Source: Bacillus sp. CGMCC 1.16541
GTDB lineage: Bacteria > Bacillota > Bacilli > Bacillales > Bacillaceae_H
Direction of reading: 5' to 3'
Length of the DNA stretch: 64,000 nt
Assembly (NCBI RefSeq): GCF_003184905.1
Contig: NZ_KZ821206.1
Coordinates: forward strand, 51,443 to 115,442
Part shown: piece after piece, positions 1 to 64,000 of the stretch
Layout: every line of letters starts with the position of its first letter
How positions within the stretch are numbered: position 1 is the first letter of the stretch
The notes under the pieces: model-generated
The model's database searches: none
Seen by the model: the letters and a program-made list of their open reading frames with translations, nothing else
What the model was told of the DNA's origin: nothing
Made by a program: the position numbers and the translations under genes

Positions 1-36
1 CTCTTTTTAGGTTAGCTTCTAAAATTAGTCCGTTGA

Positions 37-338
37 TTTCCGTTCCAAACAACCTGTGCCAAAGACAAAGATACAAAAATCGTACAGGTCTCAGTGAGAA
101 ACCACCAACAACGAAAAGAAGTTCGTGAACGCTTGGCCACGGAAGAAGAAAGCAAAAGATACAGGCAGCGAAAAATAGATGTAGAGCCTGTGTTTGGACA
201 GATTAAGCACAATCGAGCGTTTAAGAGATTTGGGTTAAGAGGCCTATCCAAAATACCACGGATTGGGGTCTTATTTGCGCTGCACACAATTTACTGAAGC
301 GGGCAGCCAACAAAGAAAGCGAACAAAAATTAGGGTAA
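37..338 (+). pseudogene. IS1182-type transposase, 3' fragment, frameshifted
   Basis: This is the C-terminal end of a DDE transposase. The translation contains RQRKIDVEPVFGQIKHN and FKRFGLRGL, which are typical of the IS1182 family and include the late catalytic Glu region. The open frame reaches back only to a stop at 34-36, so the N-terminal part is in another frame or outside the window. Near 281 one base appears to be missing: the frame stops at 295-297, but shifting by one base from 282 restores AHNLLKRAANKESEQKLG and a stop at 336-338. I read this as a decayed, non-functional insertion sequence. The family is recognised from memory of its motifs. Confidence 0.8.
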
Positions 339-408
339 TGAAGGGAAGGAATATCCCTCTTTCCCTTATCAATCCATCAAATCAAAACCCAGAAACTGGA
401 TGAAAAGT

Positions 409-462
409 AAAAGAGGCGACTCTCAGATCGAATTTATTCAACCTTTTGAGTCAGCCTCTTTT
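409..462. repeat. Inverted repeat at the right end of the IS remnant
   Basis: AAAAGAGGC-GACTC (409-422) pairs with GAGTC-A-GCCTCTTTT (448-462) with one bulged A. The outer arm matches the sort of terminal repeat that IS1182 elements carry (GAGGCTGACTC), so it is probably the right end of the insertion sequence. Its last bases run into the brxB stop codon at 461-463, so the element inserted exactly at the 3' end of brxB. As a hairpin it could also terminate brxB transcription. Confidence 0.55.
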
Positions 463-898
463 AAATTTCTTCACAATGCTTTTCAAAGTTTTCTTGTAGC
501 TTTGCTACAACAGACATTGGATCATGTCCCTCGATTTCATGGCGTTCTACCATTGTAATGATTTTCCCATCTTTCAATAATGCAAACGACGGTGAAGATG
601 GTGGATACCCTTCAAAATAGTCACGCGCTCTTGCAGTTGCTTCTTTATCTTGACCTGCAAATACAGTTACTAATTGTGTAGGACGCTTATCATAGTGTAC
701 AGAGTGAGCTGCTGCTGGTCTTGCAATTCCTCCTGCACATCCACAAACTGAATTCACCATCACAAGAGTAGTGCCTGGCTTTTTAAATGCTTCGTCTACT
801 TCTTCTGGTGTCGTTAATTCTGTATATCCAGCGGCAACAATTTCTTGACGCGCTTGTCGTACTACATCATTCATAAATAAGTTAAAATCGATATTCAT
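461..898 (-). CDS. brxB: Bacilliredoxin BrxB (YqiW/YphP family)
   Basis: Cytosolic thiol-disulfide protein that removes bacillithiol from S-bacillithiolated proteins. The family signature is a CGC motif, seen here as NSVCGCAGG near residue 54, followed by the conserved stretches [12 protein letters not shown] and [10 protein letters not shown]. It is 145 residues long, normal for the family. The start at 898 is chosen because AAGGAGG lies 8 nt upstream; an in-frame start at 934 has no ribosome binding site. In B. subtilis the gene follows bkdB; here the mutAB-meaB operon lies between them, and downstream an IS remnant replaces the expected neighbour. Confidence 0.92.
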
Positions 899-1051
899 GT
901 AAAAACCTCCTTGTTGGTTACTCTTTCTTATCATAGCAATTGTAAACGATTTATTTCAACTAAAAAAGACCGATTCATCACGTTTAACAAAAATAATATC
1001 GGTAATACTATAGATACATCTAGATCTATACCCCTAAACTCCCTAGCTAAG

Positions 1052-1080
1052 ATGGCTGACTCAATGAATGAGTCAGCCAT
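1052..1080. terminator. Perfect 12-bp hairpin overlapping the meaB stop
   Basis: ATGGCTGACTCA and TGAGTCAGCCAT form a perfect stem with a 5-nt loop. The meaB stop codon (1073-1075) lies inside the right arm. The T run follows only on the plus strand (1081-1085), so as a terminator for leftward meaB it would be U-poor. The arm shares TGAGTCAGCC with the IS end at 447-456. Confidence 0.5.
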
Positions 1081-2074
1081 TTTTAATAAAACTCTTTTCA
1101 TAACTGCTAATTAAACGCTCCACCGCTTCTGAAACGGTTTGATTACCTTCAATTATTTCGAGTTCTATCGTATTCATTAACTCTTTTATCTGTTCATTTC
1201 CGTAAAAGGATGCGTGTAAATAATCTGCAATCATCGCTTCTAACCATTTTGTCATTTGTTTTTGGCGGTTTGTACCAAATACCCCATTGCTTTTAAAGAA
1301 TAATTCGTATTGCTTAACACATTGCCACAACTCATCAATCTTTTCATTGTAGAGAGCTGAACAAGTTATGACTCGAGGATTCCATCCTATTGTATTCGGC
1401 TGTAAAAAATGAAGAAATCCTTCATATTCTACTTTCGTCATTTCGGCTTTTTTTCGATTTTCGCCATCCGCTTTATTGATACAAATAATATCAGCTAATT
1501 CAATAATTCCTTTTTTTATACCTTGCAAGTCATCTCCAGCACCTGTTAAAGCAAGAAGTAAAAAGACATCGACCATATCTTTTACAATTGTTTCACCTTG
1601 TCCTACACCAACTGTTTCAACAATAATAATATCAAAACCAGCAGCTTCGCAAAGAAAGATGGTTTCTCGCGTTTTACGATGAACACCTCCGAGCTTCCCT
1701 TGAGATGGTGATGGACGAATAAAGGCATTCTTTTCTTTTGATAATTCATCCATTCTTGTTTTGTCACCTAATATACTTCCACCTGATAGTGTGCTGCTAG
1801 GATCAATAGCCAAAACGGCCACCTTATGACCCTTTCGACATAAATACATACCTAACGATTCAATAAATGTACTTTTCCCTGCTCCAGGCACACCCGTAAT
1901 ACCAATACGAATTGATTTCCCCGAATAAGGATAAATCGCTTTTACCAGTTGTTGCGCTTGCATAAAGTGTTTTTTTGCGTTGCTTTCAATGAGTGTAATT
2001 CCTTGCGCTAAAGCGGCACGATCTTGTCGTAAAATGGCTTCCACAAATTGTTCAGTTGTTTTCGATTTCCGCAT
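1073..2074 (-). CDS. meaB: Methylmalonyl-CoA mutase GTPase chaperone MeaB
   Basis: G3E-family P-loop GTPase (MeaB/ArgK) that gates cobalamin loading and protects methylmalonyl-CoA mutase from inactivation. The Walker A motif GVPGAGKST is clear, followed by the Asp of LAIDPSS, the GDKTRM segment typical of MeaB, ETVGVGQ, and NKADG as the guanine-specificity motif. I place the start at 2074 because GTGGAG lies 7 nt upstream; the ATG at 2095 has no such site. The gene overlaps mutB by 23 bp, so translation is probably coupled. It is the last gene of mutA-mutB-meaB. Confidence 0.92.
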
Positions 2075-4268
2075 CCGCAGACTCCACTTCTTCATTATTT
2101 AAGCGCTGTCGAATTTCTTGAATAACCTGAGTAGCAGCTTGTGGTATGACGGTTCCTGGACCAAAGATAGCAGAGGCACCGTTAGCTAATAAAAATTCAT
2201 AATCTTGCTGTGGAATAACGCCACCTACCACAACAACAATATCCTCACGCCCGTGCTTTTTGAGTTCTGCTATTAATTGTGGTAATAACGTTTTATGTCC
2301 TGCTGCTAACGAGCTCATCCCAATCGCATGTACATCATTCTCTACTGCTTGTAAAGCTGTTTCCTCAGGTGTTTGAAACAGTGGTCCGATGTCAACGTCA
2401 AACCCTAAGTCAGCAAAAGCCGTCGAAATCACTTTCGCTCCTCGATCATGGCCATCCTGCCCCATCTTCGCAATTAAGATACGTGGACGTCTTCCTTCTT
2501 CTTCAAGAAATTCATCTGTTAGTACTCTTACTTTGTCAATTTGCTCACGATTAGCAAATTCAGCACTATAAACACCGCTTATGGAACGAATAACCGCTTT
2601 ATGACGACTTGCCACCTTCTCTATAGCTTCTGAGATTTCTCCTAATGTCGCTCGTACACGCGCTGCATCGACAGCTAATGCAAGTAAGTTACCCCTTCCT
2701 GTTTGAGCACATTCTGTAAGTGCCTCTAGCGCTCTTTGCACTTTATGATTATCTCGTGTTTTTCTTAGTTGCTCTAGTCTCTCTACTTGTTTAAAACGAA
2801 CAGCCGTATTGTCGATCGCTAATATCTCTAAGGGATCTTCTTCATGTACATGATATTGATTTACACCAATAATTACTTCGGACCCTGAATCAATTTTTGC
2901 TTGCCTTCTTGCAGCTGCTTCTTCAATTCTCATTTTAGGAATACCGGTTTCAATTGCTTTTGCCATACCACCTAGTTCTTCAATTTCTTCAAGATGTTCC
3001 CACGCTCGATTGACAAGGTCGTTTGTCAGCGATTCTACATAATAAGACCCACCCCACGGATCGATGACCGAACAAATTTCAGTTTCATCTTGCAAATATA
3101 ACTGTGTATTACGAGCAATACGAGCTGAGAAGTCGGTAGGTAACGCAATTGCTTCGTCCAATGCATTTGTATGGAGCGATTGGGTATGTCCAAGAGTGGC
3201 AGCTAAGGCCTCTACACATGTGCGAACAACATTGTTGTAAGGATCTTGTTCTGTTAAGCTCCATCCAGATGTTTGAGAGTGAGTACGTAATGCCAATGAT
3301 TTAGGATTTTTAGGGTAAAACGACTTCATTAGTTTTGCCCACAAAAGACGGGCTGCTCTCATCTTTGCGACTTCCATAAAATAATTCATCCCAATTGCCC
3401 AAAAGAAAGATAAACGTGGAGCAAATGAATCAATGTCGATTCCTGCTTGCAAGCCTGTTCGAACATACTCAAGGCCATCTGCTAACGTATATGCGAGTTC
3501 TAAGTCTGCTGGAGCACCAGCTTCTTGCATATGATAGCCTGAAATACTAATACTATTAAACTTTGGCATGTGTTTTGACGTGTATTCAAAGATGTCAGCA
3601 ATAATTTTCATTGACATTTCAGGTGGATAAATGTAAGTATTACGAACCATGTATTCTTTTAAAATATCATTTTGAATTGTTCCTGAAAGTTGTTCTTGCT
3701 TTACCCCTTGTTCTTCCGCACTAACAATGTAAAACGCCATAATAGGCAATACTGCACCATTCATTGTCATCGAAACAGACATTTGATCAAGAGGAATACC
3801 ATCAAATAAGATATTGGTATCGACTACTGAGTCGATTGCTACTCCCGCTTTCCCTACATCCCCAACAACTCGAGGATGATCAGAGTCATACCCGCGATGT
3901 GTCGCTAAATCAAATGCAACAGACAATCCTTTTTGCCCAGCAGCAAGGTTACGACGATAAAACGCATTACTTTCTTCAGCAGTTGAATAGCCTGCATATT
4001 GTCGTATCGTCCACGGCCGGTTTACATACATTGTTGAGTACGGGCCTCTTAAAAATGGTGGCAGTCCTGGAAAGAAGTTAAGAAAATCAAAATCTTTTAT
4101 GTCTTCACTTGTATACATCGGTTTTACAGCAATTTGTTCGTTCGTGTGAAAGAAGTGAGATTCAATAGAACGGTTTGTTTCAACTTGTACTTGTTTCGTC
4201 CATTCATCTTTTTTTGATTCTTTCTGTGAAGCAAAAGAAAGTGAAGTGAATACTGGTTTTTGGTACAT
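2052..4268 (-). CDS. mutB: Methylmalonyl-CoA mutase, large catalytic subunit
   Basis: Converts (R)-methylmalonyl-CoA to succinyl-CoA with adenosylcobalamin, the last step of propionyl-CoA use. The protein has 738 residues, with an N-terminal TIM-barrel domain ([19 protein letters not shown], then [13 protein letters not shown]) and a C-terminal B12-binding domain. The cobalamin-ligand motif DxHxxG is present as [10 protein letters not shown], followed by GMSSLAAGH and VVVGGVIP, so this is the active subunit. ATG follows the mutA stop with no gap. GGGGGTG upstream serves as ribosome binding site. Confidence 0.96.
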
Positions 4269-6344
4269 TTATTGCACCCCCAACTGATTTAATAAAGTAT
4301 GCATAAACAGCACTGCGTCATCTTGTTCAGTCATTGTATCCTTTAGACCTGCTTGAACATAGAGTTGCTTTTCACCTTCTGTTACATTTCCACTTATATA
4401 CACCAGCTCTTCTTTGTGATTTAAAAAGTGTAAAGCATCTAATACAACTTCTTCATAGTTCTCAGCGGTTCCACATAATACATAAGCATCGTATTTACAC
4501 TGCTTTATCCAATTGACAATTTCGTGTGCCGAATATAAGAGTGGACTGACTTGTGTCTGAATGCTACCAGATTGAAAGAAAGACTGAACAAACTCTACTC
4601 TTTGTTTGGCTAACCGTTCAGTTGATAACAGAACCACGCCCACTGTTAATGGAGTATCAACGTGATTGTTTGCTTGTTCAACTCGATGTCTTAACTGTTC
4701 AAATGATTCCGACTTACGCCACGGCACAATTGAAGTAATTTCTTCTCGTTCTGAATGAAGCTTAATATGACTCATAACATCCCCTAATGTCGCACCCTTG
4801 AGGAAGAGCTCTTTATAAGCCGTTAACGTAGCCGTATCCGTTTCATTTATGTGAACAACATGATCTTGGTGGTATTGTCTTAATGTTGCAGCTCGTTGAC
4901 TAGAAAAGCCTTGTTCATAGTCCATTTGCTTTTCTTGAAGATTTGCGTAATGAGTCACACCTACTACTCGGTCGGTTCTCGTTGAAACTTTTTTCTTTCG
5001 CTTTTCTACTGTTTGTTGAATACTTGATTGAATAAATCCTTCTTTCAAGCTAGCATACATACCACCTTGTTTTTCAATATCCAAAAATAACTCCCATGCC
5101 TTTTCTGCTAGTTCTTGCGTTAAAGACTCTACATACCAAGAACCTCCAACCGGATCGATTACCTTTGTTAAATGTACTTCCTTTTGTAAAATGAGTTGTG
5201 TGTTTCGAGCAATTCGATTTGAAAATTCTGAACAAGGTTGTAATAATGTATCATAAGGTGAGACATGTAAAGCATCTACTCCACCTACTACAGCTGCAAA
5301 AGCTTCAACGGTTCCACGTAGAATATTTGTGTGTGCATCATATTTTGTTTTTGTTGTCAGTGCTGTCTTTGCATGAATAAACGGAGGTATGACACACTCA
5401 TCTTTTTGAAACGCACGCACTGCATTGGTCCAAAGTACTTTAAACGCACGTAACTTTGCGACTTCCATAAAGAGATTGGAAGAAATCGAAAATGAAATTG
5501 TCATATGATTTAATACAGTTTGTAAAGGTAGTCCTCTCTTTAAACACTCATCCGTATATTCCACCACGGTAGCTAGTACATAAGCTAACTCTTGTACAGC
5601 ATTAGCTCCACCATTATGGTATGGATGACTATTGACTAAAATCGTTCTTAATTTATTCTCTTCAGAGGATGCCCATTTCGTCATATCTGTCATGTGGTCA
5701 TACATCTTCTCACGTTTAATAGGTGATGTTCCAACTTGAATCATAGAGCCTAATGGATCCATACCGATTGTTCCAGTTAGGGAGCTTACCTGAATGTCAT
5801 GCTTTTCACAGTAACTTGTTAAGAGAGAAAGAAAAGGAAGAGAAGTAAAATGTGTATTGATAAATAGCGGATACTCCTCTAGTGATATCCCTTGAAATAA
5901 TTCTTCGATATCTTGCAAGTGACTAATCGAAACACCATCCCCAATATCTTGATGATCCGCAACGTCTGCATCTATATAGTTAGCAGTTGCTGTGTCTAGC
6001 TGCAGAGCAACCATCGTTTGTCCTCTATCTAAAGAAGAGCGTAACAATTCATTACAGCGCTTTGTGTCTGGAAGATTCATCTCTTGAGCTATTTCCCATC
6101 CCTTTTGTAAATAGCCTGAAGCTTTTGTTCCTCGCACATAAGATGGGGCTCCTGGCAATTCTTCAACATGTACCAAAGATTGAATATCTTCTAGCGAGTA
6201 AAGCGGTTTCAAAAAAATGCCCTCATATGTTTCTTTTTCAAGAGATTGAATAGACTTACCTTTCAGCGTTCTTTCTACTTCTTGAACCCAATGCTCCAGA
6301 TGGACATTCGAAAACTCATGAAATGATTGATCTTTTATTTTCAT
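4269..6344 (-). CDS. mutA: Methylmalonyl-CoA mutase, small subunit
   Basis: Partner of MutB in the heterodimeric mutase. The barrel domain aligns with that of MutB ([35 protein letters not shown]) in 691 residues. The C-terminal domain lacks the DxHxxG histidine: the equivalent stretch reads STERLAKQRVEF. This is the normal state of the non-catalytic small subunit. It is the first gene of the operon, starting at ATG with AGGGGTAG upstream. It lies directly downstream of the bkd operon terminator, so the mut genes are probably transcribed on their own. Confidence 0.95.
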   Translation of the reverse strand: MKIKDQSFHEFSNVHLEHWVQEVERTLKGKSIQSLEKETYEGIFLKPLYSLEDIQSLVHVEELPGAPSYVRGTKASGYLQKGWEIAQEMNLPDTKRCNELLRSSLDRGQTMVALQLDTATANYIDADVADHQDIGDGVSISHLQDIEELFQGISLEEYPLFINTHFTSLPFLSLLTSYCEKHDIQVSSLTGTIGMDPLGSMIQVGTSPIKREKMYDHMTDMTKWASSEENKLRTILVNSHPYHNGGANAVQELAYVLATVVEYTDECLKRGLPLQTVLNHMTISFSISSNLFMEVAKLRAFKVLWTNAVRAFQKDECVIPPFIHAKTALTTKTKYDAHTNILRGTVEAFAAVVGGVDALHVSPYDTLLQPCSEFSNRIARNTQLILQKEVHLTKVIDPVGGSWYVESLTQELAEKAWELFLDIEKQGGMYASLKEGFIQSSIQQTVEKRKKKVSTRTDRVVGVTHYANLQEKQMDYEQGFSSQRAATLRQYHQDHVVHINETDTATLTAYKELFLKGATLGDVMSHIKLHSEREEITSIVPWRKSESFEQLRHRVEQANNHVDTPLTVGVVLLSTERLAKQRVEFVQSFFQSGSIQTQVSPLLYSAHEIVNWIKQCKYDAYVLCGTAENYEEVVLDALHFLNHKEELVYISGNVTEGEKQLYVQAGLKDTMTEQDDAVLFMHTLLNQLGVQ

Positions 6345-6431
6345 TCCACTACCCCTTTGCTTGTATGAAATTGTATTAACTATTAAAAATATTCCCTCTT
6401 TTTATCTTAATATAAAAGGCTATCACCTATC

Positions 6432-6488
6432 AATAAAAGAAAAAGAGGATGAATCAAATAGAGAGACTTTTTCCTCTTTGATTCACCC
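6432..6488 (-). terminator. Terminator of the bkd operon
   Basis: On the minus strand GGGTGAATCAAA pairs with TTTGATTCATCC as a 12-bp stem with one G-U pair (arms at 6477-6488 and 6447-6458), followed by a U-rich run. It lies about 100 bp past the bkdB stop and separates bkd from mutA. A weak promoter-like TTGATA box follows at about 6425-6430, which could serve mutA. Confidence 0.8.
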
Positions 6489-6587
6489 TTTCTTTTTTAA
6501 TCGTTGTTTTCATAGACGGTGTTGCTTGTTAACAAGTATAAAGCTCTATTTTAAACCACTCTCAACAATCACCTAGAATAAATATTC

Positions 6588-7868
6588 TTAATAAATGGAT
6601 GTATGCTCTTTTGATGTGGTTTCAATAATTTCTTTGACTCTTGCTAAGAATTTCCCGCAAACTAAACCATCTAGTACACGATGATCTAATGACAAACATA
6701 AATTCACCATGTCTCGCACCGCAATCATTCCATGATCCATCACCACAGGACGTTTTACAATCGATTCTACTTGTAGAATGGCTGCTTGCGGATAATTAAT
6801 AATCCCCATAGATTGAACAGATCCAAATGAGCCTGTATTGTTGACAGTGAACGTACCACCTTGCATATCTTCAGCTCTCAACTTACCTTGTTTTACTTTC
6901 GCTGCTAACTCTGAAATTTCACGGGCAATGCCTTTGATAGTCTTTTCATCTGCTTGCTTGATAACTGGAACAAACAATGCATCGTCTGTTGCTACAGCAA
7001 TGGAAATATTAATCTCTTTCTTTTGAATGATTTTATCTCCCGCCCACATCGAATTAATTTGCGGAAATTCTTTTAGCGCCTGCGCAACTGCTTTTACAAA
7101 AAAAGCAAAGTACGTTAAATTGAATCCTTCTTTTTGTTTGAAACTTTCTTTTAACGAGTCACGATAGGCAACTAAATTTGTAGCATCAACTTCCACCATT
7201 GTCCAAGCATGGGGAGCTTCGTGCTTGCTACGCTTCATGTTTGCCGCGATCGCTTTACGTACACCTGAAATTGGGATTTCAATATCTCCCAATGCAGTTT
7301 CAATCGCTGGTGGAGCTGGTTGACTTGTGATAGTAGAGACCGTTTCAATCGTTCTTTCCTCTACCACTTTTGTTTCTTGAGTCGATGCTTCACATTTTGA
7401 TTGTGAAGTGTTACCACTTTCCACGAATGCTAAAATATCTTTTCGCGTAATTCTACCACCTGCACCCGTTCCGTTCACTTGCTCTAAATTAATATCATTT
7501 TCTTGAGCTAAACGCAGAACTGCTGGAGAATAACGACGTTTATTGGATTGATCAACATTCATTGTTTGTTCAACTTTTCGTTCTACTTTTTTTGAATCCC
7601 CAGACGAATTAGCTTGACTGCTTTGACCTTCAACTTCAATCAAACAAATAACCTCTCCAACTGGTAATGTATCATCTTCGTTTACAATTAATTCTTTTAT
7701 GATCCCACTGAAAGACGAAGGAATTTCAGCGTTTACTTTATCAGTCATCACTTCAGCTAACGGGTCATATTTATTTACTTTATCTCCTACAGATACAAGC
7801 CATTTACTAATCGTTCCTTCTGTCACACTTTCACCTAGCTGTGGCATCGTAATTTTTTCAATCGCCAA
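6588..7868 (-). CDS. bkdB: Branched-chain keto-acid dehydrogenase E2 (dihydrolipoyl acyltransferase)
   Basis: E2 core of the complex that decarboxylates the keto acids of Val, Leu and Ile and transfers the acyl group to CoA. Domains in order: lipoyl domain at residues 1-80 with lipoyl-lysine K44 in EVMTDKVNAE; a Glu/Thr/Pro-rich linker; the E1/E3-binding domain at about 111-150 (RRYSPAVLRLAQE...GGRITRKD); and the catalytic domain ending in the active-site motif LSLDHRVLDG. The 426 residues are a normal length. It is the last gene of the bkd operon, 14 bp after bkdAB. Confidence 0.95.
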   Translation of the reverse strand: MAIEKITMPQLGESVTEGTISKWLVSVGDKVNKYDPLAEVMTDKVNAEIPSSFSGIIKELIVNEDDTLPVGEVICLIEVEGQSSQANSSGDSKKVERKVEQTMNVDQSNKRRYSPAVLRLAQENDINLEQVNGTGAGGRITRKDILAFVESGNTSQSKCEASTQETKVVEERTIETVSTITSQPAPPAIETALGDIEIPISGVRKAIAANMKRSKHEAPHAWTMVEVDATNLVAYRDSLKESFKQKEGFNLTYFAFFVKAVAQALKEFPQINSMWAGDKIIQKKEINISIAVATDDALFVPVIKQADEKTIKGIAREISELAAKVKQGKLRAEDMQGGTFTVNNTGSFGSVQSMGIINYPQAAILQVESIVKRPVVMDHGMIAVRDMVNLCLSLDHRVLDGLVCGKFLARVKEIIETTSKEHTSIY

Positions 7869-7882
7869 TGTGATAACCTCCT

Positions 7883-8866
7883 TTAAAATTCAGCTAATTC
7901 TCGCATCGCTTTTTCAACTTTATCAGGGTTGACCATAAAATACTTCTCCATTGTTGGTGCATAAGGCATTGCTGGAATGTCAGGGCCTGCTAAGCGCTTA
8001 ATGGGAGCATCTAAATCGAATAAACAATTCTCTGCAATAATCGCTGCTACTTCTCCAATAATGCTACCTTCTTTATTATCTTCCGTAACCAATAACACTT
8101 TACCTGTTTTAGAAGCTGCTTCAATAATGGCTTCTTTATCTAACGGATAAATGGTTCGCAAGTCTAAGATATGAGCAGAAATCCCATCTGCGGCCAGTTT
8201 TTCTGCCGCTTGAAGAGCAAAATGCACGCAAAGTCCGTATGTAATGACGGTAATATCATCTCCTTCACGCTTTACGTCCGCTTTACCAATAGGCAGTACA
8301 TAATCGTCTTCTGGAACTTCTCCTTTAATTAAGCGATAAGCACGCTTATGTTCAAAGAATAAAACAGGGTCTTCATCACGAACCGCTGATTTTAATAACC
8401 CTTTTACGTCATACGGAGTAGAAGGCATGACAATCTTTAATCCAGGTTGATTAGCAAAAACAGCTTCAACCGACTGAGAATGATACAACGCCCCATGTAC
8501 ACCCCCGCCGTACGGAGCACGAATTGTAATTGGACAATTCCAATCATTATTCGATCGATAACGGATTCTAGAAGCTTCAGAAATAATTTGGTTAACAGCA
8601 GGCATAATAAAATCTGCAAACTGCATCTCAGCAATGGGTCTCATTCCGTACATCGCTGCACCAATACCAACACCTGCAATTGCTGATTCAGCTAATGGCG
8701 TATCAATCACTCTTTCTTCCCCAAACTGCTCATATAAACCATTTGTTGCTTTAAATACGCCGCCTTTTCGACCTACATCTTCTCCTAATACAAACACACG
8801 AGAATCACGTTCCATTTCTTCACGAATAGCCATTGTCACAGCGTCAATGTATGAAATTACTGGCAT
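7883..8866 (-). CDS. bkdAB: Branched-chain keto-acid dehydrogenase E1 beta subunit
   Basis: Beta subunit of the thiamine-diphosphate E1 decarboxylase. The 327-residue protein has the transketolase-type pyrimidine-binding domain first (VLGEDVGRKGGVF, EMQFADFIMPAVNQI, RAPYGGG, HSQSVEA) and a C-terminal transketolase domain (DLRTIYPLDKEAI, VTEDNKEGS). It forms an alpha2-beta2 heterotetramer with BkdAA, encoded 13 bp upstream. An SD of the AAGGAGG type precedes the ATG. Order and spacing are as in the B. subtilis bkd operon. Confidence 0.95.
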   Translation of the reverse strand: MPVISYIDAVTMAIREEMERDSRVFVLGEDVGRKGGVFKATNGLYEQFGEERVIDTPLAESAIAGVGIGAAMYGMRPIAEMQFADFIMPAVNQIISEASRIRYRSNNDWNCPITIRAPYGGGVHGALYHSQSVEAVFANQPGLKIVMPSTPYDVKGLLKSAVRDEDPVLFFEHKRAYRLIKGEVPEDDYVLPIGKADVKREGDDITVITYGLCVHFALQAAEKLAADGISAHILDLRTIYPLDKEAIIEAASKTGKVLLVTEDNKEGSIIGEVAAIIAENCLFDLDAPIKRLAGPDIPAMPYAPTMEKYFMVNPDKVEKAMRELAEF

Positions 8867-8879
8867 AGAGTGTTCCTCC

Positions 8880-9878
8880 TTACTCTCCGTAAACGTATTT
8901 TAATGCATCTTCAGCATTTGCATATGGTGCATTTTCAGCGTATTCTGTTGCTTCGTTAACAGCTTCCATGATTTCTGCATTAATCTGCTCTGCCATCTCA
9001 TCACTTAGCACGCCAATTTCTTCTAAATACGTAGCAAATTTAATAATTGGATCATTTTGACGAGCTTCTGTTAATTCATCTTGACCACGGTAAATACGAT
9101 CGTCGTCATCGCTCGAATGCGCTGTAAGACGATAAGAAACAGTTTCAACAAGCGTTGGTCCTTCTCCTTTTCGAGCTCGATCAGCTGCTTCTTTTACGAC
9201 TTTATATACTTCTAGCGGGTCATTTCCGTCTACTGTATATCCTGGCATGCCATAGCCAATTGCACGATCTGATACATTTTCACACGCAAGCTGTTTTTCA
9301 ACTGGAACCGAAATGGCATATTTATTATTTTCACACATGAAAATAACAGGTAGTTTGTGTACACCAGCAAAATTTGCTCCCTCATGAAAATCACCTTGGT
9401 TAGAGGAACCTTCACCAAACGTCACAAATGTGACTAAATCTTTCCCTTCCATACGTCCCGCTAATGCAACACCGACCGCATGAGGTACTTGAGTTGTTAC
9501 TGGAGAAGAACCAGTTACAATACGTCGAGCTTTGCTCCCGAAGTGACCAGGCATTTGACGTCCACCTGAGTTAGGATCTTCTGCTTTAGCAAATCCGGAT
9601 AACATTAAGTCTCGAGCTGTCATCCCAAATGTTAACACGACTCCCATATCACGGTAGTATGGTAATACATAATCCTTTTCACGATCTAAAGCAAATGCTG
9701 CTCCTACTTGTGCAGCTTCTTGACCTTGACAAGAGATGACAAACGGAACTTTTCCAGCACGATTTAACAGCCACATACGCTCATCTAACTTACGAGCTAA
9801 CAGCATTGTTTTATACATTTCGACTACTTGTTCATCGCTTAACCCTAAAGACGCGTGACGGTTTTCTGTCATTTTCAT
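8880..9878 (-). CDS. bkdAA: Branched-chain keto-acid dehydrogenase E1 alpha subunit
   Basis: Thiamine-diphosphate-binding alpha subunit of E1. The Mg/ThDP-binding region is visible as GEGSSNQGDFHEGANFA ending in CENNKYA, and the phosphorylation-loop-like segment as YRLTAHSSDDDD. The start at 9878 is chosen because AGGAGG lies 9 nt upstream; a longer frame beginning at 9929 overlaps lpdV by 23 bp and has no ribosome binding site. The resulting 332-residue length fits the family. It acts with BkdAB, BkdB and LpdV in the cytosol. Confidence 0.94.
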   Translation of the reverse strand: MKMTENRHASLGLSDEQVVEMYKTMLLARKLDERMWLLNRAGKVPFVISCQGQEAAQVGAAFALDREKDYVLPYYRDMGVVLTFGMTARDLMLSGFAKAEDPNSGGRQMPGHFGSKARRIVTGSSPVTTQVPHAVGVALAGRMEGKDLVTFVTFGEGSSNQGDFHEGANFAGVHKLPVIFMCENNKYAISVPVEKQLACENVSDRAIGYGMPGYTVDGNDPLEVYKVVKEAADRARKGEGPTLVETVSYRLTAHSSDDDDRIYRGQDELTEARQNDPIIKFATYLEEIGVLSDEMAEQINAEIMEAVNEATEYAENAPYANAEDALKYVYGE

Positions 9879-9906
9879 TTTGACGGGCCTCCTTTTATTT
9901 TCCTCT

Positions 9907-11328
9907 TTAACTGTGTAATGCCTTTCCATCCACTGCTAATGCCGCTTCACCAATCGCTTCTGAAAGACTAGGATGAGGGTGAATTGTATGAGCAATTTCC
10001 CAAGGTGTTGCATCTAATACCTTTGCCAATCCAGCTTCTGAAATCATATCTGTTACATGTGGTCCAATCATATGTACACCTAGTACATCATCTGTTTGAC
10101 AATCAGCAATGATTTTTACAAAGCCTTCTGATTTACCATATACAAGTGCTTTCCCAACTGCTTTAAAAGGAAATTTACCAATCTTTACATCATGTCCTTG
10201 TTCTTTTGCTTCTTTTTCAGTTAGTCCCACACTTGCAACTTCGGGACTACTGTACACACATTTTGAAATAGTTTGATAATTTATAGGGTCAGGATTCTGC
10301 CCTGCTAGATGTTCTACAGCAATGATTCCTTCATGAGAAGCAACATGCGCAAGCTGCAGTCCACCAATCACATCACCAATTGCATAAATATGTGATTCTT
10401 TCGTTTGATAGTATTCATTTGTTTCAATGACACCTTTATCAAACCTAATATCTGTATTCTCTAGTCCAATACCTTCTACATTCCCCTGTCTTCCTACAGA
10501 TAATAAAAGCTTCTCAGCCATAAATACTTTCGTGCCATTGTCAATTTCCGCTGAAATTTCAATTCCTTGATTAATGGTTAATGAGTCTGGTAACACTTGT
10601 GCTGATGTGACAACGGTAATACCTTTTTTCGCTAGTAAACGTGTCATTTCTTTTGAAATTTCTACATCTTCTGTCGGTAAAATGCGGTCGCTATATTCTA
10701 ATACGGTTACTTCTACATCAAAGTCAGCTAACATTGATGCCCATTCAATACCAATAACTCCCCCACCAACAATCACCATCGACTTCGGTAAATCTTTCAT
10801 CTGTAACGCCTCATCAGATGTCACAACAAACTCCCCATCTACTTTCATACCTGGCAGTGTTCTCGGTCTTGAACCAGTTGCGATAATCACATTTTTCGGA
10901 AGTAACATTGCGTTCTCTTCGCCACTGTTTAATTCCACCGAAATGGTTCCAGGCATTGGCGAAAAAATCGATGGACCTAAAATGCGCCCAATCCCTTCGT
11001 ATACATCAATTTTCCCCTTCTTCATTAACCCTTGAACACCATTATATAATTGAGACACAATTTTATTTTTGCGTTCTTGTACTCGTTGAAAGTTTAAGGT
11101 AACGTCACTTGTCACAACGCCATATTCACTACTTTCTTTTGTTGATGCGTATACTTCGGCACTTCTTAATAGCGCTTTACTTGGAATACAACCTGCATGC
11201 AAGCATGTACCCCCTAGCTTTTTCTTCTCCACGACCGCAACTTTTAACCCCAGTTGTGAGGCACGAATCGCCGCTACATATCCCCCTGTGCCGCCTCCTA
11301 GTATTACTAAATCGTATTCTGTAGCCAT
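9907..11328 (-). CDS. lpdV: Dihydrolipoamide dehydrogenase (E3) of the branched-chain complex
   Basis: Flavoprotein that reoxidises the lipoyl arm of BkdB using NAD. The FAD-binding Rossmann motif GGGTGGYVAA is at the N-terminus, the redox disulfide is in GGTCLHAGCIPSKALL, the NAD-binding motif is VGGGVIGIEWA, and the C-terminal interface carries the catalytic His-Glu dyad region HPHPSLSEAI. It has 473 residues, normal for E3. The gene lies between buk and bkdAA as in B. subtilis, so it is the dedicated E3 of this complex. Confidence 0.95.
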   Translation of the reverse strand: MATEYDLVILGGGTGGYVAAIRASQLGLKVAVVEKKKLGGTCLHAGCIPSKALLRSAEVYASTKESSEYGVVTSDVTLNFQRVQERKNKIVSQLYNGVQGLMKKGKIDVYEGIGRILGPSIFSPMPGTISVELNSGEENAMLLPKNVIIATGSRPRTLPGMKVDGEFVVTSDEALQMKDLPKSMVIVGGGVIGIEWASMLADFDVEVTVLEYSDRILPTEDVEISKEMTRLLAKKGITVVTSAQVLPDSLTINQGIEISAEIDNGTKVFMAEKLLLSVGRQGNVEGIGLENTDIRFDKGVIETNEYYQTKESHIYAIGDVIGGLQLAHVASHEGIIAVEHLAGQNPDPINYQTISKCVYSSPEVASVGLTEKEAKEQGHDVKIGKFPFKAVGKALVYGKSEGFVKIIADCQTDDVLGVHMIGPHVTDMISEAGLAKVLDATPWEIAHTIHPHPSLSEAIGEAALAVDGKALHS

Positions 11329-11346
11329 ACTCTCCCACCTTTCTTC

Positions 11347-12453
11347 TTAAAAAGCTGTCGTCTTTATTTGTTTTCCAGGGTACTCTTTAGCTTGCTCTTC
11401 TCCCGATAAGACACGCAAAGCTCCTTCAGCTAACGCTTGTAGTTCATCTTCTCCGGGTGAGACGATTACATCAGCAATCCAATTAACTCGCTTCACAATG
11501 TTTTCTACAAATGTTTTAGAGTAAGCTAATCCTCCTGTTAAAATAATGGCATCTACTTTACCTGCTAATACGGCACTAGCTGCACCAATTTCTTTCGCTA
11601 CTTGATAAGCCATAGCCTCATAAACGAGCTTCGCTTTTTCATCCCCTTTATTAGCGAGTGTTTCTACTTTTTGAGCATCAGAAGTATTAAGGTATCCGAC
11701 AAGCCCACCTTTTCCAACAACCATTTTCATGATTTCTTCACGGTAATAACGCCCAGAAAAGCAAAGTTTGATGAGATCTCCGACCGGAACCGTTCCTGCT
11801 CTTTCAGGACTGAAAGGCCCGTCACCGTGTAAACCGTTGTTTACATCAATAACTTTTCCCTTGTCATGAACACCGACTGTAATGCCTCCACCCATATGCG
11901 TTACAATTAATGAAAGCTCTTCATATTTACCATCTAGCTGCTTTGCTACTTTACGCGCAACTGCTTTTTGATTCAACGCGTGAAAAATACTTTTTCTCTC
12001 AATTAAAGCGAAACCGGAAATACGAGCAATATCATCTAATTCATCTACTACGACAGGGTCTACAATGTAAGAAGGAATGTTAAGTCCTGAAGCAATTTCG
12101 TATGCAAGAATGCCACCTAAATTTGAAGCATGATGACCTGCATACCCATCTTTCAAATCTTGAAGCATTAAGTCATTAACAGCGTATGTACCTCCCTCAA
12201 TCGGACGTAGTAAACCTCCTCTTCCACATACTGCACTCACTTTTGATAAATTAATTCCTTCTTCATCAAGTGCTTGTAAAATGGATTGTTTTCGAAACTC
12301 GTATTGATCATAAATTGTTTTATATTGATTTAAAACATCCGCATCATAACGAATGGTACGATCAAAAATAGGTTTTTCATTATGAAACACACCAATTTTT
12401 GTAGAGGTAGATCCAGGGTTAATGACAACAATCCGGTAGTCTTGCATTTCCAA
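11347..12453 (-). CDS. buk: Butyrate kinase
   Basis: ASKHA-fold acyl kinase that makes ATP from butyryl- or branched-chain acyl-phosphate, paired with Ptb. The phosphate-binding motif [14 protein letters not shown] is at the N-terminus and [20 protein letters not shown] and the late ILTGGLAYS follow. The start is most likely TTG at 12453, because AGGAGG lies 8 nt upstream; an ATG six bases further in would leave 14 nt. A 134-bp gap to bcd contains two 8-base arms (GAAAAGGG/CCCTTTTC) that could pair over a long loop; I see no terminator there. Confidence 0.93.
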
Positions 12454-12587
12454 CGTAAAATCCTCCTACATGTAAAGAATGAAAGAAAAGGGAAGCTCTG
12501 TATCAAAGCAAGGCAAACGACACCCCGCTTGACACAAATGAATGCCAACACCCTTTTCTATATAAACAATAATCAATCATTCCTTTA

Positions 12588-13691
12588 TTAACGAGATTGA
12601 CGGCGACTTAAAATGTTCTGTCCGTTTTGTAGAAACTGACTACGTGAACGGCGAAGTGTTTCAATACGTTCCTCTGCTAAACGATCCGCCGCTAAATAAG
12701 TTGGAATACCGTCACGCTTTGAGATGTCAAATACACTTGCAATATTATCGTAGATTCCTTCTACTTTTTTCAATGCACGCTCACGATTGTAGCCAATTAA
12801 TTCATCTGCTACGTTAATAACACCACCGGCATTGATGACGTAATCGGGAGCATACACAATGCCTAACTCGTGAATAAGATCGCCATGTCTCGTTTCTTTT
12901 AATTGATTATTCGCTGCTCCTGCAATAACTTTTGCTTTTAAATGGGGAATGGTTTCATCATTAATTGTGGCGCCTAATGCACAAGGAGCGTAAATGTCAC
13001 AATCCACACTATAAATATCACTTGGATCTACAGCTTGTGCACCAAACTGCTCCACAACACGTTGCACCGCTTCTTTATTAATGTCTGTGACAATTAACTT
13101 TGCACCTTCTTCATGAAGATGACGACATAAGTTATATGCGACGTTTCCAACACCTTGTACAGCAATGACTTTCCCTTCAAGTGAATCTGTACCAAATGCT
13201 TCTTTCGCTGCCGCTTTCATCCCGCGATATACACCATATGCTGTTACAGGTGAAGGGTTACCTGATGAACCAAAGGCAGGAGAAACACCTGTTACGTAAT
13301 CCGTTTCTTGATAGATAATATCCATGTCTTCAACTGTTGTTCCTACATCCTCTGCTGTAATGTAACGACCATTTAACCCTTGGATGAAACGACCAAATGC
13401 ACGGAACATTGCTTCATTTTTATCTTTACGAGGATCTCCAATAATAACCGTTTTTCCTCCACCTAAATTCAGTCCTGCAGCTGCATTTTTATAGGTCATT
13501 CCTTTAGCAAGGCGCAATGCATCTTCAATTGCAGATGCTTCTGTATCATAAGTCCACATTCTTGTTCCACCTAAAGCAGGACCAATTGTTGTATCATGGA
13601 TAGCAATAATTGCTTTTAAACCTGACTCTTTATCTTGACAGAATAATAATTGCTCATAATCGTACGTTTCCATGTATTTAAAGATTTCCAT
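12588..13691 (-). CDS. bcd: Leucine (branched-chain amino acid) dehydrogenase
   Basis: NAD-dependent oxidative deaminase that turns Leu, Val and Ile into their 2-keto acids, the substrates of the Bkd complex. The substrate-binding segment GGTRMW and the catalytic Lys in [18 protein letters not shown] are present, then the Rossmann motif [12 protein letters not shown]. The 367 residues match the Glu/Leu/Phe/Val dehydrogenase family. AGGAGG precedes the ATG. It follows ptb by 12 bp in the operon. Confidence 0.95.
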
Positions 13692-13703
13692 TTTTTATTC
13701 CTC

Positions 13704-14618
13704 CTAGTATGACTGGTAATTTGCAACACATATCGCTAAAGCAAGAGAATACAACTTACTTTCTGACGAATCTGCACGAGATGTTAGCACAATAGGGGCC
13801 TTCGCACCTGCAATAACAGCTCCTACTTTCGCTTTTGCAAAATACACAAGAGATTTATATAAAACATTGCCAACTTCAATCGCTGGAACGAGTAGGATAT
13901 CAGCTTGACCAGCCACTTCCCCTGTAATCCCTTTATGATGAGCGGCTTGACTACTAATTGCATTATCTAATGCAAGAGGACCATCAATGATGCAATTTAT
14001 AATTTGACCTCTTTTATTCATTTGTGTTAGCAATGCAGCTTCCGTTGTTGCTTGCATCTTTTCATTTACTACTTCTACAGCAGCAATCGGAGCCACTTTC
14101 GGTGTGTTGACTCCTAATGCTCTTGCAACTTGAACTGCGTTCTGCGTAATTTGCACTTTTTCTTGTAACGTAGGCTGAATATTCATCGCTGCATCCGTTA
14201 CAAAAACAAGTTTCTTGTAATCTGGCACTTCAAAAACTGCTACGTGAGAAAGAATATTTCCTGTACGCAATCCATACTCTTTATTTAAAACTGCTTTTAA
14301 TATAACGGATGTCGAAAGATGACCTTTCATTAACAACTGTGCTTCCTGATTATAAACAGCTTTCACTGCAAGAGAAGCAGCTTCTTGCACACTTTGTGCA
14401 TCAACAATCTGCACAGAAGAATTCTCTAATAGAGAAGGGCAATACTGGAGAATCATGTTGTTTATCTTTTGTTCATTCCCAAACAAAATAAATTGTGCCA
14501 GCTTTCTCGAAATGGCTTCATATACAGCTTCAATTGTTTCACGATCATCCGCTGCTGCAACAGCTACTGTTAACAGATTCACACTCGTTGCTTGTTCTAC
14601 TAATGCTGCTAGCTTCAT
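13704..14618 (-). CDS. ptb: Phosphate butyryltransferase
   Basis: Exchanges CoA for phosphate on butyryl-CoA or branched acyl-CoA and supplies the acyl-phosphate used by Buk. The protein has 304 residues with the phosphate acetyl/butyryltransferase fold; recognisable stretches are VFVTDAAMNIQP, IIDGPLALDNA and ADILLVPAIEVGN. It is the first gene of the bkd operon, with AAAGGTAGAG upstream of ATG and a sigma-54 promoter about 45 bp before the start. Confidence 0.94.
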   Translation of the reverse strand: MKLAALVEQATSVNLLTVAVAAADDRETIEAVYEAISRKLAQFILFGNEQKINNMILQYCPSLLENSSVQIVDAQSVQEAASLAVKAVYNQEAQLLMKGHLSTSVILKAVLNKEYGLRTGNILSHVAVFEVPDYKKLVFVTDAAMNIQPTLQEKVQITQNAVQVARALGVNTPKVAPIAAVEVVNEKMQATTEAALLTQMNKRGQIINCIIDGPLALDNAISSQAAHHKGITGEVAGQADILLVPAIEVGNVLYKSLVYFAKAKVGAVIAGAKAPIVLTSRADSSESKLYSLALAICVANYQSY

Positions 14619-14664
14619 GTTCGACTCTACCTTTCATCTATATTCATCATCCACTATTATTACT

Positions 14665-14680
14665 TGCAAGTATCGTGCCA
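14665..14680 (-). promoter_or_regulatory. Sigma-54 (SigL) promoter of the bkd operon
   Basis: On the minus strand TGGCAC-GATAC-TTGCA is an exact match to the -24/-12 sigma-54 consensus with 5-nt spacing. It lies about 45 bp upstream of ptb and just downstream of bkdR, whose product is a sigma-54 activator. This is the expected control of the bkd operon. Confidence 0.9.
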
Positions 14681-14722
14681 ACTTTAACGATATGTAAAAT
14701 CACACTTTTACAAAAATGAATA

Positions 14723-14754
14723 TGCAATAAATTGCACACTACGCAAATTATTGC
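14723..14754. promoter_or_regulatory. Probable BkdR upstream activating site
   Basis: Two nearby dyads, TGCAATAAATTGCA (14723-14736) and GCAAATTATTGC (14743-14754), lie 43-90 bp upstream of the sigma-54 promoter, where an enhancer site is expected. The second overlaps the 3' end of bkdR. Assignment to BkdR is inference from position and symmetry. Confidence 0.6.
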
Positions 14755-16820
14755 ATGCCATCTTTTGCAATTTTAAATTTTTCCACTTTATAATATAACG
14801 ATCTAAGTGATATCCCTAATTGCTTGGCTGTTTTTGTTTTGTTATATTTGTTTACCATTAGTGCTTGTTTTAATACTTTCGCTTCATACTCCTCTAATAA
14901 ATTCGACAAGTCCTTATTATTAAGGAATCCATTTTCTTCTTGTTGAATTGTGTTTTTCACTTGATCCCCTTCTAGCGTCGGTAAATGGTGAAGATCAATC
15001 AACACTTCGCTATAGTTCATATAAATAATAGCTCGCCCTAAAATGTTTTCTAACTCTCGCACATTTCCCGGCCAATGATATGATCGTAAGGCAGCAAGCG
15101 CATCTGCTGTTAAACCTTCCACATTCCGACCGTAATCTTGATTAATTTTTGTGATCAAGTGTTGCGCTAGTGAATTAATATCTTCTTTTCGATAACGAAG
15201 CGGAGGAATTTGAATGGGGATTTTATTTAATCGATAATATAAGTCTTCCCTTACTTTCCCGCTCACAATTCCTTTCTCTAGATTTACATTTGTCGCAGCA
15301 ATCACTCGCACGTTAATCGGAATTGGCGTCGTTCCGCCGACTCGAACAATTTCTTTTTCTTGTAAAACGCGTAATAATTTTGCTTGCATACTAGCTGATA
15401 ACTCACCAATTTCATCTAAAAAGATACTGCCATTATTCGCTTCCTCAAATAACCCTCGTTTCCCGCCACGCTTTGCCCCGGAAAAAGCTCCTTCCTCATA
15501 ACCAAATAATTCACTTTCTAATAAAGATTCTGATAAAGCAGCGCAATTAACACGAACAAATTTGTTATATTTCCGATTACTTGCATTGTGAATAGCATGA
15601 GCAAATAACTCTTTTCCTGTCCCAGATTCTCCCCTTAACAACACAGTTGCTGGTGTTTTTGCTCCAAGTTTCGCTTGTTCAATAGCTAACTGAAACTCTT
15701 CTGATTTGCCGATAATATCATCAAACGAGTATTTCGCTTCTAAGGTACGAATAATTTGCCTTGCTCGATTTAATTCAACTGTTAATTGTTGAATTTCAGA
15801 CATGTCATGAATGACCCCTACACTTCCATTTAACTTTCCATCAACAATAACTGGTGCTACATTAACAATTACGGCTTTCTTATTTGGTCCTACTTTCATA
15901 CTGACTCCACGAACAGGCCTTCTTGTTTGTAACACTTTCATATGCATACTTTCGCCTTCCGAGATATCAGCTGTCGCAGGTTTCCCAATGACATCTTCTT
16001 CTTTCAACCCCGTTAGCTTCGTGTACGCTGGGTTAATTAATAGCCCTCTTCCTTTTTCATCTACCACTGAAATTGCTTCTTCTGATGACTGAATAATTGC
16101 TTCTAACATCGTTTGGATTTCTTTTAAATTTGTTACCTCTTCTGCTAAGTCCACCACTTCTGTAATATCTTTAAAGATGGAAAAGGCACCAAATAATTCT
16201 CCAGCTTCATTTAACATTGGAATTCGAGATGTTATGATTTTTCGACCATTTTGCAACAAGAACTTTTGGTTGCGATCTGTCTTTCTTGTTTGTAACGTGA
16301 GCGGCAACTGACTGGTTGGAATGACATCGTGAATATGTTTACCAATCACAACTCCCTTTTGTAAACCCGTTACTCTTTCCGCACTACGATTAAATAAAGT
16401 AATAATCCCTTTTTCATCAATGACAATCATGCCGTCATGAGTAGAATTAAAAATTAAGTCGTACTTATACGATTCATTTTTAAAGCGATTTACCAATTCT
16501 TCTTTTTCATCCATCAACTCAGATGTCATATGAGCTACAGCTCCAGGAACTAACACAGCTCCCTCCGGCTTTTCTTGATATAATTCATAAAACATTGATT
16601 GATTACCTGTAGCATCAATGATGATATCAATGTTTTGCTGCATAAAATCACGCCAGTTTGTACTCGTCTGGATACCATTTTTTTTCGCAAAAATCATACC
16701 AGGTGCATGTTCGTTTTTATCAGCAATGGCATAGATATTTAATATGTCTGCTTCCATCACCATCTTTAAAACCGTTAGTCCACCTTTTCCAGCTCCAACA
16801 ATTAACACATTTTGCATCAT
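14748..16820 (-). CDS. bkdR: Sigma-54-dependent activator BkdR
   Basis: Enhancer-binding protein that activates the bkd operon with SigL. Domains in order: an N-terminal Rossmann-like domain ([21 protein letters not shown]) at about 1-110; two PAS domains at about 125-230 and 245-345; an AAA+ domain with Walker [15 protein letters not shown] loop, Walker [10 protein letters not shown] and RVIAATN; and a C-terminal Fis-type helix-turn-helix ([18 protein letters not shown]). It has 690 residues, as in B. subtilis. The sigma-54 contact loop reads GAFSGA rather than the usual GAFTGA. A sigma-A promoter lies upstream. Confidence 0.94.
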
Positions 16821-16883
16821 GTTCCCCCTCTTTAAAAACGTTTACTTCTTCAAAAGCATGTTTGCAACTTTTTGCATAGTATT

Positions 16884-16934
16884 ATCATAATGAATAACAA
16901 AGTGTCTTGACAATTTTTTTCATTGTTTTATCAT
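16884..16934. promoter_or_regulatory. Back-to-back sigma-A promoters sharing one -35 region
   Basis: Minus strand: TTGTCA (16908-16913), 18 nt, TATGAT (16884-16889), reading toward bkdR. Plus strand: TTGACA (16907-16912), 16 nt, TATCAT (16929-16934), reading toward the DUF2627 gene. The two -35 boxes overlap almost completely. Confidence 0.55.
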
Positions 16935-16970
16935 TTTAATTATAGAAATGAATCTAGAAAGGGCGTTCAA

Positions 16971-17231
16971 ATGATACGTATAATTGCTTTACTAATTTTA
17001 CTTATTCCTGGAGCATTAGCAGGTTACGGCATTAAACTTATGCGTGACATGGTTTTTGGTGTATTACAACCGCCTTTCACATCCCTTTTTGTTCAATTCT
17101 CAGCAGGATTACTCTTGTTTTTAGCTGGGTTAGGGTTTGTCGCTGGCTTTATCTTGCACCGTGATCGTAAGCGAAATAAAGTACAAGCTCGTTTTCAACA
17201 AAAAAAACAAGCAACACCTATTCAAAAATAA
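16971..17231 (+). CDS. yqzF: DUF2627 membrane protein (YqzF-like)
   Basis: Small 86-residue protein of unknown function with two hydrophobic segments, IIALLILLIPGALAGYGI at the N-terminus and a second around residues 42-65, ending in a basic, Lys/Gln-rich tail. It matches the DUF2627 family found next to bkdR in Bacillus. The start at 16971 follows AAAGGGCG with good spacing; a frame from 16923 extends upstream without a site. It stands alone between a divergent promoter and a terminator. Confidence 0.82.
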   Translation: MIRIIALLILLIPGALAGYGIKLMRDMVFGVLQPPFTSLFVQFSAGLLLFLAGLGFVAGFILHRDRKRNKVQARFQQKKQATPIQK

Positions 17232-17232
17232 C

Positions 17233-17268
17233 AAAAGCTACCTCATGCACATATGAGATAGCTTTTTT
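17233..17268 (+). terminator. Terminator after the DUF2627 gene
   Basis: AAAAGCTACCTCAT (17233-17246) pairs with ATGAGATAGCTTTT (17253-17266) with one mismatch and is followed by further T residues. The A run on the other arm lets it also work for the leftward gene at 17291. Confidence 0.85.
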
Positions 17269-17290
17269 ATTTGGCTTTATTTTAAATTGA

Positions 17291-18016
17291 TTAAAAAGAC
17301 ACTTTAAATGTTTGTACCATTTTTTCTGGATAGTCAGTAATAACGGCCTCGCATCCATATTTATACATTTGTTTCGCTATATTCACATCATTGATTGTAT
17401 ACGGCCTTACTTTTAATGAGAAATCACGAGATACATCGACATTCACTTCATTAACGGTGCGATAGTTAGGGTGCAGCGCTTTGGCTCCTAGGTGCTGCGC
17501 ATATATCCATGGCTCAAATAACGGGTATGAATACAAGACAGCCGTTTCAAGGTTTGAGTCTAACGATATTACTCTTGCTAAACTATTATGATTAAATGAT
17601 GAGATAATGACTCGATTCTGCATATTATATTTGTAGATAAGATCAATAACCTTCATTTCCATATATGCATACTCAAAAATATTATTTTTCAACTCAATGT
17701 TTACTTCTGTTAATTGTTCACTGGCCCATTGTAGTACTTCTTCTAAAGTTGGAATCGGACACACTCCATATCGCTTTTTAAATTTATAGCTAGCATCTAA
17801 CTTCTTTATTTCTGCATACGTTAAGTCTTTTACATACCCTTTTCCATTTGTGGTTCGGTCTACTTTTTCATCATGAATGACAACAAGCTCATTATCTTTT
17901 GTCATATGTACATCTAACTCAATGCCATCTGCTCCTACTCGAATCGCTTCTTTAAAAGAAATCATCGTGTTTTCAGGGTGCGTGCCAGCCGCACCTCTAT
18001 GTCCAAATATACGCAA
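17291..18016 (-). CDS. yqiK: Glycerophosphodiester phosphodiesterase (YqiK-like)
   Basis: Hydrolyses glycerophosphodiesters to glycerol-3-phosphate and an alcohol. The GDPD signature is complete: IFGHRGAAGTHPENT at the N-terminus with the catalytic His, then GADGIELDVHMTKDNE and VVIHDEKVDRTTNG with the metal-binding Glu/Asp and second His. No signal peptide is seen, so it is probably cytosolic. The start is TTG at 18016, 9 nt after AAAGGAG; the frame opens at another TTG (18025) that abuts the ribosome binding site. About 241 residues. Confidence 0.92.
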   Translation of the reverse strand: MRIFGHRGAAGTHPENTMISFKEAIRVGADGIELDVHMTKDNELVVIHDEKVDRTTNGKGYVKDLTYAEIKKLDASYKFKKRYGVCPIPTLEEVLQWASEQLTEVNIELKNNIFEYAYMEMKVIDLIYKYNMQNRVIISSFNHNSLARVISLDSNLETAVLYSYPLFEPWIYAQHLGAKALHPNYRTVNEVNVDVSRDFSLKVRPYTINDVNIAKQMYKYGCEAVITDYPEKMVQTFKVSF

Positions 18017-18139
18017 TGCCCACAACTCCTTTTTCTCGTTTTTCTTACCATAACATTATTTAAGAAAAAAGCCTGTCTTTTTACATTATTTTTGCTATAC
18101 TTACACATACATTTTACATTTGAAAGGAAGTTGTTATGT

Positions 18140-18280
18140 ATGAAACCTTTACAAATTTCACCCGAAACAGCGGTTAAGTTAGCAGAAAAGTTAAATGTTC
18201 CTCTTGAACAACTCATGCACATGCCTCAGCATATTTTATTACAAAAATTAGCACAATTAAATGAAGACAAAAACGACTAA
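18140..18280 (+). CDS. yycC: YycC-like small protein
   Basis: A 46-residue protein beginning MKPLQISPETAVKLAEKLN and containing LEQLMHMPQHILLQKL. It resembles the small YycC family of Bacillus, whose function is unknown. The start at 18140 follows AAAGGAAG; the long frame upstream has no ribosome binding site and is ignored. It is transcribed divergently from yqiK and converges on spo0A. The family call is from memory of its conserved MHMPQH motif. Confidence 0.75.
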   Translation: MKPLQISPETAVKLAEKLNVPLEQLMHMPQHILLQKLAQLNEDKND

Positions 18281-18286
18281 AATCGC

Positions 18287-18341
18287 AAAATGCCTTGCCT
18301 GCAACATCTAGGAGTGACTAGATAGCGAGGCAAGGCATTTT
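18287..18341. terminator. Bidirectional terminator between yycC and spo0A
   Basis: AAAATGCCTTGCCT (18287-18300) pairs perfectly with AGGCAAGGCATTTT (18328-18341); inside it a second arm pair, ATCTAG/CTAGAT, extends the structure. The A and T ends suit termination of both converging genes. Confidence 0.85.
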
Positions 18342-18367
18342 ACTATATAACGTTATTCATCAGCCCT

Positions 18368-19156
18368 TCAAGAGGCTTTATGCTCTAAACGTAATTTATC
18401 AGCAACCATGGCGATGAATTCAGAGTTTGTTGGTTTTGCTTTTGTCATGCTAACTGTGTATCCAAAAAGGGAAGAGATCGAATCAATGTTACCACGGCTC
18501 CACGCCACTTCAATAGCATGTCGAATTGCACGCTCTACACGACTTGCAGTTGTGTTATATTTTTTTGCAATGTCTGGATATAACACTTTTGTAATAGAGC
18601 CTAACAACTCAATATCTTTATATACCATCGAAATCGCTTCACGTAAATACAAATAACCTTTAATGTGTGCCGGCACACCAATTTCGTGAATAATGCTGGT
18701 AATGTTGGCATCTAAGTTATTAGATTTCGTTTCACGCTGCGTTCTCATAGAAGATGAATGATGCTTAATAACAGAAGATGATTTTCCACTTACTTGACGA
18801 ATATGATCGACTAAGTTTTCCATATCAAATGGCTTTAAGATGAAGTACGCTGCTCCTAAATCTACAGCTTTCTTCGTTACATCTTCTTGTCCAAACGCCG
18901 TAAGCATAATGACATTTGGGTAGTTATCTTTCTTCATGTCTTTAAGCTGACTTAATACGGCTAGTCCATCAAGGTGAGGCATAATAATATCTAAAACAAG
19001 AACATCAGGATCTTTTTCTTTCAACATTGACAAACATTCTTGTCCATTATAAGCTACGCCAATTACTTCCATGTCATCTTGATCTGAAATATAATCCTCT
19101 AGTAAGCCTATTAACTCTCTGTTGTCGTCAACTAAACAAACTTTGATCTTCTTCAC
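18368..19156 (-). CDS. spo0A: Sporulation master regulator Spo0A
   Basis: Response regulator at the end of the sporulation phosphorelay. The receiver domain (1-120) has acidic residues D10 and D11, phosphoacceptor D56 in VLVLDIIMP, Thr in MLTAFG and Lys in ILKPF. After a Ser/Asn-rich linker comes the Spo0A DNA-binding domain with [20 protein letters not shown]. The 262 residues are full length. The start is GTG, with AGGAGG 8 nt upstream. It sits next to spoIVB, as in all Bacillus. Confidence 0.98.
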
Positions 19157-19217
19157 AACAGATTCCTCCTCAATCCCTTAAAGTTATATATCGATTCATA
19201 AACGATTCCTATCCTTT

Positions 19218-19256
19218 ATTCTAATGAATGATTTCGACAATGCAACAAGTTTTCCT
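19218..19256 (-). promoter_or_regulatory. spo0A control region: sigma-A and sigma-H boxes with a 0A box
   Basis: On the minus strand a sigma-H-type promoter, AGGAAAA (19250-19256), 11 nt, GTCGAAAT, overlaps a 0A box TGTCGAA (19233-19239). A sigma-A-type pair TTGCAT (19240-19245), 16 nt, TAGAAT (19218-19223) overlaps both. This resembles the vegetative/sporulation promoter pair and autoregulation of spo0A. The rest of the gap, 19260-19510, is AT-rich; I see no gene in it. Confidence 0.6.
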
Positions 19257-19510
19257 TTATTTTTTTGAAAAAAACTCAAATTACTGGAAAATCTATTATT
19301 TTCTTCTTTATTCTTCTTTTTTCGACTCGGATTACAAGTTGACAATTGTATTTTTTTTATGTTCAAGTTAACCAATTTACATAAACTGAGTTATTTCCTA
19401 AAATGATGAACGAGTTAAGAACTGACACCATTCTACTCTAAGGGGTTTAAAACCTGGTTTTTCAACTTATTAACTTATATTACTACAAAAGAAAAGACGA
19501 ACTAGTATAG

Positions 19511-20794
19511 TTAGCTCGCCTTCTTTTGACTACTTTCATAAATATTAATTCCTGCTTCACTTAGCATCCATTCAATGTGCACACCATATCCTGATGTTGG
19601 ATCATTTACGAATACGTGTGTAACAGCTCCTACTACTTTTCCATCTTGAATAATTGGACTTCCACTCATCCCTTGCACAATTCCTCCTGTTTTATCTAAC
19701 AGTTCAGAATCCGTAATCTTAATAACCATTCCTTTTGTTGCTGGGAATTTTTGCGGGATTGTACTGACAATCTCGACATCAAATTCTTCAACTTCATCGT
19801 CATCGACAACAGTGAGAATTTTTGCGGGCCCTTCTTTTACTTGATGAGATAAGGCAATAGGTAACGGCTTATCCATGACGCCGTTTTCAATTTTTGAAGA
19901 AAGTCTTCCAAAGATACCAAACGGGCTATTTCGAGTAATATTGCCAATGATTTCTTTATCTTCTGAAAATCGAGCTAACTTTTCTCCTGGTACACCATTT
20001 GTTCCTTTTTCAATGGATGTAACAGTTGACCTTACAATTTGACCATTCTCTACAACAATTGGCTTTTTCGTGTCCATATCAGAAATAACATGACCTAGAG
20101 CACCGTATTTTTGAGACTTTGGATCATAAAAAGTCATAGTCCCAATTCCTGCAGCTGAATCACGAATATAAAGTCCAATTCGATAAGCATAGTCTTGTTT
20201 ATCTTTTAGAGGAATTAACTTCGTTTGAAATTTGTTTTTCTCACGGATGAGTTCTAAATGCAAAGGGTCACCTGTTTTACCTGATTGTTGAATAAACGGT
20301 GTAATATCACTCATCTTTTCGATTGTTGTACCATTGATTTTTGTAATCATATCTCCAACTTGAATACCTGCAATTTCTCCTGGAGATTGTTTACCTTCTT
20401 TTGTATCAACTTGATGATATCCTACGACTAGCACACCACGCGAATTCAGTTTTACACCTATTGATTGTCCACCGGGAATAACTTTAAAATCAGAGAGAAC
20501 TTGCACATCCACTTGTTTAACAGGAACACCTGCAAAATGAAGCATAAGTTCTTCTTTTCCAATTTCTTTTCCTGCGATTGTTAGCTTTGAATCAGCTTGA
20601 TGAATATCATAAATACTTGATTCTTCGTCCATAGACGACACAGGTAAAGCCGTATCCATTTCAACGGTTTGATTTTCAAACACAACGATTTTCTTTGGGA
20701 TATTTACATACTGTTGTAACTTCGGGAAAAAACCTACCATAATGAGTGAAACAAGGAGAATTACGCCTGTTATATATCTATATCTGTTTAGCAT
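19511..20794 (-). CDS. spoIVB: SpoIVB serine peptidase (S55)
   Basis: Forespore signalling protease that cleaves SpoIVFA and so triggers pro-sigma-K processing. Order: N-terminal membrane anchor ([16 protein letters not shown]), PDZ domain around residues 115-195 ([18 protein letters not shown]...DMITKINGT), then the S55 peptidase with catalytic His in [12 protein letters not shown] and Ser in GMSGSPI. I prefer ATG at 20794, about 12 nt after GAGGAGAG; a GTG at 20806 touches that site. About 427 residues. It is monocistronic, with a candidate sigma-F promoter. Confidence 0.95.
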
Positions 20795-20850
20795 ATCATT
20801 TTCCACTCTCCTCGCTTCCTATCCACACCATAACTTTATGGCTACATCTT

Positions 20851-20880
20851 TACTTTTACCTTCTTGCACTTCATTTATAA
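20851..20880 (-). promoter_or_regulatory. Candidate sigma-F promoter of spoIVB
   Basis: On the minus strand TTATA (20876-20880), 15 nt, then GGTAAAAGTA (20851-20860), which fits the sigma-F -10 pattern GGnnAnAnTA. It lies 57 bp before the start. spoIVB is known to be forespore-expressed; the box assignment is mine. Confidence 0.45.
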
Positions 20881-20991
20881 CTGCATCGAGAAAAAACTCT
20901 TGAATTTCATTTAGAATTTAATTCATTTCCTTTACATACTAAACAAAGGCTAAAAAATCCGACAGCAAACCGACACCAAAATATTCTTGCA

Positions 20992-21048
20992 CAAAAACCC
21001 TTGCCTGTTTATCCATCGATATTTCACTGGACTTTATAGGCAAGGGCT
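20992..21048 (-). terminator. recN terminator
   Basis: CCCTTGCCT (20998-21006) and AGGCAAGGG (21038-21046) form a 9-bp stem over a long loop; on the minus strand it is followed by a U run (complement of 20993-20997). It lies about 75 bp past the recN stop. Apart from this and the spoIVB promoter, the 326-bp gap from 20795 to 21120 shows nothing else clear. Confidence 0.7.
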
Positions 21049-21120
21049 TTTATGACCTAAATGGAATGAGTTATTTTTTCCCTCTTTAACACACTCCTTA
21101 TTCTTATTTACTTGTCATCA

Positions 21121-22845
21121 TTATACTTGTTTTATTTTTTCAGCTAGTAATAGCAATTCTTTTGCATGTTCCTTTGTCAAATCCGTTATTTCAACACCAG
21201 CAATCATGCGACCAATCTCTTTGATTTTCTGTTCATTAGTTAACGGATCTACACTGGTCGTCGTTCGGTTTTCTTTGACTGTTTTAGATATAAATAAATG
21301 AGTATCTGCCATGGCAGCCACTTGTGGTAAATGAGAAATACATAATACTTGTGAGTTCACCGCAATATGATAAATCTTTTCTCCAATCGATTGAGCCACT
21401 CGTCCACTTACGCCTGTGTCTACTTCATCAAAAATAATGGACGTCACGCCTTGGTGTTGAGAGAAAATACTTTTTAACGCCAACATAATACGCGATAACT
21501 CTCCACCTGATGCGACTTTAGCTAGTGGTTTTAACGGTTCTCCTGGATTGGTTGAAATATAAAATTCTATGTGATCAATCCCATCTTTCGTAAACTTAAC
21601 TGGTTTATTATCAATGATTAAGTCGGTTGCAGATGCATTGATTTGATTTATTTTGATTTCAAATACCGTCTTCGCCATGTACAATTCTTTTAATTCGTAA
21701 TGGATTTGTTCGGTTAGTTGGTGCGCTAATTTCTTTCGAGCAGCAGAAACATTCATAGCTTCTACTAACAAGTCATGCGCAATGCTATCTAATTGCTCTT
21801 TCATTTTGCTAACATGTGTATCGCGATTTTTAATTTTATCAATTTCATCTTCAATTGCCGCACCATACGCTAGAATTTCTTCAACGGACTGCCCATATTT
21901 ACGCTTTAGATAATTAATTTCATTCAATCTGGTTTCAATAAAATCTAACCTTTTAGGATCATATTCTAACAAGTCTAATTGCTGCCTGATTTTATATGAC
22001 ACATCTTCTAATTGATAGAAACAATTAGATACGGTTTCAGATATCTCTTCATATTCTCTTTCGATGTTGGCAATATCTTCTGTGTTGTTCATTGCTAAGC
22101 TGACCCAATCTAATCCTTTGTGCTCACCATGTAGCGCATTGTATGCATCATTTAAGGAAGAGTATATCTTTTCAAAATTAGCAATTTTCATTCGTTCTTC
22201 TGTTAGCCGCTCGTCTTCTTGTGGTTGCAAATCAGCTGTTTGAATTTCATCTAGTTGAAACTGAATTAAATCAAGACGATGGGCCATCTTTTGTTCATTA
22301 TCTGTTAACTGTTCTAGTTGCTTTTTTAAATTCGTATATTTCTGGAATAATTGACGATACTCACTTAATGCACGTTCAATGTTTTCCCCACCATATTGAT
22401 CTAACAGCATTAAATGACGATCTTGGTTCATTAAATCTTGATGCTCGTGTTGTCCGTGAATATCAACAAGTGTTTGTCCAATTTCGCGCAAAACAGCTAG
22501 CGTTACTAATTTACCATTTACACGACAAATACTTTTTCCGTTTGTTGTAATTTCACGTCTTAGCACCATCATACCATCATCAACTTCCACACCTACTTGT
22601 GCAGCTTTCTCATAACATGGATGGTTGTCCTCAATTAAAATAAGTCCTTCAATTTCTGCTCGGTTCGTTCCGTGACGAACAAACTCTGAAGAACCTCTAC
22701 CTCCAACAAGCAAATGAATAGCATCAATAATAATGGATTTTCCTGCCCCTGTTTCACCAGTCAAAACAGTCAAACCTTTTTCAAACGAAATAGACAAGGA
22801 TTCAATAATTGCAAAATTCTTAATTGATAACTCTGCTAACAACAA
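21121..22845 (-). CDS. recN: DNA repair protein RecN
   Basis: SMC-like ATPase that acts early in double-strand break repair. The N-terminal Walker A is GETGAGKSIIIDAI; a coiled-coil middle follows (about 160-370); the C-terminal half has the ABC signature VASGGELSRIMLALK and Walker B SIIFDEVDTGVSG. The 574 residues are full length. The start is TTG with AAAGGTG upstream. It follows argR by 136 bp. Confidence 0.95.
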   Translation of the reverse strand: MLLAELSIKNFAIIESLSISFEKGLTVLTGETGAGKSIIIDAIHLLVGGRGSSEFVRHGTNRAEIEGLILIEDNHPCYEKAAQVGVEVDDGMMVLRREITTNGKSICRVNGKLVTLAVLREIGQTLVDIHGQHEHQDLMNQDRHLMLLDQYGGENIERALSEYRQLFQKYTNLKKQLEQLTDNEQKMAHRLDLIQFQLDEIQTADLQPQEDERLTEERMKIANFEKIYSSLNDAYNALHGEHKGLDWVSLAMNNTEDIANIEREYEEISETVSNCFYQLEDVSYKIRQQLDLLEYDPKRLDFIETRLNEINYLKRKYGQSVEEILAYGAAIEDEIDKIKNRDTHVSKMKEQLDSIAHDLLVEAMNVSAARKKLAHQLTEQIHYELKELYMAKTVFEIKINQINASATDLIIDNKPVKFTKDGIDHIEFYISTNPGEPLKPLAKVASGGELSRIMLALKSIFSQHQGVTSIIFDEVDTGVSGRVAQSIGEKIYHIAVNSQVLCISHLPQVAAMADTHLFISKTVKENRTTTSVDPLTNEQKIKEIGRMIAGVEITDLTKEHAKELLLLAEKIKQV

Positions 22846-22954
22846 GATTCACGCACCTTTATTGCACTCAAAAAAGATGTTTGTCACTCAACATCTGTTT
22901 GAGGTATTTTAGTTCAAGTTATGTTTGAGTTGTTTATCGTTACCAAGAAAATCG

Positions 22955-22975
22955 AAAAACCCCCTATTAAGGGAG
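22955..22975 (-). terminator. argR terminator
   Basis: On the minus strand CTCCCT-TAAT-AGGGGG forms a short stem with one G-U pair, then TTTTT. It lies 6 bp past the argR stop. Confidence 0.6.
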
Positions 22976-22981
22976 CTTACG

Positions 22982-23431
22982 TTAAAGCATCTCTAAGAAA
23001 CGATTTGAAATGACTTCTGTATCTTCAGGAGTGCGACAAATAATTAAACACGTGTCATCTCCACAGATTGTCCCTAAAATTTCTTCCCAATCTAAGTGAT
23101 CAATTAACGCACCAATCGCATTAGCATTACCTGGGAGTGTTTTCATTACAAGCATGTGACCAGCCGCATCAATTTTAACAAACGCATCCATTAAAGATCG
23201 TTTTAGTTTTTGAAGCGGGTTAAAGCGTTGATCAGCAGGTAGACTATATTTATACCTTCCATCCATTAAAGGCACTTTCACTAGGTGTAATTCTTTAATG
23301 TCACGAGATACAGTTGCTTGTGTAACATTAAACCCTTGATTTTTTAAAATATCAACTAATTCATCTTGAGTTTCAATGTCGTTGTTTGTAATAATGTCAC
23401 GAATTTTTATATGTCTCTGTCCTTTATTCAT
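22982..23431 (-). CDS. argR: Arginine repressor ArgR/AhrC
   Basis: Arginine-responsive DNA-binding regulator of arginine biosynthesis and catabolism. The N-terminal winged helix ([19 protein letters not shown]...[13 protein letters not shown]) and the C-terminal hexamerisation/arginine-binding domain ([24 protein letters not shown]) are both present in 149 residues. It is always encoded between yqxC and recN in Bacillus, as here. Confidence 0.96.
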
Positions 23432-23623
23432 CTTGGCACCTCACGCTTTTATCAAAATTTCAATTTTATTTAATAAAATAATTGTCCCTTACAACTATGA
23501 ATGAATGTGTAGAAGAATCAACTCATATTTCAGCTGAACCATCGTTCTTTACAGTTATAATCGTTACGAAAAAATGAAAGCAATCGTATCAACTTGATCA
23601 TATCTCCTTCACCTCTAAAAAGA

Positions 23624-23673
23624 AAGATGATCAAATTGCCAATGTCAGCACACGTCATGCCTACTGACATTGG
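23624..23673 (-). terminator. Hairpin after yqxC
   Basis: CCAATGTCAG (23639-23648) pairs perfectly with CTGACATTGG (23664-23673). On the minus strand a short AU helix extends it and U-rich sequence follows from about 23635 leftward. A probable terminator of the dxs-yqxC transcript, weaker than a classical one. Confidence 0.5.
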
Positions 23674-23681
23674 TGATTTCA

Positions 23682-24518
23682 TTATTGTTCCTGTTTTTTT
23701 GCTTTTAACGTCTCATGTGCCTCTTTTACGGTCTGTTCTACACTTTTATGAGATACATTCTCTCCGACTTCTCTTTCACCTAACCATCGTAAGTGAAGCA
23801 AAAATTCGATATTTCCATCTCCACCCGTAATTGGTGAAAATGACATATCTTGTACATTGTATCCTTGTTTCAGTGAAAAATCGACCATTTGTTGCAATAC
23901 TTCTTCATGGACTTTTTCATCTCGAACAATCCCTTTTTTACCAACTTGTTCTCTTCCTGCTTCAAATTGTGGCTTAACAAGCGCTACCACATCACTAGTT
24001 GAGACTAACAATGTTTTTAAGACCGGTAAAATCAAGCGGAGCGAGATGAACGATACATCAATTGATGCAAATTCAGGCATACCTCTTTCAAGATCGGCTG
24101 GGGTTACGTAACGAAAGTTCGTTCTCTCCATAACCACCACTCGCTCATCTTGCCTTAATTTCCAGGCTAACTGGTTATATCCTACATCAAGCGCATACGA
24201 CATGACTGCTCCATTTTGTAAGGCACAATCTGTAAATCCACCTGTTGACGCTCCAATATCAATCATGATTTTCCCTGTTACATCAACATCAAATTCATTT
24301 AATGCTTTTTCAAGCTTAAACCCTCCACGACTGACATAAGGCATAACAGCTCCTTTAATAGATAAGGGGATATCTCTCTGTACCTTTTCTCCTGGTTTGT
24401 CTAAGCGATTCCCATCTGAATACACAAGACCAGCCATTACTGTACGCTTGGCCTTTTCTCTTGTATCTACTAAACCTCTTTCAACTAATAAAACATCTAC
24501 TCGTTCTTTTTTTGTCAA
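23682..24518 (-). CDS. yqxC: TlyA-family rRNA 2'-O-methyltransferase (YqxC)
   Basis: Putative rRNA ribose methyltransferase. An S4 RNA-binding domain occupies about residues 5-65 ([19 protein letters not shown]), followed by an FtsJ-like SAM domain with [26 protein letters not shown] and [13 protein letters not shown]. The 278 residues are normal. The start is TTG, overlapping the dxs stop by 4 bp (TTGA), so translation is coupled to dxs. Exact rRNA targets in Bacillus are not settled from sequence. Confidence 0.9.
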
Positions 24519-26419
24519 CGTACCTCAAGCCCTTTATGTTTTAATTGCATTAATTTTATTATACGTTTTACCGCTTCTTCAGTTGTAAAATCGATTTCTT
24601 GTAGTAATTCATTGACACTCCCATGCTCGATAAAATAGTCTGGGATTCCCATTCGCTCAATTTTAGCAGTATAGTAACCATGCTCAGCGGCGAACTCAAG
24701 TACACCACTACCAAAACCACCTTGTAAAACTGCTTCTTCCATAGTAAGGATTGGTTTTTGTGATTTAAAAATAGAGTGAAGCATGTTTTCGTCCATCGGC
24801 TTAATAAAGCGAGCGTTAACTACTTCCACCGAAATACCTTGTTCTTTTAATAGTGTAGCTGCTTCAAAGGCCATCTGCAAAGTAGGACCAAATGTCAAAA
24901 TCGTTGCATCTGTTCCTTCTTCAAGTACTTCCCACGTTCCAATAGGAATTGCCTTAAGCTCTTTATCTAACGGAACGCCTAGACCATTTCCTCTTGGATA
25001 TCGAAGGGCGATTGGTCCATCATAGGTTAGAGCGGTTTTCACCATATGTTGACCTTCATTTTCATCTTTGGGCATCATGAGCACCATGTTCGGTAAATGG
25101 CGCAAGAATGCAATGTCAAAGACACCCTGATGCGTTTCACCATCTGCCCCAACAAGGCCTGCACGATCGATTCCAATAAATACATTTAGATTTTGACGGC
25201 AAATATCGTGAACAACTTGATCATACGCTCTTTGTAAGAATGTAGAGTAAATAGCTAAAAATGGTTTCATCTCCTGCGTGGCAAGTCCTGCTGCCATCGT
25301 AGTAGCATGCTGTTCAGCAATTCCTACATCATACATACGTTCTGGAAACTCTTTTTGAAAACTTTCTAATTTTGAACCAACCGGCATTGCTGGGGTAATT
25401 GCTACAACACGTGAATCTTCACGAGCAATTGTTCGTACAGTTTCGCTCACTAGCTTACTCCAAGCAATTGGAGGTGTCGTTTTCGGCTTAATAAAGTCCC
25501 CAGATTCAATTTTATAAGGGCCTGTTCCATGCCAGGTGCCAACTTTATCAGACTCTGCCGGTAAATACCCTTTTCCTTTTTTCGTAATTACGTGAACGAT
25601 GACCGGACCCTTTGTTTTTTTCGCATAATGAAGATTTTCAAACAATTCTTCATAATTATGACCATCTACCGGCCCTAAATAGGTGAAGCCTAAATCTTCA
25701 AAAAACATCCCAGAAATGAACATATATTTTAAACCATCTTTTACACGTTCAGCCGTTGAAGCCAACTTCCCACCAACAGCTGGCACTTTTTTGAGTAATA
25801 CTTCTAATTCATCTTTTACCCAATTGTATTTTCCAGCTGTACGGAGACGACCTAACACACTGTGAAGCGCGCCTACATTCGGTGCAATTGACATTTCATT
25901 ATCGTTTAAAATCACAATCATATCTTTTTGTTCATGCCCAATATGATTCAATGCTTCAAGTGCCATTCCACCTGTAAGAGCCCCATCACCAATAATCGGG
26001 ATAATGTATTCGTCAGTTTTCTTTAAATCTCTCGCAACAGCCATTCCCATTGCCGCTGAAAGAGAGGTAGAGCTATGTCCTGTTTCCCATACATCGTGTT
26101 CACTTTCATTTCGCTTAGGAAACCCACACAGTCCTTTATATTGACGTATCGTTTCAAAATCACAAGCACGACCTGTTAAAATTTTGTGAACATAAGATTG
26201 GTGTCCTACATCAAAAATAAATTTATCTTTTGGACTATCAAATATTGTATGTAAAGCAACGGTTAATTCTACGACACCTAAGTTTGGCCCAATATGCCCA
26301 CCCGTTACAGCTAACTTTGTAATTAGAAATTGGCGAATTTCTTCACTTAATGCCTCGAGTTGTTCTCTAGACATCGTTTTCAAAAACGCAGGATTCTTTA
26401 TCGTTGTAAGATCCAACAT
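24515..26419 (-). CDS. dxs: 1-Deoxy-D-xylulose-5-phosphate synthase
   Basis: First enzyme of the MEP isoprenoid pathway: joins pyruvate and glyceraldehyde-3-phosphate using thiamine diphosphate. Motifs include the catalytic His in [13 protein letters not shown], the ThDP/Mg site [16 protein letters not shown] with the distal ILNDNEMS, the transketolase segment [13 protein letters not shown], and [15 protein letters not shown]. 634 residues, full length. The adjacent ispA makes farnesyl diphosphate from the pathway's products. Confidence 0.97.
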
Positions 26420-26849
26420 GGATCACTCACTTTCGCACATATTATAAATATACCTTAATACATTGTGTAATGTTTTATGCATAGACGTCAACCTTTAGTA
26501 TTTCTTCTATCTCATAATACTTTTGATATTTTACCAATAAACAGTCAACAAATCTATGTTAGACGTCTATAAAGTCTTCTCTAACGTAGACATTTTTCAT
26601 AACAAGCTTAATTCCTCGCCTTTAGTACTACTCTACCCAAAGAAAAAGACATTACACTTAATGAAGGTACCTTCTTATATGAAAAAAGAGCCGCTAACAC
26701 AGATGTGATAACGGCGACCAAAAAAACTATAATCGTGTAAAAACCTATGCACTACCTTTTTTAAATAGTAGTGTTTAGATTATATCATATGCATTTTGCT
26801 GACTCAATTAAAATTTGATTTAAACAACGTTACTTTCACTATTCGCCTG
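26420..26849. other. 430-bp gap between ispA and dxs
   Basis: No coding frame was found. It holds a leftward terminator (26682-26715), a small CACTAC/GTAGTG hairpin near 26750, and two copies of TAGACGTC 78 bp apart (26482-26489 and 26560-26567). The rest is AT-rich. The terminator implies dxs has its own promoter within the left part, but I cannot place it securely. Confidence 0.5.
26682..26715 (-). terminator. Terminator after ispA
   Basis: GCCGCTAACACA (26690-26701) pairs with TGTGATAACGGC (26704-26715) with two mismatches, followed on the minus strand by a 6-U run. It ends the xseA-xseB-ispA transcript before dxs. Confidence 0.7.
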
Positions 26850-27743
26850 TTAATTCTCTCGATTTGCTATATACAAACAAATTTGTTCTAACAGATCATG
26901 ATCAATATTCGCTTCATACAACGCTTGTAATGCTTGATCAATGTGATAAACGAGCTTTTCTTTTGCTTCATTCATGCCCAAAAGAGCTGGATAAGTCGTT
27001 TTCTCATTTGTTGCATCACTTCCAATTGGTTTACCTAACTTTTCTTCTATCCCTTCAATGTCTAAAATGTCATCTTGGATTTGAAACGCTAGACCAATAT
27101 GCTTACTAAATGCTTCTAAATTAGCCATTTGTTGATCAGAAGCTTGCGATAAAATAGCTCCCGCTTTTACACAAAACCGCAACAACGCACCTGTTTTATG
27201 TATATGAATATATTCTAATTCATCAAGAGATAATCGCTTATTTTCACCTTCTAAATCTGCCACTTGGCCACCAACCATCCCTTCTGTCCCTGCTGCTATT
27301 GCTAATTCCGACACTAGCTTTAGCTTCATGTCAGACGTTATATCTGGATGGTTGTTACTAATTAATACTTGAAAGCTATTTGTTAAAAGCGCATCTCCTG
27401 CTAAAATTGCAATGGCTTCTCCAAATACCTTATGATTGGTCAGCTTTCCTCTTCGTAAATCATCATTATCCATACTAGGAAGATCATCGTGGATTAGTGA
27501 GTATGTATGAATCATCTCAACCGCACAAGCTGCCGCCATTCCCATTTCTTCATCTTTTTGAAAAGCCTTTAACGTGGCAAAAATAAGAAGAGGGCGCAAC
27601 CTTTTCCCACCCGCTGTTAATGAATATAACATCGACTCCTTTAGTTTAGTAGGTGCCGATAGCTCATTCACAACTCGAGGAAGTTGCGCTTCAACCTTTT
27701 CTTTCATTGTACTAAGATACTGTTGAAATTGAGTATTATTCAC
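26850..27743 (-). CDS. ispA: Farnesyl diphosphate synthase
   Basis: Trans-isoprenyl diphosphate synthase making FPP from IPP and DMAPP/GPP. The first Asp-rich motif is DDLPSMDNDDLRRG and the second DDILDIEG; GGKRLRP binds IPP. The 297 residues match the family. The start is GTG, about 10 nt after GGAGG, and 2 bp past xseB, so it belongs to the xseA-xseB-ispA transcript. Confidence 0.96.
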   Translation of the reverse strand: MNNTQFQQYLSTMKEKVEAQLPRVVNELSAPTKLKESMLYSLTAGGKRLRPLLIFATLKAFQKDEEMGMAAACAVEMIHTYSLIHDDLPSMDNDDLRRGKLTNHKVFGEAIAILAGDALLTNSFQVLISNNHPDITSDMKLKLVSELAIAAGTEGMVGGQVADLEGENKRLSLDELEYIHIHKTGALLRFCVKAGAILSQASDQQMANLEAFSKHIGLAFQIQDDILDIEGIEEKLGKPIGSDATNEKTTYPALLGMNEAKEKLVYHIDQALQALYEANIDHDLLEQICLYIANREN

Positions 27744-27745
27744 AA

Positions 27746-27979
27746 TTACTCTTCCTCCTGTACAACAAAAGGCTCTAATTGACCATCTTCACGTAAAATT
27801 TGTTCCATTTGATTTTCGATTTGCTTTAAGCGATCATGACAAAACTTAGAAAGTTCCATTCCTTTTTGAAACTGCTCGATAGCTTGTTCTAAAGGAACAT
27901 CTCCTTCTTCTAGCTTGTCTACAATTTCTTCTAATTGATTCATTGCTTCTTCAAATGAATGCTGTTGCTTGTCGCTCAT
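27746..27979 (-). CDS. xseB: Exodeoxyribonuclease VII small subunit
   Basis: 77-residue helical subunit of exonuclease VII, which degrades single-stranded DNA from both ends. Recognised by [30 protein letters not shown]-type heptads and [11 protein letters not shown]. Its ATG overlaps the xseA stop by 4 bp. The length is normal. Confidence 0.95.
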
Positions 27980-29325
27980 TTTTCTCGCTCCTCTACTTGT
28001 AATACCTCACATTGTATTTGTCCATCTGTTAACTGTACAGTGAGAGAATCACCTTTTGATACTTGATTGGTTGTTTTAATCAATGTTTGTTGCTCATTAT
28101 AAACAAGGCTATAACCTCGCTCCATTGTTTTTAAAGGGCTAAGCGCATGGAGTTTGGAAGTGGCAGAAGAAAATAGAAGTTGCTTTTGTTTTAACACTCT
28201 AAGCATTTCTCGTTGCAAATCTTTTGTTAACACTTGTTGCTTTTCACGCGCTTGCTCTACCTTCTTCTTTGGATGATTACGCAATAATAACGCACTCTGT
28301 TGCTTATATTGCGTACGCTTTACTTCGATATACCTTCTACTCTCACGATAAAGACGTTCCATTAATTGGTCAAGTTGTTGCTCTTTTTGCTCCACAAGCT
28401 TCTTGGGATAACGAAAAGCATATGACTGTTTGAGACGTTCTAAGCGCTTATTTTGAAGCGTCATCATTTCCTTTATCGCTCGTGACATACGTATGTTTCG
28501 CTGGTTCAGGCGCTCTTTTACTTCTAGAATATGAGGAACGGCTAACTCTGCGGCACCCGTTGGTGTAGGCGCTCTTAAATCTGCAACAAAATCTGCAATG
28601 GTAAAGTCTGTTTCGTGCCCTACAGCTGAAATAATAGGTGTAGTTGATTTAAAGATAGCTCGAGCTACACTTTCTTCATTAAATGCCCACAACTCTTCAA
28701 TTGAGCCACCACCGCGACCTACAATTAATACATCTAAGTAGCCAAGATTGTTTGCTTTTTCAATTGCTTGCACAATAGATGGCGCTGCATGAACACCTTG
28801 AACAAGCGCTGGGATGACAATGATTTGTGCAACCGGATATCTACGTTTCAATGTTGTGATAATATCTCGTATCGCTGCACCTGTTTGAGATGTAACAACC
28901 CCTATATAGTTGGGGTAAGCCGGAATTGTTTTTTTATGTATAGAGGAAAAAAGACCTTCTTGTTCAAGTTTTGCTTTTAACTGTTCATATGCTAAGTATA
29001 AACTACCTACACCATCTGGTTGCATCTCTTTTACATACATTTGATAGTTACCATTCGGTTCATAAACAGAAATTTCTCCTCGAATTAACACCTTCATCCC
29101 TTCTTCAGGGCGAAAAGTAAGCTGACGATTCTGTCCAGCAAACATCACAGATTGAATACGGGCGTTTGCATCTTTAAGTGTAAAATACATGTGACCGCGA
29201 CTATGAAACTTGAAATTAGAAATCTCACCCTTTATCCATATATCTTGAAGGTGGGGATCCACATCGAATTTTCGTTTAATATACCTTGTTAAAGCTGTGA
29301 CTGTTAAATATCGGACTTCACTCAT
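27976..29325 (-). CDS. xseA: Exodeoxyribonuclease VII large subunit
   Basis: Catalytic subunit of exonuclease VII. An N-terminal OB fold (about 20-110, with [17 protein letters not shown]) is followed by the nuclease core with [28 protein letters not shown] and [13 protein letters not shown], and a long C-terminal coiled coil. I use ATG at 29325, 9 nt from AAGGAG, rather than the ATG two codons upstream. About 449 residues. folD, usually directly upstream, is absent here. Confidence 0.95.
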
Positions 29326-29409
29326 ACCCATCGTCTCCTTTTAAAAAGGCCCAATTAGTTACCATCATTAACCCGTGAGAACTTTACCATACTCTACATT
29401 TGGCTGATT

Positions 29410-29475
29410 GGAAGAAAAGGAAAAGAAACAGAAGATGAATGGTTCTTTCTCTCCTATTTCTTTTCCTTTTCTTCC
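29410..29475. repeat. 19-bp perfect purine/pyrimidine inverted repeat where folD should be
   Basis: GGAAGAAAAGGAAAAGAAA (29410-29428) is exactly complementary to the arm at 29457-29475, with a 28-nt loop. One arm is all purine, the other all pyrimidine. It lies in the 184-bp gap between nusB and xseA. No T run follows the arms directly, so it is not a classical terminator, though a strong RNA hairpin is expected. Confidence 0.8.
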
Positions 29476-29509
29476 TTTTACCAAAATCGAGAAGTTCTCA
29501 AGCTGCTAT

Positions 29510-29899
29510 TTATGATAGCTCCATTACTACTTTTGAAAGTACACCATTAATAAAGCGACTAGATTGTTCATCACTGAACTTTTTAGCCAATTCAATCGCT
29601 TCATTTAATGTTACATTTGTTGGGATGTCGTTTTCATATTTCATTTCATAGACGGCTAATCGTAAAATGGAGCGATCAACTGTTGCCACACGCTCTAACG
29701 TCCATTTCTCTAAATGAGTACGAATCATCTGATCGATTTCCTCTTTGTGCTCAACTGTCCCTAATACTAGTTGTTTTAAAAAACCATCCATTTCTTGTTG
29801 AGGAGCTACATTTTGAATAGCTTCTACTGGATCAATTTGTCCTAAGTCATATTGAAATAATGCTTGTAACGCTTTTTCGCGTGCTGTACGTCTTTTCAT
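29510..29899 (-). CDS. nusB: Transcription antitermination factor NusB
   Basis: RNA-binding antitermination factor that acts with NusE/S10 at boxA of rRNA operons. The N-terminal Arg-rich start ([18 protein letters not shown]), [17 protein letters not shown] and the C-terminal [18 protein letters not shown] are typical. 129 residues, normal. SD AGGAGAAC precedes ATG. A strong terminator separates it from yqhY. Confidence 0.96.
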
Positions 29900-29969
29900 C
29901 TTACACGTTCTCCTTTATCTATCCTTATCGTTCTATTATAACAAAATCATAACATAGTTTCTAAGCATG

Positions 29970-30001
29970 AAAAAAGACTGTCTATCATAGACAGTCTTTT
30001 T
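29970..30001. terminator. Terminator between yqhY and nusB
   Basis: AAAAAGACTGTCTA pairs perfectly with TAGACAGTCTTTTT around a 3-nt loop, with A and T runs on either side so it can work in both directions. It ends the accB-accC-yqhY transcript before nusB. Confidence 0.85.
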
Positions 30002-30047
30002 CACTTTACCACAGCTTGCTTGGAAAAGAAACAAACTTTCGTGGTTA

Positions 30048-30449
30048 TTATTCAGGTTGTTCTACTTCTTGTTTTGGTGCATCAAATTGTACGCCTACAA
30101 TATGAATGTTCACTTCTTCTAGTTCAATTGCTGTCATGTTTTTTAATGCTTGACGAATATTATCTTGAACTTTTTGAGCGATTACAGGGATCGATACACC
30201 AAACTTCATCATGCAATACACATCCACTTTAATGCCACTTTCGCTCAATTCTACTTTTACACCTTTTCCATGATTCTTCTTACCTAACTTTTCCACAACA
30301 CCTGTTGCAAAGTTACCTCGCATCGCTGTTACACCTTCAACCTCTGATGCTGCAATGCCAGCAATCACTTCAATGACTTCTGGTGCAATTTCAACTCTTC
30401 CAAGAGAACTTTGATGTTCTTCCATTTCTAATACATGATTCTCATTCAT
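30048..30449 (-). CDS. yqhY: Asp23/Gls24 family protein YqhY
   Basis: 133-residue member of the Asp23 family that in Bacillus is cotranscribed with accBC and affects acetyl-CoA carboxylase activity. The family core is seen as LGRVEIAPEVIEVIAGIAASEVEGV and KGVKVELSESGIKVDVYC. The start at 30449 lies 8 nt past AGGAGG; a GTG at 30458 overlaps that site. It begins 28 bp after accC. Function is from the B. subtilis homologue. Confidence 0.9.
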   Translation of the reverse strand: MNENHVLEMEEHQSSLGRVEIAPEVIEVIAGIAASEVEGVTAMRGNFATGVVEKLGKKNHGKGVKVELSESGIKVDVYCMMKFGVSIPVIAQKVQDNIRQALKNMTAIELEEVNIHIVGVQFDAPKQEVEQPE

Positions 30450-30477
30450 GTACAGCACCTCCTATACTTATACTATA

Positions 30478-31830
30478 CTACGAATTCATGACATCATGTA
30501 GTTCAAGGAACTTTGTATTAAAATCACCGTCTATGAACTTTTCATGATTTAATAATTTTAAATGAAACGGTATAGTTGTGGCTACCCCTTCAATTACGAA
30601 TTCATCTAGTGCTCGTCTCATACGAGCAATGGCTTCTTCACGCGTTGGAGCATGAACAATTAATTTCGCAACCATTGAATCATAGTATGGAGGAATAGCA
30701 TATCCTGGATACACTGCTGAGTCAACACGAACCCCATATCCACCTGGAGCTAAATACATACTGATTGTCCCTGGAGAAGGCATAAAGTTCTTCTCTGGAT
30801 TCTCTGCATTGATTCGACACTCAATTGCCCAACCGTTGAATGTAATTTCTTCTTGTTTAAAGGATAGTTTGTCTCCATTTGCTACTTTAATTTGTTCTTG
30901 AATTAAATCTACCCCTGTTACCATTTCTGTAACAGGATGTTCTACCTGAATACGCGTATTCATTTCCATAAAGTAAAATTTATTTTCAATATGATCATAA
31001 ATAAACTCGACCGTTCCAGCACCTGTATAGTTAACTGCTTCAGCAGCTCTCACTGCAGCGTCTCCCATCTTTTGACGTGTTTCACCGTCTAGTGCAGGAG
31101 ATGGTGTTTCTTCTACTAACTTCTGAAGTCGACGTTGAATGGAACAATCACGTTCACCTAAATGGACCGTGTTACCATGTGTATCAGCTAACACCTGAAT
31201 TTCAACGTGTCGAAAATCTTCAATGTACTTTTCTAAATAAACCCCTGGATTTCCAAAGGCTGTCGCTGCTTCTTGTTGCGTAATTTTAATTCCCTTTTCA
31301 AGGTCCTTTTCATTACGAGCAATACGAATTCCTTTACCGCCACCACCTGCAGTTGCTTTAATAATCACTGGGTAACCAATGTCATTTGCAATATCAAGTG
31401 CTTGTTCAATAGAATCAACAATTCCTGTTGAACCAGGTACAATCGGCACTCCTGCCGCTTTCATCGTTTCACGAGCAACATCTTTTGTTCCCATTTTTGA
31501 AATAGCTTCAGGACTTGGACCTACAAATGTAATGTTACACTCTCGACATAGCTCAGCAAAGTCAGAATTCTCAGCTAAAAATCCATATCCTGGATGGATC
31601 GCATCGCACCCTGTTAATGTCGCTACACTGATAATGTTCGTAAAATTTAAATAACTATCTTTTGAAGCGGTTGGACCAATACAATAAGCTTCATCTGCTA
31701 ATTGAACATGCAAAGAGTTACGGTCTGCTTCAGAATGAACAGCGACAGCTTCAATTCCCAGTTCCTTACAAGCGCGGATAATACGGACAGCAATTTCTCC
31801 ACGATTGGCAACTAGTAACTTTTTAATCAT
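30478..31830 (-). CDS. accC: Biotin carboxylase subunit of acetyl-CoA carboxylase
   Basis: ATP-grasp enzyme that carboxylates biotin on AccB, first half-reaction of malonyl-CoA synthesis. The glycine-rich ATP loop [39 protein letters not shown] and the catalytic [16 protein letters not shown] are present. 450 residues, full length. It follows accB by 13 bp. Confidence 0.97.
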
Positions 31831-31843
31831 CTAAATACTCCCC

Positions 31844-32356
31844 TTATTGAGCTTTCACTAAGAAAAGTGGTTGTCCGTATTCTACAAGCTGTCCGTTTTC
31901 AACTAATACTTCAACGATTTCACCGTTTACTTCTGCTTCAATTTCATTAAATAGTTTCATTGCTTCTACAATACATACCACACTATCTTTGTTTACCTTA
32001 TCCCCAACTCTTGCGTATGGATCTGCATCTGGAGAAGAAGATGCATAGAATGTCCCTACCATAGGAGACGTAATTTTATGTAATGACTCATCTTGACTTG
32101 TAGCCTCTTCTTTTTCAACACCTTGATTTTCAACTGCTTTTGGTGCTTGTTGAACTGCTGCCACTGGTTGAGCTGCTTCAACAGCTGGCTGGCGTAATTC
32201 TTCTACCACGACTTGAGGAGTCGCTACTTGCTTTCCTGTAATCGCACCTTTTTTCTTTAGTTTAATTTTTGAATCTGAGTGTTCATAAACAAATTCTTCA
32301 ATTGTTGATTGATCTACTAATTTGATGATTTCGCGAATTTCTTGAATTTTTAACAA
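31844..32356 (-). CDS. accB: Biotin carboxyl carrier protein
   Basis: Carries the biotin arm of acetyl-CoA carboxylase. The N-terminal helix-rich segment ([17 protein letters not shown]) is followed by a Pro/Ala/Gln linker and the C-terminal biotinyl domain with the biotin-lysine motif EAMKLFNEI. The start is TTG at 32356, 9 nt after AGGAG and matching homologous N-termini; the frame opens at a GTG (32365) that abuts the ribosome binding site. 170 residues. First gene of accB-accC-yqhY. A TATAAT box lies at 32379-32384 on the minus strand. Confidence 0.95.
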
Positions 32357-32365
32357 ACAAAACAC

Positions 32366-32855
32366 TCCTGTCTAATAAATTATACTTTTTAAACTTATCA
32401 TAATGATACGACACGTAGTGGCTTTAATTCAATAATTCAGAAAAAATATTGAAATCACTTTCATTATTTTTTGTTACTTATGTCATATCATCACACTTAT
32501 TACTTTTCTTATATAATTTTTTGTACTTTCTACTCACAGCATTTAAGTTGTCAAACTTTTTATAGTCAGTCACTTTATTCTTTTTAAGAACCATCTTCAG
32601 TTCTTATATGTATTAAAAGGGCAGTAATAATAAAAAGAGCATTATTACTTAGTGCTAAAAGTAGAATATATAACCTATTATAACTTATCTCTATCTAGAG
32701 CGCTATGTTAATTTTTCACTTGATGCTGCTCAATAAATACTATCGTACGAAAAATCACTTCTTTAGAACTATTTTGACGTAAGTGACTACAGCTTAAGCA
32801 CGCAACAAACAGGGGATGGGACACTTTTTTGTCCCATCCCCTTACTATAGATCGA
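32366..32855. other. 490-bp gap between spoIIIAH and accB
   Basis: No coding frame. It contains the leader of accB with a -10-like TATAAT (32379-32384), an AAGAAC/GTTCTT hairpin near 32586-32603, a perfect 9-bp hairpin AGTAATAAT/ATTATTACT (32623-32649) and the spoIIIA terminator. A long leader or a small RNA is possible but cannot be shown from one sequence. Confidence 0.4.
32812..32841 (-). terminator. Hairpin terminator after spoIIIAH
   Basis: GGGGATGGGACA and TGTCCCATCCCC form a perfect 12-bp stem with a 6-nt loop, 15 bp past the spoIIIAH stop. The following U run on the minus strand is poor (UGUUUGUU). Confidence 0.65.
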
Positions 32856-33497
32856 TTATTTTTCTGGCTGGAATTCTACTGCTACATTATTCGTCCCTAA
32901 CTCTCCTCTGACTAACTGAATGATATCATTTGCACGAGTAGGCGAATGCTCTTTTGCTTTAACTGTAATTTTTACTTTTCCTCCATCTGCTCGTACAAGT
33001 GCATCTCCGTATCCTTTTGATTTAATTAATGTTTCAAGTACGAGTTCTTTCTCTTCGATTTGCGATAGTTCTTGGATTTTATCCATTGCTTCACTCACTT
33101 GTTCAGCTGTTGCTCCTTTTGCTGCAGTTGCATCTGTTAATTCTTGACGTAATTTGCTACGCTCATCTGTAATATCCAGACGAAGTGCTGTGAATAGCTC
33201 GTCACTATCTACACTAGATACAACAGTTGTTTCTTTTGCATCACTTTGTTCTTTTGGATCATTGCTTTCTTTTTCATCTTTTGCACCATCTCCACTCGGC
33301 TTTTCTTCTTCACCTTCAGCAGGTTGCTCTTCTTTGCCTTCATTTGGTTTTTCATCTTTTGTTGATTCTTTATCCTCTTCTGGTGCTACCGCCATATTGC
33401 TTGGTGGTGTTTCCGGTGATGTAATATAATAGACTGATAAGACAGCGACTAAACTTAACATTGTTAATAACCAAACCGTTTGTTTTTTAAGTAACAT
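32856..33497 (-). CDS. spoIIIAH: Stage III sporulation protein AH
   Basis: Mother-cell component of the SpoIIIA-SpoIIQ channel; its C-terminal ring domain binds SpoIIQ across the intermembrane space. One N-terminal membrane segment (VWLLTMLSLVAVLSVYYI), then a very acidic Glu/Lys/Asp/Pro linker (about 35-90), then a YscJ/FliF-like domain (about 100-213). 213 residues. Last gene of the spoIIIA operon. Confidence 0.93.
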   Translation of the reverse strand: MLLKKQTVWLLTMLSLVAVLSVYYITSPETPPSNMAVAPEEDKESTKDEKPNEGKEEQPAEGEEEKPSGDGAKDEKESNDPKEQSDAKETTVVSSVDSDELFTALRLDITDERSKLRQELTDATAAKGATAEQVSEAMDKIQELSQIEEKELVLETLIKSKGYGDALVRADGGKVKITVKAKEHSPTRANDIIQLVRGELGTNNVAVEFQPEK

Positions 33498-33499
33498 TT

Positions 33500-34183
33500 T
33501 TAGTCCCCCTTAGACTTTTTAGGTAAAACAGCAACTCGGTGACTTGGCACATCTAGTACTCTCGTTACCGCTTCAACAATCCACTTTTTCACTTCAATGT
33601 TATTAGCACCTTGTGCAACAACAAGTACCCCGCGAATCTCAGGCTTTTTCGTTTTTACAACAACAGGTTTTTCTTGATTATCGGTGCGCACAATTACTAA
33701 CTGCTCATCCGTTGAACTATCTTGTACTTTTCGTGTGCCCCCTTCTCTGTCTGTTTCCTCTGTTGTTTGTGATTGAGTCACACTATTTTTCTCATATACT
33801 TTTGATTCAGTCGCATCAAGATTTACAATGACCTCAACATCGTCTACTCCAACAATGGCTTGTAATACATCTTTTAATTGAGATTCATAGTGCGCTTCAT
33901 AATTGGCCATTGATCCGGATTGAGCTGACTTCTTCTGACTGAAAGCAGGTGTATCTTCCTCTGTACTATTCACTTGAATAGTACCACCACTTGGTGCTTG
34001 CGGTTCATTTAATATCTTTAAATTACTGACTAACATAATGACAATACCAGCAGCTAACAATACACCCATATATGCTAATTTAGGTGGTTTTTTATCTGAC
34101 TTTTGATCGTCTTTATCTTCTTCCTTCTTTCTGTTTGAAAAGAACCGCCGCAAAAAGGACGGGCTATCATGATTTTTACTCAT
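33500..34183 (-). CDS. spoIIIAG: Stage III sporulation protein AG
   Basis: Forms the large ring of the feeding-tube channel between mother cell and forespore. A Lys-rich cytosolic N-terminus precedes one membrane segment (YMGVLLAAGIVIMLVSNL, about 38-56); the ring-building domain follows, ending in EVKKWIVEAVTRVLDVPSHRVAVLPK. 227 residues. The start overlaps spoIIIAF by 8 bp. Confidence 0.94.
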   Translation of the reverse strand: MSKNHDSPSFLRRFFSNRKKEEDKDDQKSDKKPPKLAYMGVLLAAGIVIMLVSNLKILNEPQAPSGGTIQVNSTEEDTPAFSQKKSAQSGSMANYEAHYESQLKDVLQAIVGVDDVEVIVNLDATESKVYEKNSVTQSQTTEETDREGGTRKVQDSSTDEQLVIVRTDNQEKPVVVKTKKPEIRGVLVVAQGANNIEVKKWIVEAVTRVLDVPSHRVAVLPKKSKGD

Positions 34184-34820
34184 TTTGTTCTAATCCCCCC
34201 TCCACGTTCACAGTAACTTTGTTAAAATCAATGCCCCATTTATTTGCGAGATACGCCGAGATGTGTGACGTTTCTTTTTGTTGTTTTTCAGTTTGTATCG
34301 GTTTGGAGGTATCGATGGACACGACTTTCACAGCCGAAACAACTTCTGACTCTGACTTTTGCGTTTCCTCACTTACAATCACTTGAACAGAATGAATACT
34401 TTCATTAACATTTTCAGGTGTTTGCTGATCAGTTGTCTCTTTTGTTTCGATGTGAATATGATTAATTGCTACACCATATTGTTCCATCAACTCCTCTTTG
34501 ACGCCTGTCTCCATTTGGACAGCCATTTGTTCTAATGTATATGCACGATTAGAGGCTTGTATTTCTTTTTTCTTTAATTCAATTAAATTTTTCATTTCTT
34601 GTTCTTCTTCTTTACTTGTCAAATTCATTGAAACTAAAAGCTTGTCTACATCCACTTTAAAAACTTGAAAAATTGGTGTAATAATAATTAGCATCAGCAA
34701 TAAACCAATCACAAGTTTTGCGTATTTTTGCAAATTTGAATTTGGCAGTAATAAATCAATAATTGTGGCAAGTAAAATGAACAACACAATATTCGTAATC
34801 CAACCTGTTAAGGCAGCCAT
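34176..34820 (-). CDS. spoIIIAF: Stage III sporulation protein AF
   Basis: Membrane component of the SpoIIIA complex. Two N-terminal membrane segments (residues about 6-25 and 34-52: VIGLLLMLIIITPIFQVF) precede a soluble domain rich in charged residues. 214 residues, family length. It sits 17 bp after spoIIIAE and overlaps spoIIIAG. Confidence 0.92.
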   Translation of the reverse strand: MAALTGWITNIVLFILLATIIDLLLPNSNLQKYAKLVIGLLLMLIIITPIFQVFKVDVDKLLVSMNLTSKEEEQEMKNLIELKKKEIQASNRAYTLEQMAVQMETGVKEELMEQYGVAINHIHIETKETTDQQTPENVNESIHSVQVIVSEETQKSESEVVSAVKVVSIDTSKPIQTEKQQKETSHISAYLANKWGIDFNKVTVNVEGGLEQNE

Positions 34821-34837
34821 CCCTTCACTCCCTACCT

Positions 34838-36013
34838 TTAACGAACCATCATGGTGACATTACTCGCTGTAATAATCACGGTTAAACATAAAAAGAACAT
34901 CAGTGATACAATCGCTAATGCAGCAAAGATATAAATAACACTTTTACTAATAATACTTAAACATGTAATAACTGGCCCACCACCAATTGGTTGAAGCAAT
35001 GCCGCGGCTAACTTATAAATAATGGCTAGCGATAAAACTTTTAAAGCTGGAAAAGCGACGATTAATAAGAGAACTGCTACTCCTGCAATGCCAACTGTAT
35101 TCTTAAGTAGCAATGACGCCCCAATCACTGCATCAGTTGCGTCGGTAAACATTCTCCCTACGACTGGAATAAAATTCCCTGTAATAAACTTTGCCGTACG
35201 AATTGTAACACCGTCTGCCACAGCAGATGCCGCACCTTGAACAGAAATCACACCTAGAAATACAGTTAGAAAAATCCCTAATAAACCAATGGCTACATTT
35301 CGAAGTAATTGGGCAAGTTGCGTGACTTTATACTGATCTGAAAGTGTACTTACGATACTTAATAAAGCAGATAAAAACAAAAGCGGCATGACAACATATT
35401 GAATCAATAACCCGCTTGTATTCATTAAGAAGATAATCATTGGATGAAAGAAAGCAGCAGAGATGATACCTCCAGATGTGGCCATTAACGCTAGCAGTAA
35501 AGGGACTAGTGCTAAAATAAACTGTGTCATCGTTTGAATGGCATGTTGCGTATAGGAAATTGCCACTTGAAAGCTGTTAAGGGCTATAATGATTAACACC
35601 ATGTAGACAAGGGCATACGCCACTTTACTAACTGCTTTTTGATCAAAAGCATTTTGCAACGTTTGTAAAAACACACTAAAAATGGTGAGCATAATTAACG
35701 TTCCCAAAAGCTTTCCATTCGCAATAATTTCGTGTAAAAAGAACTTCATAAATCCAACAAACCACTCTTTTATTGAAAACTCTTTTTCCCCATTCAAAAA
35801 ATCAACTAAACTACCTTTTTGACTTTCCGGGAGAAAACCTCCGTATTGCGTCAAAATATCATCCCAAAATGCTTTTATCTCATCTACTCCCATTGTTTCA
35901 AGTTGATTGTTTACAAGTTGTTGGGGGGGAGAAGCTTGTACTTGTTCCGGCAAGAAAAAAAAGAGCAAAAAGAAAAGAATGAGACGATAAAACCTTAGAT
36001 TTACCCACTTCAT
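34838..36013 (-). CDS. spoIIIAE: Stage III sporulation protein AE
   Basis: Polytopic membrane protein of the SpoIIIA complex. A cleavable signal sequence is seen (LILFFLLFFFLPEQVQAS), followed by about seven or eight hydrophobic spans, with GGGPVITCLSIISKS near the C-terminus. 391 residues. The start is ATG with GGGGTGAC upstream. Its role as a channel or transporter part is from B. subtilis work. Confidence 0.94.
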   Translation of the reverse strand: MKWVNLRFYRLILFFLLFFFLPEQVQASPPQQLVNNQLETMGVDEIKAFWDDILTQYGGFLPESQKGSLVDFLNGEKEFSIKEWFVGFMKFFLHEIIANGKLLGTLIMLTIFSVFLQTLQNAFDQKAVSKVAYALVYMVLIIIALNSFQVAISYTQHAIQTMTQFILALVPLLLALMATSGGIISAAFFHPMIIFLMNTSGLLIQYVVMPLLFLSALLSIVSTLSDQYKVTQLAQLLRNVAIGLLGIFLTVFLGVISVQGAASAVADGVTIRTAKFITGNFIPVVGRMFTDATDAVIGASLLLKNTVGIAGVAVLLLIVAFPALKVLSLAIIYKLAAALLQPIGGGPVITCLSIISKSVIYIFAALAIVSLMFFLCLTVIITASNVTMMVR

Positions 36014-36042
36014 TTTGTCACCCCATGGTTATAACGTGTTTT

Positions 36043-36432
36043 TTAGGTTGGCAGCATTGAGATGATCGTTTCAATAATAACTGTCAAAATTGGAATTGCC
36101 ATGGCTAAGATAAGAATCTTTCCTCCAAGCTCAATTTTTGAGGCAATGGCACCTTGACCTGCATCTTTTGTAATTTGTGCACCGAATTCTGCAATATAGG
36201 CAATTCCGATAATTTTAAGTATGGTTTCAACATAAATCATATTCACATGTGCATTTACGGATAACTTTTCAATCATGCGAATAATTTCATAGACTTGATC
36301 AATTAAAAATAAAAAGATGACACAACCAACAAATACAACAAGTAAAAACGCAAAAGAAGGTTTTTGTTCTTTTAAAATTAACGCTAAAAATGTCGCGACT
36401 AATCCTAAACCAACAATTTGGATAATCTCAAT
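36043..36432 (-). CDS. spoIIIAD: Stage III sporulation protein AD, apparent ATT start
   Basis: Membrane subunit of the SpoIIIA complex, 129 residues with about four hydrophobic spans. Translation from 36432 reads IEIIQIVGLGLVATFLALIL, the expected AD N-terminus. No ATG, GTG or TTG is available near it: the codon 8 nt after AAAGGAGG is ATT. The first in-frame ATG (36276) would remove about 52 residues including two conserved membrane spans, so it cannot be the natural start. A rare ATT initiation codon, as in infC, is the best reading. The rest is fully conserved (YVETILKIIGIAYIAEFGAQ). Confidence 0.9.
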   Translation of the reverse strand: MEIIQIVGLGLVATFLALILKEQKPSFAFLLVVFVGCVIFLFLIDQVYEIIRMIEKLSVNAHVNMIYVETILKIIGIAYIAEFGAQITKDAGQGAIASKIELGGKILILAMAIPILTVIIETIISMLPT

Positions 36433-36446
36433 CGCTAACCCCTCCT

Positions 36447-36653
36447 TTAGCCTTGAAACAGAAAGACTGCTTTAATTTTTTTAAATAAATCTTCAACAAT
36501 TGAAGCAACCATAAACAAAATATAAATAAATCCCATCAACGTAACCCAATTTGCGTAGTCTTTCTTTCCAATTTGTTCTAATATCGTGACAAGAAAAGCT
36601 ACAACAATTCCAATACCCGCTATTTGAAAGATTGTGTTCATGTCTACATTCAC
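36447..36653 (-). CDS. spoIIIAC: Stage III sporulation protein AC
   Basis: 68-residue membrane protein with two spans (IFQIAGIGIVVAFLVTIL and WVTLMGFIYILFMVASIV) and the conserved end FKKIKAVFLFQG. The start is GTG, with GGAGGAG about 8 nt upstream. It lies 14 bp before spoIIIAD; both small proteins form the membrane core of the complex. Confidence 0.93.
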   Translation of the reverse strand: MNVDMNTIFQIAGIGIVVAFLVTILEQIGKKDYANWVTLMGFIYILFMVASIVEDLFKKIKAVFLFQG

Positions 36654-36671
36654 TCTTTACTCCTCCAATCA

Positions 36672-37184
36672 CTACATCAATAAGATGACAAGTAGTAATC
36701 CCGAAAGAAATCCTAAACTCTTTACCATCTTTTCATATCGATGTTGTTTTTCGATCGCATCACTTTCTTCTCGTTCAAGATGATTGAGTGCGAGCACAAT
36801 ATGTTTTTGTTGAGAATACCGATCGTGCTGACCTAATGTTTCACCAAACTGTTTCAGCACTTCCAACTCACCTTGTTTAAATGCTGTCATCTTCCATATT
36901 TCATCAATGCTGTCATCCCAACATTGCTTTACATTTTGATTTCCTTTTTGAAGCTTAGCTGCGAATCGTTTAAATAACCACGATAATGGCTTTGGTATTT
37001 GTGATGAAAGAATCAATGATACCTCCTGCAAAGGTCGATGACTATACATAATTTCAGCTTCTAATGATCGTAATGCTGCTTTTAGTTGTCTTAATTGTCT
37101 TGGACGTTCACTTAATTGCTTAGCCATTTCAAAGCCCGTCCATGTTGATGCAAGCAAAATAAAAATGGCTCCAAATACTTTCAT
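36672..37184 (-). CDS. spoIIIAB: Stage III sporulation protein AB
   Basis: 170-residue protein with an N-terminal membrane segment (FGAIFILLASTWTGFEMA), helical middle and a C-terminal hydrophobic segment (GFLSGLLLVILLM). The fold is related to the GspF family of secretion systems. Its ATG overlaps the spoIIIAA stop (ATGA), so it is translationally coupled to the ATPase. Confidence 0.93.
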   Translation of the reverse strand: MKVFGAIFILLASTWTGFEMAKQLSERPRQLRQLKAALRSLEAEIMYSHRPLQEVSLILSSQIPKPLSWLFKRFAAKLQKGNQNVKQCWDDSIDEIWKMTAFKQGELEVLKQFGETLGQHDRYSQQKHIVLALNHLEREESDAIEKQHRYEKMVKSLGFLSGLLLVILLM

Positions 37185-38119
37185 ATGACACCACCTTCGA
37201 TAGCGCGCTGACTATGCATTCGTTTATGCGTTTCGTTGTAAATGCTTTTAATTGTTCCTGGTCCATTCTCATTTGATAAAACAATAAACCGCTTAAATAC
37301 GCCCAATTGTAATAAACCGCTTAACGTTGGTCGCCTTTTTAAATCTTCGATGTCATATCCATGAACGGTCATAACAACACGAACACCTGCATTTACCGCT
37401 TCTACAACAGCATCGCAATCTTCTTGCCTTCCTATTTCATCTACAATGATGACATCCGGGCTCATCGACCGAATCATCATCATCATTCCTTCTGCTTTAG
37501 GACAACTGTCTAACACATCCAGCCTTGTGCCAAATGTATGTTGAGGAACCCCTTTAACTGATCCTGCAATTTCAGAGCGTTCATCTACAATCCCAACTTT
37601 AATTGGTGAAATATTCTTGTCCCGAACACCAAAGCTCATCATTCGAGCCAAATCACGAATCATCGTTGTTTTGCCAGTTTGCGGAGGACCAATTAAAATC
37701 GTATTCATCCATTCTTGCTCGTATAGAAATGGTAGTAATCGGTCTGCAATCCCAATTTTCTCCTTTGCAACTCGAATATTAAATGATGTGACATCACGTA
37801 TAACTTTTACTTGACCATTTTCCGTAATGACTTTTCCCGCTAACCCTACCCGATGCCCACCCTCAATCGTCACATATCCCTTCCTTAACTCTTCTTCAAT
37901 CATATAGATTGAAAATTGACTGAGTTTATTTAAAATAAAGAGGGCATCTTCTTTTGTGGCAGTATACGAGTCAAAATAAGGATGGCTGTTTATAATAAAT
38001 TCAATGGGGCGGTTAATCCGAATGCGAATCTCTTCTAAATGATTAACTGAAGACGCAATATATCGAGAAGCTACTTCTCTTATTGAATTTGGTAACACTT
38101 GAACCACTTCGTTTAACAT
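37181..38119 (-). CDS. spoIIIAA: Stage III sporulation protein AA, ATPase
   Basis: Cytosolic mother-cell ATPase of the SpoIIIA complex, related to secretion ATPases. Walker A is IGPPQTGKTT, Walker B region DVIIVDEIGRQED, with TVHGYDIEDLKRRP after it. The start at 38119 has GAGGGG 7 nt upstream, giving 312 residues. The ATG at 38143 falls at the predicted transcription start of the sigma-E promoter, which argues against it. First gene of the eight-gene operon. Confidence 0.95.
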   Translation of the reverse strand: MLNEVVQVLPNSIREVASRYIASSVNHLEEIRIRINRPIEFIINSHPYFDSYTATKEDALFILNKLSQFSIYMIEEELRKGYVTIEGGHRVGLAGKVITENGQVKVIRDVTSFNIRVAKEKIGIADRLLPFLYEQEWMNTILIGPPQTGKTTMIRDLARMMSFGVRDKNISPIKVGIVDERSEIAGSVKGVPQHTFGTRLDVLDSCPKAEGMMMMIRSMSPDVIIVDEIGRQEDCDAVVEAVNAGVRVVMTVHGYDIEDLKRRPTLSGLLQLGVFKRFIVLSNENGPGTIKSIYNETHKRMHSQRAIEGGVI

Positions 38120-38150
38120 ACGAATCCCCTCGCGTTTTTTCATTACTTCA

Positions 38151-38179
38151 AATGTATGCGAGCTTGTTTACTTTATGAC
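38151..38179 (-). promoter_or_regulatory. Sigma-E promoter of the spoIIIA operon
   Basis: On the minus strand GTCATA (38174-38179), 15 nt, CATACATT (38151-38158), close to the sigma-E consensus. Transcription would start around 38144. Mother-cell sigma-E control of spoIIIA is established in B. subtilis. Confidence 0.75.
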
Positions 38180-38195
38180 AGCTACTCTCTGCTTC

Positions 38196-38477
38196 CTATT
38201 TAAAAATACCAATTAAAATAAAGAGTACTCCTAAGACAATAAAAGCAAGCTTTGCAAAAGATAATTGATCCGCCACGGAGACGAGTCCAATGGTAAAAGA
38301 TGCAATCATAATAAACGGACCCACAAGTGCTAGTAACCCATTAAACATTAATGCTTTTTTTACATCGTTGTTCAGTAGAATTAAGATGGCCACTGTTAAT
38401 TCAATGAATGAAGAAACAAACCTTAAACACGCCATCGTTAAAACTGAACCGTTAATCGTTTCCAACCATTGCTTCAT
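38196..38477 (-). CDS. yqhV: YqhV, DUF2619 membrane protein
   Basis: 93-residue hydrophobic protein with three membrane spans (about 10-35, 40-65, 70-92) and no catalytic motif. Matches YqhV, encoded between spoIIIAA and efp in Bacillus. Function unknown. The start is ATG with an AGGAGAGG site. It ends 17 bp upstream of the sigma-E promoter, so it is probably a separate transcript. Confidence 0.88.
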   Translation of the reverse strand: MKQWLETINGSVLTMACLRFVSSFIELTVAILILLNNDVKKALMFNGLLALVGPFIMIASFTIGLVSVADQLSFAKLAFIVLGVLFILIGIFK

Positions 38478-38747
38478 ATCGTCCTCTCCTATAAGTAATC
38501 TGTCTGTTATACGCTCTTTTGTTGTCCACTATAAAAAGTATAAGTCTAGTACAAACCTATGCTGTGATGTGTATCGTTAGCACTAATAGTTAGTAGATTC
38601 TCTCTTCTTCACACTTTTAAAGAAAACTATTTCGGCCAATTTGGTTGTTATATCCAAAACAAGATAAACAATTGATGTTTTCGTACGCTGCCTTTAACTA
38701 ACTTCCACTTGTTAACGTTTAATACGATGCATAAAAAAGCCTTAAAC

Positions 38748-38788
38748 AAAAAAGCCTCCTGCTAGGAAAATTCCTAGCAGGAGGCTTT
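38748..38788 (-). terminator. efp terminator
   Basis: AAAGCCTCCTGCTAGGAA (38751-38768) pairs perfectly over 18 bp with 38771-38788 around a 2-nt loop, followed on the minus strand by a U run. It sits 12 bp past efp. The rest of the gap to yqhV (38478-38747) is AT-rich without a recognisable gene. Confidence 0.92.
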
Positions 38789-38799
38789 CGAATTACTGA

Positions 38800-39357
38800 T
38801 TATGCGCGTGATACGTAGCTTGAATCTGTTGTATTAATAACAAGTACATCACCTTCATTAATAAAGAATGGTACTTGTACACTTAAGCCCGTTTCAAGAA
38901 TCGCTGGCTTTGTACCACCTGAAGCTGTATCACCTTTAATACCTGGCTCTGTTTCTGTTACAGTTAATTCTACCGTGTTCGGAAGCTCTACGCCAATTGT
39001 TTCAGCATGATACATCATAATTGAAACTTCCATGTTTTCTTTTAAGAATTTTAGTTCATACTCAATTTGAGCCTCTGGTAGTTCAATTTGCTCGTATGAC
39101 TCCGTATCCATGAATACGTGTTGGTCACCGTTTGCATATAAATATTGCATTTTACGGTTATCGATTTGAGCTTTCCCTACTTTTTCTCCAGCACGGAACG
39201 TTTTCTCTTGAATTGCCCCTGTACGTAAGTTACGTAATTTAGAGCGAACAAACGCAGCACCTTTACCTGGCTTTACATGTTGGAAATCAACAACACGCCA
39301 AATACCTCCATCTACTTCTACTGTTAAACCTGTACGAAAATCATTTACTGAAATCAT
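38800..39357 (-). CDS. efp: Translation elongation factor P
   Basis: Relieves ribosome stalling at polyproline stretches. Three beta-barrel domains in 185 residues; the N-terminal KOW-like domain has the modification loop [12 protein letters not shown] with Lys at the tip, and the C-terminus has [23 protein letters not shown] precedes ATG. Last gene of aroQ-yqhT-efp. Confidence 0.97.
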
Positions 39358-39378
39358 GAAGAAAATCCTCCTACACTT

Positions 39379-40437
39379 TTATAAAATAATTAACTCTTTT
39401 GTTGAGTATGTTAACGACTCATTCCCGTCTTTTGTTATGACTGTGTCATCTTCAATACGAACACCGCCAAGACCTGCTATGTAGATACCTGGTTCTACTG
39501 TAACGACCATTCCTGGCTCTAGCTTCATATCAGACTTCATAGATAAAGAAGGACTTTCGTGAACTTCCATTCCAAGTCCATGACCGGTAGAGTGACCAAA
39601 ATACTCACCATAGCCATGCGCGGCAATGTGATCACGGGTTAATGCATCCGCTTCTTTTCCTGTCATGCCTGGCTTTATTCCATCCATGCCCTTTAACTGA
39701 GCTTGTAAGACGATGTTATAAATCTTTTTTAGCTCATCGTTCACTTCTCCTACAGCCAATGTACGAGTAATATCAGAGCAATACCCTTTATAATATGCCC
39801 CAAAATCAAGCGTAACAAATTCACCTTTTTCAATGGTTTTGTCTGTAGCTACACCGTGTGGCAATGCAGAACGATAACCAGATGCAACAATAGTATCAAA
39901 AGAAGAAGACGCTGCACCTTGCTTTCTCATGAAGAACTCTAATTCGTTAGAAACCTCTAATTCTGTTACACCAGGACGAATGAACGTCAAAATATGTTCA
40001 AATGCTGCATCCGCAATTTTTGCAGCTTCCTTTAATATCTTAATCTCTGACTCGCTCTTAATCAAGCGTAACTTTTCAATTGTATTAGAGACTGGCAAGA
40101 GCTCTCCTTCGACTTTTTGGTCATAAGCTTGATACTGAGAATACATCATGTGATCTTGCTCAAACCCTAGTCGAGTAATTCCTAAATCAGCTGCAACTTT
40201 TGCTACCTCATCAATCAATGAAGCCTTATGCTGAACAATCTCGAAGCCTTGAATTTGTTTTGCTGCTTGTTCAACATAACGAAAATCTGTAATAAAAACG
40301 GCGCGGTCTTCTGAAATGACCGCTACACCTGCACTGCCTGTAAAACTAGTTAAATAACGGCGGTTATACGAACTTGTAATTAACATTCCATCAATATTTA
40401 ATGAAGAAAATTGTTCACGAAGCTTTGTTACTTTCAT
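39379..40437 (-). CDS. yqhT: M24 family Xaa-Pro aminopeptidase (YqhT)
   Basis: Metallopeptidase that removes N-terminal residues preceding proline. An N-terminal creatinase-like domain (1-125) is followed by the pita-bread domain with metal ligands in TLDFGAYYKGYCSDITRT, HSTGHGLGMEVHE, VVTVEPGIY and VRIEDD. 352 residues. The ATG shares a base with the aroQ stop (TAATG), so the two are coupled. Association with efp is conserved. Confidence 0.93.
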   Translation of the reverse strand: MKVTKLREQFSSLNIDGMLITSSYNRRYLTSFTGSAGVAVISEDRAVFITDFRYVEQAAKQIQGFEIVQHKASLIDEVAKVAADLGITRLGFEQDHMMYSQYQAYDQKVEGELLPVSNTIEKLRLIKSESEIKILKEAAKIADAAFEHILTFIRPGVTELEVSNELEFFMRKQGAASSSFDTIVASGYRSALPHGVATDKTIEKGEFVTLDFGAYYKGYCSDITRTLAVGEVNDELKKIYNIVLQAQLKGMDGIKPGMTGKEADALTRDHIAAHGYGEYFGHSTGHGLGMEVHESPSLSMKSDMKLEPGMVVTVEPGIYIAGLGGVRIEDDTVITKDGNESLTYSTKELIIL

Positions 40438-40880
40438 TACGATTCCCCCTCGTTTAATCTTAAAAGTGCTACTATCCCGAGCTCGTATCCGTGTAGCCCA
40501 AGTCCTACAATTTGTCCTTTTGTTACAGGCGCCGTCACTGAATGATGGCGAAACTGTTCACGAGCATGGACATTTGAGATATGTACTTCAATAACAGGAA
40601 TAGAAATACTTGCAATGGCATCTCTAATTGCATAGCTGTAATGAGTAAATGCTCCTGGATTAATCACAATTCCATCAAATGTTGCATCTGCTTCATGGAT
40701 AGAGTCAATCAATACACCTTCATGGTTGGATTGAACGCATTCAATATCTACACACTGTTCCTTACCAAATACTTGTAACTTTTTCTCTAATGTTTGTAAT
40801 GTTTCCTTCCCATAAACCCCTGGTTCGCGTATACCTAAACGATTTAAGTTTGGGCCATTGATGATTAAAATCTTTTTCAT
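40437..40880 (-). CDS. aroQ: Type II 3-dehydroquinate dehydratase
   Basis: Third step of the shikimate pathway. The type II signature is clear: INGPNLNRLGIREPGVYG with the catalytic Tyr on the flexible loop, then QSNHEGVLIDSIHEA, NPGAFTHYSYAIRDAI and EVHISNVHAREQFRHHS with the catalytic His. 147 residues. First gene of the aroQ-yqhT-efp operon. AroK lies further along in this window. Confidence 0.96.
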   Translation of the reverse strand: MKKILIINGPNLNRLGIREPGVYGKETLQTLEKKLQVFGKEQCVDIECVQSNHEGVLIDSIHEADATFDGIVINPGAFTHYSYAIRDAIASISIPVIEVHISNVHAREQFRHHSVTAPVTKGQIVGLGLHGYELGIVALLRLNEGES

Positions 40881-40920
40881 ATTTCCTCTCCCTCAACCAG
40901 CTCACTTTTTTCTGAAAAGT

Positions 40921-40952
40921 AGAAAAAGAATGTTCATTACTTAGAACATTCT
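40921..40952 (-). terminator. yqhR terminator
   Basis: AGAATGTTC (40927-40935) and GAACATTCT (40944-40952) form a 9-bp stem, followed on the minus strand by TTTTCTACTTTT. It separates yqhR from aroQ. Confidence 0.75.
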
Positions 40953-41032
40953 ACCATAAAATAAAAGAAAACTTCTATTAACACTTCCTTCATGTAAATC
41001 ATTATATTACTATTCCATTTTGATCTATTTTA

Positions 41033-41542
41033 TTATCCACTTTGCGAATCTAGCTCTGCTGCTTCAAACGAAATCGAATATCCTACAAATACACCGTATA
41101 AAAGATAAACGCATACAGTTGTGATAATTGTATTACTCTTCAACTCCCATAACCCTTTTACATTTGGAAAAATTGGATTTAACACAAAGAAAACGAGAGC
41201 CCATAATAATAACCCATATCCAATACCAATCCACATCGATTTAAATCTTTTCAAAACTGCATAATAAAGAAGGGCAACAACAATAGATAAAACGCCAAGA
41301 ACGATAATGCTTACCATTGTCCCTATCCATTTTTCTTTCCAATCACCTAAAGCCCATGGTTGGAGAATCATATTAGGACTCACTTCACTAAAGTTAAATA
41401 GATAGGTTATATAACCAATTATACTCCAGAAAATACCTCCTACTAATCCAATAACAACCGTCTTCGCCAAAAATGATGTTTCTCGATCACGATTCGTTTG
41501 TTGGGGTGTTTTTTCCTTGCTCTCTTGCTTCTCATTTGCCAT
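41033..41542 (-). CDS. yqhR: YqhR family membrane protein
   Basis: 169 residues: a charged, Lys/Glu/Gln-rich N-terminus (1-25) and four membrane spans (about 28-50, 68-95, 103-123, 137-160). Matches YqhR of Bacillus; no enzymatic motif is seen and the function is unknown. AGGTGAGAT precedes ATG. A sigma-G-like promoter directly upstream suggests forespore expression, which is inference. Confidence 0.85.
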   Translation of the reverse strand: MANEKQESKEKTPQQTNRDRETSFLAKTVVIGLVGGIFWSIIGYITYLFNFSEVSPNMILQPWALGDWKEKWIGTMVSIIVLGVLSIVVALLYYAVLKRFKSMWIGIGYGLLLWALVFFVLNPIFPNVKGLWELKSNTIITTVCVYLLYGVFVGYSISFEAAELDSQSG

Positions 41543-41562
41543 TTTATCTCACCTCTATCGCT

Positions 41563-41593
41563 TAGTATGAACTCATTTTTTGTTTTTATTTCA
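41563..41593 (-). promoter_or_regulatory. Candidate sigma-G promoter of yqhR
   Basis: On the minus strand TGAAATA (41587-41593), 17 nt, CATACTA (41563-41569), close to the sigma-G consensus TGMATA/CATACTA, about 20 bp from the yqhR start. The rest of the 408-bp gap up to yqhQ (41594-41950) is AT-rich with no gene; a weak rightward TTGAAA near 41888 may serve yqhQ. Confidence 0.5.
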
Positions 41594-41950
41594 TTTTTCA
41601 CCACGTCTATATGTCTCTTCTTCAAATAAAGATATTTTCTATCATCGTTTTAACTTCACTTGTCAAAGTCATAATTTAATGGCCATTGATTACGTAAGAA
41701 ACCTAGAGCTAAACCCCAATCGAAGACAGTGACCTAGCACATGTAGATAGTAAAAAGCAGATGAATGATTAAAACAATTGAACATAAACATTGCTAATGT
41801 ATAGCACATGGAAAATAATGAAAATCCGTGTGTGATACTGAAAAATATTGGCTACAATAGATAACATACATCGACCTAGAGGTTTATTTGAAATTACTGT
41901 AGAATATAGAATAATAAGGGTAACTAGTATGAGTTAGGTTGGTGTTTGAC

Positions 41951-42895
41951 ATGTCTGAATTGAAAAAGCCTGCATACGGTGGGCAAGCAGTTATGGAAGG
42001 TGTTATGTTTGGTGGAAAAACGCAAGCTGTTACCGCCATTCGAAGAAAAGATGATTCAATTGAATTCTTTCATTCACCTCGAAAGTCTAATAAATTTTTA
42101 ACAGCTTTGAAAAAGATTCCATTCTTGCGTGGAATTGCAGCAATTACGGAAGCAAGTATGAACGGAACCAAACATTTAAATTTTTCATCTGAGCGATATG
42201 ATTTACATCCAGATGAAGATAGTCAAATTGAAGAAGAAAAGAAAGAATCAAAACTTACACTCATTTTAGGTGTAGCGACAATCGGCGTTTTATCATTCCT
42301 ATTTGGAAAAGTACTGTTTACACTCATTCCGGTGTTTTTAGCTGAGTTAACAAGACCTGTTTTTTCTTCCAATCTTGCTCAGGTCTTAATTGAAGGCATA
42401 TTTAAGCTTTTGTTATTGCTTATTTACATCTATGTCATTTCCCAAACACCACTTATTAAACGAGTGTTCCAATATCATGGTGCTGAACATAAAGTAATTA
42501 ACGCTTATGAAAATAATGCAGAACTAACTGTTCATTCTGTTCAATCTCATTCTCGTTTACATTATCGTTGTGGAAGTAGCTTTATTATCTTTACGGTCCT
42601 TGTCGGTGTATTTGTTTACTTGTTAGTACCGACAGATCCTCTTTGGGTCAGAGTTGTAAATCGTCTAGCACTCATCCCAGTTGTAATCGGTATTTCTTTT
42701 GAAGTATTACAACTAACAAATAAAGTACGCGATATCCCTGTTCTACGTTTCTTAGGATACCCTGGGCTATGGTTACAATTACTGACTACAAAAGAACCTG
42801 ATGACAAGCAAGTAGAAGTAGCGATCGCTTCATTTAAAGAATTGTTAAAAGTTGAAGAAGCGAGTTCTCCAACGACTGAAGATAAAGTTGTGTAA
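41951..42895 (+). CDS. yqhQ: DUF1385 membrane protein YqhQ
   Basis: 314 residues. The conserved family start is YGGQAVMEGVMFGGK; a soluble stretch with PFLRGIAAITEASMNG follows, then about four membrane spans, the motif YHGAEHKVINAYE and HSRLHYRCGSSF between them, and VRDIPVLRFLGYPGLWLQ. The His/Cys-rich motifs could bind metal. Function unknown. I start at 41951, which aligns with the family N-terminus; the frame is open from 41939. Followed by yqhP. Confidence 0.9.
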   Translation: MSELKKPAYGGQAVMEGVMFGGKTQAVTAIRRKDDSIEFFHSPRKSNKFLTALKKIPFLRGIAAITEASMNGTKHLNFSSERYDLHPDEDSQIEEEKKESKLTLILGVATIGVLSFLFGKVLFTLIPVFLAELTRPVFSSNLAQVLIEGIFKLLLLLIYIYVISQTPLIKRVFQYHGAEHKVINAYENNAELTVHSVQSHSRLHYRCGSSFIIFTVLVGVFVYLLVPTDPLWVRVVNRLALIPVVIGISFEVLQLTNKVRDIPVLRFLGYPGLWLQLLTTKEPDDKQVEVAIASFKELLKVEEASSPTTEDKVV

Positions 42896-42931
42896 GTATA
42901 AGGATTGTTAACAATTTAGGAGGTGAACAAA

Positions 42932-43342
42932 ATGAGACGTTCGTTCATCAAACCACTTTTATATGTGTTGTTTGGGCTAGGTGCTTTTGGTTTTATTTAT
43001 ACTCTTTTTACCAATCCATCTAGTTTATTGCGTCAAGCTGGTTATGTATTTCTATTCTTCATTTTGTTTTACTTGTTATACCGTTTTGTCTTACGTCCTT
43101 CACAAACAAAGGGTCAAGACAAAGAATACCTTCGAGCTGTTAAACAGTCTAAGCGTCGTCTTAAAGAGCGCGGACAACCAAGAGCTGAAGCGAAGCCATA
43201 TAGCACAGTGAATAAAAGAACCAAACAACCAACGACAAAATTGTCATCAAAATCTACTGCACCTAAAAAGAAAAAAAGCAACTCTCATTTAACTGTGATT
43301 GAAGGAAAAAAAGGAAAGAAGAAAAATAGAGCCTTCTTCTAA
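42932..43342 (+). CDS. yqhP: YqhP-like SA1362 family protein
   Basis: 136 residues: two N-terminal membrane spans (about 8-26 and 36-52) and a strongly basic, Lys/Arg/Ser/Thr-rich tail. Function unknown. ATG at 42932 lies 8 nt after AGGAGG, so the GTG at 42923 is not used. Encoded 36 bp after yqhQ, probably cotranscribed. Confidence 0.82.
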   Translation: MRRSFIKPLLYVLFGLGAFGFIYTLFTNPSSLLRQAGYVFLFFILFYLLYRFVLRPSQTKGQDKEYLRAVKQSKRRLKERGQPRAEAKPYSTVNKRTKQPTTKLSSKSTAPKKKKSNSHLTVIEGKKGKKKNRAFF

Positions 43343-43400
43343 AAAAAGCTCCATCACCCAATCCTCATACTCAGAACAGGATGGCTTGATGGAGCTTTTT
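43343..43400. terminator. Bidirectional terminator between yqhP and yqhO
   Basis: AAAAAGCTCCATCA (43343-43356) and TGATGGAGCTTTTT (43387-43400) pair perfectly over 14 bp. A and T ends serve both converging genes. Confidence 0.88.
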
Positions 43401-43425
43401 CTTGCTATTTTACTCATTCTGCTTT

Positions 43426-44310
43426 TTAATAGCTCCACTTCATTAGAAACTCTCTTCCTCTGTTTTTGCCTAATTCTAAAAGTTCCTTTTTCCTTTCATC
43501 CGTTAACGTAAACTCTGTTGCTAATACGTGATCAGTAGGGATGAAGATAATGTTTCGTTCGTGTCTTCTTGAAATATAACGAGCATCATGAGCATCTTTC
43601 ATCGTATCAAACAACGCACCAAACAGCTCAATTGCATTTTTTATATGATTAATTTCCCTTTCTTCATCTTTTGAACTTAACTTTACACCAAGAACTGGCC
43701 GGACTTTAGGACGTTTATCATCATCAAACAACCAAATAGGAAAGTTACTCAACACGCCCCCATCTACAATTAGGTTCGTTTTATCTTTCGACTTTAACTT
43801 TACCGGTTCAAAAAAGTATGGAATACTACAACTCATTCTTACTGCTTTAGCGACTGAAAATGTTTCTGGAGAAATGCCATATCGAAGCAGATCATCAGGT
43901 ATAACCACCATTCTTCCATTCGTTAAATCCGAAGCAACAATTCGTAACGAATGAGGTGGCAAATCGCCAAATGTCCGAACTCCTCGTGCTTCTAATTTCT
44001 CTTTCACCCACTTCTCTAACCTTTCACCTCTGTATAGTCCTAACTTCCAATAAAGGAAGAGCCATTTTGTTAACGCAGAAGGTAAAAATTTTGTTCGGGT
44101 ATCAAGAAACATCTTCAAATCCATTTCATTCATCATATCCACTATATCGTTACTCGTATATCCAGCTGTAATAAAAGACGAAATAATAGCACCTGCACTT
44201 GTTCCAGCAAGCCTTCGAAAAACAAGGCCTCTCTCCTCAATTGCTTGAAGTGCACCAATTAATGCAAATCCTTTTATCCCACCACCAGAAAACACACCGT
44301 CTATATACAC
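43426..44310 (-). CDS. yqhO: Patatin-like phospholipase (YqhO)
   Basis: Serine acyl hydrolase of the patatin family. The oxyanion motif is FSGGGIKGFALIGAL, the nucleophile elbow GTSAGAI and the catalytic Asp VDGGVLSNFP, so the Ser-Asp dyad is complete. 294 residues. The start is GTG, about 8 nt after AGGAGGG. No signal peptide. Physiological substrate unknown. Confidence 0.92.
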   Translation of the reverse strand: MYIDGVFSGGGIKGFALIGALQAIEERGLVFRRLAGTSAGAIISSFITAGYTSNDIVDMMNEMDLKMFLDTRTKFLPSALTKWLFLYWKLGLYRGERLEKWVKEKLEARGVRTFGDLPPHSLRIVASDLTNGRMVVIPDDLLRYGISPETFSVAKAVRMSCSIPYFFEPVKLKSKDKTNLIVDGGVLSNFPIWLFDDDKRPKVRPVLGVKLSSKDEEREINHIKNAIELFGALFDTMKDAHDARYISRRHERNIIFIPTDHVLATEFTLTDERKKELLELGKNRGREFLMKWSY

Positions 44311-44382
44311 ATGTGTTCCCTCCTAATTCTCCCATCCCCTTTTACATCTTTAGTCTGTCATGTATTAATTTATGATAGAACA

Positions 44383-44409
44383 AAACAAAAAACAGGCGGT
44401 AATCGCCTG
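44383..44409 (-). terminator. mntR terminator
   Basis: CAGGCG (44393-44398) and CGCCTG (44404-44409) form a stem, followed on the minus strand by TTTTTTG. It sits 6 bp past the mntR stop. Confidence 0.7.
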
Positions 44410-44414
44410 CTCTG

Positions 44415-44846
44415 TTATGTCGTCTGCTCTTCTTCATTACGTTTTTGAACTGCACGTAACGCTTCAATGCGCTTTTCATCTTCTTCAAAAAATTGAACCA
44501 AGTCACCGACTCGATCAATTGCGTTCCAACTTAAATGATGCTCAATACCTTCCACATCTTCGTAGATGTTACTTTCATCCACACCAATTATACGCAAAAG
44601 TTGTTCTAACAATTCATGTCGATATACAAGGCGCTTACCTACTTTTTTCCCTTTCGCTGTTAAAACAAGACCCCTATATTTTTCATAAATTAAATATTCA
44701 TCTTTGTCTAGTTTCTGCACCATCTTCGTTACGGACGAGGGATGAACTGCCAATGCTTCAGCGATATCGGATACACGTGCATATCCTTTATCTTCTATGA
44801 GCATGTATATTTGTTCAATGTAATCTTCCATACTTGGCGTAGGCAT
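44415..44846 (-). CDS. mntR: Manganese transport regulator MntR
   Basis: Mn(II)-responsive DtxR-family repressor of Mn uptake genes. Winged helix at the N-terminus ([21 protein letters not shown]); metal ligands are visible as D8 and E11, the His in VYRHELLE, and the Glu/His cluster [12 protein letters not shown]. 143 residues, as in B. subtilis. It has its own sigma-A promoter. Confidence 0.95.
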
Positions 44847-44898
44847 GACATCTCCCCCAATAATTTATGTATTTCTTTTACAAAAGACAATCATTAAA

Positions 44899-44927
44899 AT
44901 TCTACTATACATCCTAACAATTGACAA
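44899..44927 (-). promoter_or_regulatory. Sigma-A promoter of mntR
   Basis: On the minus strand TTGTCA (44922-44927), 17 nt, TAGAAT (44899-44904), about 50 bp before the start. Confidence 0.6.
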
Positions 44928-44960
44928 GCAAGCTGTTAAGTGCGCTTACTTAGTATAAGC

Positions 44961-44992
44961 AAAAAAGAACATGAATACAACTATTCATGCTC
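44961..44992 (-). terminator. nrdJ terminator
   Basis: GAACATGAATA (44967-44977) and TATTCATGCTC (44982-44992) pair with one G-U, followed on the minus strand by six U. It sits 12 bp past the nrdJ stop. Confidence 0.8.
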
Positions 44993-45004
44993 TTTCTTAT
45001 ATGA

Positions 45005-47572
45005 TTAAAGGCCGCATTTTAACTGTGCGCCACAGTTTGTACACGTATTACAACCACCAATTTCTTTTACTTTCCCTTGACGACAAACTGGACACGTGTT
45101 TCCAACTTCTGATCCAATTGTAACGTCTGTGGAACGCACATCGCTAATCGTGTCAACAAGGACCACATGTGCTTTTCTTGACTCTATTTTTGGTTTTACT
45201 TCCTCAGCTTCTTCGTCAAATGTGTTTTCTTCGGCTTTTAACGTTAAAACTTGCGCATCACGGCTTCCGTCTACGTAAACCGTTCCACCTTTAGCACCGC
45301 CGTTATAAAGACGCTCGTATACTTTTTGAACTTGCTCAACTGTATAGCCACGCGGAGCATTTACTGTTTTACTAATCGAGCTATCAATCCAACGTTGAAT
45401 CACACACTGTGCGTCAGCATGTGCTTCTGGTGCTAAGTCCATAGCAGAGATAAACCAATTTGGTAAATGATCTGGATCTGCATCTGGATTTTCCTCTAAA
45501 TATTCACGTACAATATCAGCTTTTACTTCGATGAACTTTCCAAGACGACCACTTCTGAAATAAGAGAACGAGAAGTATGGTTCTAGTCCAGTTGATACCC
45601 CAACCATTGTACCTGTCGAACCTGTTGGCGCAACTGTTAATAAGTGAGAGTTACGAATACCATGCGCTTTAATATCTTCACGAATATCTTCTGGCATCTT
45701 TTTCATATAGCCTGTATTTGTAAAGGCTTCACGTAAACGTGCTGTTTCTTCCTCTGTGTCTCCAATTAAGAACGGGAAGCTACCTTTTTCTTTTCCAAGT
45801 TTCACAGATGCGCGGTAAGCTGTAGTCGCAATGACTTCGAATACTTGATCAATCAACGTATTTCCTTCTTCAGAACCGTACTCGGTTTCACAATAAATAA
45901 GCAGGTCATGTAAGCCCATTACACCTAATCCAACACGGCGTTCACCTAATGCTTGCTTCTTATTTTCTTCTAAGAAATATGGTGTCGCATCAATTACGTT
46001 ATCTTGCATACGTACACCTGTTTCAACTGTTGCTTTTAATTTCTCAAAGTTAACTGTTTTCGTTTCTTTATCTGCCATCTTCGCTAAATTAACCGCAGCT
46101 AAATTACAGACAGAAAATGGCGCAAGTGGTTGCTCACCACACGGATTCGTTGCAACAACACGCTGACCGTAAGCTTGCGCGTTTGTCATGTCATTTGCGT
46201 TATCAAAGAAGAAAATACCTGGCTCTGCTGAATATGTTGCACAAATGTTAATTAAGTTCCAAAGTTCTTTTGCACGAATTTTACGGTACATACGTACTTT
46301 GTAACCAAGGTTTTCCCATTCACGTACATCACCAATTTCATGCCATTTTTCGTTGTATTTTGCCATTTCTTCTGCAGAGTAACTTTCTACGTCTGGGAAT
46401 CTCAGTGCATATTCTTCATCTTTCTCAACAGCATCCATAAATTCTTTTGTTAAACAAACCGAGATATTCGCTCCTGTTAAGAATTCGGAGTTATGAACAC
46501 TATATGTTCCGCCTATACGTAGCTTTTCTTCCGCATCTTTGATAATTTTTTCGTTAAATCCGCCTAATCCAGGAATTTGTTTGTAATTGACAATCCCTTG
46601 ATACATCGCTTCTTCTTGCTCAGTTAGCGGCGTGAATTTTAATTTATCGTTTGCATACCGTTTGATTGTTTCATCATTCGTGTTTTCGATTAGGAAACGT
46701 AAAATTCTTGGGTTTTGCATTTTTGAAATAATGAATTCAATGATGTCAGGATGCCAATCGCTTAGCATAATCATTTGTGCACCACGACGTGAACCACCTT
46801 GCTCCACTAAGTGCGTTAATTTTGCAATATCGTCTAACCATGAAACGGAACCAGACGATTTTCCGTTCACACCCCGTGCTAATGTGTTACGTGGACGAAG
46901 GGTTGAGCCGTTTGTTCCAACTCCACCACCGCGGCTCATAATCTCCATTACTTGTTTACGGTGCTCAGAAATACCTTCTCTTGAATCTTTTACATAAGGC
47001 ATCACATAACAGTTAAAGTATGTTACATCCGTATTTGCTCCAGCTCCATACAGTACACGACCAGCTGGTACAAAATTCATTTCCACAAGCTCTTTATAAA
47101 ACTTTTCAAACCACTCTTGACGCTTTTCCTCTGTTGTTTCTACAGATGCAAGCCCTGTCGCATTACGCTTAGCAATCTGTTCATAGTAAACCTCAAGAGG
47201 TTTTTCAATCACATCTAAAGAACGAGTGATGATTCCTGTTTCCGCTTCTTTTTCTGTTAATACTCCACGAAACTCTTCCTCTACTTTTACCGATGCCACT
47301 TTCTTTTCTAAATCTATATGTTGAATGTAACCTAGACCTCTAGCAGGGAATTTCGGATCTTCTTTTACGGTCAAGACGACAAAGTCACCTTCAGACAATG
47401 TCAGCTTCTCGGTATCCTTAAACGAATAACGATCTAGCATAACAAGTTTCGAAACACCTTTATGAGTTGTTTTCATATCCGGTGTAATTGGATGAACTTG
47501 AGGGAAAAGGCGAATATCTTCATTCAACTTTTCGACGTTGATATTTACTTTTTCATTTAGCGCAACAGTCAT
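45005..47572 (-). CDS. nrdJ: Adenosylcobalamin-dependent ribonucleotide reductase (class II)
   Basis: Reduces ribonucleotides to deoxyribonucleotides with a radical made from adenosylcobalamin, independent of oxygen. The barrel has the substrate-site Cys in VTYFNCYVMPYV, the finger loop with catalytic residues NPCGEQPLAPFSVCNLAAVNL, and PTGSTGTMVGVSTGLEP. The C-terminus ends in a four-Cys zinc-like motif (CPVCRQGKV...CTNCGAQLKCGL). I start at 47572, 8 nt after AAGGGAG, giving 855 residues; the frame upstream lacks a site. Not found at this locus in B. subtilis. Confidence 0.94.
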   Translation of the reverse strand: MTVALNEKVNINVEKLNEDIRLFPQVHPITPDMKTTHKGVSKLVMLDRYSFKDTEKLTLSEGDFVVLTVKEDPKFPARGLGYIQHIDLEKKVASVKVEEEFRGVLTEKEAETGIITRSLDVIEKPLEVYYEQIAKRNATGLASVETTEEKRQEWFEKFYKELVEMNFVPAGRVLYGAGANTDVTYFNCYVMPYVKDSREGISEHRKQVMEIMSRGGGVGTNGSTLRPRNTLARGVNGKSSGSVSWLDDIAKLTHLVEQGGSRRGAQMIMLSDWHPDIIEFIISKMQNPRILRFLIENTNDETIKRYANDKLKFTPLTEQEEAMYQGIVNYKQIPGLGGFNEKIIKDAEEKLRIGGTYSVHNSEFLTGANISVCLTKEFMDAVEKDEEYALRFPDVESYSAEEMAKYNEKWHEIGDVREWENLGYKVRMYRKIRAKELWNLINICATYSAEPGIFFFDNANDMTNAQAYGQRVVATNPCGEQPLAPFSVCNLAAVNLAKMADKETKTVNFEKLKATVETGVRMQDNVIDATPYFLEENKKQALGERRVGLGVMGLHDLLIYCETEYGSEEGNTLIDQVFEVIATTAYRASVKLGKEKGSFPFLIGDTEEETARLREAFTNTGYMKKMPEDIREDIKAHGIRNSHLLTVAPTGSTGTMVGVSTGLEPYFSFSYFRSGRLGKFIEVKADIVREYLEENPDADPDHLPNWFISAMDLAPEAHADAQCVIQRWIDSSISKTVNAPRGYTVEQVQKVYERLYNGGAKGGTVYVDGSRDAQVLTLKAEENTFDEEAEEVKPKIESRKAHVVLVDTISDVRSTDVTIGSEVGNTCPVCRQGKVKEIGGCNTCTNCGAQLKCGL

Positions 47573-47717
47573 TCTTACAACTCCCTTATCACATAAGCTT
47601 TTCTTGACAAAACAGCTATCATTTTTCCACATTTTAGAAAATATCTTGTTAGTCAGATAAACATAACTTATCACACGTCACAATCTAAATCAACATGTAG
47701 TGTCCAAACATTTAAAA

Positions 47718-47741
47718 ATACCTATATATAGGTATTGTCAA
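47718..47741 (-). promoter_or_regulatory. nrdJ promoter with NrdR-box-like palindrome
   Basis: A consensus -35 box TTGACA (minus strand, 47736-47741) is directly followed by the palindrome ATACCTATATATAGGTAT (47718-47735), whose core CTATATATAG matches the NrdR box. A protein bound there would block the promoter. A second partial match, ACACTATATCTTGATA, lies at 47906-47921. The remaining gap between nrdJ and lipM (47573-47993) is AT-rich with no coding frame. Confidence 0.5.
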
Positions 47742-47993
47742 GAGAAAAATTTAAATTTAAAAAAATAAATGCATTGACTTTTATTTAATTCTGCCTCTTC
47801 CTTTCGAATCAACTTTTTTGTATCACTTCCGCCAAAATTCAGTCTCAAAAGAAAACAGCTAGTCTCTTATTATTTCAAGATTTAGGCTAAACTTGTAAAA
47901 AGTAGACACTATATCTTGATATGTAAAAAGACCAACTGCTCAAAAAGATTTGTTTTAAAAAAATTCTACTGTTCATGTCACATAACGCTTTTC

Positions 47994-48827
47994 TTACCTT
48001 CTAAAGTTCCAATCATCAGAAGCATATTTTTCATCTGCTAATTGCTGTACATACGCTTCTTCTTCCTCAGATAATTCATATGGCTGTAAATCAATATCTA
48101 GTGCTTTAGCAAATCCTTCTCTAAATGCTTCTTTTGCTTCATCTAGACCAATTGTTCGATTAGCAATTGCGTTAATCGCCACCGCTTTTTCACGAAACGC
48201 TCGTTGCATACGTTCTTTTAAGCGATCACTTGAGTATTTAAATACACTAAACAACTTATCTTCATCAAGATCAAGTAAAATTGAACCATGCTGTAAAATA
48301 ACACCTTTTTGTCTCGTTTGAGCACTTCCTGCTACTTTTCTTCCTTCAACAACGAGCTCATACCATGAAGGTGCATCAAAACAAACAGATGAACGAGGAT
48401 TTTTCAAACTACTTTTTTCTTCCTCTGTGCGAGGAATTGCAAAATATGCTTCTAGTCCTAGTTTGCGAAAACCTTCTAATAAACCTTCTGAAATCACACG
48501 GTAAGCTTCTGTTACCGTATGAGGCATGTCTGGATGGGACTCAGACACAATGACACTGTATGTTAGTTCATGTTCATGAAGTACTCCACGTCCTCCTGTA
48601 GGACGGCGTACGAACCCTAAACCAAGTTCTTTTACTTTGTCTAAATCAATTTCTTTTTCTGCTTTTTGAAAATAACCAATTGATAAAGTTGGCGGATTCC
48701 ATCCATAAAAACGAATAGTTGGTGGAATTTCTCCTTGACTATGCCAATCTAGAAGAGCTTCGTCTAATGCCATGTTATAGTACGGGGAACGATTTTGTGA
48801 ATCAATAAATCTCCAAGTGTCTTTCAT
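47994..48827 (-). CDS. lipM: Octanoyltransferase LipM
   Basis: Moves octanoyl from acyl-carrier protein to GcvH, the first step of Bacillus lipoate synthesis. BPL/LPL fold with [18 protein letters not shown], the catalytic Cys in [12 protein letters not shown] (near residue 150) and [11 protein letters not shown]. 277 residues from the ATG at 48827, which follows GAGGATGAG; the frame is open 15 bases further. The lipoylated GcvH serves the glycine cleavage genes nearby and, through relay, the Bkd E2. Confidence 0.93.
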
Positions 48828-49051
48828 TTCTCTCATCCTCAACTATGTAATAAGCACGTTCTACATGTGCCAATCAACCTAAAATAAAATCTGCTTTTTA
48901 GTCTATCAAAATATTGAGCCAAGGAAAAGCAAAGAGGTATGACTTAGAAAATTTACCAACCTGAAAGAACACTCCCTCAAATGATTTACGACAAGCAGTA
49001 TATCTTATATAATAGTCGTATGTATTTAGTCGAAGAAAGGAACGATTCAGC

Positions 49052-49435
49052 ATGACATTTATCCTTATTGCTGTAGGAGCGATTGTCGTATACTCGGTAA
49101 TCATGTTCTTCTACCAACGTAGCATCATGAAAACATTAACCGAAGAGGAGTTTCGCGCAGGCTACCGCAAAGCACAACTAGTAGACATTCGTGAACCGAA
49201 TGAATATGAAGGCGGCCATATTTTAGGAGCTCGTAACATTCCTGTTTCTCAAATGCGCATGCGTATTAAAGAGTTCCGCAAAGACCAACCAGTTTATTTG
49301 TACTGTCAAAATGGTATTCGCGCAGGCCGTGCGGCTCAAATGCTAAAACGTCAAGGCATAAAAGAGATCTATCAATTAAAAGGTGGATTTAAAAACTGGA
49401 ATGGCAAGATTAAAACAAAACAAAAAGCTTATTAA
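49052..49435 (+). CDS. yqhL: Membrane-anchored rhodanese-like protein YqhL
   Basis: 127 residues. An N-terminal membrane segment (FILIAVGAIVVYSVIMFF) anchors a single rhodanese domain on about 30-120; the active-site Cys is in YLYCQNGIRAGRAA. Probably a sulfurtransferase or redox protein facing the cytosol; substrate unknown. SD AAAGGAAC precedes ATG. It converges on gcvPB. Confidence 0.92.
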   Translation: MTFILIAVGAIVVYSVIMFFYQRSIMKTLTEEEFRAGYRKAQLVDIREPNEYEGGHILGARNIPVSQMRMRIKEFRKDQPVYLYCQNGIRAGRAAQMLKRQGIKEIYQLKGGFKNWNGKIKTKQKAY

Positions 49436-49441
49436 AAGACA

Positions 49442-49470
49442 AAAGGGAGAGTGACAGTCACTCTCCCTTT
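49442..49470. terminator. Bidirectional terminator between yqhL and gcvPB
   Basis: AAAGGGAGAGTGA (49442-49454) and TCACTCTCCCTTT (49458-49470) pair perfectly over 13 bp with a 3-nt loop. Confidence 0.9.
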
Positions 49471-49472
49471 CT

Positions 49473-50933
49473 TTATGCTTGCTGATAACGAAGAACTGGC
49501 TTACGTGCAGCCAATGTTTCATCAAGGCGCTTGACCACTGTTGTATGAGGTGCTTCTTGGACAACCTCTGGATTTTCTTCTACTTCTTTTGCGATTTGAA
49601 TCATTGCATCAATGAACGCATCTAATGTTTCTTTAGACTCCGTTTCAGTTGGTTCAATCATCATACATTCTTCCACAATAAGTGGGAAGTAAATCGTTGG
49701 TGGATGATAACCAAAGTCTAACAAGCGTTTTGCAATATCTAACGTACGTACACCTAGTTTCTTTTGACGCTTTCCTGATAACACGAATTCATGTTTACAA
49801 TGACGATCAAATGGTAAATCGTAATATTCTGCTAATCGACGCATCATATAATTAGCGTTTAACACGGCATGTTCGGTTACGGCCTTCAATCCATCTGGCC
49901 CCATGGAACGGATATACGTATAAGCACGAACATTAATCCCAAAGTTACCATAAAAAGGTTTGACTCGACCAATCGATTTAGGACGATTATAGTCAAAATG
50001 ATAACCATCTTCTGTTTTCACTAATATAGGTTTAGGTAAGTATGGAATTAGGTCCTCTTTCACCCCAACTGGACCTGAACCAGGGCCTCCTCCACCGTGA
50101 GGACCTGTAAATGTTTTATGAAGATTTAAATGAACCACATCAAACCCCATATCACCTGGTCGTGCTTTACTTAATACTGCATTTAAGTTTGCTCCATCAT
50201 AATAAAGCTTTCCACCTGCTTCATGGACGATTTGAGCCATCTCTAAAATATTTTCTTCAAATAATCCAAGTGTATTTGGATTTGTTAGCATAAGTGCCGC
50301 TGTGTCTTCACCTACAACACGACGTAAATCATCTAAGTCAACCAATCCATCTTCATTTGACTTAACCGTTACCGTTTCAAAGCCTGCTACTGTTGCAGAA
50401 GCTGGATTTGTTCCATGTGCTGAATCAGGCACAATTACTTTTGTACGTGCCACATCACCGTTTGCTTCATGGTATGCACGAATCATCATTAATCCAGTCC
50501 ACTCACCATGAGCTCCTGCAGCAGGTTGTAGCGTCACTTCATCCATGCCTGTAACTTCTTTTAAATGCTCTTGTAAATCATACATTAGTTCCATTGAACC
50601 TTGGACTGTAGTTTCCTCTTGTAATGGATGAACATGTGCAAAACCTGGAATGCGCGCTGTATATTCATTAATTTTCGGATTATATTTCATCGTACAAGAG
50701 CCTAGCGGATAAAAACCTGAATCCACACCGTGATTACGTTTAGACAATGCAGTGTAATGACGCATAATATCAAGCTCTGACACTTCTGGTAGATTTGGTT
50801 CTTCTTGACGAATATAATCAGCTGGCAAAATCTCGTCTACTACCACTTCAGGTACATCTAAATCCGGCAACGAATAACCAACACGACCTTCTTTACTTAG
50901 CTCAAAAATAAGTGATTGATTGTGATTATTCAT
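49473..50933 (-). CDS. gcvPB: Glycine dehydrogenase (decarboxylating) subunit 2
   Basis: PLP-bearing half of the glycine cleavage P-protein. The PLP lysine is in [35 protein letters not shown] and [11 protein letters not shown] are typical. 486 residues. Its start overlaps gcvPA by 8 bp, consistent with coupled synthesis of the two halves. Last gene of gcvT-gcvPA-gcvPB. Confidence 0.96.
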
Positions 50934-52272
50934 GAAGATCCCCCAATTCCTTTACAAGTTGATCAATTTCTTCTTTTGTACGAAGTTCTGTTATCGCAAG
51001 TAACATATGATGTTGAAGTCCTAGATAATCACGACCAAGGTCATAACCACCAATGATTCCTCTATCTAAAAGGCGTTCATTTACTTCTTTCACCGATAAC
51101 GGAAGCTCAACCACTAACTCATTAAAGAAAGGCCCCTCAAACGTTACTTTGCATCCAGCATCTTTTAAAGCGTTAAATGCGTAGTGAGCTTTTGTAATAT
51201 TTTGTACCGCGATCTCTTTTACACCTTTTTTCCCAAGTGCAGTCATCGCTACAGAGGCAGCTAGCGCATTAAGCGCCTGGTTCGAACAAATATTAGATGT
51301 TGCTTTATCACGACGAATATGTTGCTCACGTGCTTGTAATGTTAAAACAAATCCTCTCTTACCTTCTTCATCTACGGTTTGCCCAACAAGACGCCCTGGA
51401 ATTTTGCGCATTAACTTGGATGTCGTTGCAAAATATCCACAATGTGGACCACCGAACTGTGCGGGAATACCAAATGGTTGTGCGTCTCCTACAACAATGT
51501 CTGCTCCTAATTGACCTGGGGGCGTAAGCAAACCTAAAGCTAATGGGTTACTTGAAACAACAAACATTCCTTTTTCTTGATGAGCAATTTGCTCAATGTC
51601 TTTGAGTGGTTCAATTTGTCCAAAGAAGTTTGGATATTGAACAATGACCGCTGCAACGTCTCCACTCATCTCACCTTTTAAAGCTTCAAGATCTGTTACA
51701 CCGTTTACAGATGGAATTTCAACCACTTCAATGTATTGACCATTTGCGTACGTTTTAAGTACGTCTCTTGACTCAGGATGCACAGTTTGAGAAACTAAAA
51801 CTTTCTTCTTTTTGGTTTGACCAGCACTTAACATAGCTGCTTCTGCTAACGCTGTTCCACCATCGTACATGGAAGAGTTCGCGACATCCATTCCTGTTAA
51901 TTCACAAATCATCGTTTGAAATTCAAAAATCGCTTGCAATTCCCCTTGTGAAATTTCAGGCTGATACGGTGTATACGCGGTGTAAAATTCAGAACGAGAA
52001 ATAACATGATCAACAATGATTGGCATGTAATGATCGTACACACCAGCACCTAAAAAAGAAGCATACTCTTTTACGTTTGCATTTTTAGCAGCTAACGTCG
52101 TCAATTCTTTTATAAGCTGTGATTCAGATGCTGCTTTTCTAATCTTATATTCTCCTTTAAAACGAACACGTTCTGGAATATCATGGAACAGCTCATCAAC
52201 TGATGAGACACCAATCGTTTCTAACATTTCTTTTTTATCTTGTTCTGTCATTGGCAAATAACGATGCATCAT
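50926..52272 (-). CDS. gcvPA: Glycine dehydrogenase (decarboxylating) subunit 1
   Basis: N-terminal half of the P-protein. [20 protein letters not shown] at the start, [20 protein letters not shown] and [13 protein letters not shown] are family marks. The start at 52272 (ATG ATG) follows AGGAG by 9 nt and gives 448 residues, the usual length; the frame is open to 52317. It follows gcvT by 67 bp. Confidence 0.96.
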
Positions 52273-52339
52273 GTTACATTGCTCCTCTCTCAAGTGAACA
52301 TCTCTATTTTTTATCATTCTTATTGGATAGGCTAACTCT

Positions 52340-53437
52340 TTATTTAGAACGCTTATAAAATGGCGTTGATACCACTTTTGCTTTTAATCGTTTTTGACGA
52401 ACTTGAACTTCAACTTCCATTTCCATACTTGCGTAATTTGCATCCACTAGTGCTAAACCAATGTTTTTCTGTAATGTAGGCGATTGTGTTCCCGTTGTCA
52501 CAAAGCCAATTCGCTCGTCCCCGCTATAAACGTCGTATCCATGACGAGGAATGCCTTTCTCAATCATTTCAATCCCAACAAGCTTTCGACTAGGTCCTTC
52601 CTCTTTTTGTTTCTTTAATATCGATTGACCAATAAAATCATCTTTATTGACCTTCACAGCAAAGCCGATTCCAGCTTCGATTGGCGTAATGTCTTTTGAT
52701 AACTCTTGACCGTACAGAGCTAAGGTTGCCTCAAAGCGTAACGTATCACGAGCACCCAGTCCACAAGGAATAATCCCTTCACTTTCTCCAGCTTCTAAGA
52801 TTTTCTTCCATAGCATCGCAGCATCGTTTGCATCACAATAAAGTTCAAATCCATCTTCCCCTGTATAGCCAGTACGTGAGACCAATACCTCTACACCAGC
52901 TAGTTCGACGCGATCTTTAAAATTAAAAAATTTAATATTCGATAAATCTTCTGATGTTAATGTTTGTAACACTTTTTCAGCAATAGGTCCTTGCAATGCT
53001 AATTGACCCATCTCTTCCGATACATTTTTAAGTGTCACATCGCCAAACTCATGCTGTACTAACCAATCAAAATCCTTTTCAATGTTTGCTGCATTGACCA
53101 CGAGTAGATAGTGTTGCTCGCTCTTTTGATAAATGAGTAGATCATCTACGGTTCCACCATTTTCATAACACATCGCCGTATATTGTGCTTTATTGTCTTT
53201 TAACACAGATACGTCATTAGTCATCATCTTTTGTAAAAACGCCCGACTATCTGAACCTGTCACTTCAATTTCTCCCATATGAGAAACATCAAACAACCCA
53301 GCTTTTGTACGAACGGCTTCATGTTCTTTTTTAATGGAAGAAAATTGAACAGGCAAAGCCCACCCACCAAAGTCAATAATCTTTGCTCCGTATTCTTTGT
53401 ATGTATCGTAAAGCGGTGTTTGTTTTAAGTCAGTCAT
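52340..53437 (-). CDS. gcvT: Glycine cleavage T-protein (aminomethyltransferase)
   Basis: Transfers the methylene group from lipoylated GcvH to tetrahydrofolate, releasing ammonia. Recognised by [13 protein letters not shown], the folate-site stretch [14 protein letters not shown] and [12 protein letters not shown]. 365 residues. First gene of the operon, preceded by the glycine riboswitch. Its product methylene-THF would normally meet FolD, whose gene is not in its usual place here. Confidence 0.96.
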
Positions 53438-53491
53438 GAAAATAAATCCCCCTTATATTCGGTTTAAATGATTTTACCCCACTTACTAATC

Positions 53492-53705
53492 AAAAAAAGG
53501 ACAGAGTTCTCCCTAATACATTTAGGAAGTCTCTGTCCTTTCACCTGAAAGTTTCCCCATACGTTTGTTTTGACTGTGTTAGGTTTGCCTCGTGGGTGGT
53601 CATGATGACACTCTCCAGAGATGCGTCCAACAAGAGTCTTTTTGCCTGAGAGATTCACATATTCGCTTGCTCCTTCGGCGCTACACTAAAGTAGTCTCTC
53701 CTCTT
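53492..53705 (-). promoter_or_regulatory. Tandem glycine riboswitch with terminator
   Basis: Leader of the gcv operon. On the minus strand, aptamer 1 (about 53705-53610) contains GGAGAGAC, GCGCCGAAGGAGCAAGC, CUCUCAGGCAAAAAGAC and CAUCUCUGGAGAG; aptamer 2 (about 53610-53530) contains CCACCCACGAGGCAAACC, GGGGAAACUUUCAGGUGA and AAAGGACAGAG. These are the conserved glycine aptamer cores. A terminator follows: GGACAGAG against CUCUGUCC (53499-53506 and 53531-53538) with a 7-U run at 53492-53498. Glycine binding should favour readthrough. Confidence 0.95.
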
Positions 53706-53897
53706 ATCATCATCCGCTTCTATAAAGTTTTTATTTTTGGGCATACTACATAAAAATAATGATTTTACGATTATTAACAAATAGTTTCGCAAAGTGGCAA
53801 TATGCTCTTTATTTAAAATTTTCTAAATTACATTTTCATCCTACATGAATCTTTACATTAGTTCAATAAAAAACTTTCTGAAAGGGGTGCGTTTATC

Positions 53898-55577
53898 ATG
53901 AAAGTAACCATGAACTTCGATTATGAGTGGACAAATCAATTTTTATCTCGCGTTGAAGAAGAGGGGCCTTGGTCTAACTGGGATCTTTATAAATTAGCTT
54001 TCAACATTGAAAAACAAACGGTCATCGATGAGTTTGAAGGTCTTAAATGCCCTAATTATTTACCAAATCTGACTCCTCTTCCTCATCAGTTAGAAGTGGC
54101 AAAACAAGTCGTGGAAAACATGAACGGAAAAGCCATTTTAGCTGATGAAGTAGGTCTTGGAAAAACAATTGAAGCAGGCCTCGTTCTAAAAGAATACATG
54201 ATTCGCGGTCTAGTGAAAAAAGTATTAATTCTAGTCCCTGCTTCTCTTGTTTCACAATGGACGATAGAGTTAAATCAAAAGTTTTATATTCCTGCCGTTG
54301 CTCAAAAGAAATCGTATGTGTGGGAGCAATGCGATGTGGTTGTGTCATCAATTGATACAGCAAAACGGCCTCCACACCGGGATATTGTTCTGGAACAAGA
54401 TTACGACCTTATTATTATTGACGAAGCTCACAAACTGAAAAACAATAAAACCAAAAACTATGAATTCGTTCAAAACCTAAAGAAGAAATTTTGTTTACTT
54501 CTTACGGCGACACCTGTTCAAAATCGAATTGAAGAAATTTTCAATTTGGTTTCCTTATTAAAGCCTGGACACTTAGGGAATAAAGCCATTTTTGAAGAGA
54601 TTTTTTCTGCGAAAAAGAGAACATTACAAAACGATGAGAAGTTACGTGAACTTATTAGTAAAGTGATGATTCGTAACCGACGAGGCGATACGGGGATTGA
54701 GTGGACAAAACGGGTTGTACAAACTGTTCCAATTGAATTCTCAACAGCAGAAAGAGAGTTATATGAATCCATCACATCTTTTAAAAAGCACGGAATGGGT
54801 TCAGCTAGTGCGTTTTCAATTTTAACCCTACAACGTGAAGCGTGTAGCAGTCGAGAAGCGGTATACATGACACTAAAAAATATGATGGAGCGTCAAGAAG
54901 AAGGTAGTTCGATACCAAATACAATGATTAATCCATTAATGAATAAAATTGAGCAAGTGAAGCAAAATGCAAAAGCAGAGAAAGTATTAGAACTCATTCA
55001 AAACATCAATGATAAAGTAATCATTTTCACAGAATATCGAGCTACCCAGCTCTATCTACAATGGTTTCTCAAGCAACATGGTATCACATCGGTTCCTTTC
55101 AGAGGTGGGTTTAAGCGAGGAAAAAAAGATTGGATGAAGCAATTATTTGAACATCACGCACAAGTTTTTATTGCAACAGAAGCAGGTGGAGAAGGAATTA
55201 ACCTTCAATTTTGCCACCATATTATTAATTATGATTTACCGTGGAATCCAATGAGACTAGAACAACGAATTGGACGCGTTCATCGACTCGGCCAACAAAG
55301 TGATGTACACATTTATAACCTTGCCGTAAAAGACACGGTCGAAGAACATATCCTAAAATTGCTTTACGAGAAAATTAATCTATTCGAGCGAGTGATTGGC
55401 GAATTAGATGAAATCTTAACAAAGCTTGATTTCGGCAATATCGAAGAGCATATCCAAGACATCTTATTTCACTCCAACAGTGAAGGAGAGATACGAATTA
55501 AAATGGATAACTTAACTTCCATTATTGAATATGCAGAGCAAATGAACGAAGGTGAGGATCAACATGCAGCAAACTGA
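53898..55577 (+). CDS. yqhH: SNF2-family helicase YqhH
   Basis: 559-residue DEAD/SNF2 ATPase. Walker A is ADEVGLGKTIEAGLVL, motif II IIIDEAHKLKN, motif III LLTATPVQN; the helicase C domain has VIIFTEYRATQLYLQ, ATEAGGEGINLQFC and QRIGRVHRLGQ. Family of RapA-like or DEAD remodelers; B. subtilis YqhH has unclear function. SD AAAGGGG upstream of ATG. It overlaps yqhG by 14 bp and is divergent from the gcv operon. Confidence 0.93.
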   Translation: MKVTMNFDYEWTNQFLSRVEEEGPWSNWDLYKLAFNIEKQTVIDEFEGLKCPNYLPNLTPLPHQLEVAKQVVENMNGKAILADEVGLGKTIEAGLVLKEYMIRGLVKKVLILVPASLVSQWTIELNQKFYIPAVAQKKSYVWEQCDVVVSSIDTAKRPPHRDIVLEQDYDLIIIDEAHKLKNNKTKNYEFVQNLKKKFCLLLTATPVQNRIEEIFNLVSLLKPGHLGNKAIFEEIFSAKKRTLQNDEKLRELISKVMIRNRRGDTGIEWTKRVVQTVPIEFSTAERELYESITSFKKHGMGSASAFSILTLQREACSSREAVYMTLKNMMERQEEGSSIPNTMINPLMNKIEQVKQNAKAEKVLELIQNINDKVIIFTEYRATQLYLQWFLKQHGITSVPFRGGFKRGKKDWMKQLFEHHAQVFIATEAGGEGINLQFCHHIINYDLPWNPMRLEQRIGRVHRLGQQSDVHIYNLAVKDTVEEHILKLLYEKINLFERVIGELDEILTKLDFGNIEEHIQDILFHSNSEGEIRIKMDNLTSIIEYAEQMNEGEDQHAAN

Positions 55578-56373
55578 TATTCATCACTTTTTAAAACAAT
55601 ACTTTAAAACAAATGACTGTGAGGTTGTTCAAGAACACCCCTCTTATTTAACGTTTCAGCTCACAATTGAAATGGATAAAGAACTGATGAACCGCCCATT
55701 TTATTGGCATTATGTTGAAAAGACAGGTGGCACTCCTAGCCCAGCTTGTTTAACCTTTATTACAGACCCTAGCTTTGAAGACAAAGATGTAAAAGGCGAA
55801 CGCATTCATTTTGGTTCACCACGACTACATCAAATTTTCGCTTCTACTCAGAAGTTTGGTAGTTTTACTCATTTGTATGAAAGCCTGCCGTCAGTTCCTT
55901 CTACTAGTAAAGCGTTACACCCTTGGCTTGGCCTAAACGTAAAGATATCGTACAAATGTGATCGAAAACGTGATTACATAGTGTCATTAGGGTTACATCT
56001 TATTTCAGGAAAAATTGTAGAAAACTTTCAAGGCGTGCTTGAACAACAAGCAATGTCTCCTAAAATATCGGATTATTGCTTTACACTTTCACCATTAATT
56101 AAACCCAAAAGTGGTATCAGTCGCTTACAAGATTACCTTGCAAGTGCCATTAAACAAGATGATCACCAATGGGCTGAGGAAGCTAGAAAACGCTGGTATG
56201 ATGATCTTGCATTACTTGATCATTTTTATGAAACGGCAGAAGAAGTACCTGAAAGTTACGAAACAGAAAAACAAGCATTACAAGAGCAATATGAACCCAC
56301 CATCATCATTAAGATTGTGAATGGCGGACTCTTTTACTTATCTGAACAAACCGCTTCACAAAAATTTGCTTAA
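55564..56373 (+). CDS. yqhG: YqhG family protein
   Basis: 269-residue protein of unknown function always encoded with yqhH. No known motif; Trp/His-rich stretches such as FYWHYVEKTGG are conserved. I start at ATG 55564, 6 nt past GTGAGG and inside the end of yqhH, which suggests coupling. Working with the YqhH helicase is inference from gene pairing. Confidence 0.9.
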   Translation: MQQTDIHHFLKQYFKTNDCEVVQEHPSYLTFQLTIEMDKELMNRPFYWHYVEKTGGTPSPACLTFITDPSFEDKDVKGERIHFGSPRLHQIFASTQKFGSFTHLYESLPSVPSTSKALHPWLGLNVKISYKCDRKRDYIVSLGLHLISGKIVENFQGVLEQQAMSPKISDYCFTLSPLIKPKSGISRLQDYLASAIKQDDHQWAEEARKRWYDDLALLDHFYETAEEVPESYETEKQALQEQYEPTIIIKIVNGGLFYLSEQTASQKFA

Positions 56374-56376
56374 TAT

Positions 56377-56430
56377 AAAAAAAGCATGTTCGACGAGTGC
56401 TAAAAACTCCTTATCGAACATGCCTTTTTT
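56377..56430. terminator. Bidirectional terminator between yqhG and yqzE
   Basis: GCATGTTCGA (56384-56393) and TCGAACATGC (56414-56423) pair perfectly, with A and T runs outside both arms. Confidence 0.9.
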
Positions 56431-56618
56431 TAAGAACGTTTTTTTCGATACCAAAGCATAAAAGCTAGAGGTAACATCCCAAACCACCGACTCGGGAAAG
56501 GTGTACGTTCTTCTTTTCGTTGAATTCGTTTCATTTTTCGTTCCGTTTTTGGTTGATCCATATATCGCACAAACTGTTGTGTGACAAATTTAACGTAGTC
56601 GTTTGTTTTTATTGTCAT
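56430..56618 (-). CDS. yqzE: YqzE family protein
   Basis: 62 residues, basic, with the family start NDYVKFVTQQFVRYMD, a Lys/Arg-rich centre and a short hydrophobic C-terminal segment (FGMLPLAFMLWY) ending RKKRS. Function unknown; it is encoded at the end of the comG region in Bacillus and is competence-associated there. ATG at 56618 lies only 3 nt from GAGGAG; a TTG one codon upstream is also possible. Confidence 0.85.
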   Translation of the reverse strand: MTIKTNDYVKFVTQQFVRYMDQPKTERKMKRIQRKEERTPFPSRWFGMLPLAFMLWYRKKRS

Positions 56619-56652
56619 CAACTCCTCAGTCTTATTATGACCGGGGTATTGA

Positions 56653-57147
56653 TTACTTAATCACTCCGATAATTTCTAAACAAATGTCACTAATGGATTT
56701 ATCCGTTGTATCAATGCAATAAGTTGCTTGTTCATACATAGAGCGACGCTGTTCAAATAAAGCTTTTAATTGTTCAAGCTCATTTTTTTGAACAAGAGGA
56801 CGAGAAGTGTCACCGGCAATCCTTTGTGATAAATCTTCCCATCTACATTTCAAATAAATGGATACTCCTTTATCATTCATCCAAGTTCGATTTACTTCTT
56901 GAATGAACATTCCTCCTCCTGTAGCGATAATAACATCATTTGTCGGTAACTCTTTTAAACACTCTTTTTCAAGTTGACGAAATGATAATTCTCCACTTTC
57001 TTGAAAAATATCTGAGATCGATTTGCCGGTCTTCTGTTGAATATAATGATCGGTATCAATAACTGGAATGTTGAGTTTCGTTGATAATTCTTCGCTAATC
57101 GTTGTCTTACCGGCTCCCATAAAACCTACAAGATATAATGCTTTCAC
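56653..57147 (-). CDS. aroK: Shikimate kinase
   Basis: Phosphorylates shikimate with ATP. Walker A VGFMGAGKTT, shikimate-binding DTDHYIQQKTG, and GGGMFIQE; the lid has QRIAGDTSRPL. 164 residues from GTG at 57147, which lies 8 nt past AAGGAG; another GTG three codons upstream sits inside that site. It lies between yqzE and the comG operon, 12 bp after comGG. Confidence 0.94.
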   Translation of the reverse strand: MKALYLVGFMGAGKTTISEELSTKLNIPVIDTDHYIQQKTGKSISDIFQESGELSFRQLEKECLKELPTNDVIIATGGGMFIQEVNRTWMNDKGVSIYLKCRWEDLSQRIAGDTSRPLVQKNELEQLKALFEQRRSMYEQATYCIDTTDKSISDICLEIIGVIK

Positions 57148-57159
57148 GCTTATCACTCC

Positions 57160-57567
57160 TTATCTATATTCGATCCATTGAATAACCTTCCCATCCTCAT
57201 ATTGAAAGTAAGCTTGTCCTTTATAATAACGATTTGATGACGTTTGGCACTCAATGACAACGGAGCCAATCTCATCACTCATTTTTGCAAAGGTATAAAT
57301 GATTTGACCGTTTGGATAAGTAGATTGAATGTTCGTTAAAAGATGGGGTTCCTCTGCCGTTCTTATCAAAGACATCGCTTCTACTACTCCACTTTCTAAC
57401 AAGTGGTTTACCTCATAAAACGATTCCACTTCTTTGTAGAGCTTCGCTTCTGACACATATAAAGAAAGCTGGTGTACAGTGAGGAAGATTAATAGTAAGC
57501 TAATGACTAACACAAGTGGCAAAGCTGTGCCTCTTTGGTTATTAATCATAACATACAACTTACTCAT
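57160..57567 (-). CDS. comGG: Competence pseudopilin-related protein ComGG
   Basis: Minor component of the competence pilus. A hydrophobic segment near the N-terminus (LPLVLVISLLLIFLTVHQL) follows NNQRGTA; no classical class III cleavage motif with Phe is seen, as in other ComGG. About 135 residues. It overlaps comGF by 8 bp. Its assignment rests on operon position. Confidence 0.85.
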   Translation of the reverse strand: MSKLYVMINNQRGTALPLVLVISLLLIFLTVHQLSLYVSEAKLYKEVESFYEVNHLLESGVVEAMSLIRTAEEPHLLTNIQSTYPNGQIIYTFAKMSDEIGSVVIECQTSSNRYYKGQAYFQYEDGKVIQWIEYR

Positions 57568-57982
57568 CAAACTTACTTATTTTACTTCTATATTTATTTT
57601 GTTTTTGATCGATGACTTCAACATGTAACAGATTATCTGTTTGTTTGTACTTTATTTGATCAATCTTTTGCAACAATACTTCGTGCCCTAACTTATTTAC
57701 ACGCCTTCTTACTTTATCTTGATACCTCTCATAAGTCACTTGTTTATGATCAAATGTTATAAACGTCAGTGTCGAAGGGTCCACACGTACATCTTGTGCT
57801 TCTCGGTACTCAAACGTTAGTTGAGAAACAAAGATTTCCCATTCGATGTTCGTTAAAGCTAGCGTTTCATTGTGCGTTTCTTTTATAATCGTCATAATGA
57901 TAGGAATGAACGAAACGATGAGTAGGAGATAAGCAAAACTGATTAACATTTCCACTAAAGTAAAGCCATTTTTCTTAATCAT
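57560..57982 (-). CDS. comGF: Competence pseudopilin ComGF
   Basis: Minor pseudopilin, 140 residues. Class III signal KKNG-FTLVEMLISFAYL with cleavage after Gly, followed by the hydrophobic helix. The C-terminus matches the ComGF family (DKVRRRVNKLGHEVLLQKI). ATG overlaps comGE by 4 bp. Confidence 0.9.
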   Translation of the reverse strand: MIKKNGFTLVEMLISFAYLLLIVSFIPIIMTIIKETHNETLALTNIEWEIFVSQLTFEYREAQDVRVDPSTLTFITFDHKQVTYERYQDKVRRRVNKLGHEVLLQKIDQIKYKQTDNLLHVEVIDQKQNKYRSKISKFDE

Positions 57983-58314
57983 TTTCGAATAAAATCACAC
58001 CTCGTTTTCTCACGATCTGATAAGTCTACCCACTGAACGCAAACCTTCTTTAATCCCTGTACATGATTTTCCCAATGGAAACGATAGCTTATCTTATTTA
58101 CAACATACTCTTCTCCTTCTTCATACGATTTACTATACTTATACTTCATCAACTCTTCATGTAAAAGAGTGTTTGCTTGATTAAGAATTTTTTGGTTCTT
58201 CCTTTCTTGTACAATTGATACATACAAAGGAAGCGTACTATAAACAACAAACAATAGAATACCAAAAGCAACAACCACTTCTAGCATGGTATAGCCTTTA
58301 CAATTTCTCCACAT
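57979..58314 (-). CDS. comGE: Competence pseudopilin ComGE
   Basis: Minor pseudopilin, 111 residues. Leader RNCKG-YTMLEVVVAFGILL fits the prepilin peptidase site. ATG lies within comGD (17-bp overlap), with GAAGAGG upstream. Confidence 0.88.
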   Translation of the reverse strand: MWRNCKGYTMLEVVVAFGILLFVVYSTLPLYVSIVQERKNQKILNQANTLLHEELMKYKYSKSYEEGEEYVVNKISYRFHWENHVQGLKKVCVQWVDLSDREKTRCDFIRK

Positions 58315-58753
58315 AAAATCGTCCTCTTCCTATTTGGAACACTAACCGATAAGATGTATCACCTGAACGAACAAAAAATGTCTTTCCCTGCGAAATATTT
58401 CCCCGGGAGTTATATCGTACACGATTGGGTCCACTCACACTCGAAATGATAATACTTGAATCATATGACTTTTCAAAAAGAATTTCGTTGCGTTGAACGG
58501 CATAATAAGTAGACGTAGTAGAATCAAATGTAAAAGTCGCTCGATCTGTTTGAGTCATTGCAACTTGTTGCATGTAAAACAAATCTGTTTGTAGTTGCTT
58601 TAAAAAAAATTGAATACGATACTGTTCAATTAATGGTTGAACAACTAATAAACTAATACTCGTCATAACTTGAATAACTCCTAATACAATGAGCATTTCT
58701 ACTAACGTAAAGCCACGTTGGTTCCTTTTATACGACTTCAAACTACTTTGCAA
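58298..58753 (-). CDS. comGD: Competence pseudopilin ComGD
   Basis: Pseudopilin, 151 residues, with class III leader KRNQRG-FTLVEMLIVLGV. The best start is TTG at 58753, 6 nt past GGGGAGG; the open frame extends to 58813 but would overlap comGC by 71 bp. With this start the overlap is 11 bp. Confidence 0.88.
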   Translation of the reverse strand: MQSSLKSYKRNQRGFTLVEMLIVLGVIQVMTSISLLVVQPLIEQYRIQFFLKQLQTDLFYMQQVAMTQTDRATFTFDSTTSTYYAVQRNEILFEKSYDSSIIISSVSGPNRVRYNSRGNISQGKTFFVRSGDTSYRLVFQIGRGRFYVEKL

Positions 58754-59042
58754 CCGTAACCTCCCCATCTGTGCTAATGACAATCTTTTTACCTCCAGCA
58801 CAAGATGGCTCATCTTTTAAATATTTATCTGAGGTTAATTGTTCAATTGTTGGTGTCACATCATTGTTTTCAATCTTGTACACTTGTACTTGTGCTTGAA
58901 CAGTCTGTATAAGAGCATCACACCCTTTAGAATTAATAGCGTTGTTATGCTTCAGTACATTTGGAATTGTAATGAGTAGTAAAACCGTAATGACGAGCAT
59001 CACGACTAACATTTCTATTAAAGTAAAACCATTTTTCTTCAC
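58743..59042 (-). CDS. comGC: Major competence pseudopilin ComGC
   Basis: Main subunit of the competence pilus that binds and pulls in DNA. Leader MKKNG-FTLIEMLVVMLVI is processed by ComC between Gly and Phe. Two Cys residues (SKGCDAL and DEPSCAGG) can form the intramolecular disulfide known for ComGC. 99 residues. The start is GTG, 8 nt after AAGGAG. Confidence 0.95.
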   Translation of the reverse strand: MKKNGFTLIEMLVVMLVITVLLLITIPNVLKHNNAINSKGCDALIQTVQAQVQVYKIENNDVTPTIEQLTSDKYLKDEPSCAGGKKIVISTDGEVTVAK

Positions 59043-59072
59043 ATAAACATCTCCTTTTCATATGGCATCTGC

Positions 59073-60116
59073 TTATAAACTAGACATCACATTAAACATA
59101 GGGACCATCACCCCTAAGTACATAAGTAAAATAACAAGCCCAATCAATGAAAACATAACAGGTTGAACAATCTGTAAACTTTTATGAATGATTTGTTCAA
59201 TTTTTTCAATCATGAAAGCAGCGTAATCGTATAGCTCTTGTGGAAGGTTACCATTTAATTCTCCATGCTTAATGACACTTGCAAATTCACGATCAAAATA
59301 GGGTCTTTCTTTTATCATGTCTCCTAGTTGAAACCCTGCTGATAGCTGTTTCATTAAATACGAGGCTTCTTCACAAAAAAACGGGTAATGTTGTTGTTTT
59401 TCAAATAGTTTCAAACAACTATAGATAGAAAGCCCTCCTTTTAAGAGGTTACTGAGATGAATCGCAAAAAAATAAGCATTGAACAACGGCACAATACGCC
59501 TTACGATTGGAATTCTCAATAAAAGCTTTACTTGTTTTGTGGGTGAAAGTTTCTTACGAAGTTGCCAATAACTGAAGTAAATGAGTAGAAGAAGTACACA
59601 AGCAAAAGGAGGAACATAAGGGAATAAGGAGATTACACTCATGAAGAGCATGAAACCTGTGGACTGACTGTGGCCAATTGATTCGTACAAACTTTGAAAC
59701 TGTGGCAGCAAAACGGTACTTAACAAAAATAAAATCACCATCATAAAGAACAATAACATGGCTGGGTACTGAGCAAGCTTTTGAAACTTTTTCATATGCA
59801 CAACTTTTTGATGAAGCATGTTTCCACTTTCTCTCAAAGCAAAATACACATCCCCATGTTGTTCAGCAAAATAGAGATAACTTAAAACATCTTTGTGAAA
59901 GCCCAATGCACGAAAAGCAGTATGAAGAGAATCGCCAGACTTTAATTGGAGAGATACATAATCAATTTGTTCACGAAGGTATGGAGGAAGTTGAAACTGT
60001 AAAAATTCTAATGCTTGAGAGAGTGTATAACCTTTTTCTAGTAGCTTTGAAAGTTGAATTAAAAATTTCGATTGCTGCTTTAGTGTCCATTTTTTCTTTG
60101 GTCTCTTACTCGTCAT
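59073..60116 (-). CDS. comGB: Competence pilus platform protein ComGB
   Basis: Inner-membrane platform of the pseudopilus, GspF family. Two T2SSF repeats are seen, with spans around residues 115-140, 160-190 and 320-345 (PVMFSLIGLVILLMYLGVM). 347 residues, complete. The ATG overlaps the comGA stop by 11 bp. Although intact, it is now downstream of an interrupted comGA. Confidence 0.93.
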   Translation of the reverse strand: MTSKRPKKKWTLKQQSKFLIQLSKLLEKGYTLSQALEFLQFQLPPYLREQIDYVSLQLKSGDSLHTAFRALGFHKDVLSYLYFAEQHGDVYFALRESGNMLHQKVVHMKKFQKLAQYPAMLLFFMMVILFLLSTVLLPQFQSLYESIGHSQSTGFMLFMSVISLFPYVPPFACVLLLLIYFSYWQLRKKLSPTKQVKLLLRIPIVRRIVPLFNAYFFAIHLSNLLKGGLSIYSCLKLFEKQQHYPFFCEEASYLMKQLSAGFQLGDMIKERPYFDREFASVIKHGELNGNLPQELYDYAAFMIEKIEQIIHKSLQIVQPVMFSLIGLVILLMYLGVMVPMFNVMSSL

Positions 60117-60735
60117 ACGCCCAATTTTCGAGGGAAGACGAATATAAATACCCTAATGCTACGCCCTTTTTGATAACATCCCGAAGCAATTTATAATCAT
60201 AAAATCCTTCTTCACCCTTCGCTTCTTTTATTACTCCATTTAATGCTCTACCATATAACAATTCATATACACTTGCCTGTCGATATTCACGCATTTTTCG
60301 GCATAACGGATGACACTTCTCTTCGCAATAAGGGCACTTGATTTCCACTAACCGTTGAGCCGCAACAGCAATTAATGTTTGTTCAATTTCCTGTAAACTA
60401 ATCCCAAACTCTAACAGGCGATAAATCGCTCCTTTCGTATCTTTTGTATGCATGGTCGTCAAAACTAAATGTCCTGTTAAAGCAGCACGAATGGCAATTT
60501 TCGCCGTTTCATCATCACGTATTTCACCAACCATAATAATATCAGGGTCATGTCGTAAAATTGCCTTTAAGCCTGTGGAGTAGGTAATACCTGCTCGTTC
60601 GTTTACTTGTACTTGCATGACATTTTCTGTTTTTCTTTCAATGGGATCTTCAAGCGTGATAATATTACGATTTAATAATTTCTTTGTTTCGTTTAACAAT
60701 GTATAGAGTGTGGTCGTTTTTCCTGACCCTGTTTG
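60106..60735 (-). pseudogene. comGA: comGA, 3' part only, split by a mobile element
   Basis: Traffic ATPase that powers the competence pilus. Only the part from the Walker A loop onward is here: QTGSGKTTTLY, Asp box ITLEDPIE, Walker B IIMVGEIRDDETA, His box GHLVLTTMHTKD and the Cys motif CPYCEEKCHPLC. The Pro expected before Thr in GPTGSGKT is Gln, and upstream residues are unrelated, so the junction is at about 60733-60735. The N-terminal half should lie beyond the element. An ATG at 60765 opens the frame but has no ribosome binding site and follows a terminator. Confidence 0.9.
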
Positions 60736-60765
60736 TCTAGTATTTAGGGATAATTTTTTCGACAT

Positions 60766-60798
60766 AAAAAAAGACTTTAAGCAGAAGTGCCTAAAGTC
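60766..60798 (-). terminator. Terminator at the element end
   Basis: GACTTTAAGCA (60773-60783) and TGCCTAAAGTC (60788-60798) pair fully on the minus strand with one G-U, loop of 4 nt, followed by seven U. It includes the stop of the 40-aa gene and insulates the comGA remnant from element transcripts. Confidence 0.85.
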
Positions 60799-60899
60799 CT
60801 TAATATCTTCGCTGTATTTAGAATTGCTTCCTGAGATGGTTGATTGACTACTATTACATTTATTTTAACTGTTTTGTTCTTTTTAGTTTTGTTTTTCAT
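60777..60899 (-). CDS. 40-aa basic small protein at the element boundary
   Basis: Not recognised with certainty. The protein has a Lys/Asn/Thr-rich first third, then VKINVIVVNQPSQEAILNTA and a short helix. AGGGGGT lies 8 nt before the ATG, so it is a real gene by that test. Small proteins with a V-N-x-P-S-x-E-A core occur near integrase genes of some Firmicute phages, from memory. A role in recombination control is possible but unproven. It ends inside a terminator about 40 bp from the att junction. Confidence 0.6.
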   Translation of the reverse strand: MKNKTKKNKTVKINVIVVNQPSQEAILNTAKILRTLGTSA

Positions 60900-61185
60900 T
60901 TTTAGTACCCCCTGAAATTTTTCTTTCAAAGAGGTACATGCAATTTATATATATTTTAAGGACAACGAAAAATTATTTTATTCGTCCGACCTTTGGTTAT
61001 GTACCTCTCAATTAGGTACTGATTATTTGGCAACGATTCAGGACAATATTTTTTTAAAAATTTTTTTTAAATAACTACCTGTACCGCCCTATAGTTTCTT
61101 GACCCAGTATATATAAGGAAATGGTGTGGCTTATGCCATGCCTATTTTATTTACTTTTGATTCCTAAAAAGAGAAGGTGAACAGA
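60900..61185. promoter_or_regulatory. Intergenic control region with AGGTAC operators
   Basis: Between divergent genes. AGAGGTACAT (60930-60939) is the exact reverse complement of ATGTACCTCT (60999-61008), and GTACCT-N7-AGGTAC (61001-61019) is a compact dyad. A further GTACC lies in the ribosome binding region of the 40-aa gene. These look like binding sites of an element repressor. No convincing -35/-10 pair was fixed. Confidence 0.5.
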
Positions 61186-61458
61186 TTGAACAATAACCGT
61201 CTTCCATATAATCAGGAAGTTGATTACCGATTTATTAAGCATGTGCGTTTGATCCGTAATAAAACCCAAAAAGAGTTTGAACATTTCATGGAAGTTGACG
61301 CTAGTACAATCGGAAAGCTTGAACGTGGAGAACTAGCCTTCACACCTACCTATCAGGAAAGGTTCAAGAAGGCAATGAAGCGTCTAAGGGTTTCAAATGT
61401 TGAAATAGCTAACATTCGCAACATTTTAGAAATGAAAACAAGAAAGGGGTATAAGTGA
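61186..61458 (+). CDS. Small helix-turn-helix protein
   Basis: 90-residue protein resembling Cro/CI-type HTH regulators: FIKHVRLIRNKTQKEFEHFM and EVDASTIGKLERGELAFTP contain the two helices and the SxIxxLERGE-like turn. Likely controls element genes and may bind the upstream AGGTAC sites. I choose TTG at 61186, 5 nt after AAGGTGA; a GTG at 61177 lies inside that site. The next ORF starts 1 bp after its stop. Confidence 0.7.
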   Translation: MNNNRLPYNQEVDYRFIKHVRLIRNKTQKEFEHFMEVDASTIGKLERGELAFTPTYQERFKKAMKRLRVSNVEIANIRNILEMKTRKGYK

Positions 61459-61459
61459 C

Positions 61460-61597
61460 ATGACTTCCACTGCCATGCTGTTATCGTTTATATCTAAACT
61501 TATTGTCATTAAATTGATTCAGATTATAGACGAGAAAGGTAAAAAGAAAGAATCATTTACTTACTACACTTGTAACGGAATTAAGGTATTGCAATAA
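61460..61597 (+). CDS. 45-aa small protein coupled to the HTH gene
   Basis: Not recognised. An N-terminal hydrophobic stretch (MLLSFISKLIVIKLIQII) is followed by a charged segment DEKGKKKE and ends YYTCNGIKVLQ. It starts 1 bp after the HTH gene, with AAAGGGG about 10 nt upstream, so coupled translation is likely. Could be membrane-associated. Confidence 0.5.
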   Translation: MTSTAMLLSFISKLIVIKLIQIIDEKGKKKESFTYYTCNGIKVLQ

Positions 61598-61652
61598 CGC
61601 TGTTTCTTGTGAAAGACAGCGACAAAAACAAATTAAAAAGGTGGTTATATCT

Positions 61653-62009
61653 ATGGAATTTAATAAGGAATTAGTAAGGGCTTTAGCTAACGGTGATAAA
61701 GGGGCATTTCAACAGATACAGAACCTTCCTACACCAGTAAGAATGGCACTAGGTATTGAAGTCGATAAGCTTCGTAGAGATGAAAACATTATACCTATGT
61801 CGAATGACTTTTCTGTATTTGAACAAAAGAAAAGTTCTTATGTAGATGATGATGCTGTTAGAGAGGCCATGCGAAAGAGAATGGAAATTGATCGTCAAAA
61901 TCGAGAACGCCAAGAAAAAGCACGAGAAGAATTTATTAAAGAACAAACTAGACTTGCTGTGGAACGTGCAAGGGCTGGTCTGCCACGTAATGACAGATTA
62001 CCACGTTAA
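61653..62009 (+). CDS. 118-aa protein, paralogue of the next ORF
   Basis: Not recognised. The N-terminal 42 residues (MEFNKELVRALANGDKGAFQ and following) resemble the whole of the 43-aa protein encoded next. The C-terminal half is a highly charged Arg/Glu-rich helix, probably a coiled coil, ending GLPRNDRLPR. ATG at 61653 has AAAGGTGG 8 nt upstream. Confidence 0.7.
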   Translation: MEFNKELVRALANGDKGAFQQIQNLPTPVRMALGIEVDKLRRDENIIPMSNDFSVFEQKKSSYVDDDAVREAMRKRMEIDRQNRERQEKAREEFIKEQTRLAVERARAGLPRNDRLPR

Positions 62010-62032
62010 CAATTAAATAAGGACGTGATTAA

Positions 62033-62164
62033 ATGCAATTCTCTAAAGAAATAATAAAGGCTGTTTCAAAAGGTGAAAAGTTAGAACTAATTAAACAGCT
62101 TAAACCTGACCAAGCTTTAAAGTTAGGTCTTTTAGTAAGGAAGTACAAACAAGAAAGCAAATAA
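62033..62164 (+). CDS. 43-aa protein, paralogue of the preceding N-terminus
   Basis: Reads MQFSKEIIKAVSKGEKLELI and ends LKLGLLVRKYKQESK. It matches the first 42 residues of the upstream protein in pattern (M-x-F-x-K-E-L/I-V/I-K/R-A) and length, so the longer protein seems to be this domain plus a coiled-coil tail. AAGGACGTGA lies upstream of ATG. A terminator follows. Confidence 0.7.
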   Translation: MQFSKEIIKAVSKGEKLELIKQLKPDQALKLGLLVRKYKQESK

Positions 62165-62182
62165 TTTCCCTCTTAAATATAT

Positions 62183-62215
62183 TCCCACTGGCTTTGCTGG
62201 TGGGATTTTTTATTT
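62183..62215 (+). terminator. Terminator after the 43-aa gene
   Basis: TCCCACTGGC (62183-62192) and GCTGGTGGGA (62196-62205) pair over 10 bp with two G-U, loop of 3 nt, followed by TTTTTTATTT. It ends the HTH-led rightward operon. Confidence 0.88.
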
Positions 62216-62236
62216 GAATAAAAAGGAGATTTAAAA

Positions 62237-62587
62237 ATGAGATCAGGTATTAAACAACTAGTCATTTCATCATGTGCAAACTTCGTAGACGGTAACTGCA
62301 TATTGCTAGATAAACCCTGTCCGTTAATTAGTGGCGGTGAGTATAGAGGTAAAAAGATACCAGCTAGTGATTGTTCCTGTACTTACTTTGAAAATTCTGT
62401 ACTACCAACAAATAAAGCATTAGAGGCTGTTTATTATGGCAAGGAAACATTATTAAACAAGGTATGTAAAGGCTGTGGAAAAGGTTTTAACTCAGTGTCT
62501 AACAGGGCTGTTTATTGTTCTGATACTTGCAGACATTCAGCTAGGAAAAAGACATTTATAAAGGCTAATCAAAAACGGGCTAAATAA
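62237..62587 (+). CDS. Cysteine-rich VLP-type protein
   Basis: 116 residues with two Cys clusters. The first (CANFVDGNCILLDKPCP...CSCTYFENSVLP) matches the Cys_rich_VLP domain, named for its Val-Leu-Pro, found on plasmids and integrative elements of Firmicutes. The second (CKGCGKGFNSVSNRAVYC...C) is a zinc ribbon of the CxxC-x(14-18)-CxxxC type. Probably a nucleic-acid-binding element protein. AAAGGAGA precedes ATG. Confidence 0.75.
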   Translation: MRSGIKQLVISSCANFVDGNCILLDKPCPLISGGEYRGKKIPASDCSCTYFENSVLPTNKALEAVYYGKETLLNKVCKGCGKGFNSVSNRAVYCSDTCRHSARKKTFIKANQKRAK

Positions 62588-62686
62588 CAACAGTTAGAAT
62601 TAAATAAAGTCTTATATATCAAGGGGTTTAGCGGTCAAAAATCAAAGGGTAAGGGGTTAATACCTAGCCAGTTTCTAACTGTTGTT
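62586..62686. repeat. 14-bp perfect inverted repeat enclosing a G-rich segment
   Basis: AACAACAGTTAGAA (62586-62599) and TTCTAACTGTTGTT (62673-62686) are exact complements 73 bp apart. Between them are related blocks AAGGGGTTTA and AAGGGGTTAA. There is no T run, so it is not a plain terminator. It could be a structured leader of the next gene, a small RNA or a replication/transfer site. Confidence 0.7.
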
Positions 62687-62715
62687 CTACTAAATCTAAT
62701 ATAGGCGGTAAGAAT

Positions 62716-63108
62716 ATGAATAAAGGCATGAATAGAAAACAGTTTGAGGCTAAATTAAATGATAATTATAGCGGTGCTGTGACACCTTTAACAAATTATA
62801 TAAATGAACGTGCTGTAATGGTATTCCAATGTAAAGAGTGCCAATTAAAGTTCTTTGGTAAGCCTAGTCATATGGTAGGAAAGGAACACCAAAGACATTT
62901 ATGTCACCACCCATACGGTGATAGAAATGGAACGAGAGTACAGCATATTATTGGAAAACATAAGGTTAAAAAGAAACAGCAACCAGTAAACTTGGAACAG
63001 TTAAATGAAATGATATGGAATGACTATTCATATAAGCAAATAGCGGAAAAATTAACAGTTAACCCTAAGCTTATTAAAGATTACTTTAAATCTGAGGGGT
63101 TAATTTAA
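62716..63108 (+). CDS. Zinc-finger and HTH protein of the element
   Basis: 130 residues. The N-terminal half holds a Cys/His finger (FQCKECQLKFFGKPSHMVGKEH...LCHH) and the C-terminal part a helix-turn-helix (SYKQIAEKLTVNPKLIKDYF). Not assigned to a named family. GGCGGT lies 5 nt before ATG. A DNA-binding role is inferred from the motifs. Confidence 0.65.
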   Translation: MNKGMNRKQFEAKLNDNYSGAVTPLTNYINERAVMVFQCKECQLKFFGKPSHMVGKEHQRHLCHHPYGDRNGTRVQHIIGKHKVKKKQQPVNLEQLNEMIWNDYSYKQIAEKLTVNPKLIKDYFKSEGLI

Positions 63109-63136
63109 CACAATTCACTTAGCCACTAACTTTTAA

Positions 63137-63170
63137 AAGAAAAACCCAGGTGCAATAATACACTTGGGTT
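63137..63170 (-). terminator. Terminator of the 142-aa gene
   Basis: AACCCAGGTG (63143-63152) and CACTTGGGTT (63161-63170) pair with one G-U, followed on the minus strand by TTTTTCTTTT. Outer CCACTA/TAGTGG could extend the stem. It may also stop the converging rightward gene. Confidence 0.8.
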
Positions 63171-63183
63171 GTGTAGTGGTTGG

Positions 63184-63612
63184 TTATAGACAAGCCTGAT
63201 TTTGTTCCCTAAACCATTTACTAAATTCACTTCTAGTCATTTGGGTATCTTCTGTCTCTACCCCGTCTGCATCCCAGTCAAGCACTTCCATAAGAAGAAT
63301 CTTATCCTCGTGCGTTGTACCTTTTTTTGCATAGTTAACTAAATAAAGTGTGGCATCAAGATCATCAGCAACTTGACATAGACTAATAAACTTTCTTTTA
63401 TTTTTGTGCCAATATCTTCTCGGATGACTAGTGTGAGGATTAACAGTTTGACCCTCTTCACATAACAGATACTCAAAGATAACATACTCATCATCCGAGT
63501 TCTTTTGAATCCTGTCAAAGTTGATAGCAGCTGTCACATCGCCAGCTAACATTTCTTTTGCGAATTCAAATCCACTTGAATCATCAATACCTAACTTTTT
63601 ACTTACTGGCAT
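63184..63612 (-). CDS. Unrecognised 142-aa protein downstream of the restriction-like gene
   Basis: Acidic soluble protein, no membrane segment. Predicted alternation of strands and helices: AAINFDRIQ, YVIFEYLLCEE, KKFISL-type helix (KNKRKFISLCQVADDLDA), then LYLVNYA and ILLMEVLDW. The order strand-Asp, strand-Glu, helix, strand loosely recalls PD-(D/E)xK nuclease folds, but no Lys follows the Glu, so this is weak. Start at 63612, 6 nt after GGGGG; an ATG two codons upstream abuts that site. It is encoded just after the helicase-nuclease, with a terminator between. Confidence 0.6.
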   Translation of the reverse strand: MPVSKKLGIDDSSGFEFAKEMLAGDVTAAINFDRIQKNSDDEYVIFEYLLCEEGQTVNPHTSHPRRYWHKNKRKFISLCQVADDLDATLYLVNYAKKGTTHEDKILLMEVLDWDADGVETEDTQMTRSEFSKWFREQNQACL

Positions 63613-63680
63613 ATTCATCCCCCTTTGTCTATATTTTCCACACTATTCCATAATAACACAACTAGAGTCATAGAAAACAA

Positions 63681-63708
63681 AAAGCCCCCAAAAAAATGGA
63701 GGCTATTG
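63681..63708 (-). terminator. Terminator of the restriction-like gene
   Basis: AGCCTCC against GGGGGCT on the minus strand (63698-63704 and 63683-63689) with one G-U, then TTTTTG. The stop codon of the gene is at 63711-63713. Confidence 0.7.
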
Positions 63709-63710
63709 AC

Positions 63711-64000
63711 CTATTCAAGCAGACTTAATAAACTCTTTTTCCATTCTTCTTGTGACACTAGTTGGAAAACAAATTCCTTATCCTCAAATTCTAATCCTAA
63801 GGCATTCCAGGAAGTTTTTTTGCCCAATTCGTTACATAAGTTGAAAATATTTTCTTTATAGGTTGTATCATCGTTCCCCATTAAGTGCTTACCTTTAGTT
63901 TCCATGACATAAACAGTTGAAAAATCATTGTCTTCCTTAGGCTTAATGTCAGAGAAAATAAAGTCAGGATAAATCTTTTGTTTCCTCCAGCCCTGAATAG
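63711..64000 (-). CDS. Type III restriction-like helicase, C-terminal nuclease end (partial)
   Basis: The frame is open from the window edge, so the gene begins outside. The 96 residues seen carry a PD-(D/E)xK nuclease core: PD in IYPDFIFSD and ETK in YVMETKGKHL, then GNDDTTYKENIF, as in the C-terminus of Res subunits of type III restriction enzymes and related DEAD/DEAH helicases. An internal ATG at 63905 falls inside the catalytic motif and is not a start. I expect a large helicase with a methylase or partner further right. Probably a phage-defence cargo gene. Confidence 0.72.
   Translation of the reverse strand, partial: IQGWRKQKIYPDFIFSDIKPKEDNDFSTVYVMETKGKHLMGNDDTTYKENIFNLCNELGKKTSWNALGLEFEDKEFVFQLVSQEEWKKSLLSLLE

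Follow-up and report, generated by a model that had tools for sequence, protein, structure and literature searches.

The comGA gene of Bacillus sp. CGMCC 1.16541 is interrupted by a 13,022-bp non-phage element that very probably inserted through its own large serine recombinase at a fixed attB site within comGA, with the dinucleotide AC as the point of crossover. The stretch of DNA under study, hereafter the window, comprised 64,000 nucleotides. The element begins at window positions 60731-60732 and extends beyond the right edge. The remainder of the element was recovered from the same draft genome (G000; 3,966,524 bases in 58 contigs, 99.74% complete) as locus L008 (C2:109000-128500), in which the window position equals the L008 position + 57557, as verified across the overlap.

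The 3′ part of comGA occupied 60106..60729 on the minus strand, encoded ComGA from GSGKT onward and matched positions 130-266 of NCBIfam NF041000. Using a start supplied by the element, the open reading frame spanned 60106-60765 (−), and the DNA ahead of GSGKT was foreign, belonging to the element. A T2SSE-family search of the genome located the 5′ part (match at C2:125194-125628; the part itself at G000:C2:125194-125631), on the same contig and strand as the 3′ part and ending in ...FTGPT; the two parts were separated by 13,022 bp, core to core. The initial annotation had proposed that a mobile element splits comGA within its Walker A codons, with normal ComGA after the junction and foreign sequence before it, and had placed the 5′ half and an integrase to the right. 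Indeed, the 5′ part, both junctions and a recombinase were found, the 5′ part and the recombinase gene lying beyond the window on the same contig. That annotation had also named a second intact comGA, or the lack of any 5′ half, as results that would refute it; the 5′ half is present, and no second intact comGA was found by T2SSE-family search of the 99.74%-complete genome. Two further full genes of this family (C2:308805-310858) were rejected as comGA, being pilB- and pilT-like paralogues named by size and order. As a separate observation, these ATPase genes suggest that the genome may encode a type IV pilus in addition to comG.

On the comGA strand, the 5′ junction read GGTCCT-AC-TTGTTGAGTCCTTAGGGATA and the 3′ junction read TATCCCTAAATACTAGACAA-AC-AGGGTCAGG. 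The sole sequence common to both was the dinucleotide AC (60731..60732; GT in the window), which forms the first two positions of the codon for Thr in GPTGSGKT. A core had been anticipated near 60725-60740 and was found there; it is only 2 bp and not longer, which counts against insertion by the recombinase at a fixed attB. Joined at AC, the flanks read ...FTGPTGSGKTTTLY..., leaving the ComGA frame unbroken with zero codons gained or lost. The deduced attP, half of which is the element arm of attR (60733..60752, −), was near-palindromic about AC, with 16 of 20 arm positions matching without a randomised control. In the six loci for which both junctions were read, this symmetry was 11-17 of 20, again without a randomised control. 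The core was AC and the break fell in the identical codon in all six, which argues that the coincidence of the junctions is not due to chance. An empty site was present in G011, a genome of the same genus, in which the two comGA parts were contiguous and 87% and 91% identical to those of CGMCC 1.16541.

The target was further evaluated in intact comGA genes of the same family (n = 14; G012 was left out as its comGA is broken elsewhere). AC was present in all 14, and their consensus at the site was T..T..T.TT.AC.GG.CC.AC.GG.TC.GG.AA.AC.AC.A. Synonymous change cannot alter the core because AC fills codon positions 1 and 2 of this Thr. When attB was compared with its own reverse complement, 9-12 of 20 arm positions matched, which we infer reflects the codons GGN CCN ACN GGN. 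The pilB- and pilT-like genes of the genome contain the identical AC within their GPTGSGK codons, yet are unoccupied; thus, possession of the P-loop motif is not enough to make a target. Elsewhere in the genome, eight sites of the GPTGxGKT type were all uninterrupted. Other kinds of ends and targets were considered separately. Long terminal repeats were rejected, the repeat search having returned only short, imperfect families, none of which paired the element ends. A tRNA gene as the insertion target was likewise rejected, as L008 contains no tRNA. Across six loci, known RNAs gave two matches at gathering score, both in L009 and outside the element.

The recombinase gene adjoins the far (5′) junction and starts 46 bases inside the element. 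Its frame is open (503 codons), and the 495-aa protein contains a Resolvase N-terminal domain (PF00239, 2.3e-21) followed by a Recombinase domain (PF07508, 8.4e-20), both over cut-off. In PHROGs, it matched integrase phrog_95 (5e-89); its nearest solved relative was SprA/YokA of SPbeta (1.3e-41, profile positions 5-479). Eight residues, Y17, R19, S21, R22, C305, C308, C328 and C330, were invariant across six aligned relatives. We take the first four to be the N-terminal catalytic Ser motif and the cysteines to be the zinc-ribbon pairs. Based on the domain order, these motifs and a symmetric attP around a dinucleotide shared with attB, the protein is predicted to be a large serine recombinase. 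Among 50,697 phage records, 450 matched it, none reaching 60% identity.

The element has a G+C content of 33.8%. At its comGA-proximal end, a terminator-like hairpin of 14 pairs followed by a T run (60770..60801, −) points towards comGA. A similar hairpin occurred at the same place in four of six other elements, G801 having a different one and G195 only a weak one. This end also contains a small ORF (60777..60899, −; 40 aa from ATG), present in five of seven elements and a candidate directionality factor. Synonymous change outweighed non-synonymous change in all 10 pairs, and translation of this ORF is therefore probable. Its comparison with solved structures returned three chance-level hits (E ≥ 0.85), none of them to SprB. 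Next are an HTH protein (HTH_3, below the Pfam cut-off; 61177..61458, +) found in four of seven elements, a 122-aa ORF (61641..62009, +), a 116-aa ORF of the Cys_rich_VLP family (62237..62587, +) and a 130-aa ORF with relatives in three of seven elements (62716..63108, +). They are followed by a 144-aa ORF with a match to one portion of a model for type II restriction enzymes (63184..63618, −) and the 3′ end of a type III restriction subunit gene (63711..64000, −; whole gene L008:6154-8691, 845 aa). Past the window edge, the type III methylase (549 aa), a small resolvase (202 aa) and the large serine recombinase are encoded. PADLOC assigned the cargo to type III restriction-modification. Neither the Pfam matches of 14 ORFs of the element, five of which gave no match, nor the PHROG matches of 10 of its ORFs included capsid, tail, terminase, lysis or other phage structural genes, a relaxase or conjugation genes; coupling protein and T4SS families were likewise missing from the Pfam matches.

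Two non-coding features of the locus are recorded here. Behind the recombinase gene, a conserved block (L008:14065-14302) carries TTAATCACA / TTGTGACTTT / TGTGATTA motifs, and similar blocks occupy corresponding places in L009, L010 and L016. The stretch L008:11817-12157 is pyrimidine-rich, contains extended frames composed of Leu, Ser and Cys codons and might serve as an origin or in regulation; stretches resembling it also occur in L009, L010 and L016.

Relatives of the recombinase were found in several searches. Genome contigs yielded two loci, in Terribacillus halophilus (L009) and Bacillus tianshenii (L010), with recombinases 75% identical. A sample of the order gave 5 of 397 genomes at E ≤ 1e-120: CGMCC 1.16541 itself, G254 (counted once together with the B. 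tianshenii locus), G361, G195 and G117. A sample of the class gave 3 of 398 at 1e-70, the two beyond our own being approximately 30% identical, and the ComGA parts gave no match in their loci. Both were samples of the available genomes, scored with at most three candidates per genome. Searches by genus gave 1 of 36, 3 of 36 and 1 of 16 genomes, and G801 was added. Among viral contigs, an IMG/VR contig (L016) encoded the closest relative, at 87% identity.

Seven of the eight distinct loci of the clade, our own included, directly follow the GPT codons of comGA, and these seven are spread over the genus of CGMCC 1.16541, g14, g31, g70 and Terribacillus. Thus, the search for related insertions, suggested by the initial annotation, revealed that the identical codon is hit in other genera, and the comGA codon is a shared att site of the recombinase clade. 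The clade illustrates how an att site can be kept between distant hosts, its core occupying codon positions that the ATPase constrains. Between CGMCC 1.16541 and Terribacillus, the recombinases are 75% identical versus 39% and 54% for the two ComGA parts, which suggests horizontal movement between hosts. As a general att site for the family, the comGA codon accounts for all but the L016 copy, which lies outside comGA: its left flank is a lipoprotein gene, and comGA was not found in the 56-kb record. Either site specificity is not absolute or the L016 copy, whose recombinase is the closest relative, was moved. In the sequence at its ends (L016:1-900 and 11480-12337), AC is kept at the left and the right end is altered, appearing to run into transposase-like sequence.

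The six elements for which both junctions were read spanned 7,423-18,109 bp. Across the seven elements compared, which exclude G117, the recombinase was present in all, the small terminal ORF in five and the HTH protein in four; small ORFs of unrelated strand inside the recombinase gene also clustered and were disregarded. The cargo varied. The B. tianshenii element encodes a type II methylase, a restriction enzyme and PDC-S64 (PADLOC) as well as Vsr (Pfam), and that of L016 a type II methylase and restriction enzyme (PADLOC). In G195, PADLOC identified an HNH protein resembling type IV enzymes, PDC-S54 and a weak AbiC match. A similar HNH protein and a weak match to PtuB were identified among 10 scanned ORFs of the G801 element, G361 gave only weak defence matches, and none of the six ORFs of the Terribacillus element had a PADLOC match. 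A JetABCD (Wadjet) set in G117 is part of the element locus only if the two contig ends concerned adjoin. Defence-type cargo is therefore frequent in the clade, not universal, and the data suggest islands that switch off host DNA uptake while often carrying defence genes.

Insertion by the adjoining recombinase has to be weighed against other accounts of the split gene. An assembly artefact might be suspected in a draft of 58 contigs; both comGA parts and the whole element nevertheless lie on one 372-kb contig, and independent genomes, including ones in which it lies on contigs of 2.6 and 4.4 Mb, contain the identical junction. We give this account practically no credence. It is very unlikely that the element is a prophage or phage satellite: no structural family occurred among the PHROG matches of 10 of its ORFs, no recombinase relative of at least 60% identity exists in the 50,697 phage records, and the elements span just 7.4-18.1 kb, even though the recombinase is of the phage-integrase type (phrog_95) and the L016 relative comes from a virus-collection contig. 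Of the initial comparison with phage insertions, the integrative element stood and the phage likeness did not, given the lack of recognised structural genes and the gin-like restriction-modification cargo. That the element is a degenerate, immobile remnant is quite unlikely. The recombinase of the G117 copy holds stops, whereas our own is open over 503 codons, the two attachment arms are in place and each comGA part retains an open frame.

The split might also act as a regulated competence switch, in which a host signal triggers excision, comGA is restored and the element may re-integrate, similar to SPbeta in spsM and gin in gerE. The exact restoration of the frame by the joined flanks is in keeping with this, as are the published precedents (PMC4191935, PMC5595907, as described there). 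So is the purifying constraint on the two comGA parts relative to G011 (dN/dS of 0.038 and 0.024; 0.037 for a neighbour gene), together with a comEC that is open and over cut-off. However, dS was saturated, so that constraint since the insertion cannot be dated, and the decay of the G117 recombinase implies that some copies are stuck. Overall, such regulation is rather unlikely; a comK-type switch might be proposed for this element by analogy.

In the preferred reading, insertion by the element's own large serine recombinase, the enzyme encoded beside the far junction would have catalysed insertion at the GPTGSGKT codons. With a directionality factor, perhaps the product of the small ORF at the opposite end, it would excise the element and restore comGA. 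The downstream genes comGB-comGG (57160..60116, −) have open frames and are separated from the operon start by the element. While the element is integrated, ComGA would be absent, and comGB-comGG, behind the element's terminator, would probably be unexpressed; thus, the cell should be non-transformable. Both excision and the loss of competence are predictions from sequence. A non-transformable host could not shed the element by recombination with incoming DNA that bears the empty site, to the element's advantage, and the host would acquire a restriction system. A broader proposal, which we regard as doubtful, is that competence-silencing islands spread horizontally, with the P-loop-codon quasi-palindrome (GGN CCN ACN GGN) around the fixed AC as a cross-genus attB, uptake traded for immunity and excision signalled by competence. 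Small islands at one comGA base pair in several genera, with changing, often defence-type cargo, would combine two barriers to foreign DNA, absent uptake and restriction, within a single mobile element. The clade would allow the chromosomal-curing hypothesis to be tested with a non-lytic element, and supplies recombinases paired with deduced attP and attB sequences.

G117 may represent an escape from the element. Its recombinase is decayed, with one TAG and one TAA, and of the two junctions its contig carries the 5′ one alone. On contig C14 (L067, G117:C14:1-20000) lie the decayed element and the upstream flank, which includes the 5′ part of comGA; contig C6 (L066, G117:C6:249000-266271) holds a complete comGA-GG, with other DNA ahead up to the contig end, and the JetABCD (Wadjet) genes are nearby. 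Over 540 bp, the two copies of the comGA 5′ part are 89.6% identical, in a stretch that starts 98 bp before the start codon and ends exactly at AC. The simplest reading, which assumes that C6 and C14 adjoin and belong to one strain, is that a second copy of the 5′ part made comGA whole again, with decay of the recombinase following.

Parts of this picture are already known. In Bacillus cereus ATCC10987, gerE is split by the gin element, described as a non-phage island that has a serine recombinase system and carries restriction-modification genes (PMC5595907). Our element is similar in that a non-phage island with a serine recombinase and restriction-modification splits a coding gene, the likeness being drawn from the described organisation. 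Like gin, it has flanks that rejoin in frame and an attP-type inverted repeat (PMC5595907), and no phage structural genes were recognised among its scanned ORFs. Gin targets gerE, with a 9-bp shared sequence, three recombinase genes and excision described in sporulation (PMC5595907), whereas our element targets comGA, has a 2-bp core and is known from sequence alone. SPbeta in spsM is comparable through SprA, the nearest solved recombinase. It has a small directionality factor, SprB, and spsM is rebuilt upon excision (PMC4191935); our element has a candidate small ORF, without a match to the solved SprB-containing chain. SPbeta further differs in being an active phage with a 16-bp core in a sporulation gene (PMC4191935).

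For comGA itself, prophage SpST71A of S. pseudintermedius (approximately 44.3 kb) is described as splitting the gene at 509 of 988 bp (PMC7029219). SpST71A is a phage, and its likeness to our element is drawn at the gene level. Insertions in comYC, comK, comFA and comM are also published; these concern phages or other elements and genes, and the argument in common is a shield against removal by transformation (PMC4774983). A catalogue of large serine recombinases reports DNA competence genes as strongly enriched among targets (PMC10083194); its main text contains no occurrence of comGA, and the clade may be in its supplement. Prophage disruption of comG in Macrococcus is mentioned in PMC6008420, and PMC3948429 lists comGA. 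Thus, a prophage in comGA, competence-gene insertions with the curing argument, target enrichment and gin are prior knowledge (PMC7029219, PMC4774983, PMC10083194 and PMC5595907, respectively). In the main texts of the open-licence literature, no description of a family of non-phage recombinase islands at the P-loop of comGA was found.

Finally, comGA was hit at several sites, with at least the following break points. The gene is broken at one and the same other place in L024 (G012, of the window's genus; near 19108) and L053 (G228; near 17703), following ...LTGHSVL and ...LTGHLVM, respectively; the adjoining serine recombinases are different and 24-26% identical to our own. In L052 (G018), near 1154, the break follows ...IYRLLE. 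In L051 (G390), near 17590, it falls in DPDMIM|VGEIRD and is adjoined by an ORF that we read as tyrosine-integrase-like.
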